Virus record (IMG/VR): IMGVR_UViG_3300028423_000861
Span: 1 to 64,000 of that record
Source: a virus
Length of the DNA stretch: 64,000 bases
Direction: 5' to 3' (one strand)
The translations under genes and the position numbers were made by a program. Below, piece after piece: positions 1-64,000 of the stretch. Position 1 is the stretch's first letter. Each line of letters starts with the position of its first letter. The notes beneath the pieces were generated by a model, which had not been told where the DNA came from, made no database searches, and saw only the letters and a program-made list of their open reading frames with translations.

Positions 1-177
1 ATTTGCTTCTAGTGTGGCTTTTTCCTGCACAAGGTAATCATTCCTTTGTTGTAGATTGTCTACATAACGATAAGCCGCATAAATGCTACCTCCTATTGCT
101 GCAAACAATGCAAGAAATGCAATGATACGGAACCATCTGATTCCACCTGAGAAAAAGCCAGATAATGTTGAAATCAT
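1..177 (-). CDS. Partial small membrane protein, possibly spanin-like
   Basis: Reading leftwards from an ATG at 177, an open frame of 59 codons runs off the window edge. The visible part has a short N-terminus, one hydrophobic membrane segment at about residues 16-35 and then a polar, charged stretch ([16 protein letters not shown]) that looks like the start of a coiled coil. This architecture resembles Rz-type inner-membrane spanins, but it is not diagnostic. The ATG overlaps the stop of infA in an ATGA arrangement, so the two are probably translationally coupled. The C-terminus lies outside the window. Confidence 0.6.
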
Positions 178-395
178 TTTTTGTGCCTATATGTAATGCG
201 TCCTTTTGAGAGATCGTATGGAGTTAATTCTACGTCTACTCGGTCTCCAAGCAAGATGTTGATATTAAATTTTCGAATCTTGCCGCTTATAATGCCTAGA
301 ATTTCGTGGTTGTTTTCCAACTTAATACGAAAAGTTGCGTTGGGCAGGCATTCAATTACTTCACCTTGAATTACAATTGATTCTTCTTTGGGCAT
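174..395 (-). CDS. infA: Translation initiation factor IF-1
   Basis: A 73-residue protein the length of bacterial IF-1, an OB-fold protein that occupies the A site of the 30S subunit during initiation. Family hallmarks are clear: an N-terminal [11 protein letters not shown] strand, [18 protein letters not shown] in the middle, SGKIRK, and the C-terminal [15 protein letters not shown] block. It sits upstream of a small membrane protein and downstream of a 330-residue unknown. Phage-encoded IF-1 is uncommon, and because it is intact it could alter host initiation or simply supplement it. The assignment by motif is strong; the role in infection is inference. Confidence 0.95.
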
Positions 396-403
396 ATGTT
401 TTA

Positions 404-1396
404 TTATTTTCCTAAATACTGTTTACGATATTCGTAACGACTGTCTGTGATGTCACGACGGAAATTTTCTCTATCAAATTTAACTTCTTTTTTGACGTTG
501 AATGCTCGATATGTCCACTCGCCATCATCTCGACTGGTGATTTGATCAACGCTATTTAGCATGTCCTGGATCTTTTCAAATAGTTCAGTGTCACGTTGAA
601 ATTCAACAAACACTTTCCATGAACCATCTTCATCCGGGGCACCTGCTACTTCAACATCAAGATGTTCTACTGATCCTGTTTCAATGAAATTTGCCAAGTC
701 TTTGGCAGGGTCTTCATATGTCACGTCAAATGCCACAACAACAGTGTCCTCTTCAGACCCAATTTTAGGTTTGTGTAAATCGATCATGATATTGCTTGAT
801 ACTAGCCCTTTGAGATCTTCGAAAGAAACACCTTCACTGATCCTGGTTCTGCTTTCTCTAATGTTTGTATCTTGGTCGTCTTCGGCATCTCTTGCATTTC
901 TATCTACATCTAGCCCCTGATCATACGCATCAATAACATCATCAAGATCAATTTCATCAGCAATTGAACTGATTTTCTTAACATTGTAATCAGTAAGAAG
1001 GTGGCGAGGCATTACAATTTTGACCACGTATACATTGGTAGTAGACGTGTCAGGAACACGAGTGTTTCTTTCTGGACTTTGAACAAGATCATCTGGTGTT
1101 TTAATTTTGACATTACTGGTCAATTTTTCTTTCTGAAAGAACACATAGCAACCATGTTTAATCAAACGCTCAGAAGCAATGGGATTGGGCATGTGCTTTT
1201 CCGGATACATTAGATAAACCTCAACCCAGTATTTGCTGATTATAGGTCCTTTGATCACTTCTCCTTTGATCCAATTTTCATATGCATAGATATGAAGATC
1301 ATCAAGGATACCTTCGAATTCGATAAGGACGTCTAGAGTATTTTTGTTTTTCTTGATATTGCTAATAGTAGAAGCAATTTCATTGATATCAATCAT
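404..1396 (-). CDS. Conserved-looking hypothetical protein, 330 aa
   Basis: I do not recognise this protein. It is soluble, acidic and without membrane segments. A disordered, highly charged linker at about residues 160-185 (rich in D, R and E) separates an N-terminal part with hydrophobic strands from a C-terminal part of about 130 residues with regular beta/alpha character. It begins 25 bases below a late-promoter-like octamer (CATAAATA), with AGGAT just before the ATG, so late expression is possible. It precedes infA on the same strand. Confidence 0.75.
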
Positions 1397-1420
1397 GCGA
1401 AAATCCTGTATGCTTACTCT

Positions 1421-1428
1421 TATTTATG
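1421..1428 (-). promoter_or_regulatory. T4-like late promoter octamer CATAAATA
   Basis: Read on the minus strand the octamer is CATAAATA, one base from the T4 late consensus TATAAATA, 25 bases before the ATG of the 330-residue gene. A 7-bp inverted repeat (TAGCGAG at 1434-1440 and CTCGCTA at 1470-1476) lies between it and phoH and could be an operator for the divergent pair. Confidence 0.45.
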
Positions 1429-1532
1429 CTCTCTAGCGAGATCATATATCTGTGCAAATTTATACAAAGCTCGCTAAATATTTGCGTGGACAGTTGGACG
1501 GCTTTGCGCCAACCAACAGGGAGACATAACAA

Positions 1533-2264
1533 GTGTCAAAAAAATCTAGAAGAGCTCGTAAGGCTCAATACAACGAACAACAGAATCAAGTGATTGATTT
1601 TAGTCAGTTCAAAAAGCGAGCAACAAGGGTAAACATTCTACCTAAAAACATAGCACAAGAAGATTATCTCGCGCTTCTTGACAACCCACAAAAAGATATT
1701 GTATTTGCAACAGGTCCTGCAGGAACAGGAAAAACCATGATAGCGGTTCTTGCTGCAATACGCGCTCTTAAACAGGGCGTTGTGGAAAAAATCGTGGTGA
1801 CACGTCCCGCAGTGAGCGTCGACGAACAACACGGTTTTCTTCCTGGGTCATTGGTAGAAAAAATGGCACCTTGGACAAGACCTATTTTCGATGTATTCGA
1901 AGAGTATTATTCTCCTCGTGAAATTGAAGCGATGATCGCGGAGAACATTATTGAAATTGCGCCGCTTGCATTCATGCGAGGACGCACATTCAAAAACGCT
2001 TGGATTATTGCTGATGAAATGCAAAATGCAACACCCAATCAAATGAAAATGTTGCTTACACGCATTGGCGAAGGAAGCCGTATTATTGTTACAGGCGACC
2101 TTGCACAGCATGATCGTGGTTATGATAACAACGGATTGAAAGATTTTGTCCGTCGTATCAGCGAAGATAACCAAAGAATCGGCGCCGTGGAATTTGAACA
2201 GGGCGACGTGGAAAGACATCCCGCTGTAAAGGAGGTATTGGAAATTTATGGTGGCGAGACTTAA
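1533..2264 (+). CDS. phoH: PhoH family ATPase
   Basis: A 243-residue P-loop protein of the PhoH family, widespread in marine phages and often tied to phosphate stress, although its biochemical role in phages is unresolved. Walker A is GPAGTGKT at residues 61-68 and Walker B is WIIADEMQN at 157-165. A basic N-terminal tail (KKSRRARKAQ) precedes the core. The start is GTG at 1533, with a GGGAG ribosome site 10 bases upstream. It is one of only five plus-strand genes and ends 3 bases from the stop of the convergent HAD gene. Confidence 0.93.
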   Translation: MSKKSRRARKAQYNEQQNQVIDFSQFKKRATRVNILPKNIAQEDYLALLDNPQKDIVFATGPAGTGKTMIAVLAAIRALKQGVVEKIVVTRPAVSVDEQHGFLPGSLVEKMAPWTRPIFDVFEEYYSPREIEAMIAENIIEIAPLAFMRGRTFKNAWIIADEMQNATPNQMKMLLTRIGEGSRIIVTGDLAQHDRGYDNNGLKDFVRRISEDNQRIGAVEFEQGDVERHPAVKEVLEIYGGET

Positions 2265-2267
2265 TCG

Positions 2268-2843
2268 TTAGCCAAGAATCATTTCGCAAATCTGATTCCA
2301 ATTGTCCACACACACTAAATTATCACGGTCACTATCCTGGTTATAACGGTGATTCATCAAAATTGATTTCAAGCCCAGCTCGTGTCCTACTCGTGCATTA
2401 TATGCCTTGTCTTCAATCCAATATAAACCAGAGTTAGCATAAGGCTGCAATGATTTTTCTTTTGTTGCCGTGAGTGGCAGCACCGTGAGATCTACAAAGG
2501 CTTCAGTTCCAAAGACACGTTCAAGATTTAACATCCTGAGCTCTTCGCTATAAGGGTCCTGTCCCATGGATGTAATAGCATGGAATCGATATCCTTGATC
2601 AACCAGACGAGCTACGCCAGACCGCGCATCGCGCAATGGCGGCAAACCCAACATCCAACTTGAACCATTATATTCAGTTACATGTCGTTTAGCTTCATCT
2701 TCAGTCATGCCATGGTAGTGTTCGTTCAACCAATAACTGTTGCTCTGGATTCTATCATGACCACGAGATTTCATCCAGGCATGAAATTGATTTTCCCAGT
2801 CGAGAAGAACACCATCAACGTCAGTTAAGATTAACTTTTTCAA
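2268..2843 (-). CDS. HAD-family 5'(3')-deoxyribonucleotidase-like phosphatase
   Basis: A 191-residue HAD-superfamily phosphatase. The nucleophile motif ILTDVDGVLLDW is at the N-terminus, a motif II-like AITSMG is near residue 90, and the acidic motif YWIEDKAYNA is near residue 142. Size and layout match deoxyribonucleotide phosphatases that tune dNMP pools, though other small-molecule substrates are possible. The likely start is TTG at 2843, because no ATG lies upstream of the DVDG motif in frame and the codon overlaps the end of the upstream 61-residue gene. Confidence 0.8.
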   Translation of the reverse strand: MKKLILTDVDGVLLDWENQFHAWMKSRGHDRIQSNSYWLNEHYHGMTEDEAKRHVTEYNGSSWMLGLPPLRDARSGVARLVDQGYRFHAITSMGQDPYSEELRMLNLERVFGTEAFVDLTVLPLTATKEKSLQPYANSGLYWIEDKAYNARVGHELGLKSILMNHRYNQDSDRDNLVCVDNWNQICEMILG

Positions 2844-3006
2844 TTTGTCCCAATTCCAAGTCGATCTGATCGTTTAAAAAATCATTGACTGTATCAATTC
2901 CGACCTTTTCAATTTTTTCACCAGACACAGTTTCAACATAATCACGAATTAAAGGCTCTAAATCTTCGATGCAGTTATAATGAATGTGCTTTCTATTCTT
3001 GCTCAT
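2821..3006 (-). CDS. Small acidic hypothetical protein, 61 aa
   Basis: I do not recognise it. The ATG at 3006 gives MSKNRKHIHYN followed by an acidic helical region. Longer in-frame extensions would run through the gene upstream and are rejected. It overlaps the SH3-like gene by 14 bases and the HAD gene by 23 bases, so it belongs to the same operon. Confidence 0.6.
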   Translation of the reverse strand: MSKNRKHIHYNCIEDLEPLIRDYVETVSGEKIEKVGIDTVNDFLNDQIDLELGQIEKVNLN

Positions 3007-3244
3007 CTTGAATAATGTTCTCCCAACGAAAACTGCGCCACGCACCTTTATCAACGTCCCAGACACTTTGAACGGCAGGATTTTCTTTGCGCGTTTGTTT
3101 GTAGTTGCTTTCTTCCTTTTGTGGAAGATATTGTTCGTTAAGTGTGCAACGCATGTCTCTACGCTCACCATTCACTTTGGTAAAGCTCACAGTGGTTACA
3201 CCTTCATGAAGTTCTTTAAGAATTTTTTCTTTCATTTCAGTCAT
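2993..3244 (-). CDS. DUF2693-like (SH3-barrel-like) small protein
   Basis: An 83-residue protein with a short helical N-terminus and a segment resembling the DUF2693 family of phages: TTVSFTKVNGERRDMRCTL followed by NEQYLP. That family is predicted to form a small beta-barrel and has no known function. The ATG overlaps the previous stop (ATGA). The gene ends in TAG, one of the few amber stops here, with TAA five codons further on, which matters because the window carries an amber-suppressor tRNA. Confidence 0.75.
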   Translation of the reverse strand: MTEMKEKILKELHEGVTTVSFTKVNGERRDMRCTLNEQYLPQKEESNYKQTRKENPAVQSVWDVDKGAWRSFRWENIIQDEQE

Positions 3245-3681
3245 ATATTACTCGATAATTTTCTCATTGTCAATGATTGGTAGTATGAATCCATGTATTC
3301 ATAAGGATCCATGGAATGGTGTCCAAAGCATCTAATGTATATTATGAAACTAATTGATTGACTGTCGTAAAAAGAATCGAATTCTAACTCGAAATAATCA
3401 TTATTTTCTATTGCCCATTCTTCAATAGGATCATCTGGCCAAGTTGGAAATAAATCATTCATAATATGAGAAGAACATTTACTATAAACCTGATTCATTT
3501 GTTCTACTAGTTTTTTAATATACTGCATTGAACTTATATTATAGGGATTTATAGATTCTTGGTATTCTCCCCAATTGATATGGCCGAGATGATTTTGGTT
3601 TACAAACAGATGACATCTATTTGTATTGTATGGATCGATTAGCAATTGGTCATTGTATAATCGAGATCCTAAGAATTTCAT
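3241..3681 (-). CDS. Hypothetical protein with C-terminal TMxKL motif
   Basis: A 146-residue acidic, aromatic-rich protein of unknown function. Its last residues, YYQSLTMRKLSSNI, carry the motif [T/V/I]-[M/L]-x-K-[L/M/I] that recurs near the C-terminus of about 18 small proteins in this window. It overlaps both neighbours by 4 bases, which suggests translational coupling. Confidence 0.75.
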   Translation of the reverse strand: MKFLGSRLYNDQLLIDPYNTNRCHLFVNQNHLGHINWGEYQESINPYNISSMQYIKKLVEQMNQVYSKCSSHIMNDLFPTWPDDPIEEWAIENNDYFELEFDSFYDSQSISFIIYIRCFGHHSMDPYEYMDSYYQSLTMRKLSSNI

Positions 3682-4229
3682 TCATACATTCCAAGTTTTG
3701 TAAGCACAAATGCTTCACCCCAAGCCTTTTCATACTCTTCTGGCGAAATATTGTCAATAGGGGCTTTTACTGTAAGAAGTAGAGCATAATCCAAGTGACC
3801 ATTGTCGCTGCCAGTAAACCATTGTCCGGTCATCCAATGTTTATCATGAACACTGTCTAGCCATTCTTCATGCGGACCAGTCGGCCACATATGAGAAACA
3901 CGTTGTCCAATAGGAACATGCTGTTTATCCATTGTGTAGTCTTTTATGGATTCGCAAAGACGATCCATATATTTGTCAGTTTCCTGAACTGTGGGAGATT
4001 TTCCGATTTCAGCAGCGGCTACTTCTTCAACCAGTGTTTTGGGTATGCGTTGTTTGATCTTAAAGATAGTAGAAACGTGCTTCTTCCCTCGTTCATCCAA
4101 TTCAATTGTTGGATGAGAATAATGTATACGTTGACCAGACATGGAATATACGAACAAGCTACTCCACAATTGGTTGATGTTTGGCTTTGTGTCGTTCTTT
4201 CTGACTGAATTTGCTAGATTCAACGACAC
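3678..4229 (-). CDS. Hypothetical protein with C-terminal VLTKLG motif
   Basis: A 183-residue soluble protein of unknown function, rich in W and H in its second half (HMWPTGPHEEWLDSVHDKHW). It ends EAFVLTKLGMYE, a member of the recurrent C-terminal motif set. It overlaps the following gene by 4 bases and the preceding one by 10. Confidence 0.75.
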   Translation of the reverse strand: MSLNLANSVRKNDTKPNINQLWSSLFVYSMSGQRIHYSHPTIELDERGKKHVSTIFKIKQRIPKTLVEEVAAAEIGKSPTVQETDKYMDRLCESIKDYTMDKQHVPIGQRVSHMWPTGPHEEWLDSVHDKHWMTGQWFTGSDNGHLDYALLLTVKAPIDNISPEEYEKAWGEAFVLTKLGMYE

Positions 4230-4507
4230 CCCCTCAATGTTAGCTTTCCGCTACCATATCTTCTCGGATAGTTAGGATGAGGACTGTTTTCAACAATACT
4301 TCTCATTTCATGATCAACTACTGGAACGCAAACATATTTTTGATTATATGTTTCGCTGCGCCCGTTGTTACGTTCACAGCTCAAAACCCGCAAACATTCA
4401 CTATGGCTAATATGCCAGCTCATTTCTCGAGTGCTAGTGACCTCATGGCTTACCGCATTATAGCCAAGCAAGACCAACATGTATACAAGACCGGAACCAC
4501 TCATCAT
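4220..4507 (-). CDS. Small exported or membrane-anchored hypothetical protein
   Basis: A 95-residue protein with an N-terminal hydrophobic stretch (GLVYMLVLLGYNAV) that could be a signal peptide or anchor, then a polar part with three cysteines. The start is ATGATG after AGGAGATCT. A sigma70-like promoter stands directly upstream, which supports this frame over the open frame on the opposite strand. Confidence 0.65.
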   Translation of the reverse strand: MMSGSGLVYMLVLLGYNAVSHEVTSTREMSWHISHSECLRVLSCERNNGRSETYNQKYVCVPVVDHEMRSIVENSPHPNYPRRYGSGKLTLRGCR

Positions 4508-4533
4508 AGATCTCCTCTCTGGTTTCCAATCTT

Positions 4534-4561
4534 ATAATAAACGATTATTTCTCTTTGTCAA
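4534..4561 (-). promoter_or_regulatory. Sigma70-like promoter
   Basis: On the minus strand TTGACA (4561-4556) is followed 16 bases later by TATTAT (4539-4534). It lies inside the end of the coiled-coil gene and would start transcription of the 95-residue gene and those below it. Confidence 0.6.
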
Positions 4562-5009
4562 ATACATCGAACATGCTTGTATCAATACCACCCAGCTTCA
4601 TCATGGTAAGAAACTCATTATACTGTTCACGCAAGGACTGATTTTCTTCTAGAATTTTTCTTGCATGTTCAGTCTTTAAATCCAATGACGTTAATTTGTA
4701 TGACATTTTATCACACGCATTCGAAAAATGTTTTACCTTATCATTTAGTTTTGATATTTCATCCTTTGATGACGCTAGAGATTCTGCCGTGTCCTGGTCA
4801 ACTTGTAAAATCCATTCAGAATCATATTCATAATATGTTTCATATGATGATGAGTGATCGAATCGAACATCCTGGCTTCTATTTTTGATATAGATATCTT
4901 TAACAGTTATATTATGATGTTCTAATTTATTTCGTATATGTCTGATTACATAATCAAATTCATATTCCCTCTCGGGCCCATCCACATAACTGGAAATTCT
5001 ATAAGGCAT
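4545..5009 (-). CDS. Hypothetical coiled-coil protein with C-terminal TMMKLG motif
   Basis: A 154-residue protein. The N-terminal half has beta/alpha character and the second half (about 80-135) is a probable coiled coil (SKDEISKLNDKVKHF and further heptads). It ends EFLTMMKLGGIDTSMFD, one of the recurring C-terminal motifs. Its start overlaps the stop of the clamp-loader gene by one base. Function unknown. Confidence 0.75.
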   Translation of the reverse strand: MPYRISSYVDGPEREYEFDYVIRHIRNKLEHHNITVKDIYIKNRSQDVRFDHSSSYETYYEYDSEWILQVDQDTAESLASSKDEISKLNDKVKHFSNACDKMSYKLTSLDLKTEHARKILEENQSLREQYNEFLTMMKLGGIDTSMFDVFDKEK

Positions 5010-5932
5010 CAGATATTCTCCAACTCAATCATCGTTGCTGCTAGATTGATCTCAGGATCGGCAACTTGTGTGTGTTTAACCATGCCATTACGTATGATCA
5101 CAATTGCGGCATCTTGATCTTCGTCACTCGAACCAAAAAAATCAAGGTTACGATAGAGGAATTTATAAATGTCATCAAAATCTTCAGGAGTAGCATTGTC
5201 ACAAATAACTTGCCGTGCCTCGCGCAGTTTGTTTTCACGAAACAAACCAACCATTTGCAAACGCCAGTCACTTGCAAGATCGTCACTGGCATCAGGAGGA
5301 GCCAAACGACCATCCGTAACATTCTGTTGCACACTATTGATGGTTTTGCGGAGGTCTGGATAGGTAGCTCGAACATAGCTATCAATGGTGTCTAAATCGA
5401 CTTCCACGCCCTCTTCGAGAAGTATCTCTGCTACTCTTGTAGTAAAATCTGTTTGATCCTGGTTAGTAATATGAAATTCTTGTAGACGGCTCTTAACGGC
5501 CGGAATGATTCTGTTCACATAATTGCATGTAAGGATAAATCTCACAACACTGTGATATTCCTCCATAACACCACGCAGTGCTGCTTGGCCGTTAGGTGTA
5601 ATATAGTCTGCCTCGTCAAGCAAAATAATTTTGAACTCACCCCAGGGCATTGTGCTGGCAAAGCGGGTAATACGATCACGGATAAGTTCAACACCATTGT
5701 CCCTACTTGCGTTAATGTAAAGAACATCAGCGTCTTCTACACCCAGGTCGTTAATCAAAACTTTTGCGAGCGTGGTTTTGCCTGTGCCAGCACTACCATG
5801 AAATAACAGATGCGGGATACTCCCGTCTGAAATCCATTGCTCTACTTGCTTGCGCTGTCTCTCGTCCTTGAAGACGTATTCTGAGAGTGTCTTAGGGCGA
5901 TACTTCTCAACCCATAGGTGTGATGCTGCCAT
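5009..5932 (-). CDS. 44: Sliding-clamp loader subunit, gp44/RFC-small type
   Basis: A 307-residue AAA+ ATPase that would load the sliding clamp at primer-template junctions. It shows the RFC signature WVEKYRPKTLSEYV at the N-terminus, Walker A GSAGTGKT at 46-53, Walker B LLDEADY at 104-110 and the sensor segment VKSRLQEF. The ATG at 5932 is preferred over one at 5971 because AAGGA lies six bases before it and the upstream gene ends at 5934. The partner small subunit (gp62) and the clamp are not in the window. Confidence 0.93.
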   Translation of the reverse strand: MAASHLWVEKYRPKTLSEYVFKDERQRKQVEQWISDGSIPHLLFHGSAGTGKTTLAKVLINDLGVEDADVLYINASRDNGVELIRDRITRFASTMPWGEFKIILLDEADYITPNGQAALRGVMEEYHSVVRFILTCNYVNRIIPAVKSRLQEFHITNQDQTDFTTRVAEILLEEGVEVDLDTIDSYVRATYPDLRKTINSVQQNVTDGRLAPPDASDDLASDWRLQMVGLFRENKLREARQVICDNATPEDFDDIYKFLYRNLDFFGSSDEDQDAAIVIIRNGMVKHTQVADPEINLAATMIELENI

Positions 5933-5933
5933 G

Positions 5934-6134
5934 TTATTCCTTGCTGTGTTTCTTTTCCCAGAACTCATCATTTGTGAGCTTGGTCATGTTTGCTATGCGT
6001 TCTTCATTTTCAAGACGGCGTTTTCTTGCCTGCCGAATACCCCACCAGAAATATAGTTTCCAGAATACACGTTTGGTCTTGAGCCAGTCAAGAATTTTAT
6101 TTTTCCATGAGTTTATGAAAGGGTGCGATGTCAT
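5934..6134 (-). CDS. Small basic hypothetical protein, 66 aa
   Basis: A short basic, aromatic protein (KTKRVFWKLYFWWGIRQARK) with an amphipathic rather than clearly membrane-spanning centre. It overlaps the upstream gene by 38 bases and no other ATG is available, so the start is uncertain. Function unknown. Confidence 0.55.
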   Translation of the reverse strand: MTSHPFINSWKNKILDWLKTKRVFWKLYFWWGIRQARKRRLENEERIANMTKLTNDEFWEKKHSKE

Positions 6135-6306
6135 TATCGTATATTTGTGCCATTTGATTCCAGAGAGACTGACGCTGCTCGTCTGTCATGCCAAACCCGG
6201 AAAAATCATTATTAACGGGTGCTCCAAAATCGTGCCGCCATGTATAACACATAGAAGTAATAATGTCTTCTCGTGTGCGGGGAGGTTTATTTAATTGGGC
6301 TGTCAT
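6097..6306 (-). CDS. Small hypothetical protein, about 69 aa
   Basis: An acidic soluble protein of unknown function between GroES and the clamp-loader operon. The ATG at 6306 overlaps the GroES end by 20 bases. An alternative ATG at 6327 would give 76 residues. Neither has a strong ribosome site, which suggests coupling to GroES translation. Confidence 0.6.
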   Translation of the reverse strand: MTAQLNKPPRTREDIITSMCYTWRHDFGAPVNNDFSGFGMTDEQRQSLWNQMAQIYDNDIAPFHKLMEK

Positions 6307-6601
6307 CACTTGTTCCCAGGATGTCATCGTGATCTACCAGGAAAAGTTTGTCTTCTTCACGCATTGAGCCATCCATGTCGATACCACGACTCCAACGTCC
6401 GTGTGGCAACAAGATATATTGTCCCACACTAATTTGGTCTTGGTCTGGACCAACATGTGTTACTTCAAACCAACGTGGGCGAATTGCTGATTCACCAAAA
6501 TCATCTTCTTTCATGATCACGCCGCCTTGTGACTTGCGTTCCATGCCCACGGGTTCTAACATACGGCCAATAACTTTATCACGTAGTGGTTTAAGTGTCA
6601 T
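6287..6601 (-). CDS. GroES-like co-chaperonin
   Basis: A 104-residue GroES-fold protein that would cap host GroEL, as T4 gp31 does to fold the major capsid protein. It begins LKPLRDKVIGRMLEP, has a mobile-loop-like region GMERKSQGGVIM at about 19-30, an enlarged central insertion (DDFGESAIRPRWFEV), and the closing strand KLFLVDHDDILG. No GroEL is seen in the window. It shares one base with the stop of the upstream gene. Confidence 0.88.
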   Translation of the reverse strand: MTLKPLRDKVIGRMLEPVGMERKSQGGVIMKEDDFGESAIRPRWFEVTHVGPDQDQISVGQYILLPHGRWSRGIDMDGSMREEDKLFLVDHDDILGTSDDSPIK

Positions 6602-6996
6602 TAGAGATCCTTTACATCCATGCTTCCATCATCGTATTCGATTTCGATATATTTTGTTCCATTATCACGAACTTTGGTATCGCGACGAATTTCCTTGGGT
6701 TCGAGCCCAGACGCTTCAACCTGCTCACGACGTTCTGCTTTTTTCTTTTCTTCTTTATCTTCTCGTGGTGCACCAGGTGCTTCACTTAGCTTCTTTTTTT
6801 CTGGTGCTGTTTTGGTGTCATGCACTTGTCGTGACCTTGCCTGCACAGTTTCCTTTACATTTCCGCTGCTATCAAGGCGGTCTCCGCGGGCATTCATTTT
6901 GATATTGCCAGGAGATACTGCTTGACGTTCTTCGTTTGCTTTTGCGAGCGCAGACATATCGATTACTCTGCCTTTTGCTGTTTTTACTTGCTTCAT
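6601..6996 (-). CDS. Highly charged, disordered hypothetical protein
   Basis: A 131-residue protein with a well-defined N-terminal block (AKGRVIDMSALAKANEERQA) followed by a low-complexity K/E/R-rich middle and a short acidic C-terminus. Predicted to be largely disordered. It sits between the DnaE-like fragment and the co-chaperonin. The function is not recognised. Confidence 0.7.
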   Translation of the reverse strand: MKQVKTAKGRVIDMSALAKANEERQAVSPGNIKMNARGDRLDSSGNVKETVQARSRQVHDTKTAPEKKKLSEAPGAPREDKEEKKKAERREQVEASGLEPKEIRRDTKVRDNGTKYIEIEYDDGSMDVKDL

Positions 6997-7505
6997 TTAA
7001 GAAATTCCTTGATGTCTAAATCATACAACAGTGAGTCTACTTTGTGTATCCCAATTAAATACAACACATATGAACTAACACTACTCCCACGACCTACTCC
7101 CCATATTTTATTATGCTCCCGCATTGTATCCACAAAATATGTAAGCCATTTGAGAACAATGAGCATGTCGCGGTTATTAAATTCATCTAGCTCATATAAA
7201 ACTCTGTTTTTCTGTTGATCTGTTTTGCATTTACTTAGCAGATAACTCTTGACATCTAAATTTTGATATTCTTCTGGCAAACGCCAGTCTGATAAGTTAT
7301 CGCGTATAAATTGTTCTTGCTCTTTGTGGCTTTCGGTCGACCATTCTATTACAAATGGAAGTCCAAACTCTTTACAATTCTTATTGAATTGGTCGACCCA
7401 GCCCGACTCGTCTACTACGAGATTATTCACTTCATCACCTTTATATAGAATATCGATCATGTCGTCTTCTGTAATAACGACCTGATGTAATTCATTGGTC
7501 TTCAT
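6993..7505 (-). CDS. DnaE (DNA polymerase III alpha)-like fragment
   Basis: A 170-residue protein whose C-terminus, IWGVGRGSSVSSYVLYLIG and then IHKVDSLLYDLDIKEFLK, matches the conserved GRGS segment of bacterial replicative polymerases (consensus GPGRGS..GS.VAY.LGIT.IDPL.Y.L.FERFLN). It stops before the catalytic aspartates of the palm, so it cannot be a polymerase. Upstream residues resemble the region that precedes this motif. It may be a conserved stand-alone domain or a remnant. Overlaps both neighbours by 4 bases. Confidence 0.7.
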   Translation of the reverse strand: MKTNELHQVVITEDDMIDILYKGDEVNNLVVDESGWVDQFNKNCKEFGLPFVIEWSTESHKEQEQFIRDNLSDWRLPEEYQNLDVKSYLLSKCKTDQQKNRVLYELDEFNNRDMLIVLKWLTYFVDTMREHNKIWGVGRGSSVSSYVLYLIGIHKVDSLLYDLDIKEFLK

Positions 7506-7726
7506 ACGATCCAGTCTTCTCCATCTTGCTCATCGCTCTCACGATATCTTTTAAGTTCTGTCTCAGTATACAAATCAACCTGAACTTCTTCAATCATACG
7601 CTCTAGCTGATCAATAATATGCATACCGACACCTGCATTGTATGCTGCGAGTCGCTTCTTGTTGAGCATTTCGAGTTTTTCTTGCAACTCTTGTAAGTGT
7701 GTCTTTTTGGGCTGTTTTTTTACCAT
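7502..7726 (-). CDS. Small coiled-coil hypothetical protein, 74 aa
   Basis: A mostly helical protein with a heptad-like segment (THLQELQEKLEMLNKKRLA) and an acidic C-terminus. The ATG at 7726 is favoured because a promoter lies just upstream and extensions would cross it. Function unknown. Confidence 0.65.
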   Translation of the reverse strand: MVKKQPKKTHLQELQEKLEMLNKKRLAAYNAGVGMHIIDQLERMIEEVQVDLYTETELKRYRESDEQDGEDWIV

Positions 7727-7739
7727 AATCTGATATATA

Positions 7740-7768
7740 CTTATACAATAAAAATAACAAGGAGTCAA
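7740..7768 (-). promoter_or_regulatory. Sigma70-like promoter in a divergent pair
   Basis: On the minus strand TTGACT (7768-7763) and TATAAG (7745-7740) are 17 bases apart. Overlapping it, the plus strand has TTTACC, 17 bases, TATACA, suited to the 48-residue gene at 7772. The two promoters share the same DNA and cannot easily be occupied together. Confidence 0.55.
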
Positions 7769-7771
7769 GAT

Positions 7772-7918
7772 ATGGCTAAGAAAGTCAATGACTTAGCTGA
7801 GAAGATTGTAAAAACACGCAGGAAGCTTCTTAAAGCATGTGTTCGTCAAGACGAAAAGAAGATGATCAAATTGCAGCACAAGCTTCTCAAGCTAAATCTC
7901 AAAGCGAATCAAGACTAA
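7772..7918 (+). CDS. Small basic helical protein, 48 aa
   Basis: A plus-strand gene with a good ribosome site (AAGGAGT) before ATG. The product is lysine-rich and helical (KIVKTRRKLLKACVRQDEKK) and could bind nucleic acid. Its TAA stop overlaps the TAG stop of the convergent MazG gene within the same bases. Confidence 0.65.
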   Translation: MAKKVNDLAEKIVKTRRKLLKACVRQDEKKMIKLQHKLLKLNLKANQD

Positions 7919-8316
7919 ACGTCATCTTCAGCTCGATTTTCACTGCGTTCTACAGAAAACCCTCCGGGATATCTAGCTTGCAATTTTTCGACATTTGCTT
8001 TGATCACTTCATTAGGGTCAAGGCCCAGGCTCTGACAGCCCATAATCCAATAAAATACAATATCACCTAATTCTTTCTTGAGATGTTCTCTTATTTCGTC
8101 TGTCATGGGCTTGCCGTGCCAGTTTAATTTTTTATTGAGCTCTGCAAATTCACCAGCCTCTCCAGCAAGACCGGTTGCTGCGGTATTAAAAAGTGCGGGA
8201 TTTATGCCTTCATTTTGGAGTTCGTTTAAACGATTAACCCAAATATCTAGGTTTTTACTTGTTTCGCTCGTAACGCTATCTACGAAATGGTCGTAAAGTG
8301 ATAAATCTGCCGTCAT
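7915..8316 (-). CDS. MazG-like nucleotide pyrophosphohydrolase
   Basis: A 133-residue all-alpha NTP pyrophosphohydrolase. The Mg2+-binding motifs are visible: ExxE at 53-56 (GEAGEFAEL) and ExxD at 82-85 (KKELGDIVFYW). Phage MazG proteins hydrolyse (d)NTPs and have been proposed to affect (p)ppGpp signalling or nucleotide pools. The stop is TAG, followed one codon later by TGA, so suppression would add only two residues. Confidence 0.88.
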   Translation of the reverse strand: MTADLSLYDHFVDSVTSETSKNLDIWVNRLNELQNEGINPALFNTAATGLAGEAGEFAELNKKLNWHGKPMTDEIREHLKKELGDIVFYWIMGCQSLGLDPNEVIKANVEKLQARYPGGFSVERSENRAEDDV

Positions 8317-8328
8317 GTTTTCCTCTTA

Positions 8329-8679
8329 TTAAAAATTTATTGAAACACCACATCCACAGCCTGCTTTGGCCATTGGATTATTAACTTCAATGTGGCTACC
8401 TGTGATGTCTGTTAGATAGTCTACATGCGATCCTACAAGGAACATTAGACTCGCGCCGTCCACGGCGAATGTGAAATCATCATATTCAGTGATTTCATCG
8501 TCTTGGTATAGTGCATCTCGATCGTCTAGTATATCCCAAGCATATTGGAAACCAGCACAACCGCCCCCTTCTACACCAAATTTTACAATTTTTCCTTTGG
8601 CAATATTTGCAAAGTGCTGTATTGCCGCGTCACTCATCACCACCGGTTGGCTATCGGCGGGCATCGTGAAGTCTGTCAT
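8329..8679 (-). CDS. A-type Fe-S carrier, IscA/ErpA/HesB family
   Basis: A 116-residue A-type carrier that passes Fe-S clusters to apo-proteins. The three ligand cysteines are C41 (GGGCAGFQY) and C108 and C110 (GCGCGVSINF), in the canonical CX(n)CGC pattern. It lies near a SufT-like gene and ahead of a ferredoxin further along the strand, so the phage may support Fe-S assembly in the infected cell. The exact subfamily cannot be set by eye. Confidence 0.9.
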   Translation of the reverse strand: MTDFTMPADSQPVVMSDAAIQHFANIAKGKIVKFGVEGGGCAGFQYAWDILDDRDALYQDDEITEYDDFTFAVDGASLMFLVGSHVDYLTDITGSHIEVNNPMAKAGCGCGVSINF

Positions 8680-8687
8680 TTATATTT

Positions 8688-8969
8688 CTACTCCCCTGTG
8701 TATTCTTGTTGCAGCTCTAAATATTGAGTAATCAATTCTTTCTTTTCGGTTTTGATGTCAAGATCGACACCGAATATTTCAACTGCTTTTTCACAGATTT
8801 TTTTCTTGGTCATGTTATTCAAAGTTCTTCTTGATTCAAGAGGTTTCTTGTTGATTGTTCGAGGACGAGGTTTAACAATTAGTTCGCTCGTCTTTTCTTC
8901 AATCATTTCAAGATCGTCAAGTTCGTTTTGACTACCACTTGCCATAATTACCTTATCACCAATGACCAT
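8688..8969 (-). CDS. Hypothetical protein with a C-terminal helical domain
   Basis: About 93 residues with the ATG at 8969 chosen for its GAGAAGG ribosome site. A GTG at 8999 is an alternative. A basic linker (KPRPRTINKKPLESRR) leads to a helical C-terminus with a SAP- or Rho-N-like look (TKKKICEKAVEIFG and KKELITQYLELQ). This could bind nucleic acid, but that is only a suggestion. It ends in TAG with TGA three codons later. Confidence 0.6.
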   Translation of the reverse strand: MVIGDKVIMASGSQNELDDLEMIEEKTSELIVKPRPRTINKKPLESRRTLNNMTKKKICEKAVEIFGVDLDIKTEKKELITQYLELQQEYTGE

Positions 8970-9013
8970 GAACGCCTTCTCGAGTTGTTCAAATACCACT
9001 GTTCCTGCCCCGC

Positions 9014-9313
9014 TTACAAAAGGCCCAACTCTAACTTTCCTTCTTCGGATATCTTGTCCGGGCCCCATTCCGGTTGGAATGTTATTTCAACTTCGACATC
9101 TTCCGCTCCGGCCGCTTCACAAACTGACGTGACATCGCTAATAATCATATCAGCAGCAGGACAGAACGGACTGGTCAAAGTCATAAGGATTTCTACGTTG
9201 TCCCCTTCTTTAACGGTGATATCATAGATCAATCCAAGATCATAGATATTGACGCTGATTTCAGGATCGTATACTTCCTTAAGTCTATTTATGAGATCGT
9301 CTTTAGTCACCAT
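9014..9313 (-). CDS. sufT: SufT/MIP18-family (DUF59) Fe-S assembly protein
   Basis: A 99-residue DUF59 protein. The family signature is complete: LKEVYDPEISVNIYDLGLIY, the segment MTLTSPFCPAADMI with its conserved cysteine, and FQPEWGPDKISEEG near the C-terminus. SufT and its relatives act in maturation of Fe-S proteins. The ATG at 9313 is preferred over one at 9349, which would overlap the next gene further. With the IscA-like gene 340 bases downstream it makes a small Fe-S set. Confidence 0.88.
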   Translation of the reverse strand: MVTKDDLINRLKEVYDPEISVNIYDLGLIYDITVKEGDNVEILMTLTSPFCPAADMIISDVTSVCEAAGAEDVEVEITFQPEWGPDKISEEGKLELGLL

Positions 9314-9665
9314 GATAATGTAATTTGAGCATGGTATAATGCTCTTCATCCTTTATTCTGATTTTAGTTCTGTTGTCCGTGCTAGACGGAGGGTGTATCC
9401 ACCTGTTATTTTCAAATTTTGGGTATCCTTCATAATCACTGAATATATAATCTATTCTGTGTGTTAGTCCTAATTCAGTGGATAGTTTTTCTGCAATTCG
9501 TTCCCTAAGAACAAATCCCATTGTAGAAAATAAGTCATTAGCACTACTTGATAACATCTCGGAACAAAAATATTCAAAAACAATTACACGATCGAATCCC
9601 TCTCCAGATTTTTCGATCCATGTACTCTCGATTTTTAAATCAATTTTTTCGTATTCGGATGTCAA
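9303..9665 (-). CDS. Hypothetical protein with C-terminal TMLKL motif
   Basis: A 120-residue mixed alpha/beta protein ending IKDEEHYTMLKLHYHGD. It is one of three consecutive genes here that share the C-terminal motif and overlap at their ends, suggesting local duplication. Function unknown. Confidence 0.72.
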   Translation of the reverse strand: MTSEYEKIDLKIESTWIEKSGEGFDRVIVFEYFCSEMLSSSANDLFSTMGFVLRERIAEKLSTELGLTHRIDYIFSDYEGYPKFENNRWIHPPSSTDNRTKIRIKDEEHYTMLKLHYHGD

Positions 9666-9961
9666 CTATAAATCATCTTAATAATTGCTGATCTTTCAGC
9701 ATCAAATACAAATAGCCCAAATGAAAGTTTAAGGAAAGAAATTTCAAAATAGGCAGGTATAGTTAATTGCACATATTTTGCAACATCATGTCCTATGTCT
9801 TCTTCTAATGTATCTAATATAAATTTTTTCTGATCCAGTGAATGGTATGGAAATATTGCATTGCATAGAACCAACATTGAATACTCATCATACTTGCCAC
9901 GCAAGGTCGTATCATACCTGTTATGGTTGGTTATAAGAAAATTCCTGTCCCTCATAGGCAA
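9662..9961 (-). CDS. Hypothetical protein with C-terminal AIIKM motif
   Basis: A 99-residue protein ending FVFDAERSAIIKMIYS, a divergent version of the recurrent C-terminal motif preceded by the usual beta strand. The start overlaps the upstream gene by 41 bases, and another ATG two codons in is possible. Confidence 0.68.
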   Translation of the reverse strand: MPMRDRNFLITNHNRYDTTLRGKYDEYSMLVLCNAIFPYHSLDQKKFILDTLEEDIGHDVAKYVQLTIPAYFEISFLKLSFGLFVFDAERSAIIKMIYS

Positions 9962-10289
9962 TCTTAAATAGCGTCAAGCTTTCCTGGTCTGGAAAGCAAA
10001 TAATATATTCAATGCTATTTAACAGATTTGGTCTCACACTTACCAAGATGCCGAGCTGCTCTTTAAGTTGTTTTTCAATTAGACAAGGAACACGCAATTG
10101 TTCCTTGTCCTTGTATTGATTGCCAATTTTTGCAATAATTTCTTCGTCAATTTCAGAAGTTAAGAAGTCTTTTGAGAGAAACATACTCGTGATTCTGATT
10201 GAAACTTGATTCTCTTCCAAATAACGATTTGTTTTATTAGTATCTAGAAGTTCAAAGTTTGCAGTCAATCTGTTTTCATCATCACTCAA
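9921..10289 (-). CDS. Hypothetical protein with C-terminal TLFKI motif
   Basis: About 122 residues, ending in ICFPDQESLTLFKIAYEG and a short tail. The ORF is open much further upstream through the QueD-like gene, so the start is inferred as TTG at 10289, eight bases inside that gene and preceded by AAGGAAAA. The start is uncertain; the C-terminal assignment to the paralogue set is clear. Confidence 0.6.
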   Translation of the reverse strand: MSDDENRLTANFELLDTNKTNRYLEENQVSIRITSMFLSKDFLTSEIDEEIIAKIGNQYKDKEQLRVPCLIEKQLKEQLGILVSVRPNLLNSIEYIICFPDQESLTLFKIAYEGQEFSYNQP

Positions 10290-10782
10290 AAAGATTTTCC
10301 TTCCATTCTCTATGACCTTCGCGATAGGCCATGTTACTCTGTGTTTCGCGAACTTCAACACGGAAGCACCATAGACGCTCGGCTTCGCTAGGACCCCAAT
10401 AGTCGGGAATATATACGCCGTTGACATACTTGTAAAGCATATCAGCAAGACCTTCGCAGCCGAGTTTAGGCAACACTGTGAGTTTTGCTAGCTTTTTTTG
10501 TTCGAGTAGTTGGAAAGTTTCAAATTCTGGATCATCTTCTGCTACAAGTAGAGTATGATCGAATTGATCTTTGAGAACACTTTTAAGCTCTTTAAGACCT
10601 CCGTAATCGGCTACCCAGTTTCGAATATCCAAGTCGTTTGTGCCAAAGTGAAACTTCATGCTAAAACTATAGCCATGGATTAGATTACAGTGACTATCGG
10701 CTCTCCATTGACGATACGCACACGGAAACTCGTCGTGGTATTCTTTAGTGCTAACGTATTTGTATGTTACTGGTTGGTTCAT
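10282..10782 (-). CDS. QueD / 6-pyruvoyl-tetrahydropterin synthase-like protein
   Basis: A 166-residue T-fold protein resembling QueD (6-carboxytetrahydropterin synthase, 7-deazaguanine pathway). Family blocks are seen: FPCAYRQWRADSHCNLIHGY near residue 20, VADYGGLKELKSVLKDQFDH, and GCEGLADMLYKYV near the C-terminus with the final RVEVRET strand. The catalytic Cys and one His are kept, but the usual zinc ligands read differently (AH to AY, HGH to HGY). No other queuosine or preQ0 gene is in view. Substrate and activity are therefore uncertain. Confidence 0.75.
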   Translation of the reverse strand: MNQPVTYKYVSTKEYHDEFPCAYRQWRADSHCNLIHGYSFSMKFHFGTNDLDIRNWVADYGGLKELKSVLKDQFDHTLLVAEDDPEFETFQLLEQKKLAKLTVLPKLGCEGLADMLYKYVNGVYIPDYWGPSEAERLWCFRVEVRETQSNMAYREGHREWKENLFE

Positions 10783-11156
10783 TTCTTTAGTGCCTCCCCG
10801 GCAAAACGTATTTTTCGACCGATGACAACACGCCAAGGCTTGTTTTCTTCAATCTCAAAGTTTTCATTGATTTGAGGCAATTCGCTGAAAATTAGCATAT
10901 AATCATGTATGTAACAGTTGCTAAAATCATAGTCCATAAGGCTTTCGCCATCTTCCACCACTCTTGTTTTGCATTCAAACTGATTACCTTCATCGTCTGT
11001 CATAACAGGCGACAACGCATAGCCCTTGCATTCGAGTTGTGATGGCAATGGTAGTTGCGCAATGCCATAGTTTGGGCCATGAAATGCAGTATGAGACCGC
11101 CCTGCAGTCCTTTTTTCATTCCATTCATCATAATCTGTTGTGTAAGAATTATTCAT
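10779..11156 (-). CDS. Hypothetical protein, 125 aa
   Basis: A soluble protein of unknown function with three cysteines and a beta-rich pattern. The ATG at 11156 is preferred because GGAG lies seven bases upstream. It overlaps the QueD-like gene by 4 bases, so the two are probably coupled. In the 60-base gap before it, AAGTGG and CCACTT can pair as a hairpin without a U-run. Confidence 0.65.
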   Translation of the reverse strand: MNNSYTTDYDEWNEKRTAGRSHTAFHGPNYGIAQLPLPSQLECKGYALSPVMTDDEGNQFECKTRVVEDGESLMDYDFSNCYIHDYMLIFSELPQINENFEIEENKPWRVVIGRKIRFAGEALKK

Positions 11157-11218
11157 CTCTATCTCCATCTTGTGCGCGGAGTGTTTAAAGTGGGTCGAGC
11201 GAGTCCACTTGCGCTTAT

Positions 11219-11437
11219 TTAGCGAATGCCTCGTTCAATATCGTAACGAACATTCCATTCGTGTAGCATCCAACCACCCACCGCCACGATGAGAATCCAG
11301 ATTGCAGGAGTGAGTCCTGTTGTGACTAAGGATACAAGACCGGTTGATCCAAGATCAGAAACAATCCAGATTACAAGCCAATCCCATAACCTAAATCCAG
11401 AAAATAAACTCTTAGGTTCTTTCGGTGAGGATGTCAT
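11219..11437 (-). CDS. Small membrane protein, 72 aa
   Basis: Two hydrophobic segments ([14 protein letters not shown], and a second around [16 protein letters not shown]) predict a two-pass membrane protein. The ATG at 11437 overlaps the end of clpP by 26 bases. Function unknown; it could be a lysis, superinfection or membrane-remodelling factor, with no motif to decide. Confidence 0.62.
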
Positions 11438-12029
11438 CTGCAAGACCCCATTCAATTGCTTGTTCTGCATCTAGGAACGTATCGTGTTTCATTGTCTCAG
11501 ACATTGTCTTGAAGGTCTTTTTCTTGCTGTTGTGCTTTACATACAACTCGGTGAGGCGATCATTAATCTTCTTGCTTTCCTCGAAATGTCTTCGTGCATC
11601 TTCAAATTCAAGCTCTTGAACATAAACACTGCCGCTCGTTCCTGGTGTTCCCGAGCTCACCCGGTGGATCATTGTGCGGCTATTGGGCAGCACAAAGCGT
11701 TTGCCCGCCGCGCCAGCCTGTGCTAGAAAGCTTCCCATGCTGGCCGCCTGGCCAACGACGACTGTTGCTACATCTGGTTTGACGTATTGCATCGTATCAT
11801 AAATCGATAATCCTGCGGTAACAAGACCACCAGGACTATTAATATACATGGTAATGTCTTGCTCTCCTTCAGCTTCAAGGTAAAGAAGTTGACTCACAAT
11901 AAGGTTTGCCATGTTGTCTTCAACCGGCCCATTGAGCATAATAATACGCTCTTTAAGAAGGCGACTGTAAATATCATAGGCACGTTCGCCTTGCGACGTG
12001 CGTTCAACTACCATTGGGACTAGTGTCAT
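11412..12029 (-). CDS. clpP: ATP-dependent Clp protease proteolytic subunit
   Basis: A 205-residue ClpP serine peptidase. The catalytic triad aligns with E. coli ClpP: S97 (GQAASMGSF), H122 (MIHR) and D183 (KHDTF). The N-terminal [20 protein letters not shown] and the INSPGG oxyanion region are typical. No ClpX or ClpA ATPase is in the window, so it would pair with a host unfoldase or act on its own, for instance in head maturation. The ATG shares one base with the upstream stop. Confidence 0.95.
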
Positions 12030-12340
12030 TAATCTGTTCCTTTATAGCAATGAAAATTAAATGAGGGTTCTGGATACATTGTCTTAAGGTAAATTATATG
12101 TTGATCATCAAATACCTTAAGTATTGCATATGCATAATCATATTCTGAACCGTGTAGATACTGAATTGAGTATATATCTGATATTTCATAATTCTTTGGA
12201 TATATTCCTAGAGAACTGAGCCATTCAGATAACGACTGACAGACAATTTTTTTGCAATCTGTATCAAAGTAAAATTCAATCGGCTCATAAAAATAAACAC
12301 TAACATAATTCTTTGATGTAGTTACTCCGCGTATTTTCAT
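12029..12340 (-). CDS. Hypothetical protein related to the TMxKL set
   Basis: A 103-residue beta-rich, tyrosine-rich protein. Near the C-terminus it has [18 protein letters not shown], a looser form of the motif shared by the other small proteins. It lies between dexA and clpP with single-base overlaps at both ends. Function unknown. Confidence 0.68.
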
Positions 12341-12873
12341 TATTTGTTCATATTAAAATATTCAAAGGTTTTGCGAAGTGCAAATACCTGTGCTTTACAG
12401 TCTTCAAGTGCGTTGTGAGCTGCAAAGTTCATATCTTTGCGTGGATCACGTGGCATACGCTTAAGAAGAGTCCTCAAATCACTCACAGACCAGAAGGCCC
12501 AAGGGACAGGCTCTCCTAATTCCAGACACATGTTTTCCAGCATGTTGATATCCATGCTACCTTGTGACCAAATTTCATCACAACCTACATACCACTTTTT
12601 AAGTGCCTGCATGATTGTGCGACAATCTGTTCGATCCTGGTCTCCGAAAGCTTCTTGGATAACGTCGTCAGACTGGTTACCCCACCATTCTAGCGTAGAC
12701 TGGCTAGTGGTTCGACCCATTTCCTCTTGTTCGTCGATATCAAATCGATAATAGAATTCACTGTGTGGTTCTGACCAATCGAATGGATTAAATTTAACAC
12801 CACCGATTGTCAAAATTTGACCTTCGGGTTCTGTGTCAAGAGTTTCAAGGTCTACCATTGCCCATGTAGTCAT
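12340..12873 (-). CDS. dexA: DexA-type 3'-5' exonuclease (DEDDh)
   Basis: A 177-residue exonuclease of the RNase H-like fold. D8 and E10 (MVDLETL) begin the DEDDh set. Three blocks match T4 DexA in order: STLEWWGNQSDDV, FWSVSDLRTLLK and AAHNALEDCKAQ, the last holding the His and final Asp. T4 DexA degrades DNA from 3' ends, but other members of this group act on RNA. It is transcribed from a promoter 18 bases upstream. Confidence 0.88.
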   Translation of the reverse strand: MTTWAMVDLETLDTEPEGQILTIGGVKFNPFDWSEPHSEFYYRFDIDEQEEMGRTTSQSTLEWWGNQSDDVIQEAFGDQDRTDCRTIMQALKKWYVGCDEIWSQGSMDINMLENMCLELGEPVPWAFWSVSDLRTLLKRMPRDPRKDMNFAAHNALEDCKAQVFALRKTFEYFNMNK

Positions 12874-12890
12874 TGTTTATCCTTTTGTTT

Positions 12891-12919
12891 AATATATACA
12901 AAATGCCCATGCATGTCAA
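12891..12919 (-). promoter_or_regulatory. Sigma70-like promoter of dexA-clpP operon
   Basis: TTGACA (12919-12914), 17 bases, TATATT (12896-12891) on the minus strand. The TGA inside TTGACA is also the stop codon of the upstream gene. Confidence 0.75.
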
Positions 12920-13212
12920 ACACTTATTTGATAATCTATTAGAGGTTGAAACATGAGTTTAAGCATTGTTCTGGCTTCTTGGCTGTGAACAAATATCTCG
13001 CATTGGTTATGTTGAAAAGTTGAAACTGTAAACCACAAATTGTTTTCTTCAAGCCAGTTTGTAATAAAGTTAAAACATTCCCATTTTTTATGCATTGAAT
13101 CAACGTCATGCCACACAAAATAAACCATCTCAGGACGATTATAATCACAACAAACATAAACACGAACACTGTCTATTATATCTTGCTCTGTAAAATTGTT
13201 AATCTGATTCAT
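12916..13212 (-). CDS. Hypothetical protein with C-terminal TMLKL motif
   Basis: A 98-residue alpha/beta protein (FTEQDIIDSVRVYVCCDY at the start) ending IFVHSQEARTMLKLMF plus a short tail. First of three consecutive genes of this set lying between the topoisomerase subunit and dexA. The stop codon is embedded in the dexA promoter. Confidence 0.72.
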   Translation of the reverse strand: MNQINNFTEQDIIDSVRVYVCCDYNRPEMVYFVWHDVDSMHKKWECFNFITNWLEENNLWFTVSTFQHNQCEIFVHSQEARTMLKLMFQPLIDYQISV

Positions 13213-13221
13213 TGTGAGTCA

Positions 13222-13560
13222 CTAGTCACCATTGTCTTCTAGATCCCAACCGAGTTTTGCCATCACAAATTTTTCTTCACTTGTGAATGTTACTATTATA
13301 GGCATTCTTGATGTCTTCCACCGCATAAAATTATACGGCGGAATGGTATAATCTTCATTTAAGAATAAATCACGATCTTCCATGAAATCTTGAATTTCAC
13401 TAATGATAACAGCTTCGGGCTGATCTGGAAAATTGAGTCGCAATGCTACTGCGCCATTTTTTATCGGTCTTCCATTGGGCCACGAATCCCATAGCTCTGC
13501 ACTGCGAATGTTCCCATTTGAATCTTTGAAGCTTTCGAATTTAAGACGCATTTTGGCCAT
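13222..13560 (-). CDS. Hypothetical protein with C-terminal VMAKLGW motif
   Basis: A 112-residue protein ending VTFTSEEKFVMAKLGWD, one of the clearest copies of the shared motif, with the preceding beta strand and acidic turn. It terminates with tandem TAG-TGA stops, so amber suppression would add a single residue. Confidence 0.74.
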   Translation of the reverse strand: MAKMRLKFESFKDSNGNIRSAELWDSWPNGRPIKNGAVALRLNFPDQPEAVIISEIQDFMEDRDLFLNEDYTIPPYNFMRWKTSRMPIIVTFTSEEKFVMAKLGWDLEDNGD

Positions 13561-13847
13561 TATAGCACCATTTTAGCCATGATGAAGGTTTCATCATCAT
13601 AAAATACAACTCGTTTTAAAGGCTTGAGATCGGTATTTGGTGAAAACGTATAAGGATGTTCGTGAATTTTAAAATCTTGACCTTCGACAAAACCAGCTTC
13701 TGTAAGGCGGCGCCTCGCCTCTTGTCCTGAAATTTCAAGTTCTCCTGAGCCAAACAATTTTCCTTCTCTCGATACGTTTGGCACTGCCCAGCCGCCAGTG
13801 CTTCGCATGGGGCAATGATCGGCGTCGAGAAACTTGAACGTCTTCAT
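13560..13847 (-). CDS. Hypothetical protein with C-terminal IMAKM motif
   Basis: A 95-residue protein ending VVFYDDETFIMAKMVL, closely similar at its C-terminus to the neighbouring gene. It lies one base from the topoisomerase subunit gene and shares a base with the next start. Function unknown. Confidence 0.74.
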   Translation of the reverse strand: MKTFKFLDADHCPMRSTGGWAVPNVSREGKLFGSGELEISGQEARRRLTEAGFVEGQDFKIHEHPYTFSPNTDLKPLKRVVFYDDETFIMAKMVL

Positions 13848-13848
13848 A

Positions 13849-15171
13849 TTAGGCCTCTAGATTATCCAGATCTTCCTGGTATTGAGCTGCTGGTGTTGTG
13901 GTTTTCCAGTATTTGAGACTGGACTTTGCTTCACGAATTTCCTTGCGCAGGGCTGTTACTTGCTCCTTCGTAAGGCTTAGAATGTTTAGAGCCAGCAACC
14001 GATTGAGATCGCGATCAAGAGCAGAGGTTTCAGACTGGATTTGCCCCTCAACATCTTTGCGTCGGCGATCTTTGAATACGATTCTTTCATCAAGAACCGC
14101 TTCAATAAATTCAATTTTTACTGTCAGCCAGCGCAGCAATTCATCATGTTCACGAATACGCAGGTCGATTCGATCTTGCAAAATGCCCAAACGAAAATCA
14201 ACAAAATCCTTGATTAGTTGTTTGGGTTCATCATACTCACGTAGATCGTCTTGTGGTCCGATCACAGTGAGATTTTCGGCATGGTTTTTGATTAGCTTGA
14301 ACTTCTTGGCAATGTCTGTATCATTCCATTTAGCAGATGTATTTTGTTTAAGTTTAACTTCAAATCGAAAACCACGATTGTCAGTTTGGTCGTCGTATCC
14401 AACAATCAAACCATCATCTTCTAGATCATCGAGAACCTTGATATAATTCTCGCGATCAAAGCCATACGGAATTTCTTCGATTAGCAAAGTTGTCTTGCCG
14501 ACCTTGCGCCAAGAACCCTTGCAAACATACCTATTGCTTGGCTTGTCATATTCAGTAGTGCCACGGAAATCAGGAAAGTTCACACCAATATCGGTTCGAA
14601 TCTTACCATTCTTGAGATACTCTCGAATGGCACGAGTCACATCCTGTTCGTCACGCGGCAGGATATTTGTTGCAAATCCAGTAGCGATACCGCTTGCGCC
14701 GTTGAGAAGCACGAGAGGCAACACTGGCAAATAAAACTTGGGAGGTTCGTGTTCAGGGTCCTCGTGTTCAGGACTGAGTTCGATATCCTTGATATATTTT
14801 TCAAAGTTAGGGCTGACTTTTGTATACACGTATCGAGCAGCGCCAGCTTCCTGAACTTGCCTGGTGCCAAAGCTACCGCGACCTTCGACAAGGCAAACGT
14901 TATTTCTCCAAGTAGCAGCCATGAGTTGTCCAGCACCGGCAGCACTAACTTCCCCATGGTTGTATCCGTAGTCACTAACAACACCACTCACTGCCGAGAC
15001 CTTTTTAAAGTCACGACGTGAGTTCTGTAGACTAGAATACAGATAGAATCGCTGCACCGGCTTCATTCCATCCACCATGTTGGGAATAGCACGGCTTGCA
15101 ACAGTGTATTGCGCAAAATCCAACATTTCGTTTTGCGCGACTTCAGTCAGTGAGTAAGTTTTTGTTTTCAT
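13849..15171 (-). CDS. 52: Type II topoisomerase medium subunit (gp52, GyrA/ParC-like)
   Basis: A 440-residue breakage-reunion subunit, the length of T4 gp52 and lacking the GyrA C-terminal wrapping domain. The active-site tyrosine is Y114 in AARYVYTKVS, preceded by the helix-turn-helix DGMKPVQRFYLYSSL, and the tower/coiled-coil part is in the C-terminal third. It would act with the large subunit encoded at 16862-18709 to relieve supercoils and decatenate phage DNA. Confidence 0.95.
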   Translation of the reverse strand: MKTKTYSLTEVAQNEMLDFAQYTVASRAIPNMVDGMKPVQRFYLYSSLQNSRRDFKKVSAVSGVVSDYGYNHGEVSAAGAGQLMAATWRNNVCLVEGRGSFGTRQVQEAGAARYVYTKVSPNFEKYIKDIELSPEHEDPEHEPPKFYLPVLPLVLLNGASGIATGFATNILPRDEQDVTRAIREYLKNGKIRTDIGVNFPDFRGTTEYDKPSNRYVCKGSWRKVGKTTLLIEEIPYGFDRENYIKVLDDLEDDGLIVGYDDQTDNRGFRFEVKLKQNTSAKWNDTDIAKKFKLIKNHAENLTVIGPQDDLREYDEPKQLIKDFVDFRLGILQDRIDLRIREHDELLRWLTVKIEFIEAVLDERIVFKDRRRKDVEGQIQSETSALDRDLNRLLALNILSLTKEQVTALRKEIREAKSSLKYWKTTTPAAQYQEDLDNLEA

Positions 15172-15488
15172 CCGTTCAGAAATTTTTCATAAATTGGCCG
15201 CAATGCGTCGCGGTCTTGTTGATCAAGGCTTTGCATAGACCATTGTAACACGGCTCCTGCCACGTTGTCATGCAAAGATTTTTCTCTTAGCCCTAGAGCA
15301 CTCATTTTGTCCATGGCATACATAATCATCAATTGACACAGATAAGCTTCGCTGATTGTTCCGTCGTCCAGTCTAGCTTTATCGTCTAGCATGTCTAAAC
15401 CCTCTGGTTCTTTTAACCAGTTGATCTCATCAATGAACGACTGTAAGAAATCCTTTACTTGTTTTTCTTGTTCGGGTGTGGTCGACAT
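15168..15488 (-). CDS. Helical hypothetical protein, 106 aa
   Basis: An all-helical acidic protein (VKDFLQSFIDEINWLKEPEG and further helices) of unknown function, overlapping the gp52 start by 4 bases. Co-translation suggests a role linked to topoisomerase or replication, but no motif supports this. Confidence 0.68.
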   Translation of the reverse strand: MSTTPEQEKQVKDFLQSFIDEINWLKEPEGLDMLDDKARLDDGTISEAYLCQLMIMYAMDKMSALGLREKSLHDNVAGAVLQWSMQSLDQQDRDALRPIYEKFLNG

Positions 15489-15490
15489 AT

Positions 15491-15697
15491 TTACTTTTCT
15501 TGCAAGATGTAGTCAAAGAACTTGTTCATTACCTTGTGCATTATAATGAACATTACAACAACTGCAATAACAAGCGACATGCCTCCAGGCAAACCCATGA
15601 AAGCCATAAAATATTGTAACAGCAAAACGATCGGTAGATGAACCAACACGATAGCAAAGAAGACAATGACGAATTTGATCAGGTCAATCATGTTCAT
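15491..15697 (-). CDS. Small membrane protein, 68 aa
   Basis: Two long hydrophobic helices (KFVIVFFAIVLVHLPIVLLL, and a second around GGMSLVIAVVVMFIIM) make a two-pass inner-membrane protein. It is the second of three consecutive tiny genes. Function unknown; it has no holin-specific mark that I can identify. Confidence 0.65.
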   Translation of the reverse strand: MNMIDLIKFVIVFFAIVLVHLPIVLLLQYFMAFMGLPGGMSLVIAVVVMFIIMHKVMNKFFDYILQEK

Positions 15698-15788
15698 TTA
15701 ATAATATTATAATAAGAAAGGTGAGAAGAGCAGCGGGAAATCCCCATATCAATCCAACAATCACAGCGGCAATTAAAGCGAGGGTCAT
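15684..15788 (-). CDS. Tiny membrane protein, 34 aa
   Basis: An ATG at 15788 opens a 34-residue frame that is hydrophobic over most of its length (ALIAAVIVGLIWGFPAALL). It overlaps the next gene by 14 bases and is joined to the gene above by ATGA, the pattern used throughout this operon. Confidence 0.5.
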   Translation of the reverse strand: MTLALIAAVIVGLIWGFPAALLTFLIIILLNEHD

Positions 15789-15958
15789 TCTTCTAACTGC
15801 TTTTCAGCTATACAATAAGAATACATGTAATTCGAACTATGGATATCTTCAAGTTGCGCTTTTACAAACTGACAATCATCGAAACTGTCCATTTCCTGAA
15901 TTTCGAGATCTCTACCGACAAACACAAACAGCAAGAATGGTCCAGCAACGTCCATCAT
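15785..15958 (-). CDS. Small hypothetical protein, 57 aa
   Basis: ATGATG at 15958 follows AAGGGAGAAAAAA, a good ribosome site. The product has a short hydrophobic N-terminus (VAGPFLLFVFVGRD) and an acidic remainder with two cysteines. It overlaps the 34-residue gene by ATGA. Function unknown. Confidence 0.58.
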   Translation of the reverse strand: MMDVAGPFLLFVFVGRDLEIQEMDSFDDCQFVKAQLEDIHSSNYMYSYCIAEKQLEE

Positions 15959-16043
15959 TTTTTTCTCCCTTAGGGTTTAACTGCAACTGAGATTAAGAGA
16001 ACAACATCTTTCATAGTGTTATCCTTTTCGTTCTAGGTTCATA

Positions 16044-16340
16044 TCATGACAGGTCCTCTGCAATGAGGTAAGTATTGCCCTCATAAATAGCCCGTTCATA
16101 GCCCGCCGAAAGGAAGAATTTTTCCTTGGGGGCAGCGTAATAAGAGATGCCTTTCTCCTTGCAGAATTCTTTGAAGATTGCAATCCCTTCATCGCTATAT
16201 GGTGCGTGATCACCATATAACGGGCTAGGCCCTTCGTCTTGTCCGTAAACCAGATCATAGTCGTCGACAAGTTTTACACCGTCGCGCCCACCGACAACAT
16301 AGGCTTCAATATCGATATGGTCAAATTTGTTCGTGTTCAT
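16044..16340 (-). CDS. Hypothetical protein, 98 aa
   Basis: An acidic soluble protein with glycine- and tyrosine-rich stretches (VYGQDEGPSPLYGDH). ATG at 16340 lies seven bases after AGGAGG and shares a base with the previous stop. Function unknown. Confidence 0.68.
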   Translation of the reverse strand: MNTNKFDHIDIEAYVVGGRDGVKLVDDYDLVYGQDEGPSPLYGDHAPYSDEGIAIFKEFCKEKGISYYAAPKEKFFLSAGYERAIYEGNTYLIAEDLS

Positions 16341-16567
16341 CACGCAGCCTCCTGCTTGCGACCGAAGCCGTCATACGGTCCTTCAAACTCGGCGGGCACA
16401 GCAAGTCCAAACTGACGGAAACTATACGCAACATCGCGCTCGTTGCCTGCAACAACACTAACACGCGAACCCGAGCTGGTCGGGTAAGTAACACGATAAC
16501 GATAGCTGTTGCCAGCGCCTGCGCCACCAATGGAAAACGGAGCGATCTTTTCAACAGTAACAGTCAT
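16340..16567 (-). CDS. Hypothetical protein, 75 aa
   Basis: A small beta-rich protein (GNSYRYRVTYPTSSGSRVSV) of unknown function, first gene after a strong promoter, with AAAGGAG before the ATG. Confidence 0.68.
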   Translation of the reverse strand: MTVTVEKIAPFSIGGAGAGNSYRYRVTYPTSSGSRVSVVAGNERDVAYSFRQFGLAVPAEFEGPYDGFGRKQEAA

Positions 16568-16593
16568 TGCGTATCTCCTTTGCTTACATGTAT

Positions 16594-16622
16594 AATATAA
16601 GCAAAATGCTTTGGTTTGTCAA
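16594..16622 (-). promoter_or_regulatory. Conserved-spacer promoter
   Basis: TTGACA (16622-16617), spacer AACCAAAGCATTTTGCT, TATATT (16599-16594), then ATACATGTAAGCAAAGGAG leading to the ATG. The spacer and the GTAAGC box recur almost unchanged at several promoters between 32 and 41 kb. Confidence 0.82.
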
Positions 16623-16634
16623 GCACTTTAGAAA

Positions 16635-16862
16635 TTATTTTACTAGTTCGACTTCCTGTAACTCAATATGATATTGGTCTTTCATGTCTTCATAATCATC
16701 TTCGCCATACATTTCAACAATCATCTTTTTGATAGCTGCTTCTGCAAGATCATACGCCTTTTGCTGTGTAGTGGCAGCTACAAACGGAGTATAGAATACA
16801 CTCCAGCTTTCACGGTCGCAACCGTCTTCCTCGTCGTAAAATGCAATGTAAATCGTAGTCAT
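16635..16862 (-). CDS. Hypothetical protein, 75 aa
   Basis: Small alpha/beta protein (TTIYIAFYDEEDGCDRESWS) with an acidic C-terminus. It shares a base with the stop of the topoisomerase large subunit gene, so it is in that operon. Function unknown. Confidence 0.65.
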   Translation of the reverse strand: MTTIYIAFYDEEDGCDRESWSVFYTPFVAATTQQKAYDLAEAAIKKMIVEMYGEDDYEDMKDQYHIELQEVELVK

Positions 16863-18709
16863 TATTTCACCAATTCTGGAGTTTCATCCTTGAGCCATTG
16901 TTTACGCGGCTCGCTATCTTTACCAAACATAACATCAAACCACTTGGGCTTATCGATTTGAATTACGTCAAATCGAGGCTGATTAATGATCACATCATAC
17001 TCTTCCTCGGTAAGACTTGCAAGTCCTTTGATGTAACGATGGTGCCATCCACTTGTTGTGTTTTTGAATTTACGTGCCTCATCATAACTGTAGAACCATT
17101 TGGTTTCTTTTCCTTTGGTCGAAATCATGATAGGAGTGCGAGTAATTGCAATGCGCTCCTCTTCGAACAACCTCGGCCAATACTTGTAAAAGAATGCCAG
17201 CAACAGTCCGCTGATATGGTTACCATCATGGTCAGCATCGGCAAGGGTGGCAATCTTTGCATAATCCATGTTATCTACACTGTTGGGGTCATTAATATCA
17301 AGACCCAACACTGCAATGAGTTCACTAAGTTCTTTGTTCTTGAGAACATCAGCAGGTTTTTTATCGAATGTGTTCATAACAACACCACGCAACGGAAAAC
17401 CGCCAACAGTCTTGGGGTCACGCACCTTGAGCAAAAAGCCCATAGCACTGTCGCCTTCACAAAGGAACAATGTTGCGTCACCTCCGCTCGCTGCAACATG
17501 CTTTTGAACTTTTGCACGACGAAGCTTTTTCTGTGCTAGGGTGGCTGCTCTTTTATCCGCAGCCGCTTTCTTGGCAACCTGTGCTTCAACAATAGGCTCG
17601 ATTATGTCTTCACATGCCATGACCTTCTTGGCAATCTGTTCAAAGCCCAGCACGCCGCTATTCTCATAGTGCTCGCGAACGCGGCTCTGAGAGCTTGTCA
17701 GTCGCTCTTTGGTTTGTGCATCATACTGTGGGTCGACAAAGTTACGTGCGAACAGAACAAAGGTAAGCCCGCCTTTGATAGTGCTTCGGTTGACTTCTAC
17801 TTTATACTTGCGCTTGATCATGCGCTGCATTTCGTCGGTGATCCCGTTGATCACATAATCATTATACGTCCCTCCCAAGCGAGTATTAACACCATTCACA
17901 TATCCATTCTGCCTGTAGCCATCTGAACTACTTGTGATTAGAAAAGCTACATTGTCGCGTTGCTGTGTAACATAGCTTCCGTCATTGGCAAAAAGTTCAG
18001 CATATTTCTTGAGGTTGGTTGCCCGAACCAATTTTCCATTTAGTTTGAACTTGATTTCAGGAAATGCAATCTGCAAACTGTTGAGGCGATCATGGATGAG
18101 ATCAAAATGATCCCCTTCATCAAGGCTGTCCACTCCAAGAAGGCTGAAGTCAGGGCGAAACTCGACACTGGTTCCATTCCCTTTTTCTTTGCCATCAATC
18201 ACTGCATTTTCTTCAGCACCGTTCGTGCTACGAACTTCAACCAGTCGTCCCTTACTCCAGGTTTTGCCAATAAAGGTCTTGCTCATGAAGTTTACACATG
18301 CGCTGCCAACGCCGTTTGCGCCGATTGTGACACGATCATCATCAAAACTGGTGCCAGCACGAACACGAGTCCATGCAGCAACAGGACGGAGCATTTTTTC
18401 GCCTGTTTCTGTGTCAGTGACTTCGTCGAGTGGAATACCGCGTCCATTATCGCTTACTGTGACGCGGTTTTTTTGAACATTGACTGTAATTTCATTCGCG
18501 TGTTTGAATTCTGTGCGAATAGCCTCATCAATACTGTTATCCAGGATTTCATCTACCATTTTGAGTAGGGCAGGCACATATTCAACTGTGCGCCACACTC
18601 CCAAGACAAAACGATCAACGCTCTCTAGAGATGTACTTCCCAAATACATGCCAGTTCTTTTTCTGACATGCTCACGGGCACTCATAATCTGAAATTCTTC
18701 TTTAGCCAT
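16862..18709 (-). CDS. 39: Type II topoisomerase large subunit (gp39, GyrB-like)
   Basis: A 615-residue ATPase subunit. The GHKL ATP site shows ILDNSIDEAI near residue 55, DNGRGIPLD near 89, and GANGVGSACVN near 125. A TOPRIM domain follows with LCEGDSAMGFL and the metal-binding LADADHDGNH. Unlike T4, where this protein is split into gp39 and gp60, the subunit is in one piece. It partners the 440-residue gp52-like subunit encoded just downstream. Confidence 0.95.
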   Translation of the reverse strand: MAKEEFQIMSAREHVRKRTGMYLGSTSLESVDRFVLGVWRTVEYVPALLKMVDEILDNSIDEAIRTEFKHANEITVNVQKNRVTVSDNGRGIPLDEVTDTETGEKMLRPVAAWTRVRAGTSFDDDRVTIGANGVGSACVNFMSKTFIGKTWSKGRLVEVRSTNGAEENAVIDGKEKGNGTSVEFRPDFSLLGVDSLDEGDHFDLIHDRLNSLQIAFPEIKFKLNGKLVRATNLKKYAELFANDGSYVTQQRDNVAFLITSSSDGYRQNGYVNGVNTRLGGTYNDYVINGITDEMQRMIKRKYKVEVNRSTIKGGLTFVLFARNFVDPQYDAQTKERLTSSQSRVREHYENSGVLGFEQIAKKVMACEDIIEPIVEAQVAKKAAADKRAATLAQKKLRRAKVQKHVAASGGDATLFLCEGDSAMGFLLKVRDPKTVGGFPLRGVVMNTFDKKPADVLKNKELSELIAVLGLDINDPNSVDNMDYAKIATLADADHDGNHISGLLLAFFYKYWPRLFEEERIAITRTPIMISTKGKETKWFYSYDEARKFKNTTSGWHHRYIKGLASLTEEEYDVIINQPRFDVIQIDKPKWFDVMFGKDSEPRKQWLKDETPELVK

Positions 18710-18735
18710 ACTGGTCCCTTGTTTTATTCTTTTTA

Positions 18736-18764
18736 CTTATAGCAATACTGTATTCAGTTGTCAA
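18736..18764 (-). promoter_or_regulatory. Sigma70-like promoter of the topoisomerase operon
   Basis: TTGACA (18764-18759), 17 bases, TATAAG (18741-18736) on the minus strand, 27 bases above the ATG of the large subunit gene. Confidence 0.7.
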
Positions 18765-18774
18765 TAAACAACAG

Positions 18775-19116
18775 TTAATCACCCTTGCCTGGGTTTTCGC
18801 TAAAATATTTCATTTTACCTTCAACGGCATGCCAGTCCTCGGCATCAGACGGCACGTCTTCAGGTCTTACTTGTGTGATATTTGGCCAGACTTCAGCCCA
18901 TCTGTCATTAAACTCGGCCCATTGTTCCATGCCTGGCTCTGTATCTGGAAAGATAGCGTCTGCAGGACATTCAGGCTCACAAACCCCACAATCAATGCAT
19001 TCATCAGATTTAATCACAAGCATGTTCTCCCCCTCATAGAAACAATCCACAGGGCACACGCTCACACAATCCATGTGTTTGCATCTAATACAAGCATCGG
19101 TTACAACATAGGTCAT
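18775..19116 (-). CDS. fdxA: 7Fe ferredoxin, FdxA type
   Basis: A 113-residue bacterial-type ferredoxin with nine cysteines arranged for a [3Fe-4S] and a [4Fe-4S] cluster: C9, C17 and C21 in [18 protein letters not shown], then C40, C43, C46 and C50 in [14 protein letters not shown]. The C-terminal extension (WPNITQ, and ending [10 protein letters not shown]) is typical of alphaproteobacterial FdxA. It would supply low-potential electrons to an unidentified partner. The ATG at 19116 is chosen because the longer frame has no family similarity. Confidence 0.93.
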
Positions 19117-19132
19117 TATTATTGCCTTTTCT

Positions 19133-19204
19133 TTATTTTTTCTTGTGGTTTTTCGGAGGTAGACGGTCAAGAGTCCTGTGGACACCTTCCATGAGTTCTT
19201 CCAT
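19133..19204 (-). CDS. Possible tiny protein, 23 aa
   Basis: An ATG at 19204 preceded by AGGATTTTCTC opens a 23-codon frame ending in a K-rich tail (LPPKNHKKK). It fills the gap ahead of fdxA. Too short to judge; kept because genes are otherwise packed end to end here. Confidence 0.3.
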
Positions 19205-19217
19205 GAGAAAATCCTAA

Positions 19218-19565
19218 TTACTGGTCTTGTTCAACTTGCTGTCTTAGTGGTCGTGATCGTGGTTCGCCTAGCTCTTCTGAGTCAATATCATTCAAGCGAT
19301 ATTCCTCGGGCACAGTTTCGTCCATTGAAATTATACCACTGATGCGATACCATTTATTTTTCACTTCAATAGCACAGACGTTGTCTGAAAAGCAAATGAT
19401 TTGTGGTTGGTCAATTAAATCTTCTGGAACCATTTCACTAAGTGACTTAACCTTTAGTGCTAGAAAAATAGACACGGTGGTCGGAATAACCATGAGAGCA
19501 ATCACAAGTGCTTTTCCAAACACCCGCACCGTTAATGAGTTATCAGATTGTCTCGGATTCTCCAT
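19218..19565 (-). CDS. Membrane-anchored hypothetical protein, 115 aa
   Basis: One N-terminal transmembrane segment ([19 protein letters not shown]) follows a 20-residue cytoplasmic tail, then a soluble domain containing [20 protein letters not shown] and an acidic, disordered C-terminus. The soluble strand pattern resembles that of the 104-residue membrane gene at 44265. ATG at 19565 has AGGA upstream. Confidence 0.65.
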
Positions 19566-19899
19566 TTTGATCCTCAATATTTTGACAAAGCTTTAATGCA
19601 ACTTCAAGTTGTCCTAAAGCCTCAGCAACTAGAGGATATTTATCTGCCATTTCAAAAAGTTTTTCGGACTGATTTATGGATTCAATCATTTTATCAATAG
19701 CCATCTCGGCGTCGATATCCAATGCGAACCCAGGAGATGAAACTGGCTCCCATCCGGTAGTTGTATAAACGACCATACTGCCAGAATTTTCATCATACAT
19801 TACTGTACCATATTGTGCAGAAGTTGGCAGACATCCTCCGTTACCAACATAGACAACGGAGGATGGCATGGATAAAATATATTTTCCATTAGGTGTCAA
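19543..19899 (-). CDS. Hypothetical protein with shared ALGQLEVALKL C-terminus
   Basis: A beta-rich N-terminal domain (MPSSVVYVGNGG, YGTVMYDENSGSMVVYTTTG) resembles structural-type modules of T4-like phages. The C-terminus, VAEALGQLEVALKLCQNIE, is nearly identical to the C-termini of the two zinc-finger genes at 21603 and 22061. The start is uncertain: TTG at 19899 is favoured because it limits overlap with the phosphoesterase, with ATG at 19944 or 19869 possible. Confidence 0.6.
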   Translation of the reverse strand: MTPNGKYILSMPSSVVYVGNGGCLPTSAQYGTVMYDENSGSMVVYTTTGWEPVSSPGFALDIDAEMAIDKMIESINQSEKLFEMADKYPLVAEALGQLEVALKLCQNIEDQNGESETI

Positions 19900-20536
19900 T
19901 TTTGATAGTCTCCAATTCAGCAAGACATATAAACCTGGTTCCATCTATTACTTGGTCGCGGCTATGATGCCAATGTCCAAAAATCCAGATGTCTGGCTTG
20001 TGCATGGACCACATTGATCCTAGAGCTTCACGAGTCCGACTTGGATATTCTTTCCTATACCAAGGAAATAGCTTCCAGACAACATCCTCAGGACATTCAT
20101 GTGTGACCATGATGCGCGGTTTAACGCTCTCATAGACATCAATAGCACAATGAAGATCATTGTAACTGAGTTCTTCATCAGGCCACCAGTCTTGATCACG
20201 AACTCTCCATTCCTTGTCGATGCTATCAGCACCTCCAATAAACATCATTCCAGTGTCTTGCTCATAAGAGATGTCAGGTATAAAGAATCGATGCTCTGCG
20301 CACTCGCCTGGGTTGTCATGATTGCCCCGGATATAACGGTTATCACCCCCACCTTGAGTTTCCATAACGTGCTCAAGGGTATGAACGACTCGTTGCATAT
20401 ATTCACTTTCTTGACCAAGAAACCCCCAACCAAAGTCACCAACTTGAATGCTGCGCTCAGGCTGTTCTTTCTCGAGAATATCCTGATAATCTTTCCACTT
20501 CCCGTGGATGTCACCAATGAATAGTATTTCAGTCAT
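19889..20536 (-). CDS. Calcineurin-like metallophosphoesterase
   Basis: A 215-residue metal-dependent phosphoesterase with all five family motifs: GDIHG (8-12), GDFGWG, GNHD (near 70), a metal histidine in MVTHECPED, and GHWHHS near the C-terminus. Members hydrolyse phosphomono- or diesters, including cyclic nucleotides and Ap4A. The substrate cannot be told from sequence. It overlaps the Acb1-like gene by 8 bases and may be co-translated with it. Confidence 0.9.
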   Translation of the reverse strand: MTEILFIGDIHGKWKDYQDILEKEQPERSIQVGDFGWGFLGQESEYMQRVVHTLEHVMETQGGGDNRYIRGNHDNPGECAEHRFFIPDISYEQDTGMMFIGGADSIDKEWRVRDQDWWPDEELSYNDLHCAIDVYESVKPRIMVTHECPEDVVWKLFPWYRKEYPSRTREALGSMWSMHKPDIWIFGHWHHSRDQVIDGTRFICLAELETIKIDT

Positions 20537-21020
20537 CTTTTGTCTTCTGTTTCTTAATGGTGTAGCTGTCAGCTACAAGGGGCTCGAGCAGTTGTTCGTT
20601 AGGATCAAAATCCGGCAGTTCACCTTTCCAATTGTAACACACTGTGATATGAGGTCGATAGTCTGGCCATTCGTCTTGCATATTATATGCGCGGCCGTAT
20701 GACTCGCGGATTTCATACAATCCCTTGCCCTCGACTTCCATTACGAGTATATCTTTGTTTTTGCCAAAAAGCTCAAAGTTGGTTGGACGAACTTCGATAT
20801 TGCAATCATAGGTATCATTTTTGATACGGTGGTCAGTTGTAGTAAACCAAACAGTTGTGTGAAATTCAAAATTTTCTGGATCTTGTCGTGTTCCGTCCCA
20901 CTTGTATGACAGGTCGAATCCGTTTTGCTCGCAAAATTCTCTCAAATAACCTTGTGTCACGGGATTATAAATCACACTAATGTTTTTCTTTTCCTCGGGC
21001 AAAAAATCATTTTCATTCAT
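20529..21020 (-). CDS. 2H phosphodiesterase, Acb1-like (anti-CBASS candidate)
   Basis: A 163-residue protein with the two HxT motifs of 2H phosphoesterases: H54-T56 in FEFHTTVWFT and H124-T126 in DYRPHITVCYN. The 70-residue spacing and the block ESYGRAYNMQDEWPDYRPHI closely recall T4 Acb1, which degrades cyclic oligonucleotide signals of CBASS defence. The N-terminus (VTQGYLREFCEQNGF) also fits. Alternative readings are a 2'-5' RNA ligase-like or cyclic phosphodiesterase enzyme. Activity on cyclic dinucleotides is inference from the motifs. Confidence 0.78.
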   Translation of the reverse strand: MNENDFLPEEKKNISVIYNPVTQGYLREFCEQNGFDLSYKWDGTRQDPENFEFHTTVWFTTTDHRIKNDTYDCNIEVRPTNFELFGKNKDILVMEVEGKGLYEIRESYGRAYNMQDEWPDYRPHITVCYNWKGELPDFDPNEQLLEPLVADSYTIKKQKTKDD

Positions 21021-21093
21021 GATATTCTTTCATTATACAGTATGAGCTACTCATTGCAGAGTCGCTCAAAATGCGTTGCATCTTTTGCAACGA

Positions 21094-21564
21094 TTATGGA
21101 TAAAGCGGGAATTGCTTCAGGTATTCCAGAGCCGTAGCACTTGTATGAGAAGTAACGAACACATAACCAAACGTGAGCTCTTCGGCTGTGAAGAAATCAC
21201 CGTAATAGTTAGTAAACGGATAGCTCGGATCAACTACCAGGCCAGTCTGGAGACCAAAGTTCTCGTTCATATATTCAACGGTTTGTTCAATCTCATCCTT
21301 CGTAGCATAAAGCGTGATTTTAGTTCCAAATCCACCGCCACCCTGTGCCCGCCAATCGTTCATCAGTTCGGTCACTCGGAGACCGTGATCGCCTTCAAGT
21401 GCGAACGTGTCAAACACGAACTGAGTAGCAGCGTGGGCGGCCTGTGCTGCCAGTTTCCCTGGATTCATCTGGTAAAGATCAGAACGACCAAGAAGATAAA
21501 GCCGAGAACCCTGCTCCATCAAGGGAAATTCTGGATCAGCACGATCTTTCGTGATAACAGTCAT
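21094..21564 (-). CDS. Peptidyl-tRNA hydrolase, Pth2 family
   Basis: A 156-residue protein with the archaeal/eukaryotic-type Pth2 signature RSDLYQMNPGKLAAQAAHAA (equivalent to the RxDLxMxxGKxAAQxxHA block) and a later GFGTKITLYATKDEI strand-helix. Pth2 releases peptides from stalled peptidyl-tRNA. Bacterial hosts normally use Pth1, so the source differs from the host's own enzyme. It has a dedicated promoter and fits the translation-related set (IF-1, tRNAs). Confidence 0.82.
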   Translation of the reverse strand: MTVITKDRADPEFPLMEQGSRLYLLGRSDLYQMNPGKLAAQAAHAATQFVFDTFALEGDHGLRVTELMNDWRAQGGGGFGTKITLYATKDEIEQTVEYMNENFGLQTGLVVDPSYPFTNYYGDFFTAEELTFGYVFVTSHTSATALEYLKQFPLYP

Positions 21565-21590
21565 GTGTGTCTCCGTGTTATTACAAAACC

Positions 21591-21619
21591 AATATACATT
21601 GGTTATTTGCCATTGTCAA
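21591..21619 (-). promoter_or_regulatory. Sigma70-like promoter of pth2, overlaid by an inverted repeat
   Basis: TTGACA (21619-21614), 17 bases, TATATT (21596-21591). The -10 box lies at the centre of a perfect CCAAT/ATTGG inverted repeat (21590-21603), a candidate operator. Confidence 0.72.
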
Positions 21620-22061
21620 TGTTTTCATGTAATTTGACAGCAGTTTCTAGCTCTCCAAACGCATCCTTGATCATTTTATGATTATTGCAAAGATCTTTAA
21701 ATTCAGAATCATTTTTGAGATATTTTAAAATACGCTGAGTGCCAGTCATAGGTTGAAATTTATAGATGTTCGAGGATTGATTATAAAGTTGATAATTTTC
21801 ATCATAAACTTCAATTTCCTTCGTTCCAGTAATCATGTCGAGTTCAATCCAACGCATCTTGGCTTTTGTGAGGCTTTTGTGATTAAGGGAGTCGCGTGGT
21901 CTGTCGAAACCTCGCTCACCGCATAATTTGCATTTTGTCCAATATACATCATGATATTCAGTTCTTTGAGTGTCTGTATATGTTGTGTTAAACCCACAAT
22001 CATAAGCAACATTTTTCCAGTCATGTTTGCACTTTTTTTCTTTACTGAACAACCCAAGCAT
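21603..22061 (-). CDS. Zinc-finger-like protein with shared ALGxLE C-terminus (copy 1)
   Basis: A 152-residue protein with an N-terminal metal-binding pattern: CKHDW at residue 11 and KCKLCGERG near 45. The middle part is variable. The C-terminus KMIKDAFGELETAVKLHEN matches the C-termini of two other genes. It is a tandem paralogue of the next gene upstream, sharing both ends. Function unknown. Confidence 0.72.
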   Translation of the reverse strand: MLGLFSKEKKCKHDWKNVAYDCGFNTTYTDTQRTEYHDVYWTKCKLCGERGFDRPRDSLNHKSLTKAKMRWIELDMITGTKEIEVYDENYQLYNQSSNIYKFQPMTGTQRILKYLKNDSEFKDLCNNHKMIKDAFGELETAVKLHENIDNGK

Positions 22062-22510
22062 TATTTTTTATCCTGTGATTGATTGTTCAGATGTAGCTTA
22101 ACAGCCACTTCCAATTGGCCAAGAGCGTCTTCGACCATCTTGTGTTTTAATAGCTCTGACATTTCGTCATCTTTCTTGAAGGCTTTAGCCCATTCCTCGA
22201 ATCCACGTAGCGGAGCATACTCAGGATCTACATATGTGATTTCTTTTGGATCTTTTGGTGAACGGATATAACTCGCATGTATCCATTTACTCCTCAGCTT
22301 TGCAACCGTGGTATTTCCTTCTTTTGCATAGCTGCGGCCCCCCTCTGTTGGATCATCATATTCCATCCGACGCTCACCACAACAAGAACAGACTTGATAT
22401 AGAAGTATGTGAGAAAAACTTGTTTGGGGATCTCGTTTGTAATACCACTCAATACCAGAATCAATTGCAACTGTGTGCCATTTGTGTTTGCATTTAAAAA
22501 GACTAAACAT
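22061..22510 (-). CDS. Zinc-finger-like protein with shared ALGxLE C-terminus (copy 2)
   Basis: A 149-residue paralogue of the preceding entry: the N-terminus FKCKHKWHTVAIDSG and VCSCCGERR align with copy 1, as does the C-terminus KMVEDALGQLEVAVKLHLN. The ATG at 22510 is chosen by homology; the longer frame to 22612 adds a hydrophobic leader, but would begin almost at the transcription start. Single-base overlap with copy 1. Confidence 0.72.
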   Translation of the reverse strand: MFSLFKCKHKWHTVAIDSGIEWYYKRDPQTSFSHILLYQVCSCCGERRMEYDDPTEGGRSYAKEGNTTVAKLRSKWIHASYIRSPKDPKEITYVDPEYAPLRGFEEWAKAFKKDDEMSELLKHKMVEDALGQLEVAVKLHLNNQSQDKK

Positions 22511-22618
22511 ATCTATATATCGGATCCTTATTATAATCTGGTGACATTTTAAACATAATGAATGGTTCGCTGATATAATGATAGATAAAATTATTACAAC
22601 GAGAATTTCCATTAAAAC

Positions 22619-22646
22619 AGAATAGCATGTTTTGATATGGTGTCAA
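22619..22646 (-). promoter_or_regulatory. Sigma70-like promoter overlapping a terminator
   Basis: TTGACA (22646-22641), 16 bases, TATTCT (22624-22619). The -35 box begins inside the descending arm of the nadV terminator hairpin, an economical junction between two transcription units. Confidence 0.6.
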
Positions 22647-22672
22647 GAGGAGGGCGGTTCCACCCTCCTCTT
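22645..22672 (-). terminator. Strong hairpin after nadV
   Basis: Ten-base-pair GC-rich stem (AAGAGGAGGG with CCCTCCTCTT) and 8-base loop, six bases beyond the nadV stop. The U-run is poor (CUUGAC), so termination may be partial or the hairpin may mainly protect the 3' end. Confidence 0.6.
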
Positions 22673-22677
22673 GTTTG

Positions 22678-24072
22678 TTATGAACGTGCTCTAGTAACTA
22701 CATCCTGCCAGTCTGGTTGTGAAAGAACTTTACCATTCTCGAACACAGTTTCCAGACGATTCACACCAGGATAACGCATGTCGCCCTTGAGTTCATCCTC
22801 ACGGATAGTTTCAAATTCTCCATCCTTTTTAACAAGGGCTAGTCGACCACGTTTACTACGCTTTCCTGAATCAGTAACAGGATCTTTATAAACATCTTGC
22901 CATTCTCCATTAATCTGGATAGCAGAACATTTCATTGCAAATCCCATGGTATCACGGTCACTTGCCTGTAATAGAGCACCTCCCATTCCAAATGCAATAT
23001 TACTAATCGAGTAACCTTCATCAACCAGGTTGTTCATGATTTCTACAACACTGTCATGATTGATACCATCACCCTGAATAACACGGACATTATTTAGAAC
23101 ACGATATCCTTTTGTATTGAGTGTGCTACCGAATGCTTTGTCCAGTCTTTTTACAACTTTAACCGGGACAGTGGTTGGATCGCCACTATCGGGTCTCACA
23201 ACCAGCATGGCATCCATTTTTTCCACTCGATCGCGTAGCTCTTTGCCCCAGAGGTTTTCGGTTGCATTCCAGATATCATAACTGTCACTCACACAAGCCA
23301 AAAGCATCCCGCCACCAAATTGGTCAATCATGTTCTCAAATGCACGGACCTCATTTTCACGACCCCAGCTAGTAATAGTGGAGTGTTCGCTTGCTGGAAT
23401 ACTTGCGGCAGTGCCTTGTGCAGGTGCATCGTAGTATTTCATAGCATACATCAATGCAGTGCCTGTATCGGTGCCCATGAAATTAACCAGATGTGCTGCA
23501 CCCCCGATCGAGGAGCTCTCAGAGCTACTGACACCCCTTGCACCGAAATCATGCAGTTTGAATGCAATTTCAGCATCTGCATCATCTGCGGTTTCTTTAA
23601 GACGCTGGTAGATCTTGTCGCGAATCGTGCCGCTGAGTGACGCGACGGTAGTAGGATACCATACACGCATGAGTTTTGTTTCAACCCAAGTAGTAAGCCA
23701 AAAGAATTCTGGATCAGTGTTTACCACTTGAACTAGCACGTTACCGTGTTTCATGCGAGTTCCCTCGGGCGCTGCCTGGATTCGGAGCGGTAGTCGCCCC
23801 TCATGCTTTTCCACAATCCTCATCCAACCCTTTCGGTTGAACGGCAGACCCTGAGCAGTCCAAATCTTATCGGCATAATCAACATCTTCCGCAGTGATAG
23901 GAGTTGCCAGCTCTTCTAATATTTGTTGCAAGCCAAAGAATGTAACCTGCTTCCAAGGGTTCTTTCTAGCTTCTACATAACTTGACACATATTCTGTGCC
24001 GGGTGGGTATTGCTTCCACATACTCACTTTGTATGAGTCTGTATCTAGTAGAATTGAATTGTATTTTGTCAT
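22678..24072 (-). CDS. nadV: Nicotinamide phosphoribosyltransferase
   Basis: A 464-residue NAMPT that makes nicotinamide mononucleotide from nicotinamide and PRPP. Family blocks include LLDTDSYKVSMWKQYPPGT at the start, HDFGARGVSSSESSSIGGAA (near 170-190), VVRPDSGDP (near 295), and VIQGDGINHDS with GMGGALLQ further on. It follows the NadM-Nudix gene in the same operon, together forming the NAMPT plus NMNAT route (NARP2) known to refill NAD+ during phage infection. Its ribosome site is in the loop of a hairpin. Confidence 0.95.
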   Translation of the reverse strand: MTKYNSILLDTDSYKVSMWKQYPPGTEYVSSYVEARKNPWKQVTFFGLQQILEELATPITAEDVDYADKIWTAQGLPFNRKGWMRIVEKHEGRLPLRIQAAPEGTRMKHGNVLVQVVNTDPEFFWLTTWVETKLMRVWYPTTVASLSGTIRDKIYQRLKETADDADAEIAFKLHDFGARGVSSSESSSIGGAAHLVNFMGTDTGTALMYAMKYYDAPAQGTAASIPASEHSTITSWGRENEVRAFENMIDQFGGGMLLACVSDSYDIWNATENLWGKELRDRVEKMDAMLVVRPDSGDPTTVPVKVVKRLDKAFGSTLNTKGYRVLNNVRVIQGDGINHDSVVEIMNNLVDEGYSISNIAFGMGGALLQASDRDTMGFAMKCSAIQINGEWQDVYKDPVTDSGKRSKRGRLALVKKDGEFETIREDELKGDMRYPGVNRLETVFENGKVLSQPDWQDVVTRARS

Positions 24073-24119
24073 AACTAATCTCCTTAGTTTTTGTGTTTGC
24101 GGTCATTCGTTCTCCACGA
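24073..24119 (-). promoter_or_regulatory. Two GGAGA-loop hairpins at the nadV start
   Basis: Reading the RNA 5' to 3', the first hairpin is UCGU-GGAGA-ACGA (24119-24107) at the end of the upstream gene. The second is AACUAA-GGAGA-UUAGUU (24089-24073) directly before AUG, with the ribosome site GGAG in its loop. The second hairpin is identical to that of pnuC. Loops showing GGA are the classic target of CsrA/RsmA proteins. Confidence 0.6.
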
Positions 24120-24399
24120 CGCCGCATCCGTGGTTTTTTCTAATTGTTTCGACCACGAATCCTTTAAGCTTAATTCTCTCATTAAGCAATTCTATTTTAT
24201 CGACTGGAGTTTGATCGATAAGTTCGTTCAAATGATCAACAACTTCTAACATAGGATCATACATGCATTCTTCACAGGGGTATTGTTGATGAGTCTCTCC
24301 AGAAATTACTGGACAATCATCATCAAAATACTTGCATCCATGATAAACACAACAATGTGATGCATGAACCCCTGTTTGATTTGCCTTTTCAAAGACCAT
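24103..24399 (-). CDS. Cysteine-rich hypothetical protein, 98 aa
   Basis: The N-terminal half holds seven cysteines and several histidines (HASHCCVYHGCKYFDDDCPV, YPCEECMYDP), typical of a zinc-binding fold, and the second half is helical. It sits between the NAD+ genes in the same operon. Function not recognised; the position suggests but does not prove a role in NAD+ metabolism. Confidence 0.7.
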   Translation of the reverse strand: MVFEKANQTGVHASHCCVYHGCKYFDDDCPVISGETHQQYPCEECMYDPMLEVVDHLNELIDQTPVDKIELLNERIKLKGFVVETIRKNHGCGVVENE

Positions 24400-24617
24400 T
24401 AATCATCTCTATCGATTACGTTTATACATTTTTCCTGCCAGTCTTGAACATCTCCCGTGTCCGGACCAAAAATTGCTCCGAAACTAAGTCCAACAGTTTC
24501 ATCTAACATTAAGTTATCGCCATCCTGAACTTTGAGTTGTCCGGTATATTCATCAATACGTGTGACTGTGCACAGGTATTTGCCGTCAAGAGTTGCCTCC
24601 CAAATATTGTCGGACAT
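24399..24617 (-). CDS. Small hypothetical protein, 72 aa
   Basis: A beta-rich acidic protein (IWEATLDGKYLCTVTRIDEY). The ATG at 24617 overlaps the stop of the NadM-Nudix gene (TGATG), with GGAG just upstream. Function unknown. Confidence 0.62.
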   Translation of the reverse strand: MSDNIWEATLDGKYLCTVTRIDEYTGQLKVQDGDNLMLDETVGLSFGAIFGPDTGDVQDWQEKCINVIDRDD

Positions 24618-25669
24618 CAGAGCATCTCCATAATAATTGAATAGTGGTCCTCGAAAAGCAATTGTGGATTTTCTTTCACAAAGCTGATCGGATACCATGC
24701 AGCGTCGATCGCATCGTCTCCGCCTTTTACTCGAAAAAGTGATTTCCCATCAGGGAATTTGAATCTAAACGCTGTTGTAAGAGTAAACCCTCTGACAGAA
24801 CGACTCGGATCATCAAATCTTCGCTCTTCACCCGTGTAAAAACCGCGAAGCTTACCACGTGGAATTCGACCTCTTTCATCCTGGATGCCTGCTTCTTCCC
24901 AGAGTTCATAGAGAACGTTTTCGAAACTGTCTCCTTTGTGAGGATCAACAAAACCACCAGGTAAAGCCAACTGTCCCTTACCTGGGAATCCGCCCCGTGT
25001 AACAAGAAGAATGTGACCCATTTGGGTGCAAACAGCGTCACACGTAATGAACGTAGGTGGGAACGGGCTGTTCGCCCAGCTTTCTTTATATGCATCCATC
25101 CATTCTTTTTCTTCCAAAACATAACGGAATTCTTCTTTTTCATAGAATTCCACGAGGTATTCTAGGACTGGCTCAGGAACCAATCTAACCGGAAAGTGCG
25201 GAGCTCTCTGGAAATAATTTTCACGAATTTCAGTCGCGCTAAGAGTAGCGAACCCTCGCTCCATCATGATTTGTTCGGCATTCGGGAAAAGATCTAGGTA
25301 ATAGCTACTGGCATCTTTCTTGTATCCAATGATACCAAGAGTGTCATCTTTTGACAAGTGTTTGTCAACGGCTGCATAGACATTGCCGAGCCATTCATCG
25401 TCATTTCCAGGAACATCGGGCAACGGTTCAACGTATACACGAGAGATATCACCGTCTCGTGCATTGTGATCGTGTCGGAATGCTTCCTCGATCATGCGCT
25501 CACGTTCTTCGAATGTCCAGGGATTTTTGAATGAGCGAGCTTTATTGCTCCCTCCGACTAGGACGACCACTCGTTCAGCGTGTTCAAGTCCAAAGTCAAT
25601 TAAGTGTTTGTGTCCCATATGAAATGGCTGGAACCGGCCGATCAGAAAGGCTGTGCTTACCTTTGTCAT
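24617..25669 (-). CDS. nadM: Bifunctional NMN adenylyltransferase / Nudix hydrolase
   Basis: A 350-residue fusion. The N-terminal NMNAT has GRFQPFHMGHKH (11-22) and the closing SATEIRENYF. The C-terminal Nudix domain has GGFVDPHKGDSFENV followed by LYELWEEAGI, with the Arg of the usual REXXEE replaced by Tyr. It turns NMN into NAD+, and the Nudix half probably cleaves ADP-ribose. The ATG at 25669 is set by the GRFQPFHMGH position and the hairpin ribosome site. It works with NadV downstream. Confidence 0.93.
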   Translation of the reverse strand: MTKVSTAFLIGRFQPFHMGHKHLIDFGLEHAERVVVLVGGSNKARSFKNPWTFEERERMIEEAFRHDHNARDGDISRVYVEPLPDVPGNDDEWLGNVYAAVDKHLSKDDTLGIIGYKKDASSYYLDLFPNAEQIMMERGFATLSATEIRENYFQRAPHFPVRLVPEPVLEYLVEFYEKEEFRYVLEEKEWMDAYKESWANSPFPPTFITCDAVCTQMGHILLVTRGGFPGKGQLALPGGFVDPHKGDSFENVLYELWEEAGIQDERGRIPRGKLRGFYTGEERRFDDPSRSVRGFTLTTAFRFKFPDGKSLFRVKGGDDAIDAAWYPISFVKENPQLLFEDHYSIIMEML

Positions 25670-25712
25670 AACAAACTCCTTGTTATCTATATCTTGCAAA
25701 CTCTCCGCTTGC
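25668..25712 (-). promoter_or_regulatory. Two GGAG-loop hairpins in the nadM leader
   Basis: The RNA first forms GCAAGC-GGAGA-GUUUGC (25712-25696, one G-U pair) and then AUAACAA-GGAGU-UUGUUAU (25686-25668), whose 3' arm includes the AU of the start codon. Stem sequences differ completely from those at nadV and pnuC while the five-base loop is kept, which argues for selection on the structure. Confidence 0.62.
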
Positions 25713-25717
25713 GTCCT

Positions 25718-25725
25718 TATTTATC
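25718..25725 (-). promoter_or_regulatory. Late-promoter-like octamer GATAAATA for nadM
   Basis: GATAAATA on the minus strand, placed so that a T4-type start about six bases downstream would begin the RNA at the first base of the leader hairpin (25712). Confidence 0.45.
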
Positions 25726-25838
25726 ATACTACATTATTGATTCAGTTTAGTCATTACGAATTTTTCACCCATAACGTCTTGGATATTCTTTCGGGTTCTT
25801 TGCCAGGAATCCAAATAGAACGATTTCGAAAACAGACA

Positions 25839-26252
25839 TTAAAATCCAACACTTACCGGGCCGCGATGTGAAACATAATATCCAAGATCATCAACCGTGT
25901 TAAAAGAAGTCAATCCGCTTTGGAATGCACCCATTTTGAACATCACGAGTATTTCGGATATTTGTTCTTTTAACCACATCATTTCACCACGCTTTAAGCC
26001 CTGGCGGCCTCGAAAACGAACATCCACTGCCCCGGTCCGAGAAACCCTCGCAACAACAGCACAATGATCTTTATCAGTAGGAGTATACCAATTGATATCA
26101 TCTCCAAAGCTGATTTCATAAATTGTATGTGTTTTGATACGGTTTTCTTCGTCTTGTTTCAATTCTCGCACAAAGACATCACCATTGGCGATTGATCTTT
26201 CGATAATAGGACGCAAGATTTTAGTTTGTCGTCCTTTTTTCTTCCCCATCAT
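25839..26252 (-). CDS. Hypothetical protein with internal VMFKMG motif
   Basis: A 137-residue protein, basic at the N-terminus (GKKKGRQTKILRPI). The shared motif appears as SEILVMFKMGAFQSG about 30 residues from the end. Last gene of a run of seven members of this set between 25.8 and 28.8 kb. Function unknown. Confidence 0.7.
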   Translation of the reverse strand: MMGKKKGRQTKILRPIIERSIANGDVFVRELKQDEENRIKTHTIYEISFGDDINWYTPTDKDHCAVVARVSRTGAVDVRFRGRQGLKRGEMMWLKEQISEILVMFKMGAFQSGLTSFNTVDDLGYYVSHRGPVSVGF

Positions 26253-26547
26253 ACATTCCCATCTTGAACATTACTGTATATTCAGAACTGATATCAGCAA
26301 TATGTTTGCTGGCTTCATCGGTTATATCTTCTGTTTTAAGATTAATTCTCATACGATTATTAAGAACACGATCACTTGTGTTGTAGATAATCCAATCAAG
26401 TCTCCAGTATTCAATTTCTGCAAATCTAACAAAATAGGAATAATACGCTCCCCTGTCAGAAATCAGAACCTTGTTGTCCTGAAAAGATTTCTTGATTGCC
26501 CGCGCCACCGATTGAGAACGAACACCTGTATGATCATAACTTTGCAT
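26221..26547 (-). CDS. Hypothetical protein with C-terminal VMFKMG motif
   Basis: A 108-residue protein ending IADISSEYTVMFKMGMYDG plus a short polar tail; the motif is nearly identical to that of the next gene down. Overlaps it by 32 bases. Function unknown. Confidence 0.72.
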   Translation of the reverse strand: MQSYDHTGVRSQSVARAIKKSFQDNKVLISDRGAYYSYFVRFAEIEYWRLDWIIYNTSDRVLNNRMRINLKTEDITDEASKHIADISSEYTVMFKMGMYDGEEKRTTN

Positions 26548-26548
26548 A

Positions 26549-26941
26549 TCAAATCGTCATCTTGTGCATTACCCAGAGCTCGTGACTGAGTTTATTAACA
26601 TAACCAATAGAGGTATGGCTCATAGGAACACTTCTTAAATTCCATTGTGAGAACCCATCTATTACACAGTCTTTTCTGGTTACGTGACTATTTACATCTG
26701 TAGCTACGAACCATTCAGTCCAAATGTTTCCATCATCACGACAATGCCAATATAGATCTGCTCCATATTTACTAAACATATCATTAACAAAAAATCCGAT
26801 AACGCCTGTGTATGTTCTTACATCATGCTCGGGACCCAGTTCTATTTGTCCATGATTAAACACTTGCAACTTGTCTGAATTCTGAAGAACCCTGTTTAGG
26901 AACATGCGATCATAACGAATGTCTTCGATAAATTTAATCAT
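26549..26941 (-). CDS. Hypothetical protein with C-terminal VMHKM motif
   Basis: A 130-residue protein with an aromatic, beta-rich centre, ending NKLSHELWVMHKMTI. ATG at 26941 is preferred to an upstream TTG. Member of the same set. Confidence 0.7.
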   Translation of the reverse strand: MIKFIEDIRYDRMFLNRVLQNSDKLQVFNHGQIELGPEHDVRTYTGVIGFFVNDMFSKYGADLYWHCRDDGNIWTEWFVATDVNSHVTRKDCVIDGFSQWNLRSVPMSHTSIGYVNKLSHELWVMHKMTI

Positions 26942-27287
26942 TGCCAAGCTTTTGCATTATCTGATATTCACTCAGGGTTTTAACCAGCCACTTATGAGTT
27001 TTAAAACTCACTGTAACTGCTACACCGCCGTGGACTATGATAGTATGAGGTCTATAATTAATCTTGTTGGGTGTAAAAATAATTCTTGCAATTTCTTCAG
27101 TTCTTAGAAATTGGGTATCAGCATACGGAACAACTCTGTCAACCAATGCCATCCATCGATTGTCATCAAGCCGATAAAAATCGATAGTATTATCTTTCAT
27201 GGCACGATTAACAGCACAGCGGACAAAACTGTCAGTGTCTTTGAAATCGTTTATAGTGGATTGTTGGTATGGGTTGTCTTGATTCAT
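26934..27287 (-). CDS. Hypothetical protein with C-terminal IMQKLG motif
   Basis: A 117-residue alpha/beta protein ending VKTLSEYQIMQKLGND, with a beta strand just before (GVAVTVSFKTHKW). Overlaps both neighbours by a few bases. Function unknown. Confidence 0.72.
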   Translation of the reverse strand: MNQDNPYQQSTINDFKDTDSFVRCAVNRAMKDNTIDFYRLDDNRWMALVDRVVPYADTQFLRTEEIARIIFTPNKINYRPHTIIVHGGVAVTVSFKTHKWLVKTLSEYQIMQKLGND

Positions 27288-27703
27288 ATTGAAGTTACAG
27301 ACATGTCATCGTTATCGTCATGGACAAATTTACCCTCGAGCTTGGCCATGGTAAGAATTTGCTCAGTATAAGGACGAAAACGATTCTTGAGAGCTTGAGA
27401 TTTCACCTTGCGCACACTGGCTGGGCTGCTACGCTGATGGAAATCGCGAGCAAGATCACCATCTTTGTCGATTGTAAAACCGTAACAACGACCCAAGCCG
27501 TCACGAAATTCAACCATGAGCTGTGATGATCCAGATGACCAATCAGTGTAAATTTCGGTATCATAGGAATTATCATCCCAAGCTTTTAAAAATGCCTGAT
27601 ACATGTGGTTTCTTTGTTGATGATACCCTTTGATCACCAGAACCCATATGGTTGCATATACTGCAAAAACAAGACCAAGCAAAACTAGTAGTGTAGTAAA
27701 CAT
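27284..27703 (-). CDS. Membrane-anchored hypothetical with TMAKL motif
   Basis: A 139-residue protein with an N-terminal transmembrane helix (LLVLLGLVFAVYATIWVLV), a soluble beta-rich domain, and YTEQILTMAKLEGKFV near the end. It shows that the recurring motif can be attached to a membrane anchor. Function unknown. Confidence 0.7.
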   Translation of the reverse strand: MFTTLLVLLGLVFAVYATIWVLVIKGYHQQRNHMYQAFLKAWDDNSYDTEIYTDWSSGSSQLMVEFRDGLGRCYGFTIDKDGDLARDFHQRSSPASVRKVKSQALKNRFRPYTEQILTMAKLEGKFVHDDNDDMSVTSI

Positions 27704-28215
27704 TAAATCATCCTCAAATTTTCCCGTTCTTCAGGAGTTTTATATAGGTGTCTATCGTGCATAAAATATCCATCTTCTGGACATCTTTTATCATAATGGA
27801 AATTCATAATGTCTCGAAAATGATATCGAAACGGGTCGCCTTCTTCATAATTATAACCATCGGTGATAAGGCTGTCACCGCTGATTTTAGCCATTACATA
27901 TCGTTCATTTAGAACTTCCTGCAAATCATGGTATGACTTGTCTTTGTTAAGTAGGTAAGGACAGATGGTATCACGGAGATACCCAGTGTAGCTGTCGGGG
28001 AGAAACCACACATACATATAATACCAATTAAATTTAGGATTGGATTTTGGATTGTTTATGTTTCGGAAAAGCAGTATAAATTTTTTATTTTCGGGTTTGT
28101 TCATACCACTGTGGTATCGAAATCCATCTGACATGTTTTCTAGAAAGACATTATCCGACTCTACTTGTCGGATAATGTCGCTCATATTAATTGTAGCCAT
28201 GTTCTTGCGTGTCAT
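27703..28215 (-). CDS. Hypothetical protein with internal VMAKISG motif
   Basis: A 170-residue aromatic-rich protein. The motif LNERYVMAKISGD is about 60 residues from the C-terminus, followed by a distinct aspartate- and histidine-rich tail. AAGGG precedes the ATG. Function unknown. Confidence 0.68.
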   Translation of the reverse strand: MTRKNMATINMSDIIRQVESDNVFLENMSDGFRYHSGMNKPENKKFILLFRNINNPKSNPKFNWYYMYVWFLPDSYTGYLRDTICPYLLNKDKSYHDLQEVLNERYVMAKISGDSLITDGYNYEEGDPFRYHFRDIMNFHYDKRCPEDGYFMHDRHLYKTPEERENLRMI

Positions 28216-28260
28216 TTGCTACCCTTCTTGGGATCGAAAACAAACGTCTGTAAAAATACT

Positions 28261-28806
28261 TTACCCATTTGCTAATTTCCACAGCGTATATGTCTCATCT
28301 GAAATTTTCATAATTCGTTTTCTTTGTTTACGAGACATGGGATAATGTTCAGTGTCGTTGATTAACATATAACAAGACTCGAATTTTTGACTAACAGGAT
28401 CATATAACCATTCAATATGATCAAATTGAAATTTGTAAGTATTGTTTTTTAGGTGTTTGAGAATTTCATCTTTGGGTTCTGTGCCAAGATATTTACAATG
28501 TTCAAAATTCAATTCAGCTGTCTTGGATTGAACCTCTTGCAAAGATAATTTCAATGCACTCATATGAGATTTCAAACTGTCTGGAGGTAAATACTTTTTC
28601 TTTTCATTGAGCATTTTCGCTCTGGTTAATTTTATAATATTGACATTTTGATGGTTATTAACAACACTGTCAACAATATTTTTTGTTTTGAACCGTCTAA
28701 AGATCTGTTTAAATAACCAGAGAAATTCTTTGGAATCGAGTAACACAGCAAGACTGAAGGACACGCCAGCCACTATAAGGCTGGCGATCAAAAAATCAAG
28801 TATCAA
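28261..28806 (-). CDS. Membrane-anchored hypothetical with TLWKL motif
   Basis: A 181-residue protein with an N-terminal membrane segment (FLIASLIVAGVSFSLAVLL), a basic helical middle and the C-terminus KISDETYTLWKLANG. The start is TTG at 28806, joined to the HAD stop as TTGA. Member of the shared-motif set. Confidence 0.65.
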   Translation of the reverse strand: MILDFLIASLIVAGVSFSLAVLLDSKEFLWLFKQIFRRFKTKNIVDSVVNNHQNVNIIKLTRAKMLNEKKKYLPPDSLKSHMSALKLSLQEVQSKTAELNFEHCKYLGTEPKDEILKHLKNNTYKFQFDHIEWLYDPVSQKFESCYMLINDTEHYPMSRKQRKRIMKISDETYTLWKLANG

Positions 28807-29276
28807 GGTTGTTGTTCCACGTTGAACACGAACGTGCCTCGCTCCTTCCACATACGAACAACACGGTCACGGTCTTCGAACACCATACTGATCGGCTTGT
28901 TGTATTTTTTCTCGAGACGATCAGCATGAAGACGTTTTTGTTCTACATCCGGCGTGTGCTGGTCACCTTGCTTGAGAAGAAGTTCGTCAGGCAGTGGCAG
29001 ACCATTACGCTGGAACCAATCCACAGTCATGTCATACACTGCATGATCACGCCCGCTGAGAACAACCACAGTCACATCTGGGTCATTTACAAATTTGTGG
29101 TAAAAGTATGCGACTTCGTCAATCAGTCCGTCATCCACACATGCAGCATGGAACAGGTCAAAACGGCGCTTGACCTTTTTACCTGTCTCAGGATCAACAG
29201 CCGGATCTGGCCGGATATGATGCATACGATGACGCACGTCAGCCAGCGTTCCGTCAAGATCAAAAATCACAAGCAT
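28803..29276 (-). CDS. HAD phosphatase resembling the 3'-phosphatase half of T4 Pnkp
   Basis: A 157-residue HAD protein: FDLDGTLADVRHR at the start, VVVLSGRDHAVYDMT near 73, LLKQGDQHTPD near 100, and VFEDRDRVVRMW near 135. The order and spacing match the phosphatase domain of T4 polynucleotide kinase, which removes 3'-phosphates during RNA repair. The kinase half is not attached; a separate kinase-like gene lies at 40884. ATG at 29276 has GAGGAG six bases upstream. Confidence 0.82.
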   Translation of the reverse strand: MLVIFDLDGTLADVRHRMHHIRPDPAVDPETGKKVKRRFDLFHAACVDDGLIDEVAYFYHKFVNDPDVTVVVLSGRDHAVYDMTVDWFQRNGLPLPDELLLKQGDQHTPDVEQKRLHADRLEKKYNKPISMVFEDRDRVVRMWKERGTFVFNVEQQP

Positions 29277-29300
29277 GATCATCTCCTCTATTACACTTAC

Positions 29301-29329
29301 ACTATAACCGATGTGTCATGCCGTGTCAA
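29301..29329 (-). promoter_or_regulatory. Sigma70-like promoter
   Basis: TTGACA (29329-29324), 17 bases, TATAGT (29306-29301), followed by the HAD gene and probably the run of motif genes down to 25.8 kb. Confidence 0.7.
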
Positions 29330-30392
29330 GAAGACTTTCAATGCTGTGATCTTTTTGAGTTCCAAGCATGTGATCAATTGCAATACTTACTTGATCAACG
29401 CGACGTTTACGATTAGTCTCGGTGATCACGACCTGTTCTGAATTAAACAATGGTTGATTGATAAATTTGGTATTTTGCAATATCTTGCCATAAAATTCCA
29501 TTCTTTCCGTATATGATGACATCACTCTTGATCCATCATCAACCCATTCCAGAAGGGGAGGAACGTATACCCAGAGATCAAAAAACTGTGTATACATTGC
29601 CATATCGGGTCCTAGCTCTTTGATATCTTTATTAATATAATACTGTGCATAGAGCCACGTCGTGATCATTTCAGTATCAACGAAAACTAGACCTGTCTCG
29701 GTTTCTTCAGTGGCTTTTTTGATCATAAAGTTGTGGCGGTAAGCGATTTTGAAAAAATCATCTTGCGATAAATTATTCAACTGGGCTTCGCTGAGAACAC
29801 GTCCATATTCATAAACTGCCGGGCTATTGAAAGTCCTAGCAAGGTCACTGACAAGTGTGGTTTTGCCAGAACTCTCAGGACCAACTACCACTACCTTTTT
29901 GGCCCAAAGTGGACGCATTTCTTTACTGATATATTTCCAGTTTTCAAGAGGGTTTTCACGTATCTGTGTCCCGCTGATGTCAAATAGCTCACGATTTGGA
30001 TCTACCGGGAACCATTCGATTCCCAGGCGTTTTGCCATTTCTTGACCATACATATCGGACGACACAACATAATCTGCATTGGGAGCATATTTTTTAAACA
30101 CACTAACCCAATAATCCCAGAAATCTTCATCCAGTGCAGTCCCGTTCTCATCGTATGCACGGGCTGGGCCATATCTATCACCATGATGTAGAAAAGTGAT
30201 ATTGTCATGATTGGCATACTTCTTTGCTATAGTCCGAAAATGGTCTGGACTAGACATGACAAAATGATCATCAGCACTCACAATGACTACGAGTTGATCT
30301 AGTTCATGTGCAGCCATTTCGATCATGAGTTCATGCCCCTTGTGTAGGGGCATGAATTTTCCAATTGTTATTCCGACAGTTTTCTTGACCAT
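29316..30392 (-). CDS. nadR: NadR-type NMN adenylyltransferase / ribosylnicotinamide kinase
   Basis: A 358-residue bifunctional enzyme. The NMNAT half has GKFMPLHKGHE (11-21) and ISGTQIRENP (139-148). The kinase half has the P-loop GPESSGKTTL (171-180) and the later DTEMITTWLYA. It phosphorylates nicotinamide riboside to NMN and adenylates NMN to NAD+. No DNA-binding N-terminus is present, so it is not the repressor form. Its ATG overlaps the pnuC stop, matching the usual PnuC-NadR partnership. Confidence 0.95.
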   Translation of the reverse strand: MVKKTVGITIGKFMPLHKGHELMIEMAAHELDQLVVIVSADDHFVMSSPDHFRTIAKKYANHDNITFLHHGDRYGPARAYDENGTALDEDFWDYWVSVFKKYAPNADYVVSSDMYGQEMAKRLGIEWFPVDPNRELFDISGTQIRENPLENWKYISKEMRPLWAKKVVVVGPESSGKTTLVSDLARTFNSPAVYEYGRVLSEAQLNNLSQDDFFKIAYRHNFMIKKATEETETGLVFVDTEMITTWLYAQYYINKDIKELGPDMAMYTQFFDLWVYVPPLLEWVDDGSRVMSSYTERMEFYGKILQNTKFINQPLFNSEQVVITETNRKRRVDQVSIAIDHMLGTQKDHSIESLLDTA

Positions 30393-31024
30393 TACACGAT
30401 CTCCAGTGCTGGTTCAGATTCTTGTTTTGCATAATCACGATACCACGCGATTCCGCCGATGGTAGCAAGAACTAGGAATAAGACATATAGACCGCTTGTA
30501 ACAACCAGTCCTTTTGCATAGTATACTCCGATAGCAATCACATCCATGGTGACCCAGAGAACCCAGCTTTCACGATATTTCGCAATCATGAGCAATTGTG
30601 CAGCAATACTCATCCAAGTAGTCAGAGCATCTATATAAGGGAAACTAGCACCCACAGTGTAGTTCGCTACAAGATAGCCGTTTACACCGGCGGCGCCGAG
30701 TATACCCAGACCGATTAGTAGAAATTGAACCACAGTAAGTGATCTCACAACGCTGTCGTTCTCAGCTTGTCGCGCGGCCCTACGCCACATGACAAAGCCG
30801 ATTAGCTGCATGGGTAGATAGAACAGGATTTGCAATCCTGCATCTGAATAAAGTCCGAATTGAAAGAAAAGATATCCGAAAAGAATGACACCTAGAGCGC
30901 CAAAAAACCACGTCCAAATATTGTGCCTTATAGCAAGGTAGACGCAGATTGCGGAAAAAATGGTCCCAAATAATTCAACTTTGCCTAGGGGACCCGCAAA
31001 GTATGCGAGAATTGTCTCGATCAT
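30392..31024 (-). CDS. pnuC: Nicotinamide riboside transporter
   Basis: A 210-residue membrane protein with about seven transmembrane helices and PnuC features (WTWFFGALGVILFGYLFFQ; LWVTMDVIAIGVYYAKGLVV). PnuC lets nicotinamide riboside enter, and the NadR kinase traps it as NMN. Together with nadR it forms a second, independent NAD+ route beside NadV and NadM. It has its own promoter and a leader made almost entirely of two hairpins. Confidence 0.93.
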   Translation of the reverse strand: MIETILAYFAGPLGKVELFGTIFSAICVYLAIRHNIWTWFFGALGVILFGYLFFQFGLYSDAGLQILFYLPMQLIGFVMWRRAARQAENDSVVRSLTVVQFLLIGLGILGAAGVNGYLVANYTVGASFPYIDALTTWMSIAAQLLMIAKYRESWVLWVTMDVIAIGVYYAKGLVVTSGLYVLFLVLATIGGIAWYRDYAKQESEPALEIV

Positions 31025-31069
31025 AACTAATCTCCTTAGTTTTGTATAACGCTAGAACTCCTCTAGCGT
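31025..31069 (-). promoter_or_regulatory. Two GGAG-loop hairpins forming the pnuC leader
   Basis: The first hairpin has an 8-bp stem (ACGCUAGA with UCUAGCGU) and loop GGAGU (31069-31049). The second is AACUAA-GGAGA-UUAGUU (31041-31025), with the ribosome site in the loop and AUG immediately after. Given the promoter position, these two hairpins make up nearly the whole leader. Confidence 0.65.
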
Positions 31070-31077
31070 CAATATTT

Positions 31078-31106
31078 AGTCTATGTTTGTATGTCTGTCT
31101 TGTCAA
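31078..31106 (-). promoter_or_regulatory. Promoter of pnuC-nadR
   Basis: TTGACA (31106-31101), 17 bases, TAGACT (31083-31078) on the minus strand; transcription would start at about 31071, just before the first leader hairpin. Confidence 0.65.
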
Positions 31107-31116
31107 ATTGTTCTTA

Positions 31117-31148
31117 GAAAAATGTCGGCATGATAATCATGCCGACAT
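31117..31148 (-). terminator. Rho-independent terminator
   Basis: A perfect 12-bp stem (ATGTCGGCATGA with TCATGCCGACAT), three-base loop, then TTTTT on the minus strand. It ends the rnlA operon and insulates the pnuC promoter. Confidence 0.9.
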
Positions 31149-31157
31149 CAAAAGTTG

Positions 31158-31424
31158 TTAGTCGGATTCAACTGCACCGGTTTTTGGAAAGCATTGCATT
31201 CCAGCCGGATGTGTCTGTCCCCAAGCCATAACACAAGTCATACCTTGTGCTGTTACTGGCGTCCATTCATAAACACGAACATCGAGACCTTTGGTTTCAA
31301 CTCGATAAGCCGCATCGGGTTCTTTGGGTTCAAGACCGGCATTTTTGCTCCAGGTCCAGAGATCAGCATGTGCTGCGGTTGCCATGAAAATAACAGCAAC
31401 GGCAATAATTGAGAGTAGTTTCAT
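31158..31424 (-). CDS. Small exported protein, 88 aa
   Basis: A clear signal peptide (KLLSIIAVAVIFMATAAHA, cleavage probably after AHA) followed by about 68 residues with two cysteines that could form a disulphide. A periplasmic location is likely. It overlaps rnlA by 4 bases and is followed by a strong terminator. Function unknown. Confidence 0.75.
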   Translation of the reverse strand: MKLLSIIAVAVIFMATAAHADLWTWSKNAGLEPKEPDAAYRVETKGLDVRVYEWTPVTAQGMTCVMAWGQTHPAGMQCFPKTGAVESD

Positions 31425-32647
31425 TCCAGTTCTCCTTGGTCATCATTGATTTGAGGAAGGCCAAGAAACTCGGCCAACTCCAGGTATTTCCTGGTGTTAC
31501 CCAGGTTCTTGCGAACATGCTCCATGAGCAAGTCATTCAAGTCCTTGCCATCAGCATGTGCAAACACGAAGCGCCACTGGCGCTGGTCGAGGTCCGATGC
31601 AGGAAGAACTTCCGTAGCAAGACGCTTGCGGTCACCCTCTGCATCCGTGATCAAGTCGTTGACTACTTGGTCAAGTTCAACCAGCTTCTCGTGATACAAG
31701 CGATGGAAGTCACGCTCGTATTGCTTGACACGCTCGTAGTCACGTTCGTCGAGGTGCGGATAAACGTCGTCCAACTCGTTCTCGAGCAAGAGAGCAAGGA
31801 TGTGACGATCCGTGCGAATCTTGTCCTTGACCTTGTGGATACGCACATACCAGTCATTCTTGACTTTGACAGCGTGACCGTCAGCAAAGCGTATGATGTC
31901 ACCCTCACGACCTTCCGATTCACGCTGGCGAGCAACGTATTCTTCTAGCCCGCCGTCGACTGAGCCATACTCGGGAACTTGAGTAATGCCCCGGGGAATG
32001 CTCGTAATTGAATCTTCGCGATACTCCGGAAACGGAATATAAAGACCATTGCGATTATTGCGCAGTGCAAGAAGAACCAGGTCCGGTTCTTCATACTCGA
32101 TTACAATTTGGTTTTTTGGCGACACGTATTCAAACAGCGGCGTGATACCAGCTGCGATCATGCGCTGCATCCAAACAGTAATTTCGGCAGCATCTGACCG
32201 AGACAGGAGATATTCCAGTGCTTCCTCGGCAACGTCAGTGACGCCCATTTTAGTAGCAAGCTGGATACGACCGTCGAGATAAAGCGGACGCACCATTGAC
32301 CCGTCCATCTTTTCCATGATCACATGCGGCTTGGACATGTCAAGGTTGTGAAGCTGAGTTTCCTCGCGCTCACTAACATTGAAAAACTTGTGGAAGGGAC
32401 GGCTCATGATGTCGCCGTTTACATCAAAAATCAGGCCGCGGCACTCACGACGCATGATTCCCTTGGGGATCATTTCACCATGATTTTCCATGAGATCGTT
32501 TTCATCGATGTCAAACGTGTCTGCATAACCAACATTGTAGTTGATCACAGTATAACGATCACGCTCGGCTACGACGAACTCGTCGCGGTCTTGGATAGCC
32601 GGCAGCACATCTTCAATGCGCTCGATGATAGGAAATTTATAATGCAT
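31421..32647 (-). CDS. rnlA: RNA ligase, T4 Rnl1 family
   Basis: A 408-residue ATP-dependent RNA ligase. The adenylated lysine is K113 in MEKMDGSMV (motif I). Upstream are RRECRGLIFD and RPFHKFFNVSE, typical of Rnl1. Later nucleotidyltransferase motifs include LFEYVSPKNQIV (IIIa/IV region) and HAVKVKNDWYVRIHK (motif V). In T4 this enzyme repairs host tRNA cut by anticodon nucleases such as PrrC. Separate Pnkp-like phosphatase and kinase genes are also in the window. Confidence 0.92.
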   Translation of the reverse strand: MHYKFPIIERIEDVLPAIQDRDEFVVAERDRYTVINYNVGYADTFDIDENDLMENHGEMIPKGIMRRECRGLIFDVNGDIMSRPFHKFFNVSEREETQLHNLDMSKPHVIMEKMDGSMVRPLYLDGRIQLATKMGVTDVAEEALEYLLSRSDAAEITVWMQRMIAAGITPLFEYVSPKNQIVIEYEEPDLVLLALRNNRNGLYIPFPEYREDSITSIPRGITQVPEYGSVDGGLEEYVARQRESEGREGDIIRFADGHAVKVKNDWYVRIHKVKDKIRTDRHILALLLENELDDVYPHLDERDYERVKQYERDFHRLYHEKLVELDQVVNDLITDAEGDRKRLATEVLPASDLDQRQWRFVFAHADGKDLNDLLMEHVRKNLGNTRKYLELAEFLGLPQINDDQGELE

Positions 32648-32673
32648 CTCTATTCCTTCTTGCTTACTCTATC

Positions 32674-32702
32674 ACTGTAAGCGATATGTCTTGGTATGTC
32701 AA
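32674..32702 (-). promoter_or_regulatory. Conserved-spacer promoter of rnlA
   Basis: TTGACA (32702-32697), spacer TACCAAGACATATCGCT, TACAGT (32679-32674), then GTAAGC. The TGA of the -35 box is the stop codon of the gene upstream. Confidence 0.65.
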
Positions 32703-32836
32703 CCAAGAACAGAAGACAGCATTATCAGGATGCCCAACGCTGCAAAGAAAGTGGTCATCCACGCACCTTCTCGGTTTGGAATTATCGCATAAAACAGAAT
32801 TGACATGAAAAAGATTACAATTCCGGCGTGGGTCAT
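32699..32836 (-). CDS. Tiny membrane protein, 45 aa
   Basis: ATG at 32836 opens a 45-residue frame with two hydrophobic stretches (AGIVIFFMSILFYAII and TTFFAALGILIMLSSVLG). It is joined to the previous gene by ATGA and its stop codon lies inside the rnlA promoter. Function unknown. Confidence 0.55.
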   Translation of the reverse strand: MTHAGIVIFFMSILFYAIIPNREGAWMTTFFAALGILIMLSSVLG

Positions 32837-33000
32837 TCGTAGTGTCCTCTCGTAACCATATTGAGACCGTATTCTTCCATATTATCGCCCCAATACATCT
32901 CGTCTTTCGGAACAAGAATTCTCATACGCTGGCCGTTGTCGTTTTCAACCTCGACGTAATAGTTGTTCTGATCTCCATCATAAATTTTGGCTTGTTTCAT
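32833..33000 (-). CDS. Small acidic protein, 55 aa
   Basis: First gene after a strong promoter, with AAGGAGATGTG before ATG. Beta-rich N-terminus (KQAKIYDGDQNNYYVEVEN) and an acidic tyrosine-rich end. Function unknown. Confidence 0.6.
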   Translation of the reverse strand: MKQAKIYDGDQNNYYVEVENDNGQRMRILVPKDEMYWGDNMEEYGLNMVTRGHYE

Positions 33001-33026
33001 TTCACATCTCCTTTGCTTACATGTAT

Positions 33027-33055
33027 AATATAAGCAAAATGCCTTGGTTTGTCAA
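33027..33055 (-). promoter_or_regulatory. Conserved-spacer promoter
   Basis: TTGACA (33055-33050), spacer AACCAAGGCATTTTGCT, TATATT (33032-33027), then ACATGTAAGCAAAGGAG. It differs from the promoter at 16594-16622 by one base over the core. The stop codon of the upstream gene lies in its -35 box. Confidence 0.82.
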
Positions 33056-33297
33056 CTGGAAAGTTCTAGCATCGCCTGTTGAATTCCGCCTAGCTCGGTA
33101 TAGCATGAAAAGATCTGGTCATCATAGCTATGACCTTCGCTGTTCAGTTTCATGCACTGCTTTTGGTAATCGGTAGGCTGTTCAGGAATTTCTCCTTCAT
33201 AGAGCGATCCTACCTCTCGCAGCTGAGATTCAATTTCAGCACTGATATTAACGAGGTTAAGCAACGAGTATTCGTTTTTGATGTAGTAGTTTTCCAT
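33052..33297 (-). CDS. Hypothetical protein, 81 aa
   Basis: A helical acidic protein (NLVNISAEIESQLREVGSLY) with two cysteines. ATG at 33297 follows AAGGAGAACCTTT. Function unknown. Confidence 0.62.
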   Translation of the reverse strand: MENYYIKNEYSLLNLVNISAEIESQLREVGSLYEGEIPEQPTDYQKQCMKLNSEGHSYDDQIFSCYTELGGIQQAMLELSS

Positions 33298-33308
33298 AAA
33301 GGTTCTCC

Positions 33309-33734
33309 TTAGAACAAAGACTGTTTGAATTCGGTTGCGTCGGGTTCGTTGCCCCAATACAGGACGGGTTCACCAAAATAGGTGATTTCGCCAACATAGC
33401 AATTTGCTGGCACAATGTATTCCTTGTCATCGTAATGCGAAACATGGACACGAAGCGTCTGTTCTCCGGGCTGAGCTTCGTCTTGCATCATATCTACAAG
33501 GTGGTAGACAAAGTCCCGCGGTGAATCAGCAACAGTGTTGTCGCTGCTATAAGGAGTCGTATCTTCAAGCCATTCCTGTTCACGGTCTGCAAACCAGGGG
33601 TGAGTTGTGCTGTGATAGTTTGCGATACACGGCTCGGGTGCTGTGGCACGTCCGTATTGCACACCTGCATAAACAGACAGCGCGACAGCACCGATTGCAA
33701 TAACAACTCCTGATGTATATCCTGGCATTTTCAT
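33309..33734 (-). CDS. Membrane-anchored hypothetical protein, 141 aa
   Basis: An N-terminal transmembrane segment (SGVVIAIGAVALSVYAGVQY) is followed by an extracytoplasmic-looking domain with two cysteines and a beta-rich C-terminus. ATG shares a base with the upstream stop. Function unknown. Confidence 0.65.
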   Translation of the reverse strand: MKMPGYTSGVVIAIGAVALSVYAGVQYGRATAPEPCIANYHSTTHPWFADREQEWLEDTTPYSSDNTVADSPRDFVYHLVDMMQDEAQPGEQTLRVHVSHYDDKEYIVPANCYVGEITYFGEPVLYWGNEPDATEFKQSLF

Positions 33735-33985
33735 TAGAAAAGACTCCCTCTCTGTTCCCACAGTTCCTGGTTTTTCATTTCTTCTTCCTCCCATTCTATC
33801 ATGAGATCAATAGCTTCATCAAGAGTGATATCACAAGGCCCATACTCAAAATTCTGTTCTTCAGCCATCGGACAAGAACCTTCTTCAATGTAATAAAGAG
33901 TGTGGTCTGGCCGAGAATAAATCGTGATATGACCATGGGCTTCATAGTCAAACCACCCGGCTTCAAAGACAATTTCATCAGTCAT
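33734..33985 (-). CDS. Small acidic hypothetical protein, 83 aa
   Basis: An acidic protein with an N-terminal beta part (IVFEAGWFDYEAHGHITIYS) and a very acidic helix at the end (LMIEWEEEEMKNQELW). Overlaps the HNH gene by 8 bases. Function unknown. Confidence 0.62.
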   Translation of the reverse strand: MTDEIVFEAGWFDYEAHGHITIYSRPDHTLYYIEEGSCPMAEEQNFEYGPCDITLDEAIDLMIEWEEEEMKNQELWEQRGSLF

Positions 33986-34520
33986 GATCAAATACGACTG
34001 CTTTCAGTCGTTCACGATGGCTGTCATGATAAATGTGCAGGGTAGCAAACCATTCATGCTTGCAAAGCGGGGAACCATCCGCTTTGACCCAGCCCTTTTC
34101 GTGCATACGGATTGCTTTCTTGATGTATTTTTCGATTGATTTGGCTTTTTTGCGAGACTTTATGTTTGCAGGCTTGGGCTTGGGGAACCGGCCAGCCAGC
34201 ATGTCCTCCACGCTGATCACGCCACGACGATGGTTGCAACTAGCACAGGCCATCGCAAGGTTATCCCAATCATCCGAACCGCCCTGACTACGCGGTTGAA
34301 CGTGCTCAATAGTGGCGCTGTTTGCATAATTTGATTCAGGACGGCAATCCATTCCGCACCAGCAGCACCGCCAGTTCTGTGCCTCAGCGAGGCGGCAGCG
34401 AACATAAATGTTTCGAGCAACTTTGGTCGCGATACCAGAACGTTCAATACCCGGTATCTTACGAATCGATACGCGGGTAGGTCGTTCGTTAAACACCGAA
34501 GGAAGTGGCATTTTAGACAT
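33978..34520 (-). CDS. HNH endonuclease-domain protein
   Basis: A 180-residue protein with a central HNH/zinc ribbon: CCWCGMDC (52-59), the catalytic His in ATIEHVQPRSQGG (H73), DDWDNLAMACASCNHRRG (84-100) with the second metal pair. A basic C-terminal region follows. It may be a homing or free-standing HNH nuclease, or a DNA-processing enzyme. It is embedded in an ordinary early operon with single-base overlaps, which argues against recent insertion. Confidence 0.85.
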   Translation of the reverse strand: MSKMPLPSVFNERPTRVSIRKIPGIERSGIATKVARNIYVRCRLAEAQNWRCCWCGMDCRPESNYANSATIEHVQPRSQGGSDDWDNLAMACASCNHRRGVISVEDMLAGRFPKPKPANIKSRKKAKSIEKYIKKAIRMHEKGWVKADGSPLCKHEWFATLHIYHDSHRERLKAVVFDHD

Positions 34521-34675
34521 TAGACGCGCTCCACTTTGTCTTCGCGGATAGCAAATTCGGTGTTGCCAACAGCAACCCAAAGGACAACAACACCGCCAAT
34601 TTCCTGGCGGTCCTTGACAAGGGCCGTCTGGCCGTCATACCAGTTAACGCTGTCGTGGACGATGACCTTTTCCAT
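34520..34675 (-). CDS. Small beta-rich protein, 51 aa
   Basis: First gene after a conserved-spacer promoter, with AAGGAGATAAGGT before ATG. The sequence (VIVHDSVNWYDGQTALVKDR then IGGVVVLWVAVGN) suggests a small beta barrel. Shares a base with the HNH start. Function unknown. Confidence 0.6.
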   Translation of the reverse strand: MEKVIVHDSVNWYDGQTALVKDRQEIGGVVVLWVAVGNTEFAIREDKVERV

Positions 34676-34701
34676 ACCTTATCTCCTTTGCTTACATGTT
34701 C

Positions 34702-34730
34702 AATATAAGCAAAGTGTCTTGGTAAGTCAA
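34702..34730 (-). promoter_or_regulatory. Conserved-spacer promoter of the HNH operon
   Basis: TTGACT (34730-34725), spacer TACCAAGACACTTTGCT, TATATT (34707-34702), then GTAAGC. The -35 box contains the stop codon of the upstream gene. Confidence 0.8.
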
Positions 34731-35422
34731 CTATTTTTTAGATAATTTGAGGAATATTTCAGCAGTGCTTTGATCTGCTTGCTGGCGCGCGGGAAGATTG
34801 AACGGAATCTTGCATAAGTCGGTAGCGAAGCCATGTATGCTTCTGGATTGCGAAGTGTTTTTTGCGGATCTTCCGTATCCGAAATTTCCTGTGCTAGAGT
34901 TTCGCCATAAGCCATGAGTTCATGTGGATCACGTAGATACTTGCGAGCCCATTCACGCGCAGATGTTGCAGTGGCGGCTTTTTGATATCCACTCGCCATT
35001 TTATCGAGATTTTTTGGAGGAATTCGCCCATGCTGCCCTTTGTGCACTAGTTCATGACTCACAAGACGATTTAAAATCTTTTTAAATGTTTTTGGGCCAT
35101 AAACACCTTCCATGTTCTTGGCCTTGAGTATTACGGTGATGTCTGTAACAACATCACCATCCTCGGTCGTTCCGGTTGTCGCTTCGGCACTCATCCACCA
35201 ATCCACGGTAGGTTCATCATGATCCACGGCAAAATCCATGCGTAGATCCTCGTCTACGCTTGAATTGAGAAGATCTGACAACACGTCAATGTTATCAACG
35301 TCGTCATGTGATTGTAAATACTCATCATACTCTTCCAGGGCTTCATCAACGCCCTGCTCTAGAGTTTCTAAATATTCCTTGTCCGGATAGACGTTCGCCT
35401 CGGTAATATCACGTATTCTCAT
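34727..35422 (-). CDS. Zincin-like metallopeptidase with possible capsid-targeting N-terminus
   Basis: A 231-residue protein with an HExxH zinc site at 123-127 (RLVSHELVHKGQHGRIP) and an acidic helix downstream (HELMAYGETLAQEI, 167-180) that could give the third ligand. The N-terminus MRIRDITEAN resembles the short capsid-targeting peptides of T4 internal head proteins, which are cut after IxE or LxE by the prohead protease. The gene begins five bases after a late-like octamer. A packaged, injected protease is an attractive but unproven idea. Confidence 0.65.
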   Translation of the reverse strand: MRIRDITEANVYPDKEYLETLEQGVDEALEEYDEYLQSHDDVDNIDVLSDLLNSSVDEDLRMDFAVDHDEPTVDWWMSAEATTGTTEDGDVVTDITVILKAKNMEGVYGPKTFKKILNRLVSHELVHKGQHGRIPPKNLDKMASGYQKAATATSAREWARKYLRDPHELMAYGETLAQEISDTEDPQKTLRNPEAYMASLPTYARFRSIFPRASKQIKALLKYSSNYLKNS

Positions 35423-35430
35423 ACGAATAT

Positions 35431-35604
35431 TTATCTGGGATAATTACCGATCATACATTCGCTAACGAGCAAGCGGGCGAGCTGATCGTAATACGGACTC
35501 TCTTCAACAGGACCACGATGTTCAAGAACAAGAGAACGCAGATCTTGAATTAGATCGAGGCGCTCTTGATGAGAATCACGTTTTGGTTTTGCGGTATCGT
35601 TCAT
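35431..35604 (-). CDS. Small hypothetical protein, 57 aa
   Basis: Charged helical protein (DSHQERLDLIQDLRSLVLEH) of unknown function; ATG at 35604 avoids running through the neighbouring gene, overlapping it by 29 bases. The late-like octamer of the next gene overlaps its stop region. Confidence 0.55.
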   Translation of the reverse strand: MNDTAKPKRDSHQERLDLIQDLRSLVLEHRGPVEESPYYDQLARLLVSECMIGNYPR

Positions 35605-35776
35605 TACGGATCTTTCGAATATTTTTGGCACGTCTTTTAGCAATCGCACAACGAACCTTGGGATTGGGTTGACGGTTGTAATAGTCATACCATTGCTTAA
35701 TATTAGAGAGATGCTGACCCAGCCATTCTGAGTCAGCAGCAAAAAAGATGATTAGAAGTAGAAGAAAAACTTCCAT
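35576..35776 (-). CDS. Small membrane-anchored basic protein, 66 aa
   Basis: An N-terminal hydrophobic segment (MEVFLLLLIIFFAADS), either signal peptide or anchor, leads to a very basic C-terminus (CAIAKRRAKNIRKIRNERYR). The start overlaps the upstream stop (TGATG). Function unknown. Confidence 0.6.
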   Translation of the reverse strand: MEVFLLLLIIFFAADSEWLGQHLSNIKQWYDYYNRQPNPKVRCAIAKRRAKNIRKIRNERYRKTKT

Positions 35777-36129
35777 CAATCAAGACGCTCAGATACTTGG
35801 AAATCGAAAACAGCCAGTTCGTTCATGGTATCAGCATATGCCTGTGCACTTGCTGATTTGGCGTCGATATTTTGAGCACGGATCTGGCCCGGGTTATTCA
35901 ACCGCCAAGCTTTACCATAAACGTCTTTACGGAAGCCAATGCTTTCCAGCATTCGCCGCTCATCACGGCCGGCGCGAGTATTACCTTTGTTGGGCGGGAA
36001 AACCATGACCCAAGCAAACCCACATGCGCCACCATCCTGGCCATTAAAATACTTGTCCAGATAATCCTGCCCTGCCTGGGCAGCATCCATGACGGCTTGT
36101 TCGTGCTGTTGTTTAAAGATAGATGCCAT
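35776..36129 (-). CDS. Hypothetical protein, 117 aa
   Basis: A soluble alpha/beta protein (GACGFAWVMVFPPNKGNTRA; AWRLNNPGQIRAQNIDAKSA) that has the look of a conserved phage early protein. I do not recognise its family. It shares a base with the upstream stop. Confidence 0.7.
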   Translation of the reverse strand: MASIFKQQHEQAVMDAAQAGQDYLDKYFNGQDGGACGFAWVMVFPPNKGNTRAGRDERRMLESIGFRKDVYGKAWRLNNPGQIRAQNIDAKSASAQAYADTMNELAVFDFQVSERLD

Positions 36130-36275
36130 TAAGCTTTCTCCACTTTGAGATCGTAAAATTTATCCTGGACAACTTCCATTCGTTCAAGACACTCACGACG
36201 TGTGCCGCGCATCAGTTCATTGCGCGCGGTGCCAGTGAGATGGCTGAACATGGATTTATAAGTGAGTTTATACAT
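36129..36275 (-). CDS. Small basic protein, 48 aa
   Basis: First gene after a conserved-spacer promoter; GGAGAAACGGAAA precedes ATG. Basic helical sequence (HLTGTARNELMRGTRRECLE). Function unknown. Confidence 0.58.
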   Translation of the reverse strand: MYKLTYKSMFSHLTGTARNELMRGTRRECLERMEVVQDKFYDLKVEKA

Positions 36276-36302
36276 TTTCCGTTTCTCCGTTGCTACCCTT
36301 TA

Positions 36303-36331
36303 AATATAACCGAAGTGTCTTGGTATGTCAA
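36303..36331 (-). promoter_or_regulatory. Conserved-spacer promoter
   Basis: TTGACA (36331-36326), spacer TACCAAGACACTTCGGT, TATATT (36308-36303) on the minus strand. Confidence 0.8.
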
Positions 36332-36339
36332 CAGATTTT

Positions 36340-36714
36340 TCACTCGTCTCCGTATCTCTCTTTGAGAGTTTCAAGAAGAGCAAGTTCACGTTGTCTTTTT
36401 TGTTCAGCAGCCTGGCGATATATTTCCATGCGCTCCTGGTATTCTTCGTCAGTTTCTTCACGATACCCCAATACGAATGTAGTGATAATTTCATCACCTA
36501 CAATATCATAGTCTGTATCAACTTCAATTTTGAAGTCAGAATATTGGTCACCGTATTCTTTCTCAATACGATCCATTTCCTCTCGGAGGTCATTGAAAGT
36601 CATACCACCGTATTCGAGGTTAAAATCTTCTTTGATTTGATCGCCGCGTTTAGACGTCCACGTCACAAAATGCCAATCGGCAAGTTTGGGTTCAGGCTTG
36701 CGCTTACGCCCCAT
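36340..36714 (-). CDS. Hypothetical protein, 124 aa, paralogous to 38520-38873
   Basis: An N-terminal beta-rich part is followed by REETDEEYQERMEIYRQAAE and a charged helix ending in KERYGDE. The same layout (tyrosine/aspartate strand, EDDREYQSRIDLEEKEAARK, charged helix ending in KKKFGGK) is found in the gene at 38520, so the two look like paralogues. Function unknown. Confidence 0.7.
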   Translation of the reverse strand: MGRKRKPEPKLADWHFVTWTSKRGDQIKEDFNLEYGGMTFNDLREEMDRIEKEYGDQYSDFKIEVDTDYDIVGDEIITTFVLGYREETDEEYQERMEIYRQAAEQKRQRELALLETLKERYGDE

Positions 36715-36913
36715 CTGAATTGTCCTCTAGTTTACTGCGTCTTTTGACTTGAATATCTGTTCTTTGTTCCTGAGCGATTTCTTGTAGCTTACCACGAATT
36801 TGTTCAACAGTCCATCCGTCAGGAGGACGCCAGAGAACAATAGCTGCCTCTAATGGCATATGCTCTCCGAACAACTCCTCCATTTCCTCTATTGTGATTC
36901 TATTATCAGTCAT
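36704..36913 (-). CDS. Small hypothetical protein, 69 aa
   Basis: Helical protein with a short hydrophobic core (HMPLEAAIVLWRPPDGWTVE). ATG at 36913 has GGAG upstream; an ATG at 36928 is possible. Overlaps the next gene by 11 bases. Function unknown. Confidence 0.6.
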   Translation of the reverse strand: MTDNRITIEEMEELFGEHMPLEAAIVLWRPPDGWTVEQIRGKLQEIAQEQRTDIQVKRRSKLEDNSDGA

Positions 36914-37118
36914 CCATTCGAACTCCATAGAACTTCATGAGATGCCAACAGGCAGAATCAGGAATCTTGTCTTCGTATGCACCGACTGAAAATTTCATAT
37001 GGAAATGACAAATTGCTTGGTCGGAATGTTCATAACCTTTTGGATTGGCCCACTCAGCGTCGACAAAACGCCCGTCTTGAGTGAGTTCTTTCCAGTAATA
37101 ACGAGTATAAGGAACCAT
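36906..37118 (-). CDS. Small hypothetical protein, 70 aa
   Basis: An aromatic, histidine-containing protein (SDQAICHFHMKFSVGAYEDK) of unknown function; CGGAGAAACC precedes ATG. First gene of its operon. Confidence 0.62.
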   Translation of the reverse strand: MVPYTRYYWKELTQDGRFVDAEWANPKGYEHSDQAICHFHMKFSVGAYEDKIPDSACWHLMKFYGVRMDD

Positions 37119-37141
37119 GGTTTCTCCGATCTATTGTAACA

Positions 37142-37170
37142 ACGATATTGCAAGAATACAGATCAGTCAA
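37142..37170 (-). promoter_or_regulatory. Sigma70-like promoter
   Basis: TTGACT (37170-37165), 17 bases, TATCGT (37147-37142). The -35 box overlaps the last codons and stop (GTT GAC TGA) of the TOPRIM gene. Confidence 0.55.
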
Positions 37171-37723
37171 CGTATTCTTGCAATAGTTTTTCAACATACC
37201 ATTCGGGAGCATCTCCAAGATCCCCGTCGGGCATTCCTGGAACGTTCACGACGTGTGACGTTGTTCCTACCCGTGCAAGCTTGTGACCAGCTCTCCCAGG
37301 GTCACACACAGCAACGACTGGGCGCATTTGCCGCACACACATTAGCCAGTTACGGGTGCTTGTGCTTGGGTCGTTGCTGAGAACAGCGATAGCACTCACT
37401 CCGAGTTCAGTTAAACGAGCAGCGTCAAAGATGCCTTCAGTAACAAACAGAACTGTTGAACGATACCAGCTTTCAAGGCCCCATACAGTCACGCTCTTGC
37501 TGTGTTTGGGTATCAGTTTTTCACCACGAAACGTGTAATAGCGGCCACGTTTATCGTTTTTTTGAACTTTGCTTGCTTCGGGACGATATGCCTGATATCC
37601 TACCATCTGTCCACTAAGGTTCCAGAGAGGAAAACAAGCCACATGTTCAACATCGTCAACCCAGACATAGTGTAGACTGGTATCAACGTGGCGTTCGTGG
37701 ATATGTTCAAGCATTGTTGTCAT
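37163..37723 (-). CDS. TOPRIM-domain protein, primase-like
   Basis: A 186-residue protein. A TOPRIM fold is suggested by LFVTEGIFDAARLTELG (conserved Glu), AIAVLSND and PVVAVCDPGRAGHKLA, which corresponds to the DxDxAG metal site but reads DPGRAG. The N-terminal third (WNLSGQMVGYQAYRPEA) resembles the region before TOPRIM in phage primases. No helicase or zinc domain is attached. Role: primase-related or a nuclease/topoisomerase accessory; uncertain because of the altered acid. Confidence 0.72.
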   Translation of the reverse strand: MTTMLEHIHERHVDTSLHYVWVDDVEHVACFPLWNLSGQMVGYQAYRPEASKVQKNDKRGRYYTFRGEKLIPKHSKSVTVWGLESWYRSTVLFVTEGIFDAARLTELGVSAIAVLSNDPSTSTRNWLMCVRQMRPVVAVCDPGRAGHKLARVGTTSHVVNVPGMPDGDLGDAPEWYVEKLLQEYVD

Positions 37724-37729
37724 ATATTC

Positions 37730-37758
37730 ACAGTAAGACGTCTTGGTAGAGATGTCAA
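37730..37758 (-). promoter_or_regulatory. Promoter of the TOPRIM gene
   Basis: TTGACA (37758-37753), 17 bases containing CCAAGACGTCT, TACTGT (37735-37730). Stop codon of the upstream gene is inside the -35 box. Confidence 0.65.
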
Positions 37759-37949
37759 CCGCTATTATTGACAGAGAAGATTAATTTTGCCATGGTTAAT
37801 TGTTCGAAATCCAAAGGGAAAGTGTAGTATCCATGTATGAGTCTCATATCACCTAATTTGAGATTAATCCCGTAGTCTTCTAATACACCAATATTTTCAT
37901 GATAATCAACATAATTAATAAAACAAATTGTATTGTGTTTCAAAAACAT
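37755..37949 (-). CDS. Short protein with C-terminal TMAKL motif
   Basis: A 64-residue member of the shared-motif set, ending FPLDFEQLTMAKLIFSVNN. It is the shortest copy and hence gives a minimal version: two beta strands, an acidic turn and the motif helix. It stands apart from the other clusters, in the early operons. Confidence 0.66.
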   Translation of the reverse strand: MFLKHNTICFINYVDYHENIGVLEDYGINLKLGDMRLIHGYYTFPLDFEQLTMAKLIFSVNNSG

Positions 37950-38290
37950 TATGTAATCACCGGCTTCTTATTGAGAATGCGGCGGTCCGGATATAGTGGC
38001 TCCCCTTGTCGAGCAAAATCAGCAACAGCTTGAGGATCTTCCTCAGCCCACGACTCTAGGTCTTCAGCAGTGAACTCTTCACTGAGTTTCAAAAGCCAGA
38101 CTTCCATGCGGCGAGCTTCATTGTAACGTGCACGTAGTTGCATCATGCTCAGAATAGAAGACACGGTTTCAGTAGTCTTCTCACCAGCCATTTTCTCCAT
38201 GATGTTTCGTTGGTCAATTTCAGTGAGATTGACAATGGCCTCGAATCCTTCATTCGAGAACGAAAAAACAAAGACGTTACCACCTGACAT
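37949..38290 (-). CDS. Helical hypothetical protein, 113 aa
   Basis: Soluble helical protein (QRNIMEKMAGEKTTETVSSI and following helices) of unknown function. Shares a base with both neighbours' start or stop. Confidence 0.65.
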   Translation of the reverse strand: MSGGNVFVFSFSNEGFEAIVNLTEIDQRNIMEKMAGEKTTETVSSILSMMQLRARYNEARRMEVWLLKLSEEFTAEDLESWAEEDPQAVADFARQGEPLYPDRRILNKKPVIT

Positions 38291-38520
38291 TATTCACCTC
38301 CAACAGGGCGTAGAACCTTTTTAAATGTGTGATCATTCTTGCGGAATTTAACAACACAGTCAAATCCCGCAGTCTTGCCTGGTTGTGCAGTGCTGGGAAA
38401 CATGTAGGTATAAACCCACCATTCAGTGTCCTCGTCCAGCGTGTCTGCAAGTTCTGGGTTGACAAAAAGGCCTGGGAGTTCATCCCAAGCCTCTTGTCCG
38501 AGTCCGTGATATCCGTTCAT
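38290..38520 (-). CDS. Small hypothetical protein, 76 aa
   Basis: A tryptophan-containing beta-rich protein (EDTEWWVYTYMFPSTAQPG). Single-base overlaps on both sides. Function unknown. Confidence 0.64.
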   Translation of the reverse strand: MNGYHGLGQEAWDELPGLFVNPELADTLDEDTEWWVYTYMFPSTAQPGKTAGFDCVVKFRKNDHTFKKVLRPVGGE

Positions 38521-38873
38521 TATTTGCCTCCAAACTTTTTCTTGAGGCGCTCGTATTCTCGACGCTCACGATCTTCTTTCTTCTGGCGCTGTTCACGCTT
38601 ACGTGCCGCCTCTTTTTCTTCTAGATCGATTCGAGACTGATATTCGCGATCGTCCTCCAAACGATAGAACTTGATTTTGATATCAAATGCTCCATCGTAA
38701 CCATAGTAATCGTAATCAAAATACACACGACCCGGAATTGCTCCTTTGTCGATAGCCAGTGACTCATAATAATCCAACCATTCACGAATTTCGGCTAGCG
38801 AAAGACCATCAAAATCCGCGCCTCCAAGCAGGCGATCTTCTACTTCACGTCGTTCTTTCGATATACGTCCCAT
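38520..38873 (-). CDS. Hypothetical protein, 117 aa, paralogous to 36340-36714
   Basis: An N-terminal helix, the segment YFDYDYYGYDGAFDIKIKFY, then a long K/E/R-rich helix. Layout and several positions match the 124-residue protein at 36340. ATG at 38873 is preferred because it lies just below the previous stop. Confidence 0.66.
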   Translation of the reverse strand: MGRISKERREVEDRLLGGADFDGLSLAEIREWLDYYESLAIDKGAIPGRVYFDYDYYGYDGAFDIKIKFYRLEDDREYQSRIDLEEKEAARKREQRQKKEDRERREYERLKKKFGGK

Positions 38874-38874
38874 T

Positions 38875-39132
38875 TCACCATCCTTCGCCGCCTCGACGGC
38901 TACGTTCGATTTCTTCAACAGTCAATGCACCGCCTTGGCGATCTACATCTCCTTGCCAACTGTCCTGAGCGGCTTGGCTTTCCAGTTCGCGAATACGATC
39001 AATTGCCCATTGGAGACGAACAGCCATTCGTCCTTCAAACCCGGGCTCGTTGCTGTCATTCATTTGACGCGAAACTGCTTCAATGCGTCCTTCGTTGAGA
39101 ACAGCAAGTAGACTTTGGTTTTCGGGTCTCAT
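38875..39132 (-). CDS. Hypothetical protein, 85 aa
   Basis: A helical protein starting MRPENQSLLAVLNEGRIEAV; the LNE-G near the N-terminus recalls T4 prohead-protease sites, but this may be chance. The rest is charged and contains a probable helix (MAVRLQWAIDRIRELESQ). Function unknown. Confidence 0.62.
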   Translation of the reverse strand: MRPENQSLLAVLNEGRIEAVSRQMNDSNEPGFEGRMAVRLQWAIDRIRELESQAAQDSWQGDVDRQGGALTVEEIERSRRGGEGW

Positions 39133-39152
39133 GTTATTTCTCCTTCTGTATC

Positions 39153-39344
39153 TTAGTAAACAGTGATAATGATTGCAGGATCAAAGGCATTCCCGCCGGC
39201 AGTGTCAATACCGACATTGAGCTCATTTCCATCAGGATCCTGAAAGATAACTTGAGAATCCAAAGTCATGGGTTTTTTTACAGCCCCTTGAGCATGAAGT
39301 TCGACTTCTTCTTGCAGCCGCTCAATAAGTTTTTGGATGGTCAT
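39153..39344 (-). CDS. Small hypothetical protein, 63 aa
   Basis: A helix (IQKLIERLQEEVELHAQGAV) then beta strands (DSQVIFQDPDGNELNVGIDT). ATG at 39344 follows GGAGATGTTA. First gene after a conserved-spacer promoter. Function unknown. Confidence 0.63.
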   Translation of the reverse strand: MTIQKLIERLQEEVELHAQGAVKKPMTLDSQVIFQDPDGNELNVGIDTAGGNAFDPAIIITVY

Positions 39345-39369
39345 TAACATCTCCATTGCTTACATGACC

Positions 39370-39398
39370 AATATAAGCAAAGTGTCTTGGTTTGTCAA
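39370..39398 (-). promoter_or_regulatory. Conserved-spacer promoter
   Basis: TTGACA (39398-39393), spacer AACCAAGACACTTTGCT, TATATT (39375-39370), then GTAAGC. The closest match to the group consensus. Confidence 0.83.
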
Positions 39399-39406
39399 GA
39401 ACAATT

Positions 39407-39529
39407 TTAGGTTTTTTTCTGGTTTTGACGAACGGCTTTGGAAGCGGCGCGCTTCTGTGCCTTGCTTCCAGGACGGCCATAGCTGCCGGCGGCGCGGCGC
39501 CCAATTTTCATTGCAGTATTGGAGTTCAT
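39407..39529 (-). CDS. Small very basic protein, 40 aa
   Basis: ATG at 39529 with GAGGTAAT upstream opens a 40-residue frame rich in R, K, A and S (GRRAAGSYGRPGSKAQKRAA), resembling small nucleic-acid-binding peptides. Higher GC than the surroundings. Function unknown. Confidence 0.55.
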   Translation of the reverse strand: MNSNTAMKIGRRAAGSYGRPGSKAQKRAASKAVRQNQKKT

Positions 39530-39540
39530 AGTATTACCTC

Positions 39541-39819
39541 TTAGTAAATGAGATCAAAAGGACGGGTATTCTCTGACTCAATATACACTTCACTGGAAGG
39601 TTTTCCATGCCTGTCATAAGTAATATGTTTGATCTTGCCATAGTTCTTGAACTTTTCATCCCAATATTCACGCATGATGGAACGGTTAAAAGCATGTTGC
39701 TCTGCGATTTCATATGCGCGTGAAACATTAAGATAATAGTCATAGTCGCGAACTTCAACAAGCCATTTAGCAATGTCTTTGAGAACCATGCGTTCAAAGT
39801 TGTTCATATCAGCAATCAT
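39541..39819 (-). CDS. Hypothetical protein, 92 aa
   Basis: Helical N-terminus (NNFERMVLKDIAKWLVEVRD) and beta-rich C-terminus. AAGGAAAACCG precedes ATG. Function unknown. Confidence 0.64.
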   Translation of the reverse strand: MIADMNNFERMVLKDIAKWLVEVRDYDYYLNVSRAYEIAEQHAFNRSIMREYWDEKFKNYGKIKHITYDRHGKPSSEVYIESENTRPFDLIY

Positions 39820-39828
39820 CGGTTTTCC

Positions 39829-39942
39829 TTATTTTTTCCATTTATCCTTATTACTCCAAACATCCAGTGCAATTCGCAAGCAAATAGCTGCAAGAACCAT
39901 ACAAAAAATTCCACTCGATGCTATGAGTAAATCGATAATCAT
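39829..39942 (-). CDS. Tiny membrane protein, 37 aa
   Basis: ATG at 39942 opens a 37-residue frame: one membrane helix (LIASSGIFCMVLAAICLRIA) and a basic tail (SNKDKWKK). No clear ribosome site; translation may depend on coupling. Fills an otherwise empty gap. Confidence 0.48.
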   Translation of the reverse strand: MIIDLLIASSGIFCMVLAAICLRIALDVWSNKDKWKK

Positions 39943-39946
39943 TACT

Positions 39947-40207
39947 TCATTTTTCGTTCAATGTATTACGACTCAAGCGTTGGAATTCTCGCAAAATGGT
40001 ATGCAGGAAATCAACAGGTGGACCAGTGTAAACGCCGTCCTCAAGAACAAGACGATGGCCTTCCAAATGGTTTTCTGTCAGATTCTTTTCGATTACATTG
40101 TCAAGAAACATCAAAGTTTCTCGCAGACGTTCGATTTCTCTTGCAGCTTCATTAGTCAGTTTGCTTGCTTCATCACTTTCATACAAGCGGGTTACAAGAT
40201 CATTCAT
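39947..40207 (-). CDS. Helical hypothetical protein, 86 aa
   Basis: Charged helical protein with a possible coiled coil (NEAAREIERLRETLMFLDNV). Overlaps the next gene by 4 bases. Function unknown. Confidence 0.63.
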   Translation of the reverse strand: MNDLVTRLYESDEASKLTNEAAREIERLRETLMFLDNVIEKNLTENHLEGHRLVLEDGVYTGPPVDFLHTILREFQRLSRNTLNEK

Positions 40208-40404
40208 TTGTCCTTCTTTCCTTTTGCGTTACAAGCCGCCTGTTTTCCAGACCTATAATGCTTGTTATTCACATGACGTGGGTTATTATAACGCACACTT
40301 TCACGCAGGCCTTTGCTCACAACCTTGTAGCCGTGAGCAAACGCTTGTTCAGCATCGTTGCCAGGACGCGCCAAGACCGCTTCTAGCGAACGCTTGAACT
40401 CCAT
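40204..40404 (-). CDS. Small basic hypothetical protein, 66 aa
   Basis: A lysine/arginine-rich protein (NNPRHVNNKHYRSGKQAACN) of unknown function, overlapping its neighbours by 1-4 bases. Confidence 0.62.
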   Translation of the reverse strand: MEFKRSLEAVLARPGNDAEQAFAHGYKVVSKGLRESVRYNNPRHVNNKHYRSGKQAACNAKGKKDK

Positions 40405-40799
40405 TACATGCTCCAGAAGGATTCACGAGCCGGGCTCATGTAAGCAGGAGTGTCGTAACGCTCCTGGTATTCTTTGCCCGTCATGAGGTTCTTGCGGGTC
40501 ACCATCTCGCCGTTGATCTCTTCGTCCAGCGTTTCCTGGTCAACATCCTCGAAGATCTTGGTGCCAACTTTGAAGTAGGCAACCTGGGTGCGTTCACCAT
40601 TGTCCACGTAAATGCAACCAGCAACACCGTCGCTGTCAGGGCGACCAAAAAAATCAACTCCATAATCTTGCTTGAGGATTCGGGTGAGCATGTTCTTTTT
40701 GGAACGCTGCGAATCACGGTAAGTGCCATTGCAACCGCACATGCAGCCCGAACGGCCCGAGTAAACTTCAGTGATGTCGTTGTGGGTGATGTTGGCCAT
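40404..40799 (-). CDS. Hypothetical protein with Cys-rich N-terminus, 131 aa
   Basis: An N-terminal cysteine cluster (SGRSGCMCGCNGTYRDS) leads to a helix and beta strands (AGCIYVDNGERTQVAYFKVG). It appears to be a conserved phage early protein that I cannot name. AAGGAGACACGAC precedes ATG. Confidence 0.68.
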   Translation of the reverse strand: MANITHNDITEVYSGRSGCMCGCNGTYRDSQRSKKNMLTRILKQDYGVDFFGRPDSDGVAGCIYVDNGERTQVAYFKVGTKIFEDVDQETLDEEINGEMVTRKNLMTGKEYQERYDTPAYMSPARESFWSM

Positions 40800-40828
40800 G
40801 TCGTGTCTCCTTCGTTGCTTACATATAC

Positions 40829-40857
40829 AATATAAGCAAAGTGCCTTGGTCAGTCAA
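40829..40857 (-). promoter_or_regulatory. Conserved-spacer promoter
   Basis: TTGACT (40857-40852), spacer GACCAAGGCACTTTGCT, TATATT (40834-40829), then GTAAGC. Confidence 0.8.
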
Positions 40858-40883
40858 TAGAAAACAGAAACTTTTTTAAAAAA

Positions 40884-41447
40884 TTAACCTTTTCCGAACA
40901 TCGCAGCGGCCTGATTGCGATCAACCATATTGCCGTAGATGTCGAAATACATCACGCGATTAAAGCCCTCATTCTGGCTAGGCAAATCAAAGCTATTGCG
41001 CATGGACTTCATAACAAAATCCGGAATGTCCTTTCCAGAACGCCCTTCAAGACGTCGCTGTAGTTCGTCCTCTTGTTCTTGATTGAATGGGGGGAGAATG
41101 CAAACACATTCCAACCGATATTCCTTGGGAAACCGGTTGATAATCTTGCGACGCTTCTTAACAGTCATGTTGGTTTGGTCCCACAACACATTCTGCTTGC
41201 GAGCGATCGCATCATCTACTTCCTGGTTTGCAATTTGAGTTGCAACTTTGGCGTATTCTTGAAAAACCTCGCTGTAAGTTTTGCCCATTTCAGCAGCATA
41301 AGCATCGATACGATCGTCTGTGCTGTAAATGTGGCTATCACGTGCTGATCCCGTAGCAATGGCATTTGCACGAGCAGTGCTTTTGCCGCTCGCCGGAAGT
41401 CCAACGAGAACGACTACGCTGGGTCTTTGATCATTCGCTTTGTTCAT
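40884..41447 (-). CDS. P-loop polynucleotide kinase-like protein
   Basis: A 187-residue kinase with Walker A GLPASGKST (16-24), a STDDRIDAYAAEMGKTYSEV segment typical of the T4 Pnk 5'-kinase domain and related AAA_33 kinases, and DQTNMTVKKRRKII (lid/catalytic region). It probably phosphorylates 5'-OH RNA or DNA ends. The 3'-phosphatase half found in T4 Pnkp is absent and is probably supplied by the HAD protein at 28803. Confidence 0.83.
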   Translation of the reverse strand: MNKANDQRPSVVVLVGLPASGKSTARANAIATGSARDSHIYSTDDRIDAYAAEMGKTYSEVFQEYAKVATQIANQEVDDAIARKQNVLWDQTNMTVKKRRKIINRFPKEYRLECVCILPPFNQEQEDELQRRLEGRSGKDIPDFVMKSMRNSFDLPSQNEGFNRVMYFDIYGNMVDRNQAAAMFGKG

Positions 41448-41488
41448 ATCTATGCTCTTCTCTCCATAACTGGTGTGTGTTTTATGTT

Positions 41489-41516
41489 ATAATAGCAATA
41501 TGTCTTGGTATGTCAA
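41489..41516 (-). promoter_or_regulatory. Conserved-spacer promoter of the kinase gene
   Basis: TTGACA (41516-41511), spacer TACCAAGACATATTGC, TATTAT (41494-41489). The plus strand of the same bases reads TATAAT (41488-41493), possibly a -10 box for the divergent plus-strand gene. Confidence 0.65.
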
Positions 41517-41528
41517 CTAAATAATATT

Positions 41529-41915
41529 ATGAAAGACATATACGTTGAAAAATTTTCAGCGGTGCTAGACGAGATCCATACGTTCAAGGATTGTCCAAGA
41601 ACAAAAATATATGTTTCGTGTCTTTTAGCTGATCATGTAGAACGAACAGGATTTTTTACTGAACCTGTCGGACTTCGTTACATGGATCTCCAAACATCAA
41701 CACATGCAAAAGAATTGGGTGACAATTGTCTTGTTCTTGTAGGTATTTTTCCTGGTTATCGTGGAATGCCAGATGATTATTATATAGAAATCGGTCGTGG
41801 AAGTTATGGTATGGCTGCGAGTGTTACTGGAAGTGATGTGTTTGAAATACTGGCAAGAGATTTTGATATTATACGCAGAGGATTAAATCAACTGCGCCCG
41901 CCAACTTTCTTGTAA
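41529..41915 (+). CDS. Hypothetical plus-strand protein, 128 aa
   Basis: An alpha/beta protein (KIYVSCLLADHVERTGFFTE; CLVLVGIFPGYRGMPDDYY; EIGRGSYGMAA) on the plus strand. ATG at 41529 is taken because a -10-like TATAAT lies 36 bases upstream. Its 3' end overlaps the convergent gene by 28 bases. I do not recognise the family. Confidence 0.6.
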   Translation: MKDIYVEKFSAVLDEIHTFKDCPRTKIYVSCLLADHVERTGFFTEPVGLRYMDLQTSTHAKELGDNCLVLVGIFPGYRGMPDDYYIEIGRGSYGMAASVTGSDVFEILARDFDIIRRGLNQLRPPTFL

Positions 41916-42181
41916 CTAATGCCTTTGGAATTGAGATATTTTTCAAACTCTTGTTGTTCTTCATTCGAGTAAAAACTCACCATAGCATTATCATTTACTT
42001 CATTGTAGCTATTGGTTCCTGAACGAAATTCACGCATGAGCTTGGTAAGTTCATAAGGTGTCATTTCAAGACTGAGCATACGTTCTGATTCAATCTGTTG
42101 TTCCTGTTGATCAGGCTCCAGATGATCATACTGACCCTCATTCAAAATATCAAGATATTTTCTCATAAATTCGCGTGTCAT
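41888..42181 (-). CDS. Hypothetical protein with possible capsid-targeting N-terminus, 97 aa
   Basis: The N-terminus MTREFMRKYLDILNEGQYDH contains MRKYLDILNE, very like the targeting peptide of T4 internal proteins (cut after LxE). The body is helical and acidic and ends EFEKYLNSKGISYKKVGG. ATG at 42181 lies five bases after a late-like octamer; a second ATG at 42166 begins exactly at MRKYLD. A packaged internal protein is a reasonable guess. Confidence 0.62.
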   Translation of the reverse strand: MTREFMRKYLDILNEGQYDHLEPDQQEQQIESERMLSLEMTPYELTKLMREFRSGTNSYNEVNDNAMVSFYSNEEQQEFEKYLNSKGISYKKVGGRS

Positions 42182-42186
42182 ACAAA

Positions 42187-42194
42187 TATTTATC
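42187..42194 (-). promoter_or_regulatory. Late-promoter-like octamer GATAAATA
   Basis: GATAAATATTTGT immediately precedes ATG at 42181. A near-identical arrangement (GATAAATATTCGT then ATG) precedes the metallopeptidase gene at 35422. Confidence 0.5.
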
Positions 42195-42200
42195 GTCATA

Positions 42201-42235
42201 AAGAAACCGTTACCCTGATTGGATAACGGCTTCTT
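42201..42235. terminator. Bidirectional terminator-like hairpin
   Basis: A 12-bp imperfect stem (AAGAAACCGTTA with TAACGGCTTCTT, one mismatch pair) with an 11-base loop; T-rich on both flanks, so it could stop transcripts in either direction. It separates the tRNA region from the 97-residue gene. Confidence 0.6.
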
Positions 42236-42520
42236 TTAATTCTATATCTTACTCTATTATGCCCCTGGCGATGAGAGCTTCTAACATGTATTCTGTGGCC
42301 CTAATATTATACGTATCCTAAATCTATTTATCGATTCATCATCGTCGCATTGTTAAATCCTAATACTTGAGGTTGATGATATTTTCTATTTTATTCTATA
42401 CTAAGTCTAATCTCTGATTGTAACCACTACCGTTTGTATTTCTAAGTTTGATCGCCGGCGTGGACATCTGATGTTTACTGTTTTACCTGTATGATATAAT
42501 AAACGATCAAACCGAATATA
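42236..42520. other. AT-rich non-coding stretch
   Basis: About 285 bases with no reading frame above roughly a dozen codons on the minus strand and nothing convincing on the plus strand. It contains one GATAAATA octamer on the minus strand (42332-42325) and lies directly downstream of tRNA-Ala, so it may be a 3' trailer or encode a small RNA. Confidence 0.5.
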
Positions 42521-42595
42521 TGGTGGAGACTAAGGGAATCGAACCCTTAACTTCGCCGTGCAAAGGCGACGTGTTCCCGTTAGCACCAAGTCCCC
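42521..42595 (-). tRNA. tRNA-Ala (anticodon UGC)
   Basis: A full cloverleaf with encoded CCA. Acceptor GGGGACT pairs with AGTCTCC (one G-U), D-stem GTG/CAC, anticodon stem TCGCC/GGCGA with loop TTTGCAC, T-arm AAGGG-TTCGATT-CCCTT. Anticodon TGC reads GCA and, by wobble, other GCN codons. A perfect TATAAATA lies 12 bases before the 5' end. Confidence 0.93.
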
Positions 42596-42607
42596 ATAAC
42601 GTGTTTC

Positions 42608-42615
42608 TATTTATA
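42608..42615 (-). promoter_or_regulatory. T4 late promoter octamer TATAAATA before tRNA-Ala
   Basis: Exact match to the T4 late consensus on the minus strand, 12 bases upstream of the mature tRNA 5' end. Confidence 0.6.
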
Positions 42616-42646
42616 ACTTAGCACCAATTCACTGTTGTTTCAATCA

Positions 42647-42970
42647 TCAATCTTCATTCAGAGTGTCTTGGTTATCCTGATTATCTGGTTCAGGCAATTC
42701 TCCGGTATCGGCAAAATACTGTAGTGCGGGCAATAACTCTTTAACCATCTTTTGACTAAGGTGCATTCGTGAATGAATGACTGCACCTTCAGGCAATGTA
42801 ACGCTCCTCCATCCTCCATCTATCATCACGTTGATTTCCGGATCTCTTATCCCCAACCAAACAGCATCCAACGTAGCTAAACTGGATTTTTGTAGACTAC
42901 ACTTATTACCATATAAATCGTCAAACTCTGTAATGATAAATCCTCGTTCGGTTTGTCTGGTTTCTTTCAT
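42647..42970 (-). CDS. Conserved phage hypothetical protein, 107 aa
   Basis: The sequence has a recognisable pattern found in many phages and prophages (RGFIITEFDDLYGNKCSLQK, SSLATLDAVWLGI, RMHLSQKMVKELLPALQYFA), for which no function is known to me. It shares a base with the dCMP deaminase stop and may be co-translated. Confidence 0.75.
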   Translation of the reverse strand: MKETRQTERGFIITEFDDLYGNKCSLQKSSLATLDAVWLGIRDPEINVMIDGGWRSVTLPEGAVIHSRMHLSQKMVKELLPALQYFADTGELPEPDNQDNQDTLNED

Positions 42971-43401
42971 TAAAACAATTCCAATTCGATTCCAGCTTCC
43001 TTACACATCATACGTGTTGCATCGAAGCTATCACCAAAACGTTCCTTGAGTCCTTCTCCTGGCTCTGTTGTAACAATACGCTTGATGCCAGCTTGAATAA
43101 GAAGTCCTGCGCATGAACTGCATGGGTGTTGTGTAACGTATGCTGTAAACCCTTCAAGAGGCTCTCGTGCGCTGGAAATGGCATTTGCTTCAGCATGTTG
43201 GACGAGCAAATATTTAAGAGAGCGGTCATTATACCGTTCACTATTATCATTTACACCACGGGGAAAACCATTATAGCCTACACTGACTACGATCCGATTA
43301 TGGTTTACAATAACACATCCGACTTTGGTGCTTGGATCTTTTGACCATGCAGCAATATGGTCTGCGAGGTCAAGAAATCTTCTATCCCATTTTGTAATCA
43401 T
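42970..43401 (-). CDS. Deoxycytidylate (dCMP) deaminase
   Basis: A 143-residue zinc deaminase making dUMP for dTMP synthesis. The zinc site is H69-A-E71 (QHAEANA) and C94/C97 (HPCSSCAGLL). The N-terminal KDPSTKVGCVIV and GYNGFPRGV are typical of ComEB/dCMP deaminases. AGGAAAATT precedes the ATG. No thymidylate synthase is in the window. Confidence 0.92.
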   Translation of the reverse strand: MITKWDRRFLDLADHIAAWSKDPSTKVGCVIVNHNRIVVSVGYNGFPRGVNDNSERYNDRSLKYLLVQHAEANAISSAREPLEGFTAYVTQHPCSSCAGLLIQAGIKRIVTTEPGEGLKERFGDSFDATRMMCKEAGIELELF

Positions 43402-43418
43402 AATTTTCCTGGAAGTTA

Positions 43419-43494
43419 TGGTGCCGGATCAGGGATTCGAACCCCGGACCTTCGCTTTACAAGAGCGCTGCTCTGGCCTCTGAGCTAATCCGGC
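43419..43494 (-). tRNA. tRNA-Thr (anticodon UGU)
   Basis: Full cloverleaf with encoded CCA. Acceptor GCCGGAT/ATCCGGC, D-stem GCTC/GAGC, anticodon arm GCGCT-CTTGTAA-AGCGA with a G-A at the first pair, T-arm CGGGG-TTCGAAT-CCCTG. Anticodon TGT reads ACA. A perfect TATAAATA lies 10 bases upstream. Confidence 0.93.
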
Positions 43495-43504
43495 AATGTT
43501 AGTT

Positions 43505-43512
43505 TATTTATA
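43505..43512 (-). promoter_or_regulatory. T4 late promoter octamer TATAAATA before tRNA-Thr
   Basis: Exact octamer on the minus strand, between the HAD-like gene and tRNA-Thr. Confidence 0.6.
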
Positions 43513-43517
43513 TAAAT

Positions 43518-44198
43518 CTAAATGCTATACTTGAGAATGTCAAGTGCTTGGTTGTATTCATCGCGCTTTTTTTGTTTTTCTTCTTCAGTCAAAAGAGGAG
43601 CGCCAAATTCATAGTGATTAAGTTGGTCGGTATCAATATCAAAGAACTTCACACCTTGCTTGAAATGATCATATGTGAGGCCTTCCTGGTAATCCACATG
43701 CAACAGCTTCCATTCAACATTGCGTTCTAGGCGATTGCGGTTGCCGTCACTGTTGCTATCTGGCCCCCAGAATTCGTTTAGCCAAGTCAATCCTGGATCA
43801 TCATCAATAATTAGTGCACGACTGTTTTCTGGCAAATAGTCTTCAACATGTGTAGCAACGTCGTGAACTCTTTCCGAAGTAAGACCTCTCTTAACACAAG
43901 TTGGCTGATCTGCATATTTGAATTCCAATCCTTGATCATCAAACATTTGTTGAATACGTTCAATACTAACCCAGGACCTCCAATTGGTAACGAGAACAAT
44001 TTCTGCATCGCCATATTTTGCTAAGAGGTTGTGTGCACGGACCGAGAATGGGTCAAATATTGGCTGCACTTCATCCAATATTTCTTCAAGAGGACCCATG
44101 TCGCTGAATCGATCAATGAACCGCCTGTTTTCCGGAAAAAGGTAAGATTTTCCTGGAAGGAGAGGTCCATCGATGTCAATAAACATGAAGTTTTTCAT
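43518..44198 (-). CDS. HAD-like hydrolase, 226 aa
   Basis: The N-terminus FMFIDIDGPLLPGKSYLF is a HAD motif I with the second Asp two residues on. Motif II is probably IVLVTNWRSW, and ALIIDDDPGLTWLNEF gives the acidic motif. Substrate unknown. ATG at 44198 follows AAAGGACAATAT. It ends in TAG. If that codon were suppressed, translation would run on through the late promoter towards tRNA-Thr before another stop. Confidence 0.75.
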   Translation of the reverse strand: MKNFMFIDIDGPLLPGKSYLFPENRRFIDRFSDMGPLEEILDEVQPIFDPFSVRAHNLLAKYGDAEIVLVTNWRSWVSIERIQQMFDDQGLEFKYADQPTCVKRGLTSERVHDVATHVEDYLPENSRALIIDDDPGLTWLNEFWGPDSNSDGNRNRLERNVEWKLLHVDYQEGLTYDHFKQGVKFFDIDTDQLNHYEFGAPLLTEEEKQKKRDEYNQALDILKYSI

Positions 44199-44209
44199 AT
44201 ATTGTCCTT

Positions 44210-44285
44210 TGGTGCCCCATGTGGGATTTGAACCCACGCACTCAAGATTTTAGAGATCCTGGCTCTACCGCTGAGCTAATGGGGC
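44210..44285 (-). tRNA. Amber-suppressor tRNA (anticodon CUA)
   Basis: Full cloverleaf with encoded CCA: acceptor GCCCCAT/ATGGGGC, D-arm GCTC-AGCGGTA-GAGC, anticodon stem AGGAT/ATCTT with loop CTCTAAA, T-arm GTGGG-TTCAAAT-CCCAC. With U33 before and A37 after, the anticodon is CTA, complementary to UAG. The variable region is six bases. The amino acid carried cannot be told from sequence. Its D-arm supplies the TAG stop of the overlapping 104-residue gene. Confidence 0.88.
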
Positions 44286-44579
44286 TTGATAAGTTTTCTT
44301 TATATTAGCAGGAATTTTCTCACAGTCAACAACTACAAAGTAACCACGAAAAGGTTGCCCTCCAACAGCATAGCATATATCAGTTCGAGCGTCATGATAA
44401 TATCGAATATTTTTGACTACGCTACGAGTATGGTTATCTCGAGCTTCTTCCATGCCACCAGGTTCTTGGTTATAAATTGAATCGTATGTTTCATATGCTA
44501 CATACATACAAACAACAAAGGTCATTGTCATTATTGCAATTAAAAAGAAGTTTGCAAATCTTTCTTCATCAATTTTCAT
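44265..44579 (-). CDS. Membrane-anchored hypothetical protein ending inside a tRNA gene
   Basis: A 104-residue protein with one N-terminal transmembrane helix (FANFFLIAIMTMTFVVCMYV) and a soluble domain (TDICYAVGGQPFRGYFVVVD). The last codons run 21 bases into the suppressor tRNA, and the stop TAG is part of the tRNA D-arm. ATG at 44579 is joined to the transporter stop as ATGA. Function unknown; the soluble part resembles the membrane protein at 19218. Confidence 0.7.
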   Translation of the reverse strand: MKIDEERFANFFLIAIMTMTFVVCMYVAYETYDSIYNQEPGGMEEARDNHTRSVVKNIRYYHDARTDICYAVGGQPFRGYFVVVDCEKIPANIKKTYQAPLAQR

Positions 44580-45541
44580 AGTAAAATTACAATCAACCAC
44601 CAGTATGCTGGAATGCCCAACACGATATTAAGAGGAAAAGTAATTGCCATGCTCATTGTTAGATACTTTGCTGGATTTGCTTCAGGCATTGCGTCTTTGA
44701 GCAAAGCAGGCGCTACAATATAACTAGAGCTAGCACAAAGAATAGTCAAAAGCAAAGCACTGCCGGGTGTAAGACCGAACAACACAGCACCAGCTAGGCC
44801 CAAGAGACCGTTTACAATAGGCGCAACAATTGCAAACAACACGAGAGCGGGATCAAAACCATCAATCTCACGCAATTTTTGACCAATAACAGTGCCCATA
44901 TAGAACAAGAAAAAGATCAGCATTCCAGTAAAAACATCGCCTGCGATCCAGGCTGTGAGCATGTTTTCTGGATTGCCCATGACCATAAGCAAGTAACCGA
45001 TCACCATACTGCCTACCAGAGTTAGCAATGTCCCATCACTAAGAGCTCTTTTGGTCAATGCCCAAGTGCTGGTTCCTTGGTTGTTTTCATATCGTCTTGC
45101 AAGCAAGATTGCAAAAATAATAGCAGGTGTTTCCATCAATACAAGAGCTACCGTCATATAACCTCCATAAGCAACCCCAATGCTAGATAGGAATGCAGCG
45201 GCAGTAATAAAGGTAAGTGTGGAATTTGATCCGTATGTTGCACCAATAGCTGCGGCATCAAAAATTCCAAATTTTGATTTGAGTAAAAAGAATGCATATA
45301 AAGGAACAACGGCACTCATTACAATAACTATTGCCACTGCGGCAAACCCACTACCAAACAGTGGTGATGTATACAATGCAACACCACCCTTGAAACCAAT
45401 AGCCATCATCAAATAGAGTGTAATAAATTTTACAATACTTTCGGGTATTTCTAAGTTAGAATGGACTAACATGGCCAAAACACCCAGAATAAAAAACATT
45501 ACTCCTGGATTAAATAGGGTAGACAAAAAAGCTAGTTCCAT
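44576..45541 (-). CDS. SbtA-type sodium-dependent bicarbonate transporter family protein
   Basis: A 321-residue polytopic membrane protein with about ten helices. It follows the SbtA (DUF897) layout: two repeats, each with a short glycine-rich crossing (LMMAIGFKGGVALYTSPL in the first, YMGTVIGQKLREIDGF in the second) and the SSSYIVAPALLKDAMPEANP segment near the end, matching SSSDISGPPTLRAGIPSANP of cyanobacterial SbtA. The hydrophilic insert of cyanobacterial SbtA is shortened. Transport of bicarbonate is inference; another anion is possible. Confidence 0.82.
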   Translation of the reverse strand: MELAFLSTLFNPGVMFFILGVLAMLVHSNLEIPESIVKFITLYLMMAIGFKGGVALYTSPLFGSGFAAVAIVIVMSAVVPLYAFFLLKSKFGIFDAAAIGATYGSNSTLTFITAAAFLSSIGVAYGGYMTVALVLMETPAIIFAILLARRYENNQGTSTWALTKRALSDGTLLTLVGSMVIGYLLMVMGNPENMLTAWIAGDVFTGMLIFFLFYMGTVIGQKLREIDGFDPALVLFAIVAPIVNGLLGLAGAVLFGLTPGSALLLTILCASSSYIVAPALLKDAMPEANPAKYLTMSMAITFPLNIVLGIPAYWWLIVILL

Positions 45542-45560
45542 AATAGTCCTCTTAAAATAA

Positions 45561-45953
45561 TAGTGCCGGTTGCTGCTGCCGGCGCCAGACGTTTCGCCTC
45601 TGGCAGCTTGGGAGGTGTGTGCGCGTCCCTTTTACTTTAATGGCCTTCACTAAAAATCAAATAATTTTTTGTGCCATCCAACACGTTCTTATAGGCGACG
45701 CAGTTCGCGGCATTTGCGGAATCTTTCTGATACTGCCTGGGAAAGGCAGCGCCCCACTGTGCTTGATGACCTCACCAGTCAAGCCCCTTCTAATCCGCGG
45801 CCTTTGTTACCGGTTACTGATCCGGCGCCAGATTTACACCCTGGCAGATCCTATCACGGGTGGTGAGTTGGATTAGACGTCGGTATTATAAAAGCCCCGC
45901 GCCATTGCTCGTTAATCAGGTCTTCGTCCAACTCCGAGCCTGATGTTTTTTTC
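45561..45953 (+). ncRNA. Putative structured RNA, about 390 nt
   Basis: A non-coding stretch between the transporter gene and a tiny membrane gene, GC-rich for the window and full of pairing segments. Hairpins: GCCAGA/TCTGGC (45584-45604), CTGCCT/AGGCAG (45733-45749), GCTTGA/TCAAGC (45761-45784), CCGG/CCGG (45810-45825) and GCCAG/CTGGC (45827-45845), the last two enclosed by CTAATCC/GGATTAG (45790-45876). It ends with ATCAGG/CCTGAT (45915-45944) followed by TTTTTTT, a terminator that works only on the plus strand. No known RNA family was recognised. Confidence 0.6.
45915..45952 (+). terminator. Rho-independent terminator of the putative RNA
   Basis: Stem ATCAGG/CCTGAT with extra TCG/CGA pairing inside, then seven T residues on the plus strand. 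Confidence 0.65.
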
Positions 45954-45963
45954 TTAGAGCGGC

Positions 45964-46143
45964 TTATCCTAGAAAAGTATCGATAATTCTTAACCAGAGT
46001 TCAAAACATCCCCATACCCATAGTGCTGGGAGGAAGAATATAAGAAATAGTGCAGCAACAATTGGTTGTCTTACAAAACAATAATAACCGCCCCAAACTG
46101 TGGGAACGATGAATATTAAGAATAGGATTAAAATTTCAAGCAT
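45964..46143 (-). CDS. Small membrane protein, 59 aa
   Basis: ATG at 46143 opens a 59-residue frame with two hydrophobic helices (LEILILFLIFIVPTVWGGYY and IVAALFLIFFLPALWVWGC). A good promoter lies immediately upstream. Its stop is 11 bases from the end of the plus-strand terminator. Function unknown. Confidence 0.6.
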   Translation of the reverse strand: MLEILILFLIFIVPTVWGGYYCFVRQPIVAALFLIFFLPALWVWGCFELWLRIIDTFLG

Positions 46144-46149
46144 GATTAA

Positions 46150-46178
46150 TTAATAACAAATATTACGTGCAAAGTCAA
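46150..46178 (-). promoter_or_regulatory. Sigma70-like promoter
   Basis: TTGACT (46178-46173), 17 bases, TATTAA (46155-46150). The TGA in the -35 box is the stop of the 397-residue virion gene. It would drive the small membrane protein and the transporter. Confidence 0.65.
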
Positions 46179-47368
46179 TCAATTATTCCAAGCAAACGCA
46201 ATTCTTCTTCCTCTTGTTCTTGTCTGGTTCGCATGTTTACCTCCAACAAGAATTCCTCGTCTTCTTTGCGTTGCCTGTGTTCGCGCATGTCAAAATGTTT
46301 GACTGCACCGGAACCCGACATAAATTTGACATCCGCTGATCCACCAGTTGATTTCTTTTTCTGATGAACATATCTTGCTTTGGGTCCGGGTTTTATCTTG
46401 TAATTGCCTAAACCTAGCATGTCATTTAGGAACAAATGATCTTCCAACTCGGCAATTTCTCTTGCTGTTGTTCCTTGATCGAATACATTTGGAAGTTCAA
46501 GTTCGATAGGTTCTAGTGGTGGATTGTTTGCAACAACAATTTCGCCATCTGGTTTATCTCTATAAACAACTGTTACATGTCCACGACCGTCAATTCCAAT
46601 CGTGCCTTTTGAAAGGTGATCAAGCTTGTTGAGTTTTTCTTGCTCAACTCGATCCAGCATGTCCTGGACTTTTTTAAGGTAGTCCATGGGCTGGAAATAG
46701 TCATCCGGGTCAAATTTAGGTGGTTCAAACGTAGTGGTTTGAGCAGGACGACGTCGTGGAATACGTGCCCCGCCACGTCCAAATTCCAATCCTTTTGTTT
46801 CAAGACCGGCCTCACCATCAATAATTAGGCCGCCTTGTGTACCGTCACCAGTTGTAAATGTGACGTTTATATTTCCTTGTCCGTCTGTTACAATTCCGCC
46901 AGTTGAAATGTAATTGAATGATATAACTTCGAATGCATCGCCATCAATAATTGGGCCGCCAGAACCTATATGATATCTAATTGTATTGACACTTGCTGAA
47001 CCACCAAGTGATATATTAGAATCAACAACAGGTGTTACGCTGTAATCAATATCAGCCTGGCCGCCAATTAACACACCGCCTGTGCCAGCAAACAATGGAC
47101 TAAATGTGATCAGTCCAGAACCGTCAGTAATTAATCCGCCTGTTCCTGAGAATCGGAATGCATAATATGCATCTGCAACACCGCCAATAACAAGGCCACC
47201 ACCCTCTACACCAGCATTAACGCCTTGCACAATAATAGCTTCGCCACCAAAAACAAGATCGCCAAGAATAGGCTCAATAAAACCTTGCGTGGATATACCC
47301 AGTCCGTCAGGACTAGATATACCCTGTGTTGCAATATCTCTGGAAGTTCCCTTCTTTCCGTCGACCAT
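46175..47368 (-). CDS. Putative virion protein with glycine-rich beta repeats, 397 aa
   Basis: Residues about 45-205 hold roughly seven degenerate repeats of 20-27 residues, each centred on GG[LIV][IV]xxGxA[DS] (for example GGLVIGGVADAYY, GGLITDGSGLITF, GGVLIGGQADIDY), suggesting a stacked beta fold. The second half is charged, with a helical segment (PMDYLKKVQDMLDRVEQEKL) and a very acidic end. It follows other virion genes in one operon, so a tail or neck component is likely. No family recognised. Confidence 0.72.
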   Translation of the reverse strand: MVDGKKGTSRDIATQGISSPDGLGISTQGFIEPILGDLVFGGEAIIVQGVNAGVEGGGLVIGGVADAYYAFRFSGTGGLITDGSGLITFSPLFAGTGGVLIGGQADIDYSVTPVVDSNISLGGSASVNTIRYHIGSGGPIIDGDAFEVISFNYISTGGIVTDGQGNINVTFTTGDGTQGGLIIDGEAGLETKGLEFGRGGARIPRRRPAQTTTFEPPKFDPDDYFQPMDYLKKVQDMLDRVEQEKLNKLDHLSKGTIGIDGRGHVTVVYRDKPDGEIVVANNPPLEPIELELPNVFDQGTTAREIAELEDHLFLNDMLGLGNYKIKPGPKARYVHQKKKSTGGSADVKFMSGSGAVKHFDMREHRQRKEDEEFLLEVNMRTRQEQEEEELRLLGIID

Positions 47369-47980
47369 TTAATTGGTCCTTGTTACGGTAACATCACCAT
47401 CACCATTATCAGTAATTGTTTGTTGAATATCAGCTGCATTACGTGAAGTAGATGTAACATTGAGGGGGTTGTTTACATCCAAGCCATGTATTTTCCAAAC
47501 TTCGTCAATTTGAAGAACACTGTCAATACCAAGTTCAGCACCAATCTGACGGCCACCTTCAACGAGTGTAGATGTATTGAAGTTAACGGTGATCTTGTGT
47601 TCGCCTTCGCTGGGCAGAACAGGGTCATCACCTTCACGTGTGAACACGTTGCCAGTGATTGTAAGAATGTGGTCACCTTCCCAACTACGAATCCTCCATC
47701 CATTTTCCAAGAAGAATGTTGAACCTAGGATTCGATTACCTGGCAACGGGTCACCACCAATAACACTTATAGCTTCTTCATATTTTGCATTTTCAGCAGA
47801 AAGCAACCATTCTTTCCAGTTAGAATATACATCTACACGGAAATCGATTTCTGTTTCACCATCATTAATCAAAATAAGCTTGTTGGGACCGTCAAAGGTA
47901 ACTTTCTGGCCACCGTATGTACCACTTTCAGGATCATAAGCTTCCCAGAAGGTCCAATTTGCAAAATATAGTGATAACAC
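47369..47980 (-). CDS. Putative tail or baseplate protein, 203 aa
   Basis: A beta-rich protein with the block KVTFDGPNKLILINDGETEI followed by a tryptophan-rich WKEWLL stretch and EGDDPVLPSEGEHKITVNFN. This pattern occurs in virion proteins of many tailed phages and I assign it by that and by position. It abuts the 397-residue gene. Confidence 0.72.
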   Translation of the reverse strand: MLSLYFANWTFWEAYDPESGTYGGQKVTFDGPNKLILINDGETEIDFRVDVYSNWKEWLLSAENAKYEEAISVIGGDPLPGNRILGSTFFLENGWRIRSWEGDHILTITGNVFTREGDDPVLPSEGEHKITVNFNTSTLVEGGRQIGAELGIDSVLQIDEVWKIHGLDVNNPLNVTSTSRNAADIQQTITDNGDGDVTVTRTN

Positions 47981-47992
47981 GTCGTTACTCGC

Positions 47993-49627
47993 TTATAATA
48001 GTATTTCTTCCCAATTGATCGCAGCTATTACATCTGCATTGGTCCCCCCCAAGACTTCTACCGTTATAGTAAACACTATACCTGTAGCATTATCGCCTTT
48101 AAGAAATGCTTCAAAACTATGCAGATCTCTTGGTGCAATGTCTTGCACAAATTCAGTTTTATCAGCAGAAACAAAAAGTGTTACTATTTGATGTAATTTA
48201 TTTGGATCAATCGAAGTTGATGATGTATCTAACTCAGCAATACTGTTCGGTTTATGACTCGTAAAATTATGACCAGTTAAGCCATCCGTTGTTCCCGCCC
48301 GCAGCCTAAATGCTACAGGTGCCCCTCCTGTATTTGTTATATTTGCCAATGAAATACTTGTTCCTCTGATTAGTGAGCTGTTTAAAATTCCATTCATTGT
48401 GACTTTTGGTCGTATAGATATGAGTGGTACCTCACCAGAAGATGTCTGTATTGTTTGAACTGTATTATTGGATGATGAATGTTTGTCACCTCCTATTTTA
48501 ACACCAGAAGAATGTTTCACGCTTGCACATACAAATCTTATTTCACTAGAACTGGCTGCGGCTGATGTATTCTCTTGTTCCACTCTTATAGGTAGAGTTG
48601 CTGTTCTCATATATGGAAATTCAGCAGTGGGATCGTTTGCATTTTCGATTATGTGGGCAGTAATCCTAGAGCCACCAGGTTCAACAATACCAAAACGAAT
48701 ACGTCCTGAACCCAACCACTGTAAATCGATCCAATAGATATTCGGCGCGGTGGGATCTAACTCAAAACCAATACTATCACGTCCATCTAGAGAATCTTTA
48801 TTCCATTGATCTTGAGGAATTCTTGTTTCAATAATTGAGCCAGAAACACTTGAACGTAAAACAATATTTAATTGTGTTCCGTCTAACTCCCAATAAACAC
48901 CATCATTGTCATTATAATATCCCCAACGGCGGCGGACACCGTTCTTACCAGAATCTCCACAACGTATTGAGAATTCTGCTACATGCCCTACGCCAGGAAC
49001 ATATGGGTGATTAAAATGGCTTGTTCTTTTTGCAAGATCACCAGATGCGGTTCCGTTTGATAACAATACTGTACCGGAAGCAGTTTCATAGCCCACCGTT
49101 GCTCCGCCAACTTCTTGATCATAAAATAAATCTGGCCTGCTATCGTATGCAAAACGATAATCTTTAATACTCTGTGGCTCACCAACAGACATTGTTCCAA
49201 ACGAACCAAAAACAGGAGAACCATCAGTGAAGGTATTTAATGTTGCACCAAAACGGTCAATTCTTTGTTGGAAACTTGGATTCTCCGGATCTGTTATAAC
49301 CATGTTTTGGTAATCATATTCATGTCCGGGATAAGCAGTTGTGATATTAACAGATGCTTGTGTAACATTGTTTATTTCTAGATTTTCGTTATTTTCAAAA
49401 GTTCCATTAACTTCTTTAAGCCATATGAGTCCGGTATTTGGTGCAAACCCTTCCGTAACTTCAGATGTGATAATGCCTGATGCTCCAGAAGTTGCTCCAG
49501 TAACAGTACTTCCTATTCCAAAACTTCCGGTTTTATTGTCATACTGTATGAGAACTCTAGCAACAGTTGAAATTCTTTTACCTGTGCTTTGTGGTGGCAC
49601 TCTTACAAATGATGCTCCATGACTCAT
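47993..49627 (-). CDS. Putative virion structural protein, 544 aa
   Basis: A beta-rich protein with an N-terminal module (GIGSTVTGATSGASGIITSE) of the kind seen in T4-like baseplate or fibre proteins, a central lectin-like region with many aromatic residues, and a conserved-looking C-terminus (ADVIAAINWEEILL). A late-like octamer lies 29 bases above its ATG. Exact role not assignable by eye. Confidence 0.78.
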   Translation of the reverse strand: MSHGASFVRVPPQSTGKRISTVARVLIQYDNKTGSFGIGSTVTGATSGASGIITSEVTEGFAPNTGLIWLKEVNGTFENNENLEINNVTQASVNITTAYPGHEYDYQNMVITDPENPSFQQRIDRFGATLNTFTDGSPVFGSFGTMSVGEPQSIKDYRFAYDSRPDLFYDQEVGGATVGYETASGTVLLSNGTASGDLAKRTSHFNHPYVPGVGHVAEFSIRCGDSGKNGVRRRWGYYNDNDGVYWELDGTQLNIVLRSSVSGSIIETRIPQDQWNKDSLDGRDSIGFELDPTAPNIYWIDLQWLGSGRIRFGIVEPGGSRITAHIIENANDPTAEFPYMRTATLPIRVEQENTSAAASSSEIRFVCASVKHSSGVKIGGDKHSSSNNTVQTIQTSSGEVPLISIRPKVTMNGILNSSLIRGTSISLANITNTGGAPVAFRLRAGTTDGLTGHNFTSHKPNSIAELDTSSTSIDPNKLHQIVTLFVSADKTEFVQDIAPRDLHSFEAFLKGDNATGIVFTITVEVLGGTNADVIAAINWEEILL

Positions 49628-49655
49628 TGATTAATCCTTTTTATATCATTCGAGT

Positions 49656-49663
49656 TATTTATC
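49656..49663 (-). promoter_or_regulatory. Late-promoter-like octamer GATAAATA
   Basis: GATAAATA on the minus strand 29 bases before the 544-residue virion gene, flanked by AACTCG as at 55808. Confidence 0.55.
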
Positions 49664-49678
49664 CGGTAAATATAATTG

Positions 49679-50281
49679 ATGTTTTACCGTGACCCCAATA
49701 ACCGCTTGGGCTACATGCCCGTTCCAAAAAATGCAAGTTCTACTCATAGTGCCTTTTTTCAAAAAAACGGCTGGACGAGAGAGGATGAGTTTGATAAACA
49801 TGTAGATTTGTTTAGTCATATTCAGGATCCCTGGAAGAGATTCAAGAAAGGCATGGCTCAGCTTGCTTGGATTAATAATGAGCGCAATTTCACTGCGGTC
49901 AGAAAAGGTCCATTTTTTAAGATGATCTTTTTTAATCCACACATCATGCCTATCAGTATGCAATTTAGCGAAGTTGTCGATCGAGTTCATTTCATTCCCA
50001 TTGATTCAAGACATTCAACCGAAGAGCTAACCAATCACTGGCTTAGAGAAAAAGGAGTAGATCTTGAAATCAGTCGTAACGATCGAAAACACGAGGCAAA
50101 TGTTCGTAAACGTGCTTATCAAGTTGAAACTGATGAATATTTTGAAACTCACTATTCTTATAAACGATATGTTCTTGAATTACACGAGCGTGATTTTGAA
50201 TTGTGGCGTGCAGCACATCGTTACTATGAATTACCTGAGCCAAAAACCAACTGGCTTCAGAAATTTCTGAAACGAATTTGA
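49679..50281 (+). CDS. Sulfotransferase-like protein, 200 aa
   Basis: The N-terminus GYMPVPKNASSTHSAFF matches the 5'-phosphosulfate-binding loop (PKNASST) of carbohydrate sulfotransferases that use PAPS. A further VDRVHFIPIDSR segment and an acidic helical C-terminus follow. It may modify host surface sugars or phage glycoconjugates. It is on the plus strand among minus-strand virion genes and overlaps the convergent gene by 25 bases. ATG at 49679. Confidence 0.72.
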   Translation: MFYRDPNNRLGYMPVPKNASSTHSAFFQKNGWTREDEFDKHVDLFSHIQDPWKRFKKGMAQLAWINNERNFTAVRKGPFFKMIFFNPHIMPISMQFSEVVDRVHFIPIDSRHSTEELTNHWLREKGVDLEISRNDRKHEANVRKRAYQVETDEYFETHYSYKRYVLELHERDFELWRAAHRYYELPEPKTNWLQKFLKRI

Positions 50282-50826
50282 ACGTCCGCATAAAATGCTC
50301 GTTTGTCTCCGGGCAAGCTTTCAACTAGATCACGAACAAATTTACTGTCTGGATCATAAGCAAATACCTGATAATGACCGTGTACTCCGTCATCATCTTC
50401 ACTCATGACATCTTCGATCATTTCGTAAGTTCTTAACCAGTTCATCTTCATTTCACGATCTGGAAACCAACGTAACGGTATGCCTATCTGTTCTTGCTCC
50501 AATTCGTCCGCTTTTTTCTTGAGTGATTTTAGACACAATTCTAATGCATCATAATTGAGGAATCCACTTTCTTCAAAAACAATGCAGTGTGCAATCCATT
50601 TGCTTCCAGATGTTTGTGTCCATATAACATCACCCAACTTGGGTGGTTCTACTTCATAATTTTCATTTGTTGCAAACATATTATAAAGACTCTGACGAAC
50701 ATCTGGGTTCTTTTTCATAACTGTTTTTTCAATAGGCAGATGCGAATCACTGCCTACGCTTGCCGGGTAAGCAAGAATCTGATGTCCTTTTTCTAAAAAG
50801 TCACCTTCACCATATAGGATTTTCAT
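50257..50826 (-). CDS. Macro-domain-like protein, 189 aa
   Basis: The N-terminus ILYGEGDFLEKGHQILAYPA and the order of later blocks (GDVIWTQTSGSKWIAHCIVF; NYDALELCLKSLKKKADELE; IGIPLRW) fit a macro domain, which binds or hydrolyses ADP-ribose and its conjugates. The usual glycine-rich ADP-ribose loop is not obvious, so activity is uncertain. In a phage with heavy NAD+ investment an ADP-ribose-related role is attractive. Confidence 0.6.
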   Translation of the reverse strand: MKILYGEGDFLEKGHQILAYPASVGSDSHLPIEKTVMKKNPDVRQSLYNMFATNENYEVEPPKLGDVIWTQTSGSKWIAHCIVFEESGFLNYDALELCLKSLKKKADELEQEQIGIPLRWFPDREMKMNWLRTYEMIEDVMSEDDDGVHGHYQVFAYDPDSKFVRDLVESLPGDKRAFYADVQIRFRNF

Positions 50827-51257
50827 TAACTAATTTCCTGTTCTGTAAATGCCGACGGAAAATGTGTTCCTAACTCTGGATCAAATCCGCCCCCTTCTTT
50901 AACCCATGCTTCTTTACGCACAACAACTGGCATTCCCTTAGGATGTATGTCCCAAACAAACGTGAATCCCTCCCAGTTCATTCCCATGTTTGAATCAAGT
51001 TGTTCATCAATAATTTCATAGAGAGCTTTTAACTCTGGTGTCATCAGATGTTCAAGATCACGGGCATCATATTTGAGTATCTTAAACATCGCTTCACGCA
51101 GCCTACGCCGGTGCAAAATTTTTGATTTGCTTCCATCTGGAAGTGTCTGCCATTCTATTTTGGCTGCTTCCACGAATTGTTCTTCTGTTAAAACATCGTC
51201 AAATTTATCAACACCTCGCGCGACGTTGAGTAGTTTATCCATATCCGATTCTGTCAT
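50826..51257 (-). CDS. Hypothetical protein, 143 aa
   Basis: An alpha-helical protein with a conserved-looking tryptophan region (GMNWEGFTFVWDIHPKGMPV). It shares a base with the macro-like gene and overlaps the homing endonuclease by 4 bases. Function unknown. Confidence 0.66.
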   Translation of the reverse strand: MTESDMDKLLNVARGVDKFDDVLTEEQFVEAAKIEWQTLPDGSKSKILHRRRLREAMFKILKYDARDLEHLMTPELKALYEIIDEQLDSNMGMNWEGFTFVWDIHPKGMPVVVRKEAWVKEGGGFDPELGTHFPSAFTEQEIS

Positions 51258-52747
51258 TGATTATTCCTTTTATAAATGTATATATCATTACCTGCATCCC
51301 ATATACGATTATAACCGTTTATTTTCATGTTATCCCAGGCAGATAATTTTTCATCAAATATCTCTAGTTTATTTACTAGTTTGTGCTTCTGAAATTTCAT
51401 ACGATTGTGCAATGTTTTCCAATCTTCTATTACCCAAAAATTTGGATTTGAACGGCGTTCATATTCAAATCCCATGTTTTTATATACGTTGCCAGAGGCA
51501 TAACGAAGGTCTGCATAACTTATTATGGCTGGATCGTCATACAGTTGTTTAAAAGTTTTGAAAATTTTATTCGCTCCACCCACTACATAATGATATTTTT
51601 TTGTTGCTAATCGAATAATTTCAAATTGAAATCTTCTATCAAAACGAGGCTTTCTAAATGTCATGACTTGTGTTAGTTCATTGTCATGATACAAACCTAG
51701 CTTTATAGATGAATTGGCATATCCTTGTAAGTGATTCTGATTTAAAAATTCTCTTGCTTCAGATGTATTAATTTCTTTTACAACGCATTTCCTTGCTTGT
51801 ATTTGCTTATTGACTCCAATATGATTGGCAATCATCGATTTCCAAATATCATTAGACCTATCAGAAATCCATTCATTTTCAAAAATCTGAAAAAGTTTTA
51901 TATTTTTCTTAACTGACGATTCATATTTTTTATAATGATAATTTTTAGGTAAATTTCTAGCTTCTGAATGCCAATACAGTCCATGGTATTCTATTGCAAT
52001 ACTATAATCTGGTAAAAATATATCCAGTTCATATTTATTATCTAAAGGTTTACGCCTATTTTCCAAAATTTCAATATTGTTATCTAGTGATTTAATATAT
52101 TTCACTATCTCTTTTTCTGAACGGTGTTGGCTGATATCTAATCCAACTCTTTTGAAGATTTTTGAAAGATGACTTTGAGAAATACCTGTATCATTGTATA
52201 TTTGTCTTTTTTCCGTATTAGACAAGTAATCAATATCAGATAAAAGCTCTATAGCACCAGGCTTTAAGTGTGCTTGCTGATAATAAACGCCGTATTTGTC
52301 TAATGCATTCTTCTTTTTTCTTTCCTGAACTTCTGGCAATTGAGAAGCATTCAATACTCCATATTTTTTATTCATATATTTTTTTGAATCAGTTAAAACA
52401 CACCGTGTTCCGTGTTTTTTCATAGTGGTTTTTTCTATTTTTTCTCTTGTATTTTTGTGCTTCTGAGAGCAGGAATTAGAACAAAATTCAACCCTTCCTT
52501 TCCCGTGTATTCTTGCATACGGCATTGGGTTGTTGCATGTTAGGCATTTTTTAACATCATACATATCATTTAATATGTAATGACAGCGATGAGAAAATGA
52601 AACATCTGCTGGCAGGAAATCAGTTAGGTTGATTATCTTCTCATATTTGTCCTTCAAATCGTTCTTATCAAACCACGATGTAGTTATATTCGAATTAAAT
52701 GCACCAGAAGATTTTAGAAGGTGTTGTTTTATAAACTCTTTCATCAA
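51254..52747 (-). CDS. Hef-like homing endonuclease, 497 aa
   Basis: A free-standing homing endonuclease candidate. The N-terminal part has a CxxC zinc ribbon (CLTCNNPMPYARIHGKG then FCSNSCSQKH) and repeated KYGV-type DNA-binding segments. The centre has a Vsr/PD-(D/E)xK-like core (YELDIFLPDYSIAIEYHGLY, then KKNIKLFQIFENEW). It is AT-richer than its neighbours and carries its own late octamer, both marks of a mobile gene inserted between virion operons. Confidence 0.85.
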   Translation of the reverse strand: MMKEFIKQHLLKSSGAFNSNITTSWFDKNDLKDKYEKIINLTDFLPADVSFSHRCHYILNDMYDVKKCLTCNNPMPYARIHGKGRVEFCSNSCSQKHKNTREKIEKTTMKKHGTRCVLTDSKKYMNKKYGVLNASQLPEVQERKKKNALDKYGVYYQQAHLKPGAIELLSDIDYLSNTEKRQIYNDTGISQSHLSKIFKRVGLDISQHRSEKEIVKYIKSLDNNIEILENRRKPLDNKYELDIFLPDYSIAIEYHGLYWHSEARNLPKNYHYKKYESSVKKNIKLFQIFENEWISDRSNDIWKSMIANHIGVNKQIQARKCVVKEINTSEAREFLNQNHLQGYANSSIKLGLYHDNELTQVMTFRKPRFDRRFQFEIIRLATKKYHYVVGGANKIFKTFKQLYDDPAIISYADLRYASGNVYKNMGFEYERRSNPNFWVIEDWKTLHNRMKFQKHKLVNKLEIFDEKLSAWDNMKINGYNRIWDAGNDIYIYKRNNQ

Positions 52748-52758
52748 GACCTCAGAAT

Positions 52759-52784
52759 AAAAGCGTGGTAAATTACCACGCTTT
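52759..52784 (-). terminator. Terminator between the 988-aa virion gene and the homing endonuclease
   Basis: A near-perfect palindrome (AAAGCGTGGTAA with TTACCACGCTTT) followed by TTATT; symmetrical, so it may work in both directions. The octamer of the endonuclease overlaps its edge. Confidence 0.75.
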
Positions 52785-52792
52785 TATTTATC
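52785..52792 (-). promoter_or_regulatory. Late-promoter-like octamer GATAAATA of the homing endonuclease
   Basis: GATAAATA on the minus strand directly abutting the terminator hairpin, about 40 bases before the endonuclease ATG. Confidence 0.5.
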
Positions 52793-52798
52793 TTGATA

Positions 52799-55765
52799 TT
52801 ATACTGAACCTTCAAGGTAATTTCGTTCAAGTGCCGCAACGGCGGAAATTGTAATACCAGTTGATCTTGTAATCGTACCGGATGCAATAACGAACTGAGC
52901 GTTATTGAGTCCGATAGCAACCAACGTAACCGGTGCGTCTGTTTGAGCACTTGCTGAACCTCTTTGGGTGTTAACATCGTAGTCGTATGTGAATGGAATA
53001 CTAATGTTACCAGCAGCGTCGACAGATCCAGCTGCTCCTGTATGTGTTCCTGTGCCGTTAATATCACCGAAAATCTGGATATCATCTGCATCTTCAACTA
53101 GGATAGCATCTTTGGTTCCGTAATCACGACCAAGGTTATCACCTGCATTGTCATTCGTAAAGAACAACCAATATTTTGCATTTGTATCGCCTTCGAGGTT
53201 TGAGTTGAAAACCAAGCTTCCGGATGCAGTGAACGGGAAGTTACGGCTTGTTTCACTATGGTCTTGGAATGTAGCGTTGTTGATGTCGCTAGTGTTAAGA
53301 TCATCAATGAACAAGTCAATACCTGTTCCTGTTGGAGTAGCAAAGCTCATCAAGAGGTCTGTAATGTTACCAATTGATGTTCCGTTACCAAAGTCGATGT
53401 CTGCGTCATCACGTAGCTGGTTCTGAATAAACTGGAAACACTCCTGCAAGGTTCCGTTATTACCAAACAGTCTCCAACGATATGCAAATGTTCCTGTACC
53501 AATTTGACGCTTGAATCCTTCACGGACTTCAATTGTTGCGGCAGTGTCAGTTGCATTTGTTGTTAGAGTATCTGTTGTAACAAGTGTGATTTGTGAACTG
53601 CTGTCACGTGTTAGAACTGTATAACGGCCATCATTTTCACCACCGTTTTCAGAACCACTTATAACAATCATTGTACCTGGCCCAACACTTGCATCCCATG
53701 TATCACCTGTTAGCGTAATAGTTCTTGCTGATCCATCAAAGTTGTAGTTTGTGGCTGCTGTGGTTTGTGTTAATTCGTCCTTGAACTGTAGGAACATTCC
53801 TGGTTCACGGATTTCATATGTAACTCCACCATCACGTGATGCCGGCCATTCTTCATCTAGAGTGTTGACATAAACAGTTGTAGCTGTTGGTAATACGGCA
53901 TTACTGTCATAATTACTGTCAACAATCTTATAAACACCAACATCAGTTGTGTCGGTTGTTCCGCCTGTAATAACAAGTATATCTCCTGCTTCAACACTTC
54001 CAAACGGTGAGTTAGTCGTGTCGGTTATTTCACCAAGTGCACCCGAAGCAACTGTTCCTGGTGCAACATTAATAATACCTTCACCAGCAGTACCACCATC
54101 TGTTGTGCTTGAAACAATAACACTTGAGTAAACATCATATTCAACGTCTGTGGTGTCATCAACTGACTGCCAATCTCCATTAAACACGAAGTCGCCATCA
54201 GCATTTACATATTCAACATCATCAACTACGAGCTCTGTTTCACTTGTAACTGAAGCGATCAAATAATATCCAACGTCGCTTGTTGATGATGTTGGATCTG
54301 CTGTAATACGCAACACATCACCAACGGCGACACCGTCACTCTGGAAAGTTGCGCCAGAATCTGTAAATGTCAATGTTGAGCTCTTGGTTCCGGTTGTGCC
54401 TGTTGATAGTTCTGCGCTGGTTCCATTAGGATCTGCAGAGAACTTGTATGGGCTTGTGCCGAAAATTTGTGCGTCGGTGATTGTAATAGCTGCGTCTGCT
54501 GTAGCAGTAAGCGGGAATCGGTTAACAATAGTTTGTAGTGTGCTAACACCGATGTCTGCAATCTCTGACTGAGCGTATGTTCGACCCTTTTTACGAGCGA
54601 ATAGTTTGAGGTAGGTTGTTCGGTCAAAGCCATCACCATATGCACCATCCTGGTTAGGGTCATCAAGAATCTGAACTGATTCGTTAACAACACCGGTAAA
54701 GGTAAAGTCGTTTTTGGCTGTTGTTGCGCTGACCTGCTGGTAATAAACTTGAGTGTCAATATCAAGAGAACCAAGTGTAACAACACCGGTCCAACGTGCT
54801 AGGTCTTGGTCACCAACCTGGTTACGTGTCTTTTCAGCCCATCCTCCAGTTCTAACCTTTTTACGGGTATAATCGTTGAACCAATTCCAGTTATCGTGTG
54901 CTGAACCGCCGCCAACTTCGAACTGCTCACTGGTAATAGCCTCGAAAGGAAATTCTGTTCGGATAAGGTCGTCGTTGTAATCACCTGACAAGTCAGTGAT
55001 TAGTGAGTCAACACGCCATTCATCCTTACCAAAGGAGTATATAGCCTGGAGGGTAATACCGTCTTTAACGTCGCCATCATCATCACCTGTGGTTTCATTT
55101 CCATTAATAAATTCACCAGTTGGTGTTGTTGATGCGACAACTGCACTTGCACCGTTGTTAAACACACCGACAAGAATACGATCATCAAACGTGTGTGTTG
55201 TTCCGGTTGCATCACTGTTTAGTGTGAGAACGGTTCCAGCCAATGCATTTGCGTATGTTGTTGCAAGACTGATAGTGTTTGCATCAACCCAGATAATGTA
55301 ATAAACATTACCCACTGTGAGTGCTGTATCAGCGCCACCACCACCTGCACTGGTGTAAACAATGGCATCGCCAGTAACATATCCGTGTGCGTTGATTGTA
55401 ATTTGGTTTGAAGCAACGGTAGTCAAATCAACCGTTGTTTGTGCAACAGTCAGTGATGTAGTTGCTGCACCTGTTGAACCATTATCAATATCCACTGCTG
55501 TGAATGCTGATGTTGATGGTGTTGTGTCGACGAAATAATGACCTGCGTCTGGTCCTGTTAAAACCGCTGCAACGTCACCTTCAGTAATGCCTGTCCATCC
55601 TGTTCCATCTGTATTGGTGATTTCGCTTGTAGTTGACACGTAGCAGTTTGCTAGTGTTGCGCCACGCTGTGTATCACCAACCGGATAAATTGAGATTTCC
55701 TGGCTAGCTGTACCGAAAATAACGTCATAGCGACCGATTAGATCTGGATCGGTAATAATTGCCAT
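52799..55765 (-). CDS. Large putative tail/fibre structural protein, 988 aa
   Basis: A threonine-, serine- and glycine-rich beta protein typical of tail fibres or long baseplate proteins. An N-terminal particle-binding region (TDPDLIGRYDVIFGTASQEI) leads to repeated Ig-like or beta-solenoid segments. It shares order and several blocks with the 655-residue protein at 55828 (DTQVYYQQV vs GTQIYVARN; TTYLKLFARKKGRTY vs NGYLTVYARLANTTY) and ends ALERNYLEGSV against ITERNYLVGSI. The two are paralogues. Confidence 0.82.
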   Translation of the reverse strand: MAIITDPDLIGRYDVIFGTASQEISIYPVGDTQRGATLANCYVSTTSEITNTDGTGWTGITEGDVAAVLTGPDAGHYFVDTTPSTSAFTAVDIDNGSTGAATTSLTVAQTTVDLTTVASNQITINAHGYVTGDAIVYTSAGGGGADTALTVGNVYYIIWVDANTISLATTYANALAGTVLTLNSDATGTTHTFDDRILVGVFNNGASAVVASTTPTGEFINGNETTGDDDGDVKDGITLQAIYSFGKDEWRVDSLITDLSGDYNDDLIRTEFPFEAITSEQFEVGGGSAHDNWNWFNDYTRKKVRTGGWAEKTRNQVGDQDLARWTGVVTLGSLDIDTQVYYQQVSATTAKNDFTFTGVVNESVQILDDPNQDGAYGDGFDRTTYLKLFARKKGRTYAQSEIADIGVSTLQTIVNRFPLTATADAAITITDAQIFGTSPYKFSADPNGTSAELSTGTTGTKSSTLTFTDSGATFQSDGVAVGDVLRITADPTSSTSDVGYYLIASVTSETELVVDDVEYVNADGDFVFNGDWQSVDDTTDVEYDVYSSVIVSSTTDGGTAGEGIINVAPGTVASGALGEITDTTNSPFGSVEAGDILVITGGTTDTTDVGVYKIVDSNYDSNAVLPTATTVYVNTLDEEWPASRDGGVTYEIREPGMFLQFKDELTQTTAATNYNFDGSARTITLTGDTWDASVGPGTMIVISGSENGGENDGRYTVLTRDSSSQITLVTTDTLTTNATDTAATIEVREGFKRQIGTGTFAYRWRLFGNNGTLQECFQFIQNQLRDDADIDFGNGTSIGNITDLLMSFATPTGTGIDLFIDDLNTSDINNATFQDHSETSRNFPFTASGSLVFNSNLEGDTNAKYWLFFTNDNAGDNLGRDYGTKDAILVEDADDIQIFGDINGTGTHTGAAGSVDAAGNISIPFTYDYDVNTQRGSASAQTDAPVTLVAIGLNNAQFVIASGTITRSTGITISAVAALERNYLEGSV

Positions 55766-55807
55766 GTCTTAGTATCCCTCCTGGTTAATTATTGCATATG
55801 CTAGAGT

Positions 55808-55815
55808 TATTTATG
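55808..55815 (-). promoter_or_regulatory. Late-promoter-like octamer CATAAATA
   Basis: CATAAATA followed by ACTC on the minus strand, about 43 bases before the 988-residue gene, which has AGGAGG before its ATG. Confidence 0.55.
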
Positions 55816-55827
55816 CAAAACCGGCAA

Positions 55828-57795
55828 TTATATGGATCCAACGAGGTAATTTCGTTCAGTAATTTGCTGAACTGGAATACTCTGATTTGTATTGGTTAAC
55901 TGTAGTCCTGTTAGTCGAATATCTTTAGCGAACAGGTTGAAAATCACAACGATTAAGTTAATGTCTGTCGTATATGTATATGTATAGCTAAAATCTCCAA
56001 GGAAGGTGGCTGAAAAAGTTGCTCCGGTTCCGGTTCCTCCAGTCACACTTATCGGAGCAGATGGGTTTTCAGTGTATCCTGATCCAGGATCTGCAACACT
56101 TACAGAAGTAATACTGCCACCGCCATCAACACTATCAACATTCAATTGTGCTGCGGTTGTAAAAGTGCCACCTTGTAATGTAAGTGTATCGTTTACTGAG
56201 TATCCTGATCCACCTGAAATAATGTTAGCACTTCTTAATGTACTTTCACTACTTTCTGTTCCGGCGATTTCTATACCTTTTGTAGTAGATAGATCTGAAT
56301 TGAAAAGCCTGATTTCCGAATCTGTCTGGATACCGGTTAGAGTAAATGTAACCTGAAGTGGTTCTTCATATGTCACACCATCATCAGCAATAACTTGGTA
56401 ATTGTTAAGATCATCACCAGTGACATTTATCAAATACACTCCTGGTGCTCCAAAAAATCTTCCACCAGCGAATGTGCCAAGAGGACTTGCTTTGGTTGGC
56501 GTAAATGGAGTAACAGTTGTCGTCGTATTAAGACTATTACCTCCTATAACCAAGTTTTCACCAGTTACAAACGTCCCTTGTGAATTATTCAGCGTAACAT
56601 AAGTGTCTGATGAGTTCTTATTTGTAACGTACCCGGTTGCTCCTGACACCGAGCCCGTAACCTCGTCACCAATATTGACTGTGCCAGTTTCTGATGTATA
56701 ATCTATTCTATAGTCGATACCAATATATTGTTCTCCGTCAAGACCATTAAGTTGGGTAGTAGAACCTCTACGTGTAATATACTTCACGTATTCATAGACA
56801 TAACTTAGTGAGTTATTTGCACAATCCAATTGTATTGAATAATTCTCATTTGTTGTATCACTGTTAACATCGGCTGTATATGGACCTGTATAATTTATTG
56901 TTATCCCATTCGCAGCAATAACACCTGTTGTCTCGTTATTCAAATCATCCTGTGTAGCAAGTGGAATAGCAATACGACCACCGTTACTTGCATCCGAAAC
57001 AAAGTTATCATATGTGGTATTTGCTAAACGTGCATATACAGTCAAGTAACCGTTATCAATAAGTGTACCAAATTCATTTATTGGGAACAGTCTATCTATA
57101 GATCCTGTTGGAAAGAAAGTATCAAATGTCGTTTGATTCCTAGCAACATAAATTTGTGTTCCAGGAACAATCGTACCAATTGTATACAAGTTTGCCCATT
57201 CCCAGTTACCTGACTCAGGAGTAGCATCATTTTGGGTTGCTGTGTTTGATGATGTAGATGCGGTTAGTGTTCCTGTACTTGTAAAGCTATCCGTCGCGGC
57301 GCTTGAATCCGGTCGAATCCAAACTTGGAAATTCGTAGTATCAACATAAAGTATTTTACCACTATCTCCATCAGTGTGAGTTACTGTATCACCCTCATCG
57401 CTTGTTACCAGATTAAACGCCGTGCTTGAACACTGAACACGTATAATTCCGATATTGGTTGTTTCGGTTCTTGTCCATCCTGTCGTTGTGATACCACCAC
57501 CTGTAAAATGTTGAATAGTAAAAGGATCAATAAACCAAGGCTCGTTATCGTTTGTTTCAATTTCACCTATTGTATACTGTGTTGGCGTTACCGCACGAAA
57601 CGGAACACCTTCATTCATATAATCTCCGGCGCCAGCTGTGACATTATCAAAAACGTCCATCACAGCTGAATATACTTCATTAACGGTTCTCGTAGCAGTA
57701 TTTGCCGCAGACCCAGTCCATTTGATCTGCTTGTCTCCGCCAGTATCATCTGTAAAGTAGATGGTAATATCACCACCAAGAACTGAAACACTCAT
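55828..57795 (-). CDS. Putative tail/fibre structural protein, 655 aa, paralogue of the 988-aa protein
   Basis: Same overall plan as the gene downstream, with an internal module GSVSGATGYVTNKNSSDTYV (also seen in T4-like baseplate proteins) and a glycine-rich segment (GGTFTTAAQLNVDSVDGGGS). It ends ITERNYLVGSI. The start overlaps the end of the upstream gene by 4 bases (ATGA). Confidence 0.8.
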   Translation of the reverse strand: MSVSVLGGDITIYFTDDTGGDKQIKWTGSAANTATRTVNEVYSAVMDVFDNVTAGAGDYMNEGVPFRAVTPTQYTIGEIETNDNEPWFIDPFTIQHFTGGGITTTGWTRTETTNIGIIRVQCSSTAFNLVTSDEGDTVTHTDGDSGKILYVDTTNFQVWIRPDSSAATDSFTSTGTLTASTSSNTATQNDATPESGNWEWANLYTIGTIVPGTQIYVARNQTTFDTFFPTGSIDRLFPINEFGTLIDNGYLTVYARLANTTYDNFVSDASNGGRIAIPLATQDDLNNETTGVIAANGITINYTGPYTADVNSDTTNENYSIQLDCANNSLSYVYEYVKYITRRGSTTQLNGLDGEQYIGIDYRIDYTSETGTVNIGDEVTGSVSGATGYVTNKNSSDTYVTLNNSQGTFVTGENLVIGGNSLNTTTTVTPFTPTKASPLGTFAGGRFFGAPGVYLINVTGDDLNNYQVIADDGVTYEEPLQVTFTLTGIQTDSEIRLFNSDLSTTKGIEIAGTESSESTLRSANIISGGSGYSVNDTLTLQGGTFTTAAQLNVDSVDGGGSITSVSVADPGSGYTENPSAPISVTGGTGTGATFSATFLGDFSYTYTYTTDINLIVVIFNLFAKDIRLTGLQLTNTNQSIPVQQITERNYLVGSI

Positions 57796-59486
57796 GCCGC
57801 TGCTATAATATCCTCGTTAAGTGTTACGGTTAGGAGAAGTCCTGAACCCGTATTAGCCGTGGTTTCGACAGGCACATATCGTGTGCTGCCGGTAGTGCTT
57901 CTGCGCACCCTAATATAAACATCATTGTTTGCCGATGTTGAAAATGTAACATCTCCATTAACATCCGTCTCATCATTCGCTAATTCTGTATCCGTTCCAA
58001 CATCATATACTGCAACAACTGCACCAGTTACTGGGTTAGTAGTCGAATCAACAACGGTAATCGTGACACTCACGTTGTTATTGATAGTTACAGTCCCGGT
58101 CGAGTTTGTAGTGTCAACAGTGGGAGTATCTCCACCTGTAACATTAATTGTTATAGGACTTCCACTCGTATTAACTAAAACTTCATTTCCTGTTCCGCCA
58201 TCTGTAGCTGCATACCCATCGTATGTAAAATTTGAAAATGTAAATGGAGAATTAGTAGCATCAGCTATTTCAATAGCATGGCCTGTGCCACCTGATGTAA
58301 AACTGAGATCACTCAAATTGGTAGTATCTTCAATCAATACAGCCGCTTCCGCTGTTCCAGTAGATGTTGTCGCTGATATATCATTATTGCGGAATTCTGT
58401 TTGTCCAATAACAATTTGTGAACATCCACTAAAGCTAGTAGCAAAAATTTCATGATTTGGACCAGCTGTGGCATCTGTAGTAAATGTGACTCCTTGAGTA
58501 AAGCCACCAAAGGTGCAACCATATAGTCCTAGCGTATCTATATTTGCACTTGATGCAGTAAAAAATGCACCAACGCCAGCAGGGGTGATAAGAGAACATC
58601 CTTCTGACCCCGAACCAATACCATCACGAACACCAAGAATAAAACTGGTCGTGCCAGTTGCGTTTCCTGTTATAGTATATCCATATTTGTTAGTGCTGAA
58701 ATTTCGATCTTCGAAAACAACGGTTTGTCCTGTATCCTCAAAATCAAGACTTCCGGTCCCAGCACTATCACCAAATGTTAGAGGTCCTTGGAGACCAATC
58801 AAGTCAGCACCCAGCTCTCTGCAAATACCATATGCACCTGAAGTCGCACTTGCTGTGGTAACATGGTCAGCGGTAGAACGATCTCTTTGAGCAATTTCTA
58901 AAAATTTACCCTCTGTTCCTGTTCCGCCACCTGTAATGGTCAATCCGCCGTTGCCGTAGAATATGATGTCAACAAAACAGTTTTCCTGGTTACCAACACT
59001 CTTAGCAAGCGTTTTAAAAACTGCACCAATATCATCAATACTTGTTAGAACCAATGAACCAGCACCACCGCCGGCAAGTGTTGTTGTATTTGCAGGTAAA
59101 TTACCAGTATCGATAGTAAAACATTGCCAGACAACTGGTCCATCGTCGTGGCGGAAACCCGCACCATCAGAGCCGCCAACGTGATATCCAGCAGCATTGG
59201 TTCCATCACCCAAATAAACTTGAATTCCTCCATTTACTGTTGTGTCAAGAACTCCACCCGGGAGCATCCACACATAAACTAAGGTATCTGTTAGATCAAC
59301 TCCTGCCGGCAATGTATGATAAACATCTTCAGTAGCAGTTGAGACCTGGATACCCAAACAAGCATTTGCCTCAACAGGATCTGGTGCACTAGTAAAAACA
59401 GTTGGACTACCTGAAGAACTAGTCCATCCAGTGTTGGCGTCAGCTTCGTCAACAACAGTCCTGTTATCCAAAATAGTTACTGCCAT
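57792..59486 (-). CDS. Putative fibre/adhesin with beta-solenoid and Ig-like C-terminus, 564 aa
   Basis: Alternating G/T/S and hydrophobic residues in the first 430 residues suggest a right-handed beta-helix (pectin-lyase-like) domain. The C-terminal 90 residues (NPVTGAVVAVYDVGTDTELA, then DVNGDVTFS) look like a carboxypeptidase-regulatory or Ig-like domain. This is a plausible receptor-contacting protein. Same operon as the other virion genes. Confidence 0.75.
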   Translation of the reverse strand: MAVTILDNRTVVDEADANTGWTSSSGSPTVFTSAPDPVEANACLGIQVSTATEDVYHTLPAGVDLTDTLVYVWMLPGGVLDTTVNGGIQVYLGDGTNAAGYHVGGSDGAGFRHDDGPVVWQCFTIDTGNLPANTTTLAGGGAGSLVLTSIDDIGAVFKTLAKSVGNQENCFVDIIFYGNGGLTITGGGTGTEGKFLEIAQRDRSTADHVTTASATSGAYGICRELGADLIGLQGPLTFGDSAGTGSLDFEDTGQTVVFEDRNFSTNKYGYTITGNATGTTSFILGVRDGIGSGSEGCSLITPAGVGAFFTASSANIDTLGLYGCTFGGFTQGVTFTTDATAGPNHEIFATSFSGCSQIVIGQTEFRNNDISATTSTGTAEAAVLIEDTTNLSDLSFTSGGTGHAIEIADATNSPFTFSNFTYDGYAATDGGTGNEVLVNTSGSPITINVTGGDTPTVDTTNSTGTVTINNNVSVTITVVDSTTNPVTGAVVAVYDVGTDTELANDETDVNGDVTFSTSANNDVYIRVRRSTTGSTRYVPVETTANTGSGLLLTVTLNEDIIAAA

Positions 59487-59911
59487 TATCTCTCCTTGAG
59501 GAACCGGTCATAAAGAATCATTATAGCGGCCTGCTCTCCCCAAAATCCTCCATTATTAACCATACTTGGAATTTTAACAGCATGGTCTATACCTTCACGA
59601 AATTCGGTCATATATGGAGAAAAACCAGTTCTACCAATAACGTAGAGCGCATTTGTTGGATGGTTAAAATCAGGAAGTTCAACAGTTGCATTTTCATCAA
59701 CAAAAACTCTTTCAAAATTTTGTTGATCGGTTTCTGCAAAAACCTCTTGTAGGTTTGTTTTTTCTAAACAACGACTTTTGCTAATACCTGAAACTGGAAC
59801 CATATAAAATTCATCAAGTCCAAATTCCTTTAATGGATGTATCCACACATCAAATTCATTAATTGGAGACCGCCAGCCCAATTCCCAATGTCCGACTACT
59901 TTTACTGTCAT
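59486..59911 (-). CDS. Hypothetical protein with SPOUT-like motif, 141 aa
   Basis: A conserved-looking protein (VVGHWELGWRSPINEFDVWI). The segment ELPDFNHPTNALYVIGRTGF resembles the LPxxxxPxNAxxVxGxE knot of SPOUT RNA methyltransferases, and the position within a virion operon is odd for such an enzyme. The glycine-rich loop is only partly matched, so this is a weak suggestion. Confidence 0.6.
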   Translation of the reverse strand: MTVKVVGHWELGWRSPINEFDVWIHPLKEFGLDEFYMVPVSGISKSRCLEKTNLQEVFAETDQQNFERVFVDENATVELPDFNHPTNALYVIGRTGFSPYMTEFREGIDHAVKIPSMVNNGGFWGEQAAIMILYDRFLKER

Positions 59912-59914
59912 ATT

Positions 59915-60313
59915 TTACTCCAATGTAATCTGTAATGTAATACGAATTTCATCGCCGTTGTTTTGAATGTTTAGTGGCGCATTAGTAAACCGTTCTGCCC
60001 ACATAAGCGCCCCGCTAGTTGCTTGCACTACGTAATATCCATATACATTACCAGCAGCACCGGTAAATGTAAATGTAACTTCTGGATACGCTGCGGTTGA
60101 TGGGCTTCCTGGTGTTACTGTCCAGCTTGCCGCAGTCAAAGGAACATCAGCATAACCACCTCCTGATGTTTCTGTATAAGTTAGTTCTGTATCGCTCTCG
60201 CTTGGTGTAGTATCTGAACTATAAAGTTTCAGAACAAGATCTTCAGGTGCTGTTTTATTGAGGAAGTTTTCCAAAATAATGGCTTCAGAGCTATTTGGGA
60301 CGAGTAAGGTCAT
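59915..60313 (-). CDS. Putative virion protein, 132 aa
   Basis: A beta-rich protein (VLKLYSSDTTPSESDTELTY and EVTFTFTGAAGNVYGYYVVQ) of a kind frequent in tail operons. It shares a 4-base overlap with the acidic protein upstream. Function not assigned. Confidence 0.7.
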   Translation of the reverse strand: MTLLVPNSSEAIILENFLNKTAPEDLVLKLYSSDTTPSESDTELTYTETSGGGYADVPLTAASWTVTPGSPSTAAYPEVTFTFTGAAGNVYGYYVVQATSGALMWAERFTNAPLNIQNNGDEIRITLQITLE

Positions 60314-61032
60314 TCGTTATCCTTTGGTTTTCTTTTCTTGCGTGTCTGTGTTTTTTCGGTTCGAGGTTCTTCCTGTTTAACTTCGATTAACGGTTCACCC
60401 TCAGGAGCCTCCTCAACATGCTCGCGAACAGTTTTGATCCAGTTATTTTCATCACGCTCTACTGCTTTGGTTACCGTGCGTTTTGTTTCGGGTAATGTCA
60501 CATGGATAACCGGAGCAGGAACATGAATAACAGGATTGAAATTTTGCATTTCGTCGATTTTGTCGATTAGCTTTCCTACCAATTGAATAAGAAGAGCAGT
60601 TTCACTCATTTCCTGAGTATCACCCGGATCCTCTGTGCTGGCATTTGGAACATATGTTAGAGGGCTTTCTTCCTCTTCTTGCGGTTGACGAGCATTGCGG
60701 AAAGAAACGTCGGCATTTTCAGCCAATTGTTCTTCATCTTCAACTTCTTGCTCTAGCTCGTCAATTTCATCATTCTCTTCAACAGCTTCATCATTCTCTT
60801 CAACAGCTTGTTGAGCAGCTTTTTCGGTTACTCGTGCAAGACGTTCGTTGAGGCTTTTGATCTGACTAGCAGCATCGAATTCCTTGTCGGCATGTTTTGC
60901 AACGTATTCTTTACTTGCTACAGATTCAGTAACTTCGCCCGATTCGTCAGTGCTGCGAAATTTAACTTCAGCACTGGGCTTGAGTTTACTCACTGTAGTA
61001 ATGTAATCATTAAGATCTTTTTTAGTGGCCAT
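60310..61032 (-). CDS. Acidic coiled-coil protein of the virion operon, 240 aa
   Basis: Mostly charged: a coiled-coil segment (ASQIKSLNERLARVTEKAAQ), a low-complexity acidic region with a duplicated AVEENDE unit, a P/V-rich stretch (NPVIHVPAPVIHVTLPETKR) and a lysine-rich end. First gene of the late operon, with AGAGGAT before ATG. It may be a scaffold or chaperone, but nothing decides. Confidence 0.7.
   Translation of the reverse strand: MATKKDLNDYITTVSKLKPSAEVKFRSTDESGEVTESVASKEYVAKHADKEFDAASQIKSLNERLARVTEKAAQQAVEENDEAVEENDEIDELEQEVEDEEQLAENADVSFRNARQPQEEEESPLTYVPNASTEDPGDTQEMSETALLIQLVGKLIDKIDEMQNFNPVIHVPAPVIHVTLPETKRTVTKAVERDENNWIKTVREHVEEAPEGEPLIEVKQEEPRTEKTQTRKKRKPKDNE
60766..60807. 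repeat. Two exact 21-bp tandem repeats
   Basis: Two identical 21-base units (each starting TTCATCATTCTC on the plus strand) keep the reading frame and encode a duplicated seven-residue acidic unit. A site for copy-number change by slippage. Confidence 0.9.
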
Positions 61033-61052
61033 GATTTATCCTCTGGTGTATC

Positions 61053-61060
61053 TATTTATC
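61053..61060 (-). promoter_or_regulatory. Late-promoter-like octamer GATAAATA of the fibre operon
   Basis: GATAAATA 21 bases before the ATG at 61032 on the minus strand. A second copy is at 61110-61117, just after the synthetase-like gene. Confidence 0.55.
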
Positions 61061-61132
61061 CGGAATCAGGCACTTACTGAAAACCGCACAGTGTAATTAA
61101 CCGCGCGGTTATTTATCTGAGCGTCTGTTCTT

Positions 61133-61681
61133 TCAAACAGATGTATTCTGCAATGCCTGCGTATACCTAGGTTCGGCTATTCCAGTCCCATATACCCACC
61201 AACCAACTGCATCGTGGTATCTACGTCCGTAGCTGCCTACTTCGATTCCATTAATTTCTATATCCCAACCGGCCTGGGTTTCAACAACAGTTGCTGAATC
61301 TCCCATGAATTTTTCGGCACGTTTGAGAACTTCCCATGCAGCAAATTTTGACTCTTCAGAGTTCACGCAACGTGTGAACAATTCGACTTTGAAAAATTGA
61401 TTTTGGTGTAGGTCGTCCACCCGTTCATTTCTAAAACACGGACCAGCACTTACAAAATTTACACCTTCTAGTTGGTTGTCTATGGATAATTGCAAGAAAG
61501 CTTGTTCAGCACTACCAACCAATCCGCCTTTTCCTGCTACACGATAGATATTTGATCTCTTTTCACAGGTAATTTCCAGTGCTTCAAGAGACACAAACCA
61601 CGGTGTTTCAATGTATTTGAAACCATGGTCCTGGTAGAATTCTACCGCATTACTGATTAATTTCCAATTAATATTTTTCAT
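61133..61681 (-). CDS. Minimal class II aminoacyl-tRNA synthetase-like core, 182 aa
   Basis: The order of blocks is that of a class II synthetase catalytic core: FYQDHGFKYIETPWFVS (motif 1-like, 15-31), GLVGSAEQAFLQL (53-65), motif 2 GPCFRNERVDDLHQNQFFKV (80-99) with R84 and E86, and motif 3 VYGTGIAEPRYTQAL (163-177) with R172. No anticodon-binding domain is present. Candidates are a tRNA-acting enzyme, an AsnA- or HisZ-like paralogue, or an amino-acid adenylating enzyme. It could be linked to the suppressor tRNA, but only as speculation. Confidence 0.75.
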   Translation of the reverse strand: MKNINWKLISNAVEFYQDHGFKYIETPWFVSLEALEITCEKRSNIYRVAGKGGLVGSAEQAFLQLSIDNQLEGVNFVSAGPCFRNERVDDLHQNQFFKVELFTRCVNSEESKFAAWEVLKRAEKFMGDSATVVETQAGWDIEINGIEVGSYGRRYHDAVGWWVYGTGIAEPRYTQALQNTSV

Positions 61682-61758
61682 TTATCTAATCATGTCTTTA
61701 TTATACTTATTATAAATTATCATATTTTAAATATGTGAGTAAGATCGGAATTTATAAC

Positions 61759-62070
61759 ATGTTCATAATAAAACAAAATGATACGGCACCTTCTATTAAA
61801 GCTATACTCAGTGGATTTAGCGATTTGACTGGCGTATCTGTAGTTTTTAATATGAAGCCAACTGATGATGACACTGTAAAAATATCTCGAGGCACTGGAA
61901 ATATCGTAGATGAAACAAAAAAACTTGTCGAGTATGAATGGCAAGCAGCAGATACAGACACATCTGGAACATTTTATGGAGAATTTGAAGTTACTTATTC
62001 CGACGGATCAATAGAAACCTACCCAAACAACACCTGTCTTCAAATCAAGATTATTGACGATATCGCTTAA
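61759..62070 (+). CDS. BppU-like baseplate N-terminal-domain protein, 103 aa
   Basis: The pattern FIIKQNDTAPSIKAILSG, then VVFNMKPTDDDTVKIS, a GxIxDxxxxxVxYEW block, and GEFEVTYSDGSIETYPN is the phage baseplate upper protein (BppU) N-terminal domain found in many tail proteins. Only this domain is present. It is on the plus strand, and its TAA shares bases with the stop of the convergent gene. ATG at 61759; an upstream GTG is less likely. Confidence 0.78.
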   Translation: MFIIKQNDTAPSIKAILSGFSDLTGVSVVFNMKPTDDDTVKISRGTGNIVDETKKLVEYEWQAADTDTSGTFYGEFEVTYSDGSIETYPNNTCLQIKIIDDIA

Positions 62071-62882
62071 CTGCGTTGACCATTTTCAAATGCACGTCGA
62101 GTAACATTATACATTGCTCGAATATCTTTTATGTCAAGATCTGGGTGATGCTTTTCACGATAACGATCTAGAGCACCGTATACATCGCTCATTTCCAATT
62201 GAGACATAATACGCACCCCTTGACGATGAGCATCCGCTAACTCCAGTGCCTCTTCAACAATTTTGCTGGGTTCACCAACCTCTCCGCGATCAATGTTTGT
62301 CAAATGATAACCGGGCTTTCTTTGCTCAGGAAGCATTTCTCTAATCATTTCCCAACACTTATCTGCTGGAATTGGTTGACTGAACGGGCACACTTTTTCT
62401 TCGCCATCACGACGAACTACGCCAGCGAAATCTTTGTATGGTGTTTGACGAACAAGATATGTAATGCAATTGTCACGTGCTCTCACAGTGTGTAAAGTAT
62501 TAGCATAAATTTGATAGTATGATCCTGCAAGGTGTTCAGTATCAATCAACGGCCAGGTATGACCGCGTTCAGGGGGATGACCCTCTTTTTCATTTCCGGG
62601 CTTACAATCTTCCCAAAATTTTTGATACTCACCGTCAGGACCTGGTTGCCATCCCCAAATGGTCTGGTCAAATGTTCCTTGTAAGATATAGCTAATAAAA
62701 TCATAACGATGATCGTGTGGTTCTTCAGCTAAAACAGGAAGATCCTTGTGGTAAAAATGAACTCGCGCATTGGTTTTGGTTTTTAGCTGAATAAAGCCTA
62801 AACCAAAATATGCAGGCTCTGCTCCAAATGATTTTAAACAGTCAATATCAAGCAGATGTTCCGAATTCTTGTTGAAATCCAT
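62067..62882 (-). CDS. Cupin-like protein with C-terminal MazG-like domain, 271 aa
   Basis: The N-terminal two-thirds has cupin-type features (ARVHFYHKDLPVLAEEPHDH and later GSYYQIYANTLHTVRA), possibly a metal-binding beta barrel. The C-terminal 80 residues (GEPSKIVEEALELADAHRQG and QLEMSDVYGALDRYREKHHP) match the all-alpha NTP pyrophosphatase (MazG/HisE-like) pattern with its ExxE and ExxD acids. I do not know this fusion from another source. A second, separate MazG is at 7915. Confidence 0.72.
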   Translation of the reverse strand: MDFNKNSEHLLDIDCLKSFGAEPAYFGLGFIQLKTKTNARVHFYHKDLPVLAEEPHDHRYDFISYILQGTFDQTIWGWQPGPDGEYQKFWEDCKPGNEKEGHPPERGHTWPLIDTEHLAGSYYQIYANTLHTVRARDNCITYLVRQTPYKDFAGVVRRDGEEKVCPFSQPIPADKCWEMIREMLPEQRKPGYHLTNIDRGEVGEPSKIVEEALELADAHRQGVRIMSQLEMSDVYGALDRYREKHHPDLDIKDIRAMYNVTRRAFENGQRS

Positions 62883-63588
62883 CAATAGTCCTTTCTAGAT
62901 TTCCAAAATTAAAGAAATGAACTCGTTCGCGTTCTGATCCATAATCCGTATCACGCCAGAAACGGTTAACGTCGATTCTTCCGTTGTGAATATAATTTAT
63001 ACCAGATTTGTTTATCCACAATCCTTTAAGAGAAGTTGTAACACCACACAATTTCATGTATTTCCACAATCCCTTGGCAGTTGTTTGTGTGGGTAAACAT
63101 GGAATAATAAAATTTCTCCACCAACGCATCCTTTCTGGATTGAGGCAAAGCTGATTCATACCGTAAGATATATCCCCAACTCTCAAATAGGTTATCGATT
63201 TAAGACGTTTTGTTTCGTCGAGATTGGGGTCTACACCAATATAAAATTTCCAGTTCAAAGCTAAATTTTCCTGGAGATCATAATATACATCTAGTTTGTC
63301 ACGATATATCCAATTATCACCAGCACCTCCGATAAGAAGAGCCTGTTGAGATTCATTGTTGAGGTCTTGAATGCCTTCTATCAATTCTGAAACAGAATGT
63401 AGATTACGAGCAGCAATATGCGGAAAAGCAATACGGCGTCCAGCAACATCATTGATGCGCTTGACGCCGTCTACAGTAGCAGCAAAGCTATCATTCGGGA
63501 GATGTGTTACACTAACAGCATCTACCTTATCGAGAACTTGTTGGGATACTCTACTACGGGGGGTTGCTTCAAAACTAATTTTTACCAT
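62848..63588 (-). CDS. Methylenetetrahydrofolate reductase-like protein, 246 aa
   Basis: Resembles the MTHFR TIM barrel: ISFEATPRSR at the start, DAVSVTHLPNDSFAATVDGV, AFPHIAARNLHSVSELI, and LLIGGAGDNW. These match the SFE..PP, VTYG, HI.A and LRGD/GGD blocks of MetF. It is shorter than MetF (about 290 residues) and the last part diverges. A folate-linked or FAD-linked reductase is likely, the exact reaction is not certain. A late-like octamer ends five bases before the ATG. Confidence 0.7.
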   Translation of the reverse strand: MVKISFEATPRSRVSQQVLDKVDAVSVTHLPNDSFAATVDGVKRINDVAGRRIAFPHIAARNLHSVSELIEGIQDLNNESQQALLIGGAGDNWIYRDKLDVYYDLQENLALNWKFYIGVDPNLDETKRLKSITYLRVGDISYGMNQLCLNPERMRWWRNFIIPCLPTQTTAKGLWKYMKLCGVTTSLKGLWINKSGINYIHNGRIDVNRFWRDTDYGSERERVHFFNFGNLERTIDGFQQEFGTSA

Positions 63589-63592
63589 ACTC

Positions 63593-63600
63593 TATTTATT
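63593..63600 (-). promoter_or_regulatory. Late-promoter-like octamer AATAAATA
   Basis: AATAAATA then GAGT and ATG at 63588, with the same short octamer-to-ATG spacing seen at 35422 and 42181. Confidence 0.45.
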
Positions 63601-63724
63601 TTTCATTAGGACGATTCTTTTCCTGTGACTCACGAAATTGGCGTTTACCTTCTGCAAGCATCCATGCAAAAAAAGGACACATAGCCAGAAAAACGCAAAG
63701 TGCAAGAAGGGCTCCGGGCTCCAT
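63596..63724 (-). CDS. Tiny membrane protein, 42 aa
   Basis: ATG at 63724, preceded by GAGGAAAAA, opens a 42-residue frame with one membrane helix (GALLALCVFLAMCPFFAWML) and a basic, polar tail (EGKRQFRESQEKNRPNEK). Its stop codon overlaps the next late-like octamer. Function unknown. Confidence 0.58.
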   Translation of the reverse strand: MEPGALLALCVFLAMCPFFAWMLAEGKRQFRESQEKNRPNEK

Positions 63725-63747
63725 TTTTTCCTCCTGTATTGATTTAG

Positions 63748-63804
63748 GCGGGTGTGGGGATTCGAACCCCGTCTATAGCCGACCTTTCGTCACGGCTCAC
63801 CCGT
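63748..63804 (-). ncRNA. tRNA-like element with T-arm but no D- or anticodon arm
   Basis: Acceptor-like strands CGGGTG and CACCCG (63803-63798 and 63754-63749) enclose a T-arm (GGGG-TTCGAAT-CCCC) and a single long hairpin, AGCC...GAC-GAAAG-GTCGGCT (63797-63777). A normal tRNA would need another 16-18 bases for D- and anticodon arms. It could be a decayed tRNA, a tRNA-like structure or the edge of an insertion. It occupies the gap between the two flanking genes. Confidence 0.5.
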
Positions 63805-63808
63805 CATG

Positions 63809-64000
63809 TCATGCTCTTTCGTAATTGGTAGCCCCGCCACGCGAGCGGCGATCTTGACCACGTTCAAGATAATATGGGTCCTTGTTGAGTGCAATGCAAA
63901 CTTTTGCGGCTTTTTCTTTTCCGCGAATAGTTGTATAAAGCATACCACCAACGAGGATATCCCACAAATCAGTGGTATCGCGATTGGCCGATCGACAATT
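63809..64000 (-). CDS. Partial hypothetical protein (C-terminal 63 aa)
   Basis: An open frame enters from the right edge and ends at TGA 63811-63809. The visible residues include TTDLWDILVGGMLYTTIRGK, then EKAAKVCIALNKDPYYLERG and a basic, glycine-rich end. The protein begins outside the window. No family recognised. Confidence 0.6.
   Translation of the reverse strand, partial: NCRSANRDTTDLWDILVGGMLYTTIRGKEKAAKVCIALNKDPYYLERGQDRRSRGGATNYERA

Follow-up and report, generated by a model that had tools for sequence, protein, structure and literature searches.

Hairpins at three NAD+ salvage genes

The window analyzed here comprises positions 1–64,000 of the 142-kb IMG/VR virus record IMGVR_UViG_3300028423_000861. 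Its minus strand carries three NAD+ salvage genes that are predicted to be under common control: nadV (22678..24072), encoding a 464-aa nicotinamide phosphoribosyltransferase; nadM-Nudix (24617..25669), encoding a 350-aa bifunctional NMN adenylyltransferase/Nudix hydrolase whose closest solved structure is 2qjo (E 4e-64); and pnuC (30392..31024), encoding a 210-aa nicotinamide riboside/mononucleotide transporter (PF04973). A nadR-like NMN adenylyltransferase/kinase gene (29316..30392, minus strand) has no hairpins of its own, and its start overlaps the pnuC stop; it is probably translated by coupling with pnuC. The region returned no match to named phages by megablast.

Each of the three leaders presents the GGAG of its Shine–Dalgarno (SD) sequence in a five-nucleotide hairpin loop, with a second hairpin upstream. 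The proximal hairpins of nadV (24073..24089) and pnuC (31025..31041) both read AACTAA-GGAGA-TTAGTT and lie flush with the AUG, and that of nadM-Nudix (25668..25686) reads ATAACAA-GGAGT-TTGTTAT, its stem pairing into the first bases of the AUG. Further upstream, the distal hairpin of pnuC (31047..31071) has 10 bp enclosing GGAGT, and that of nadM-Nudix (25696..25712) is GCAAGC-GGAGA-GTTTGC with one G-U pair. The distal hairpin of nadV (24099..24125), situated within the 3′ end of the upstream ORF, is the weakest among the six: its GGAGA loop (24111–24115) is closed by four contiguous TCGT/ACGA pairs (24107–24119) and a bulged GCGG/CCGC helix that reaches 24099–24125. The six hairpins of the initial annotation were all confirmed on the minus strand, exactly or nearly where it placed them.

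The leaders fold more stably than 200 shuffled counterparts, with z-scores of −4.25 for pnuC, −3.16 for nadM, and −3.52 for nadV. Across both strands of the 64 kb, only four GGAGN loops are closed by perfect stems of at least 6 bp, and all four belong to the six hairpins. The contention that SD-loop hairpins are confined to nadV, nadM, and pnuC was borne out over the whole 142-kb record, where the SD lies in a pentaloop at 3/3 of these genes, and not one of the 133 other SD-bearing ORFs reaches as much as 4 bp in a stem closing an SD pentaloop.

Spread, covariation, and loop classes

The two-hairpin leader recurs at nadM and nadV in many unrelated phages and proteobacterial chromosomes. A covariance model (R1) derived from other phages found exactly three matches in the 142-kb record, namely the three window leaders: pnuC (31022–31069, E 3.5e-6), nadV (24070–24120, E 0.0024), and nadM (25667–25701, E 0.0036). 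When a second covariance model was run over 20 whole bacterial genomes, its best 30 matches were all nadM or nadV starts. R1 gave a single match over 274 gammaproteobacterial genomes, a nadM, and the strong matches (E under 1e-4) of model R2 over 369 genomes were likewise all at nadM, the weak ones looking like chance. In one genome (G055), nadM and nadV reside on separate contigs and both bear the element. Exceptions occur among phages that possess NadM-Nudix, in that Lacusarx, RHph_X66, Cp1R7A-A1, and R11Z have no element at nadV.

Stem filtering of the sequences that went into the covariance models makes the models' pair counts circular, and pairing was therefore assessed separately in sequences to which no stem filter had been applied. 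Five pairs of the SD hairpin are Watson–Crick in 80% of cases versus 43% after shuffling (212 viral leaders), and in 80% versus 39% (90 bacterial leaders); the corresponding value for the outer hairpin is 77% versus 46% and 50%. This excess vanishes once the pairing partner is slid by a single base, which fixes the register as an exact pentaloop. The covariation that had been proposed as a check in related phages is thus strong in both stems, and appears in the pentaloop register only.

Across lineages, stems are often 6–8 bp long, and the inner loop of relatives is GGANN, for example GGAUU or GGAAC. Outer loops are mostly AUAGA, GUUGA, or GUAGU, with GGGGU, GGAGA, a tetraloop (AAGA), and a heptaloop (GGUGAAU) as further variants. 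The initial annotation had regarded the loop as constant over differing stems, and had held that related phages lacking the loops or stems would count against it. Relatives do keep the paired stems and the inner GGANN; the outer GGAGA/U, in contrast, is a peculiarity of this lineage, and is usually replaced by AUAGA elsewhere. Within genomes the outer loop is uniform: its class is identical at nadM and nadV in 113/113 genomes with classifiable loops at both genes (97 RNAGA, 15 GNDGA, and 1 GGRGW), even though the stems differ. Such concordance calls for some trans-acting factor.

Together, these data support selection on an RNA structure that holds the ribosome site in its proximal loop at genes for NAD+ salvage. 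What the sequences show is a covarying structure, confined to these genes and distributed over phages and chromosomes. From this we infer translational regulation, its direction (repression), and the identity of the reader.

A putative operator and its candidate reader

We tentatively favor a reading in which the tandem pentaloop hairpins form an RNA operator for the translation of NAD+ salvage genes, with NadM-Nudix as the most likely reader. The proximal hairpin would present or hide the SD in its GGANN loop adjoining the AUG, and the distal hairpin, through its lineage-specific loop, would anchor the reader. A trans-acting factor would bind both hairpins, covering the ribosome site while NAD+ salvage is not needed. 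This factor is most likely encoded within the module itself, and the lead candidate is NadM-Nudix (NMN adenylyltransferase/ADP-ribose pyrophosphatase), which would be an autogenous repressor acting also on nadV and pnuC. We know of no RNA-binding role for NadM-Nudix.

The phylogeny of the loops points toward this enzyme. Outer-loop class requires three changes on the NadM tree, the fewest possible, and seven on the NadV tree. Part of the fit to the NadM tree is trivial, since nadM leaders travel with nadM; the informative part is the result at nadV, where AUAGA occurs at 101/113 loci in phages of NadM lineage A and 0/43 in those of lineage B, while the NadV proteins of the two lineages interleave. 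In bacteria, nadV has features of the element in 59/63 genomes that possess NadM-Nudix and in 2/17 that do not (Fisher p 7e-11, a statistic that ignores relatedness), leaving four genomes with NadM-Nudix and no element at nadV. Phylogenetically independent contrasts are few and lean in the same direction without reaching significance: 4–5 to 0 of 6 pairs for phage loop class against NadM (p 0.06–0.25), and about 2.4 to 0 of 6 for the bacterial nadV element against NadM-Nudix. Those four genomes, the phages named above without the element at nadV, and the nadV genes that carry just the SD hairpin count against this reading. The element may perhaps typify an undescribed, widespread class of phage and proteobacterial RNA regulators, in which NadM-Nudix would repress its own and partner mRNAs through tandem pentaloops and operator and enzyme would co-evolve.

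Alternative readings

The main rival to a protein-read operator is a metabolite riboswitch, in which both loops would dock on NAD+, NMN, nicotinamide riboside, or ADP-ribose and thereby bury the SD loop. Needing no protein, such a device would be workable across hosts as varied as Ruegeria, Rhodobacter, Xanthomonas, and Synechococcus. Its appeal is heightened by the exclusive association with NAD+ salvage genes, the strong conservation of the AUAGA loop and its G-C closing pair, and the precedent of known tandem-hairpin riboswitches (PMC5486947). Yet the outer loop differs wholly between lineages while the genes stay constant, the linkers between hairpins are short (3–14 nt) and unconserved, and at many nadV genes the SD hairpin stands without an outer partner. 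Rfam searches of the window, viral, and bacterial loci, in gathering and E-value modes, also gave no plausible match. We therefore regard a riboswitch as a serious but rather doubtful explanation.

The trans factor demanded by loop concordance could also be another RNA-binding protein (NadV itself, a small operon protein, or a host factor), which we consider unlikely. NadV is disfavored as the loops fit its phylogeny worse than that of NadM. Small ORFs located 5′ of nadM bear the same element in many phages, but they were rejected as readers because they belong to mutually unrelated, uncharacterized families and none was seen before nadM in the window.

A non-regulatory role, with 5′ hairpins that shield the mRNA or display the SD so that initiation is efficient, draws on T4-late-like octamers that lie immediately 5′ of the first nadM and pnuC hairpins; given this placement, the transcripts may begin with the hairpin. 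The element nonetheless stands behind sigma-70-like as well as late-like promoters, hardly occurs at the remaining genes of these genomes, and has loop sequences conserved by lineage, all of which make this role very improbable. In particular, mRNA protection, an alternative offered in the initial annotation, leaves the confinement to NAD+ genes unexplained.

That annotation had primarily proposed translational repression by host CsrA/RsmA or a phage homologue bound to the two GGA loops. The window phage does have GGA in each of the six loops, one lying over the SD in the manner of the glgC leader, and csrA is present in most gammaproteobacteria that bear the element. The wider family departs from this pattern, as the outer loops of relatives (AUAGA, GUUGA, GUAGU) lack GGA. 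CsrA targets display an ANGGAN hexaloop on a short stem (PMC7652899), whereas covariation sets the inner loop at 5 nt and the inner stem exceeds in length those of most CsrA SELEX hairpins (PMC7652899). Moreover, csrA was found in 0/20 phage records tested and in just 2/41 Variovorax-family genomes, being absent from the other 39, though Variovorax carries the full element. Coupled with the restriction to NAD+ genes, these observations count against the proposal and render a CsrA-type reader scarcely credible.

Implications for phage NAD+ metabolism

NadV and NadM constitute a phage route for rebuilding NAD+, a cofactor that bacteria deplete as one of their major immune strategies (PMC9503650). 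In the literature searched, largely non-subscription papers, no report was found of the element or of phage control of this pathway. The element has the look of a so far undescribed switch that turns NAD+ salvage on and off, and its conservation at precisely this set of genes, phage and chromosomal alike, makes control of the pathway directly testable. What it predicts is an enzyme with a second function as RNA-binding repressor or else a new riboswitch built on tandem hairpins. If NadM-Nudix does act as such a repressor, lifting its repression could let phages start rebuilding NAD+ once host immunity destroys it.

Comparison with known systems

T4 RegB sites share the GGAG in SD sequences of phage genes, but structure protects from RegB, and such sites were discounted chiefly on the ground that the loops of relatives read GGAUU or GGAAC; a RegB-family search of six phage records gave no match, which is uninformative as its control search likewise gave none. 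NrtR offers a parallel in Nudix-related control of NAD+ metabolism, yet this Nudix-family repressor reads DNA sequence. An NrtR-like DNA operator was rejected since the arms here are free to differ and pairing alone is kept, which argues that RNA, not DNA, is read.

Among riboswitches, guanidine-II (mini-ykkC) likewise joins two small, loop-conserved hairpins in tandem through a short linker, and operates by loop–loop docking. It carries two ACGR tetraloops, whereas the present element has an RNNGW or other outer loop and a GGANN SD loop. The NAD+-I riboswitch also occupies leaders of NAD+ genes, with ribosome-site control, and is set apart here by the Rfam search. NAD+-II, the pnuC motif, resembles the element in its pnuC leader and ribosome-site control, but is one compact fold of P1, P1a, and a pseudoknot in Streptococcus (PMC7749635); the present data fit two separate hairpins without that architecture or an Rfam match.

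CsrA/RsmA leaders such as glgC resemble the window phage in their GGA hairpin loops, one over the SD; the element differs in its pentaloops, long stems, restriction to NAD+ genes, and occurrence where csrA is absent. The gp43 DNA polymerase of T4 and RB69 is a phage enzyme that represses its own translation through an upstream hairpin and ribosome-site sequence, the hairpin loop varying among related phages (UAAC, UAAA; PMC3014915). The present element similarly places hairpins upstream of and over the ribosome site, and differs in having two hairpins, several NAD+ salvage targets, chromosomal copies, and a putative reader. As gp43 binds the leader of its own gene, so NadM-Nudix, favored by phylogeny and co-occurrence, may bind the leaders of the genes that it would control.

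Tandem hairpin leaders of the NAD+ genes

The six hairpins proposed in the initial annotation for the leaders of nadV (nicotinamide phosphoribosyltransferase), nadM-Nudix (NMN adenylyltransferase/Nudix hydrolase) and pnuC (transporter) are all present in the sequence, arranged as one proximal and one distal hairpin per gene. The proximal hairpins present the Shine–Dalgarno (SD) sequence in a pentaloop, GGAGA at nadV, GGAGT at nadM-Nudix and GGAGA at pnuC, atop stems of 6, 7 and 6 bp, respectively, and either directly adjoin the AUG or enter it. The distal hairpins are more variable: that of pnuC has 10 bp and that of nadM 6 bp, one of them G-U, while that of nadV is weaker and bulged, with 4 contiguous pairs, and overlaps the last part of the ORF before it. 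The predicted folds of the three leaders comprise exactly these pairs, and each is more stable than all 200 shuffled versions. The restriction to these genes also holds in the full 142-kb record, where an SD pentaloop on a stem of at least 4 bp occurs at all three and at none of the 133 other ORFs. No such hairpin is found at the NadR-like gene nadR, which overlaps the pnuC stop.

Octamers resembling T4 late promoters, GATAAATA and ACTAAATA, lie at about 25718–25725 and 31073–31080 of the window (minus strand), with their ends within about 10 nt of the nadM and pnuC distal hairpins. In relatives, the same element is preceded by sigma-70-like promoters. The window also carries a tRNA gene with a CUA anticodon (44210–44285, minus strand), and TAG serves as the stop of only 3 of 103 ORFs of at least 150 aa in the 142-kb record; given this tRNA and the rarity of TAG stops, amber suppression or recoding is possible in this phage.

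Covariation and spread of the element

Comparison with related phages, the check called for by the initial annotation, revealed an excess of pairing in both hairpins, in the exact pentaloop register. In an anchored analysis to which no stem filter was applied, Watson–Crick pairing in the SD hairpin reached 80% versus 43% in shuffled controls among 212 viral leaders, and 80% versus 39% among 90 bacterial leaders. For the outer, distal hairpin, pairing was 77%, versus 46% and 50%. A register shift of a single base reduced pairing to background, and most stem positions sampled all four Watson–Crick pair types.

Among phages, IMG/VR nadV loci whose proteins are 48–69% identical carry the same SD hairpin, with differing stems, at both nadV and nadM, and in most of them an outer hairpin, G(AUAGA)C, precedes it. 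Two further scans added 160 viral loci, from which 157 distinct two-hairpin elements were extracted; many of the viral and bacterial loci are fragments or contigs of metagenome-assembled genomes. In the viral loci, three kinds of gene bear the element: nadV, nadM and small ORFs without annotated function immediately 5′ of nadM. Of 129 viral nadM genes, 87 have an SD pentaloop stem of at least 5 bp, as do 110 of the 129 viral nadV genes; the same holds for 34 of 1564 other viral genes, the majority of which are the small ORFs 5′ of nadM. Such ORFs, bearing the same element, head the nadM operon in four plus-strand examples (L086, 5467–5820; L101, 5673–5996; L004, 3054–3428; L081, 5529–5993), and are mutually unrelated (phrog_37251, phrog_12218, phrog_33851 and no family, respectively). 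L035 (plus strand; 8985 and 10919) has its nadV divided between two ORFs, and a separate two-hairpin element stands before each of them.

The element is present at nadM as well as nadV in several named phages, among them DSS3_MAL1 (Ruegeria), RcXuper (Rhodobacter), LucasX (Xanthomonas), B23 and BUCT-ZZ01 (Synechococcus) and OC (Ochrobactrum), as well as BcepSaruman, in which the loops are tetraloops. The element was not seen at nadV of Lacusarx, RHph_X66, Cp1R7A-A1, Mx1 or R11Z. A rare instance outside the NAD+ genes occurs in L051 (7095–7115, plus strand), where a major head protein gene begins with a AACTAAGGAGATTAGTTATG hairpin identical to that of nadV and pnuC in the window; L050 and L053–L055 share it. 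A separate phage contig, L001, encodes a tmRNA-like gene at 18057–18432 (plus strand) that matches the Rfam beta_tmRNA and permuted tmRNA models.

The element extends to proteobacterial chromosomes, where a scan of GTDB contigs located it 5′ of nadM and nadV. The outer loop is AUAGA, AAAGA or ACAGA in Thiothrix, Microbulbifer, Thalassolituus, Pseudoalteromonas, Alcanivorax and others, and GUUGA in Variovorax and relatives. Two covariance models were applied, their E-values being rough because calibration was shortened. The first, built from other phages without the window phage, gave three matches on the window record, namely pnuC, nadV and nadM; on the remaining phage records, its strong matches fell at nad loci wherever this was checked. 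With the second, run on 20 whole bacterial genomes, all 30 retrieved matches were nadM or nadV. One of these genomes carries nadM and nadV on different contigs, each with the element.

The putative factor that reads the element

The class of the outer loop fits the NadM phylogeny better than that of NadV. It is the same at nadM and nadV in all 113 genomes in which both could be classed, the classes being set by regular expression such that some mismatched outer hairpins were scored absent. On quick trees with long branches, the class changes 3 times along NadM, the minimum for four classes, and 7 times along NadV. Phages with near-identical NadV but a different NadM lineage have differing nadV leaders, and AUAGA occurs at nadV in 101 of 113 loci of NadM lineage A and in none of 43 of lineage B. 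In bacteria, nadV shows features of the element in 59 of 63 genomes with NadM-Nudix versus 2 of 17 without. Independent contrasts all point in the same direction, and are too few for significance. An aptamer for a fixed ligand would be the principal alternative to a protein or other factor acting in trans. Loop concordance, the fit to the NadM tree, and the association with NadM lineage and NadM-Nudix co-occurrence together favor a co-evolving trans-acting reader over such an aptamer, with NadM-Nudix as the best candidate. The earlier proposal of CsrA/RsmA, or a phage equivalent, as reader is disfavored, since GGA is missing from most outer loops, the loop is strictly a pentaloop, and csrA was not found in the tested phages and is present in just 2 of 41 Variovorax-family genomes.

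Relation to known systems

No Rfam family matches the element, and no description of it was found in the literature searched. By the features tested, it differs from both the CsrA type and the NAD+-II riboswitch. The nearest tandem-hairpin riboswitch is guanidine-II. In function, the closest parallel would be the autogenous gp43 operator known from T4-like phages.
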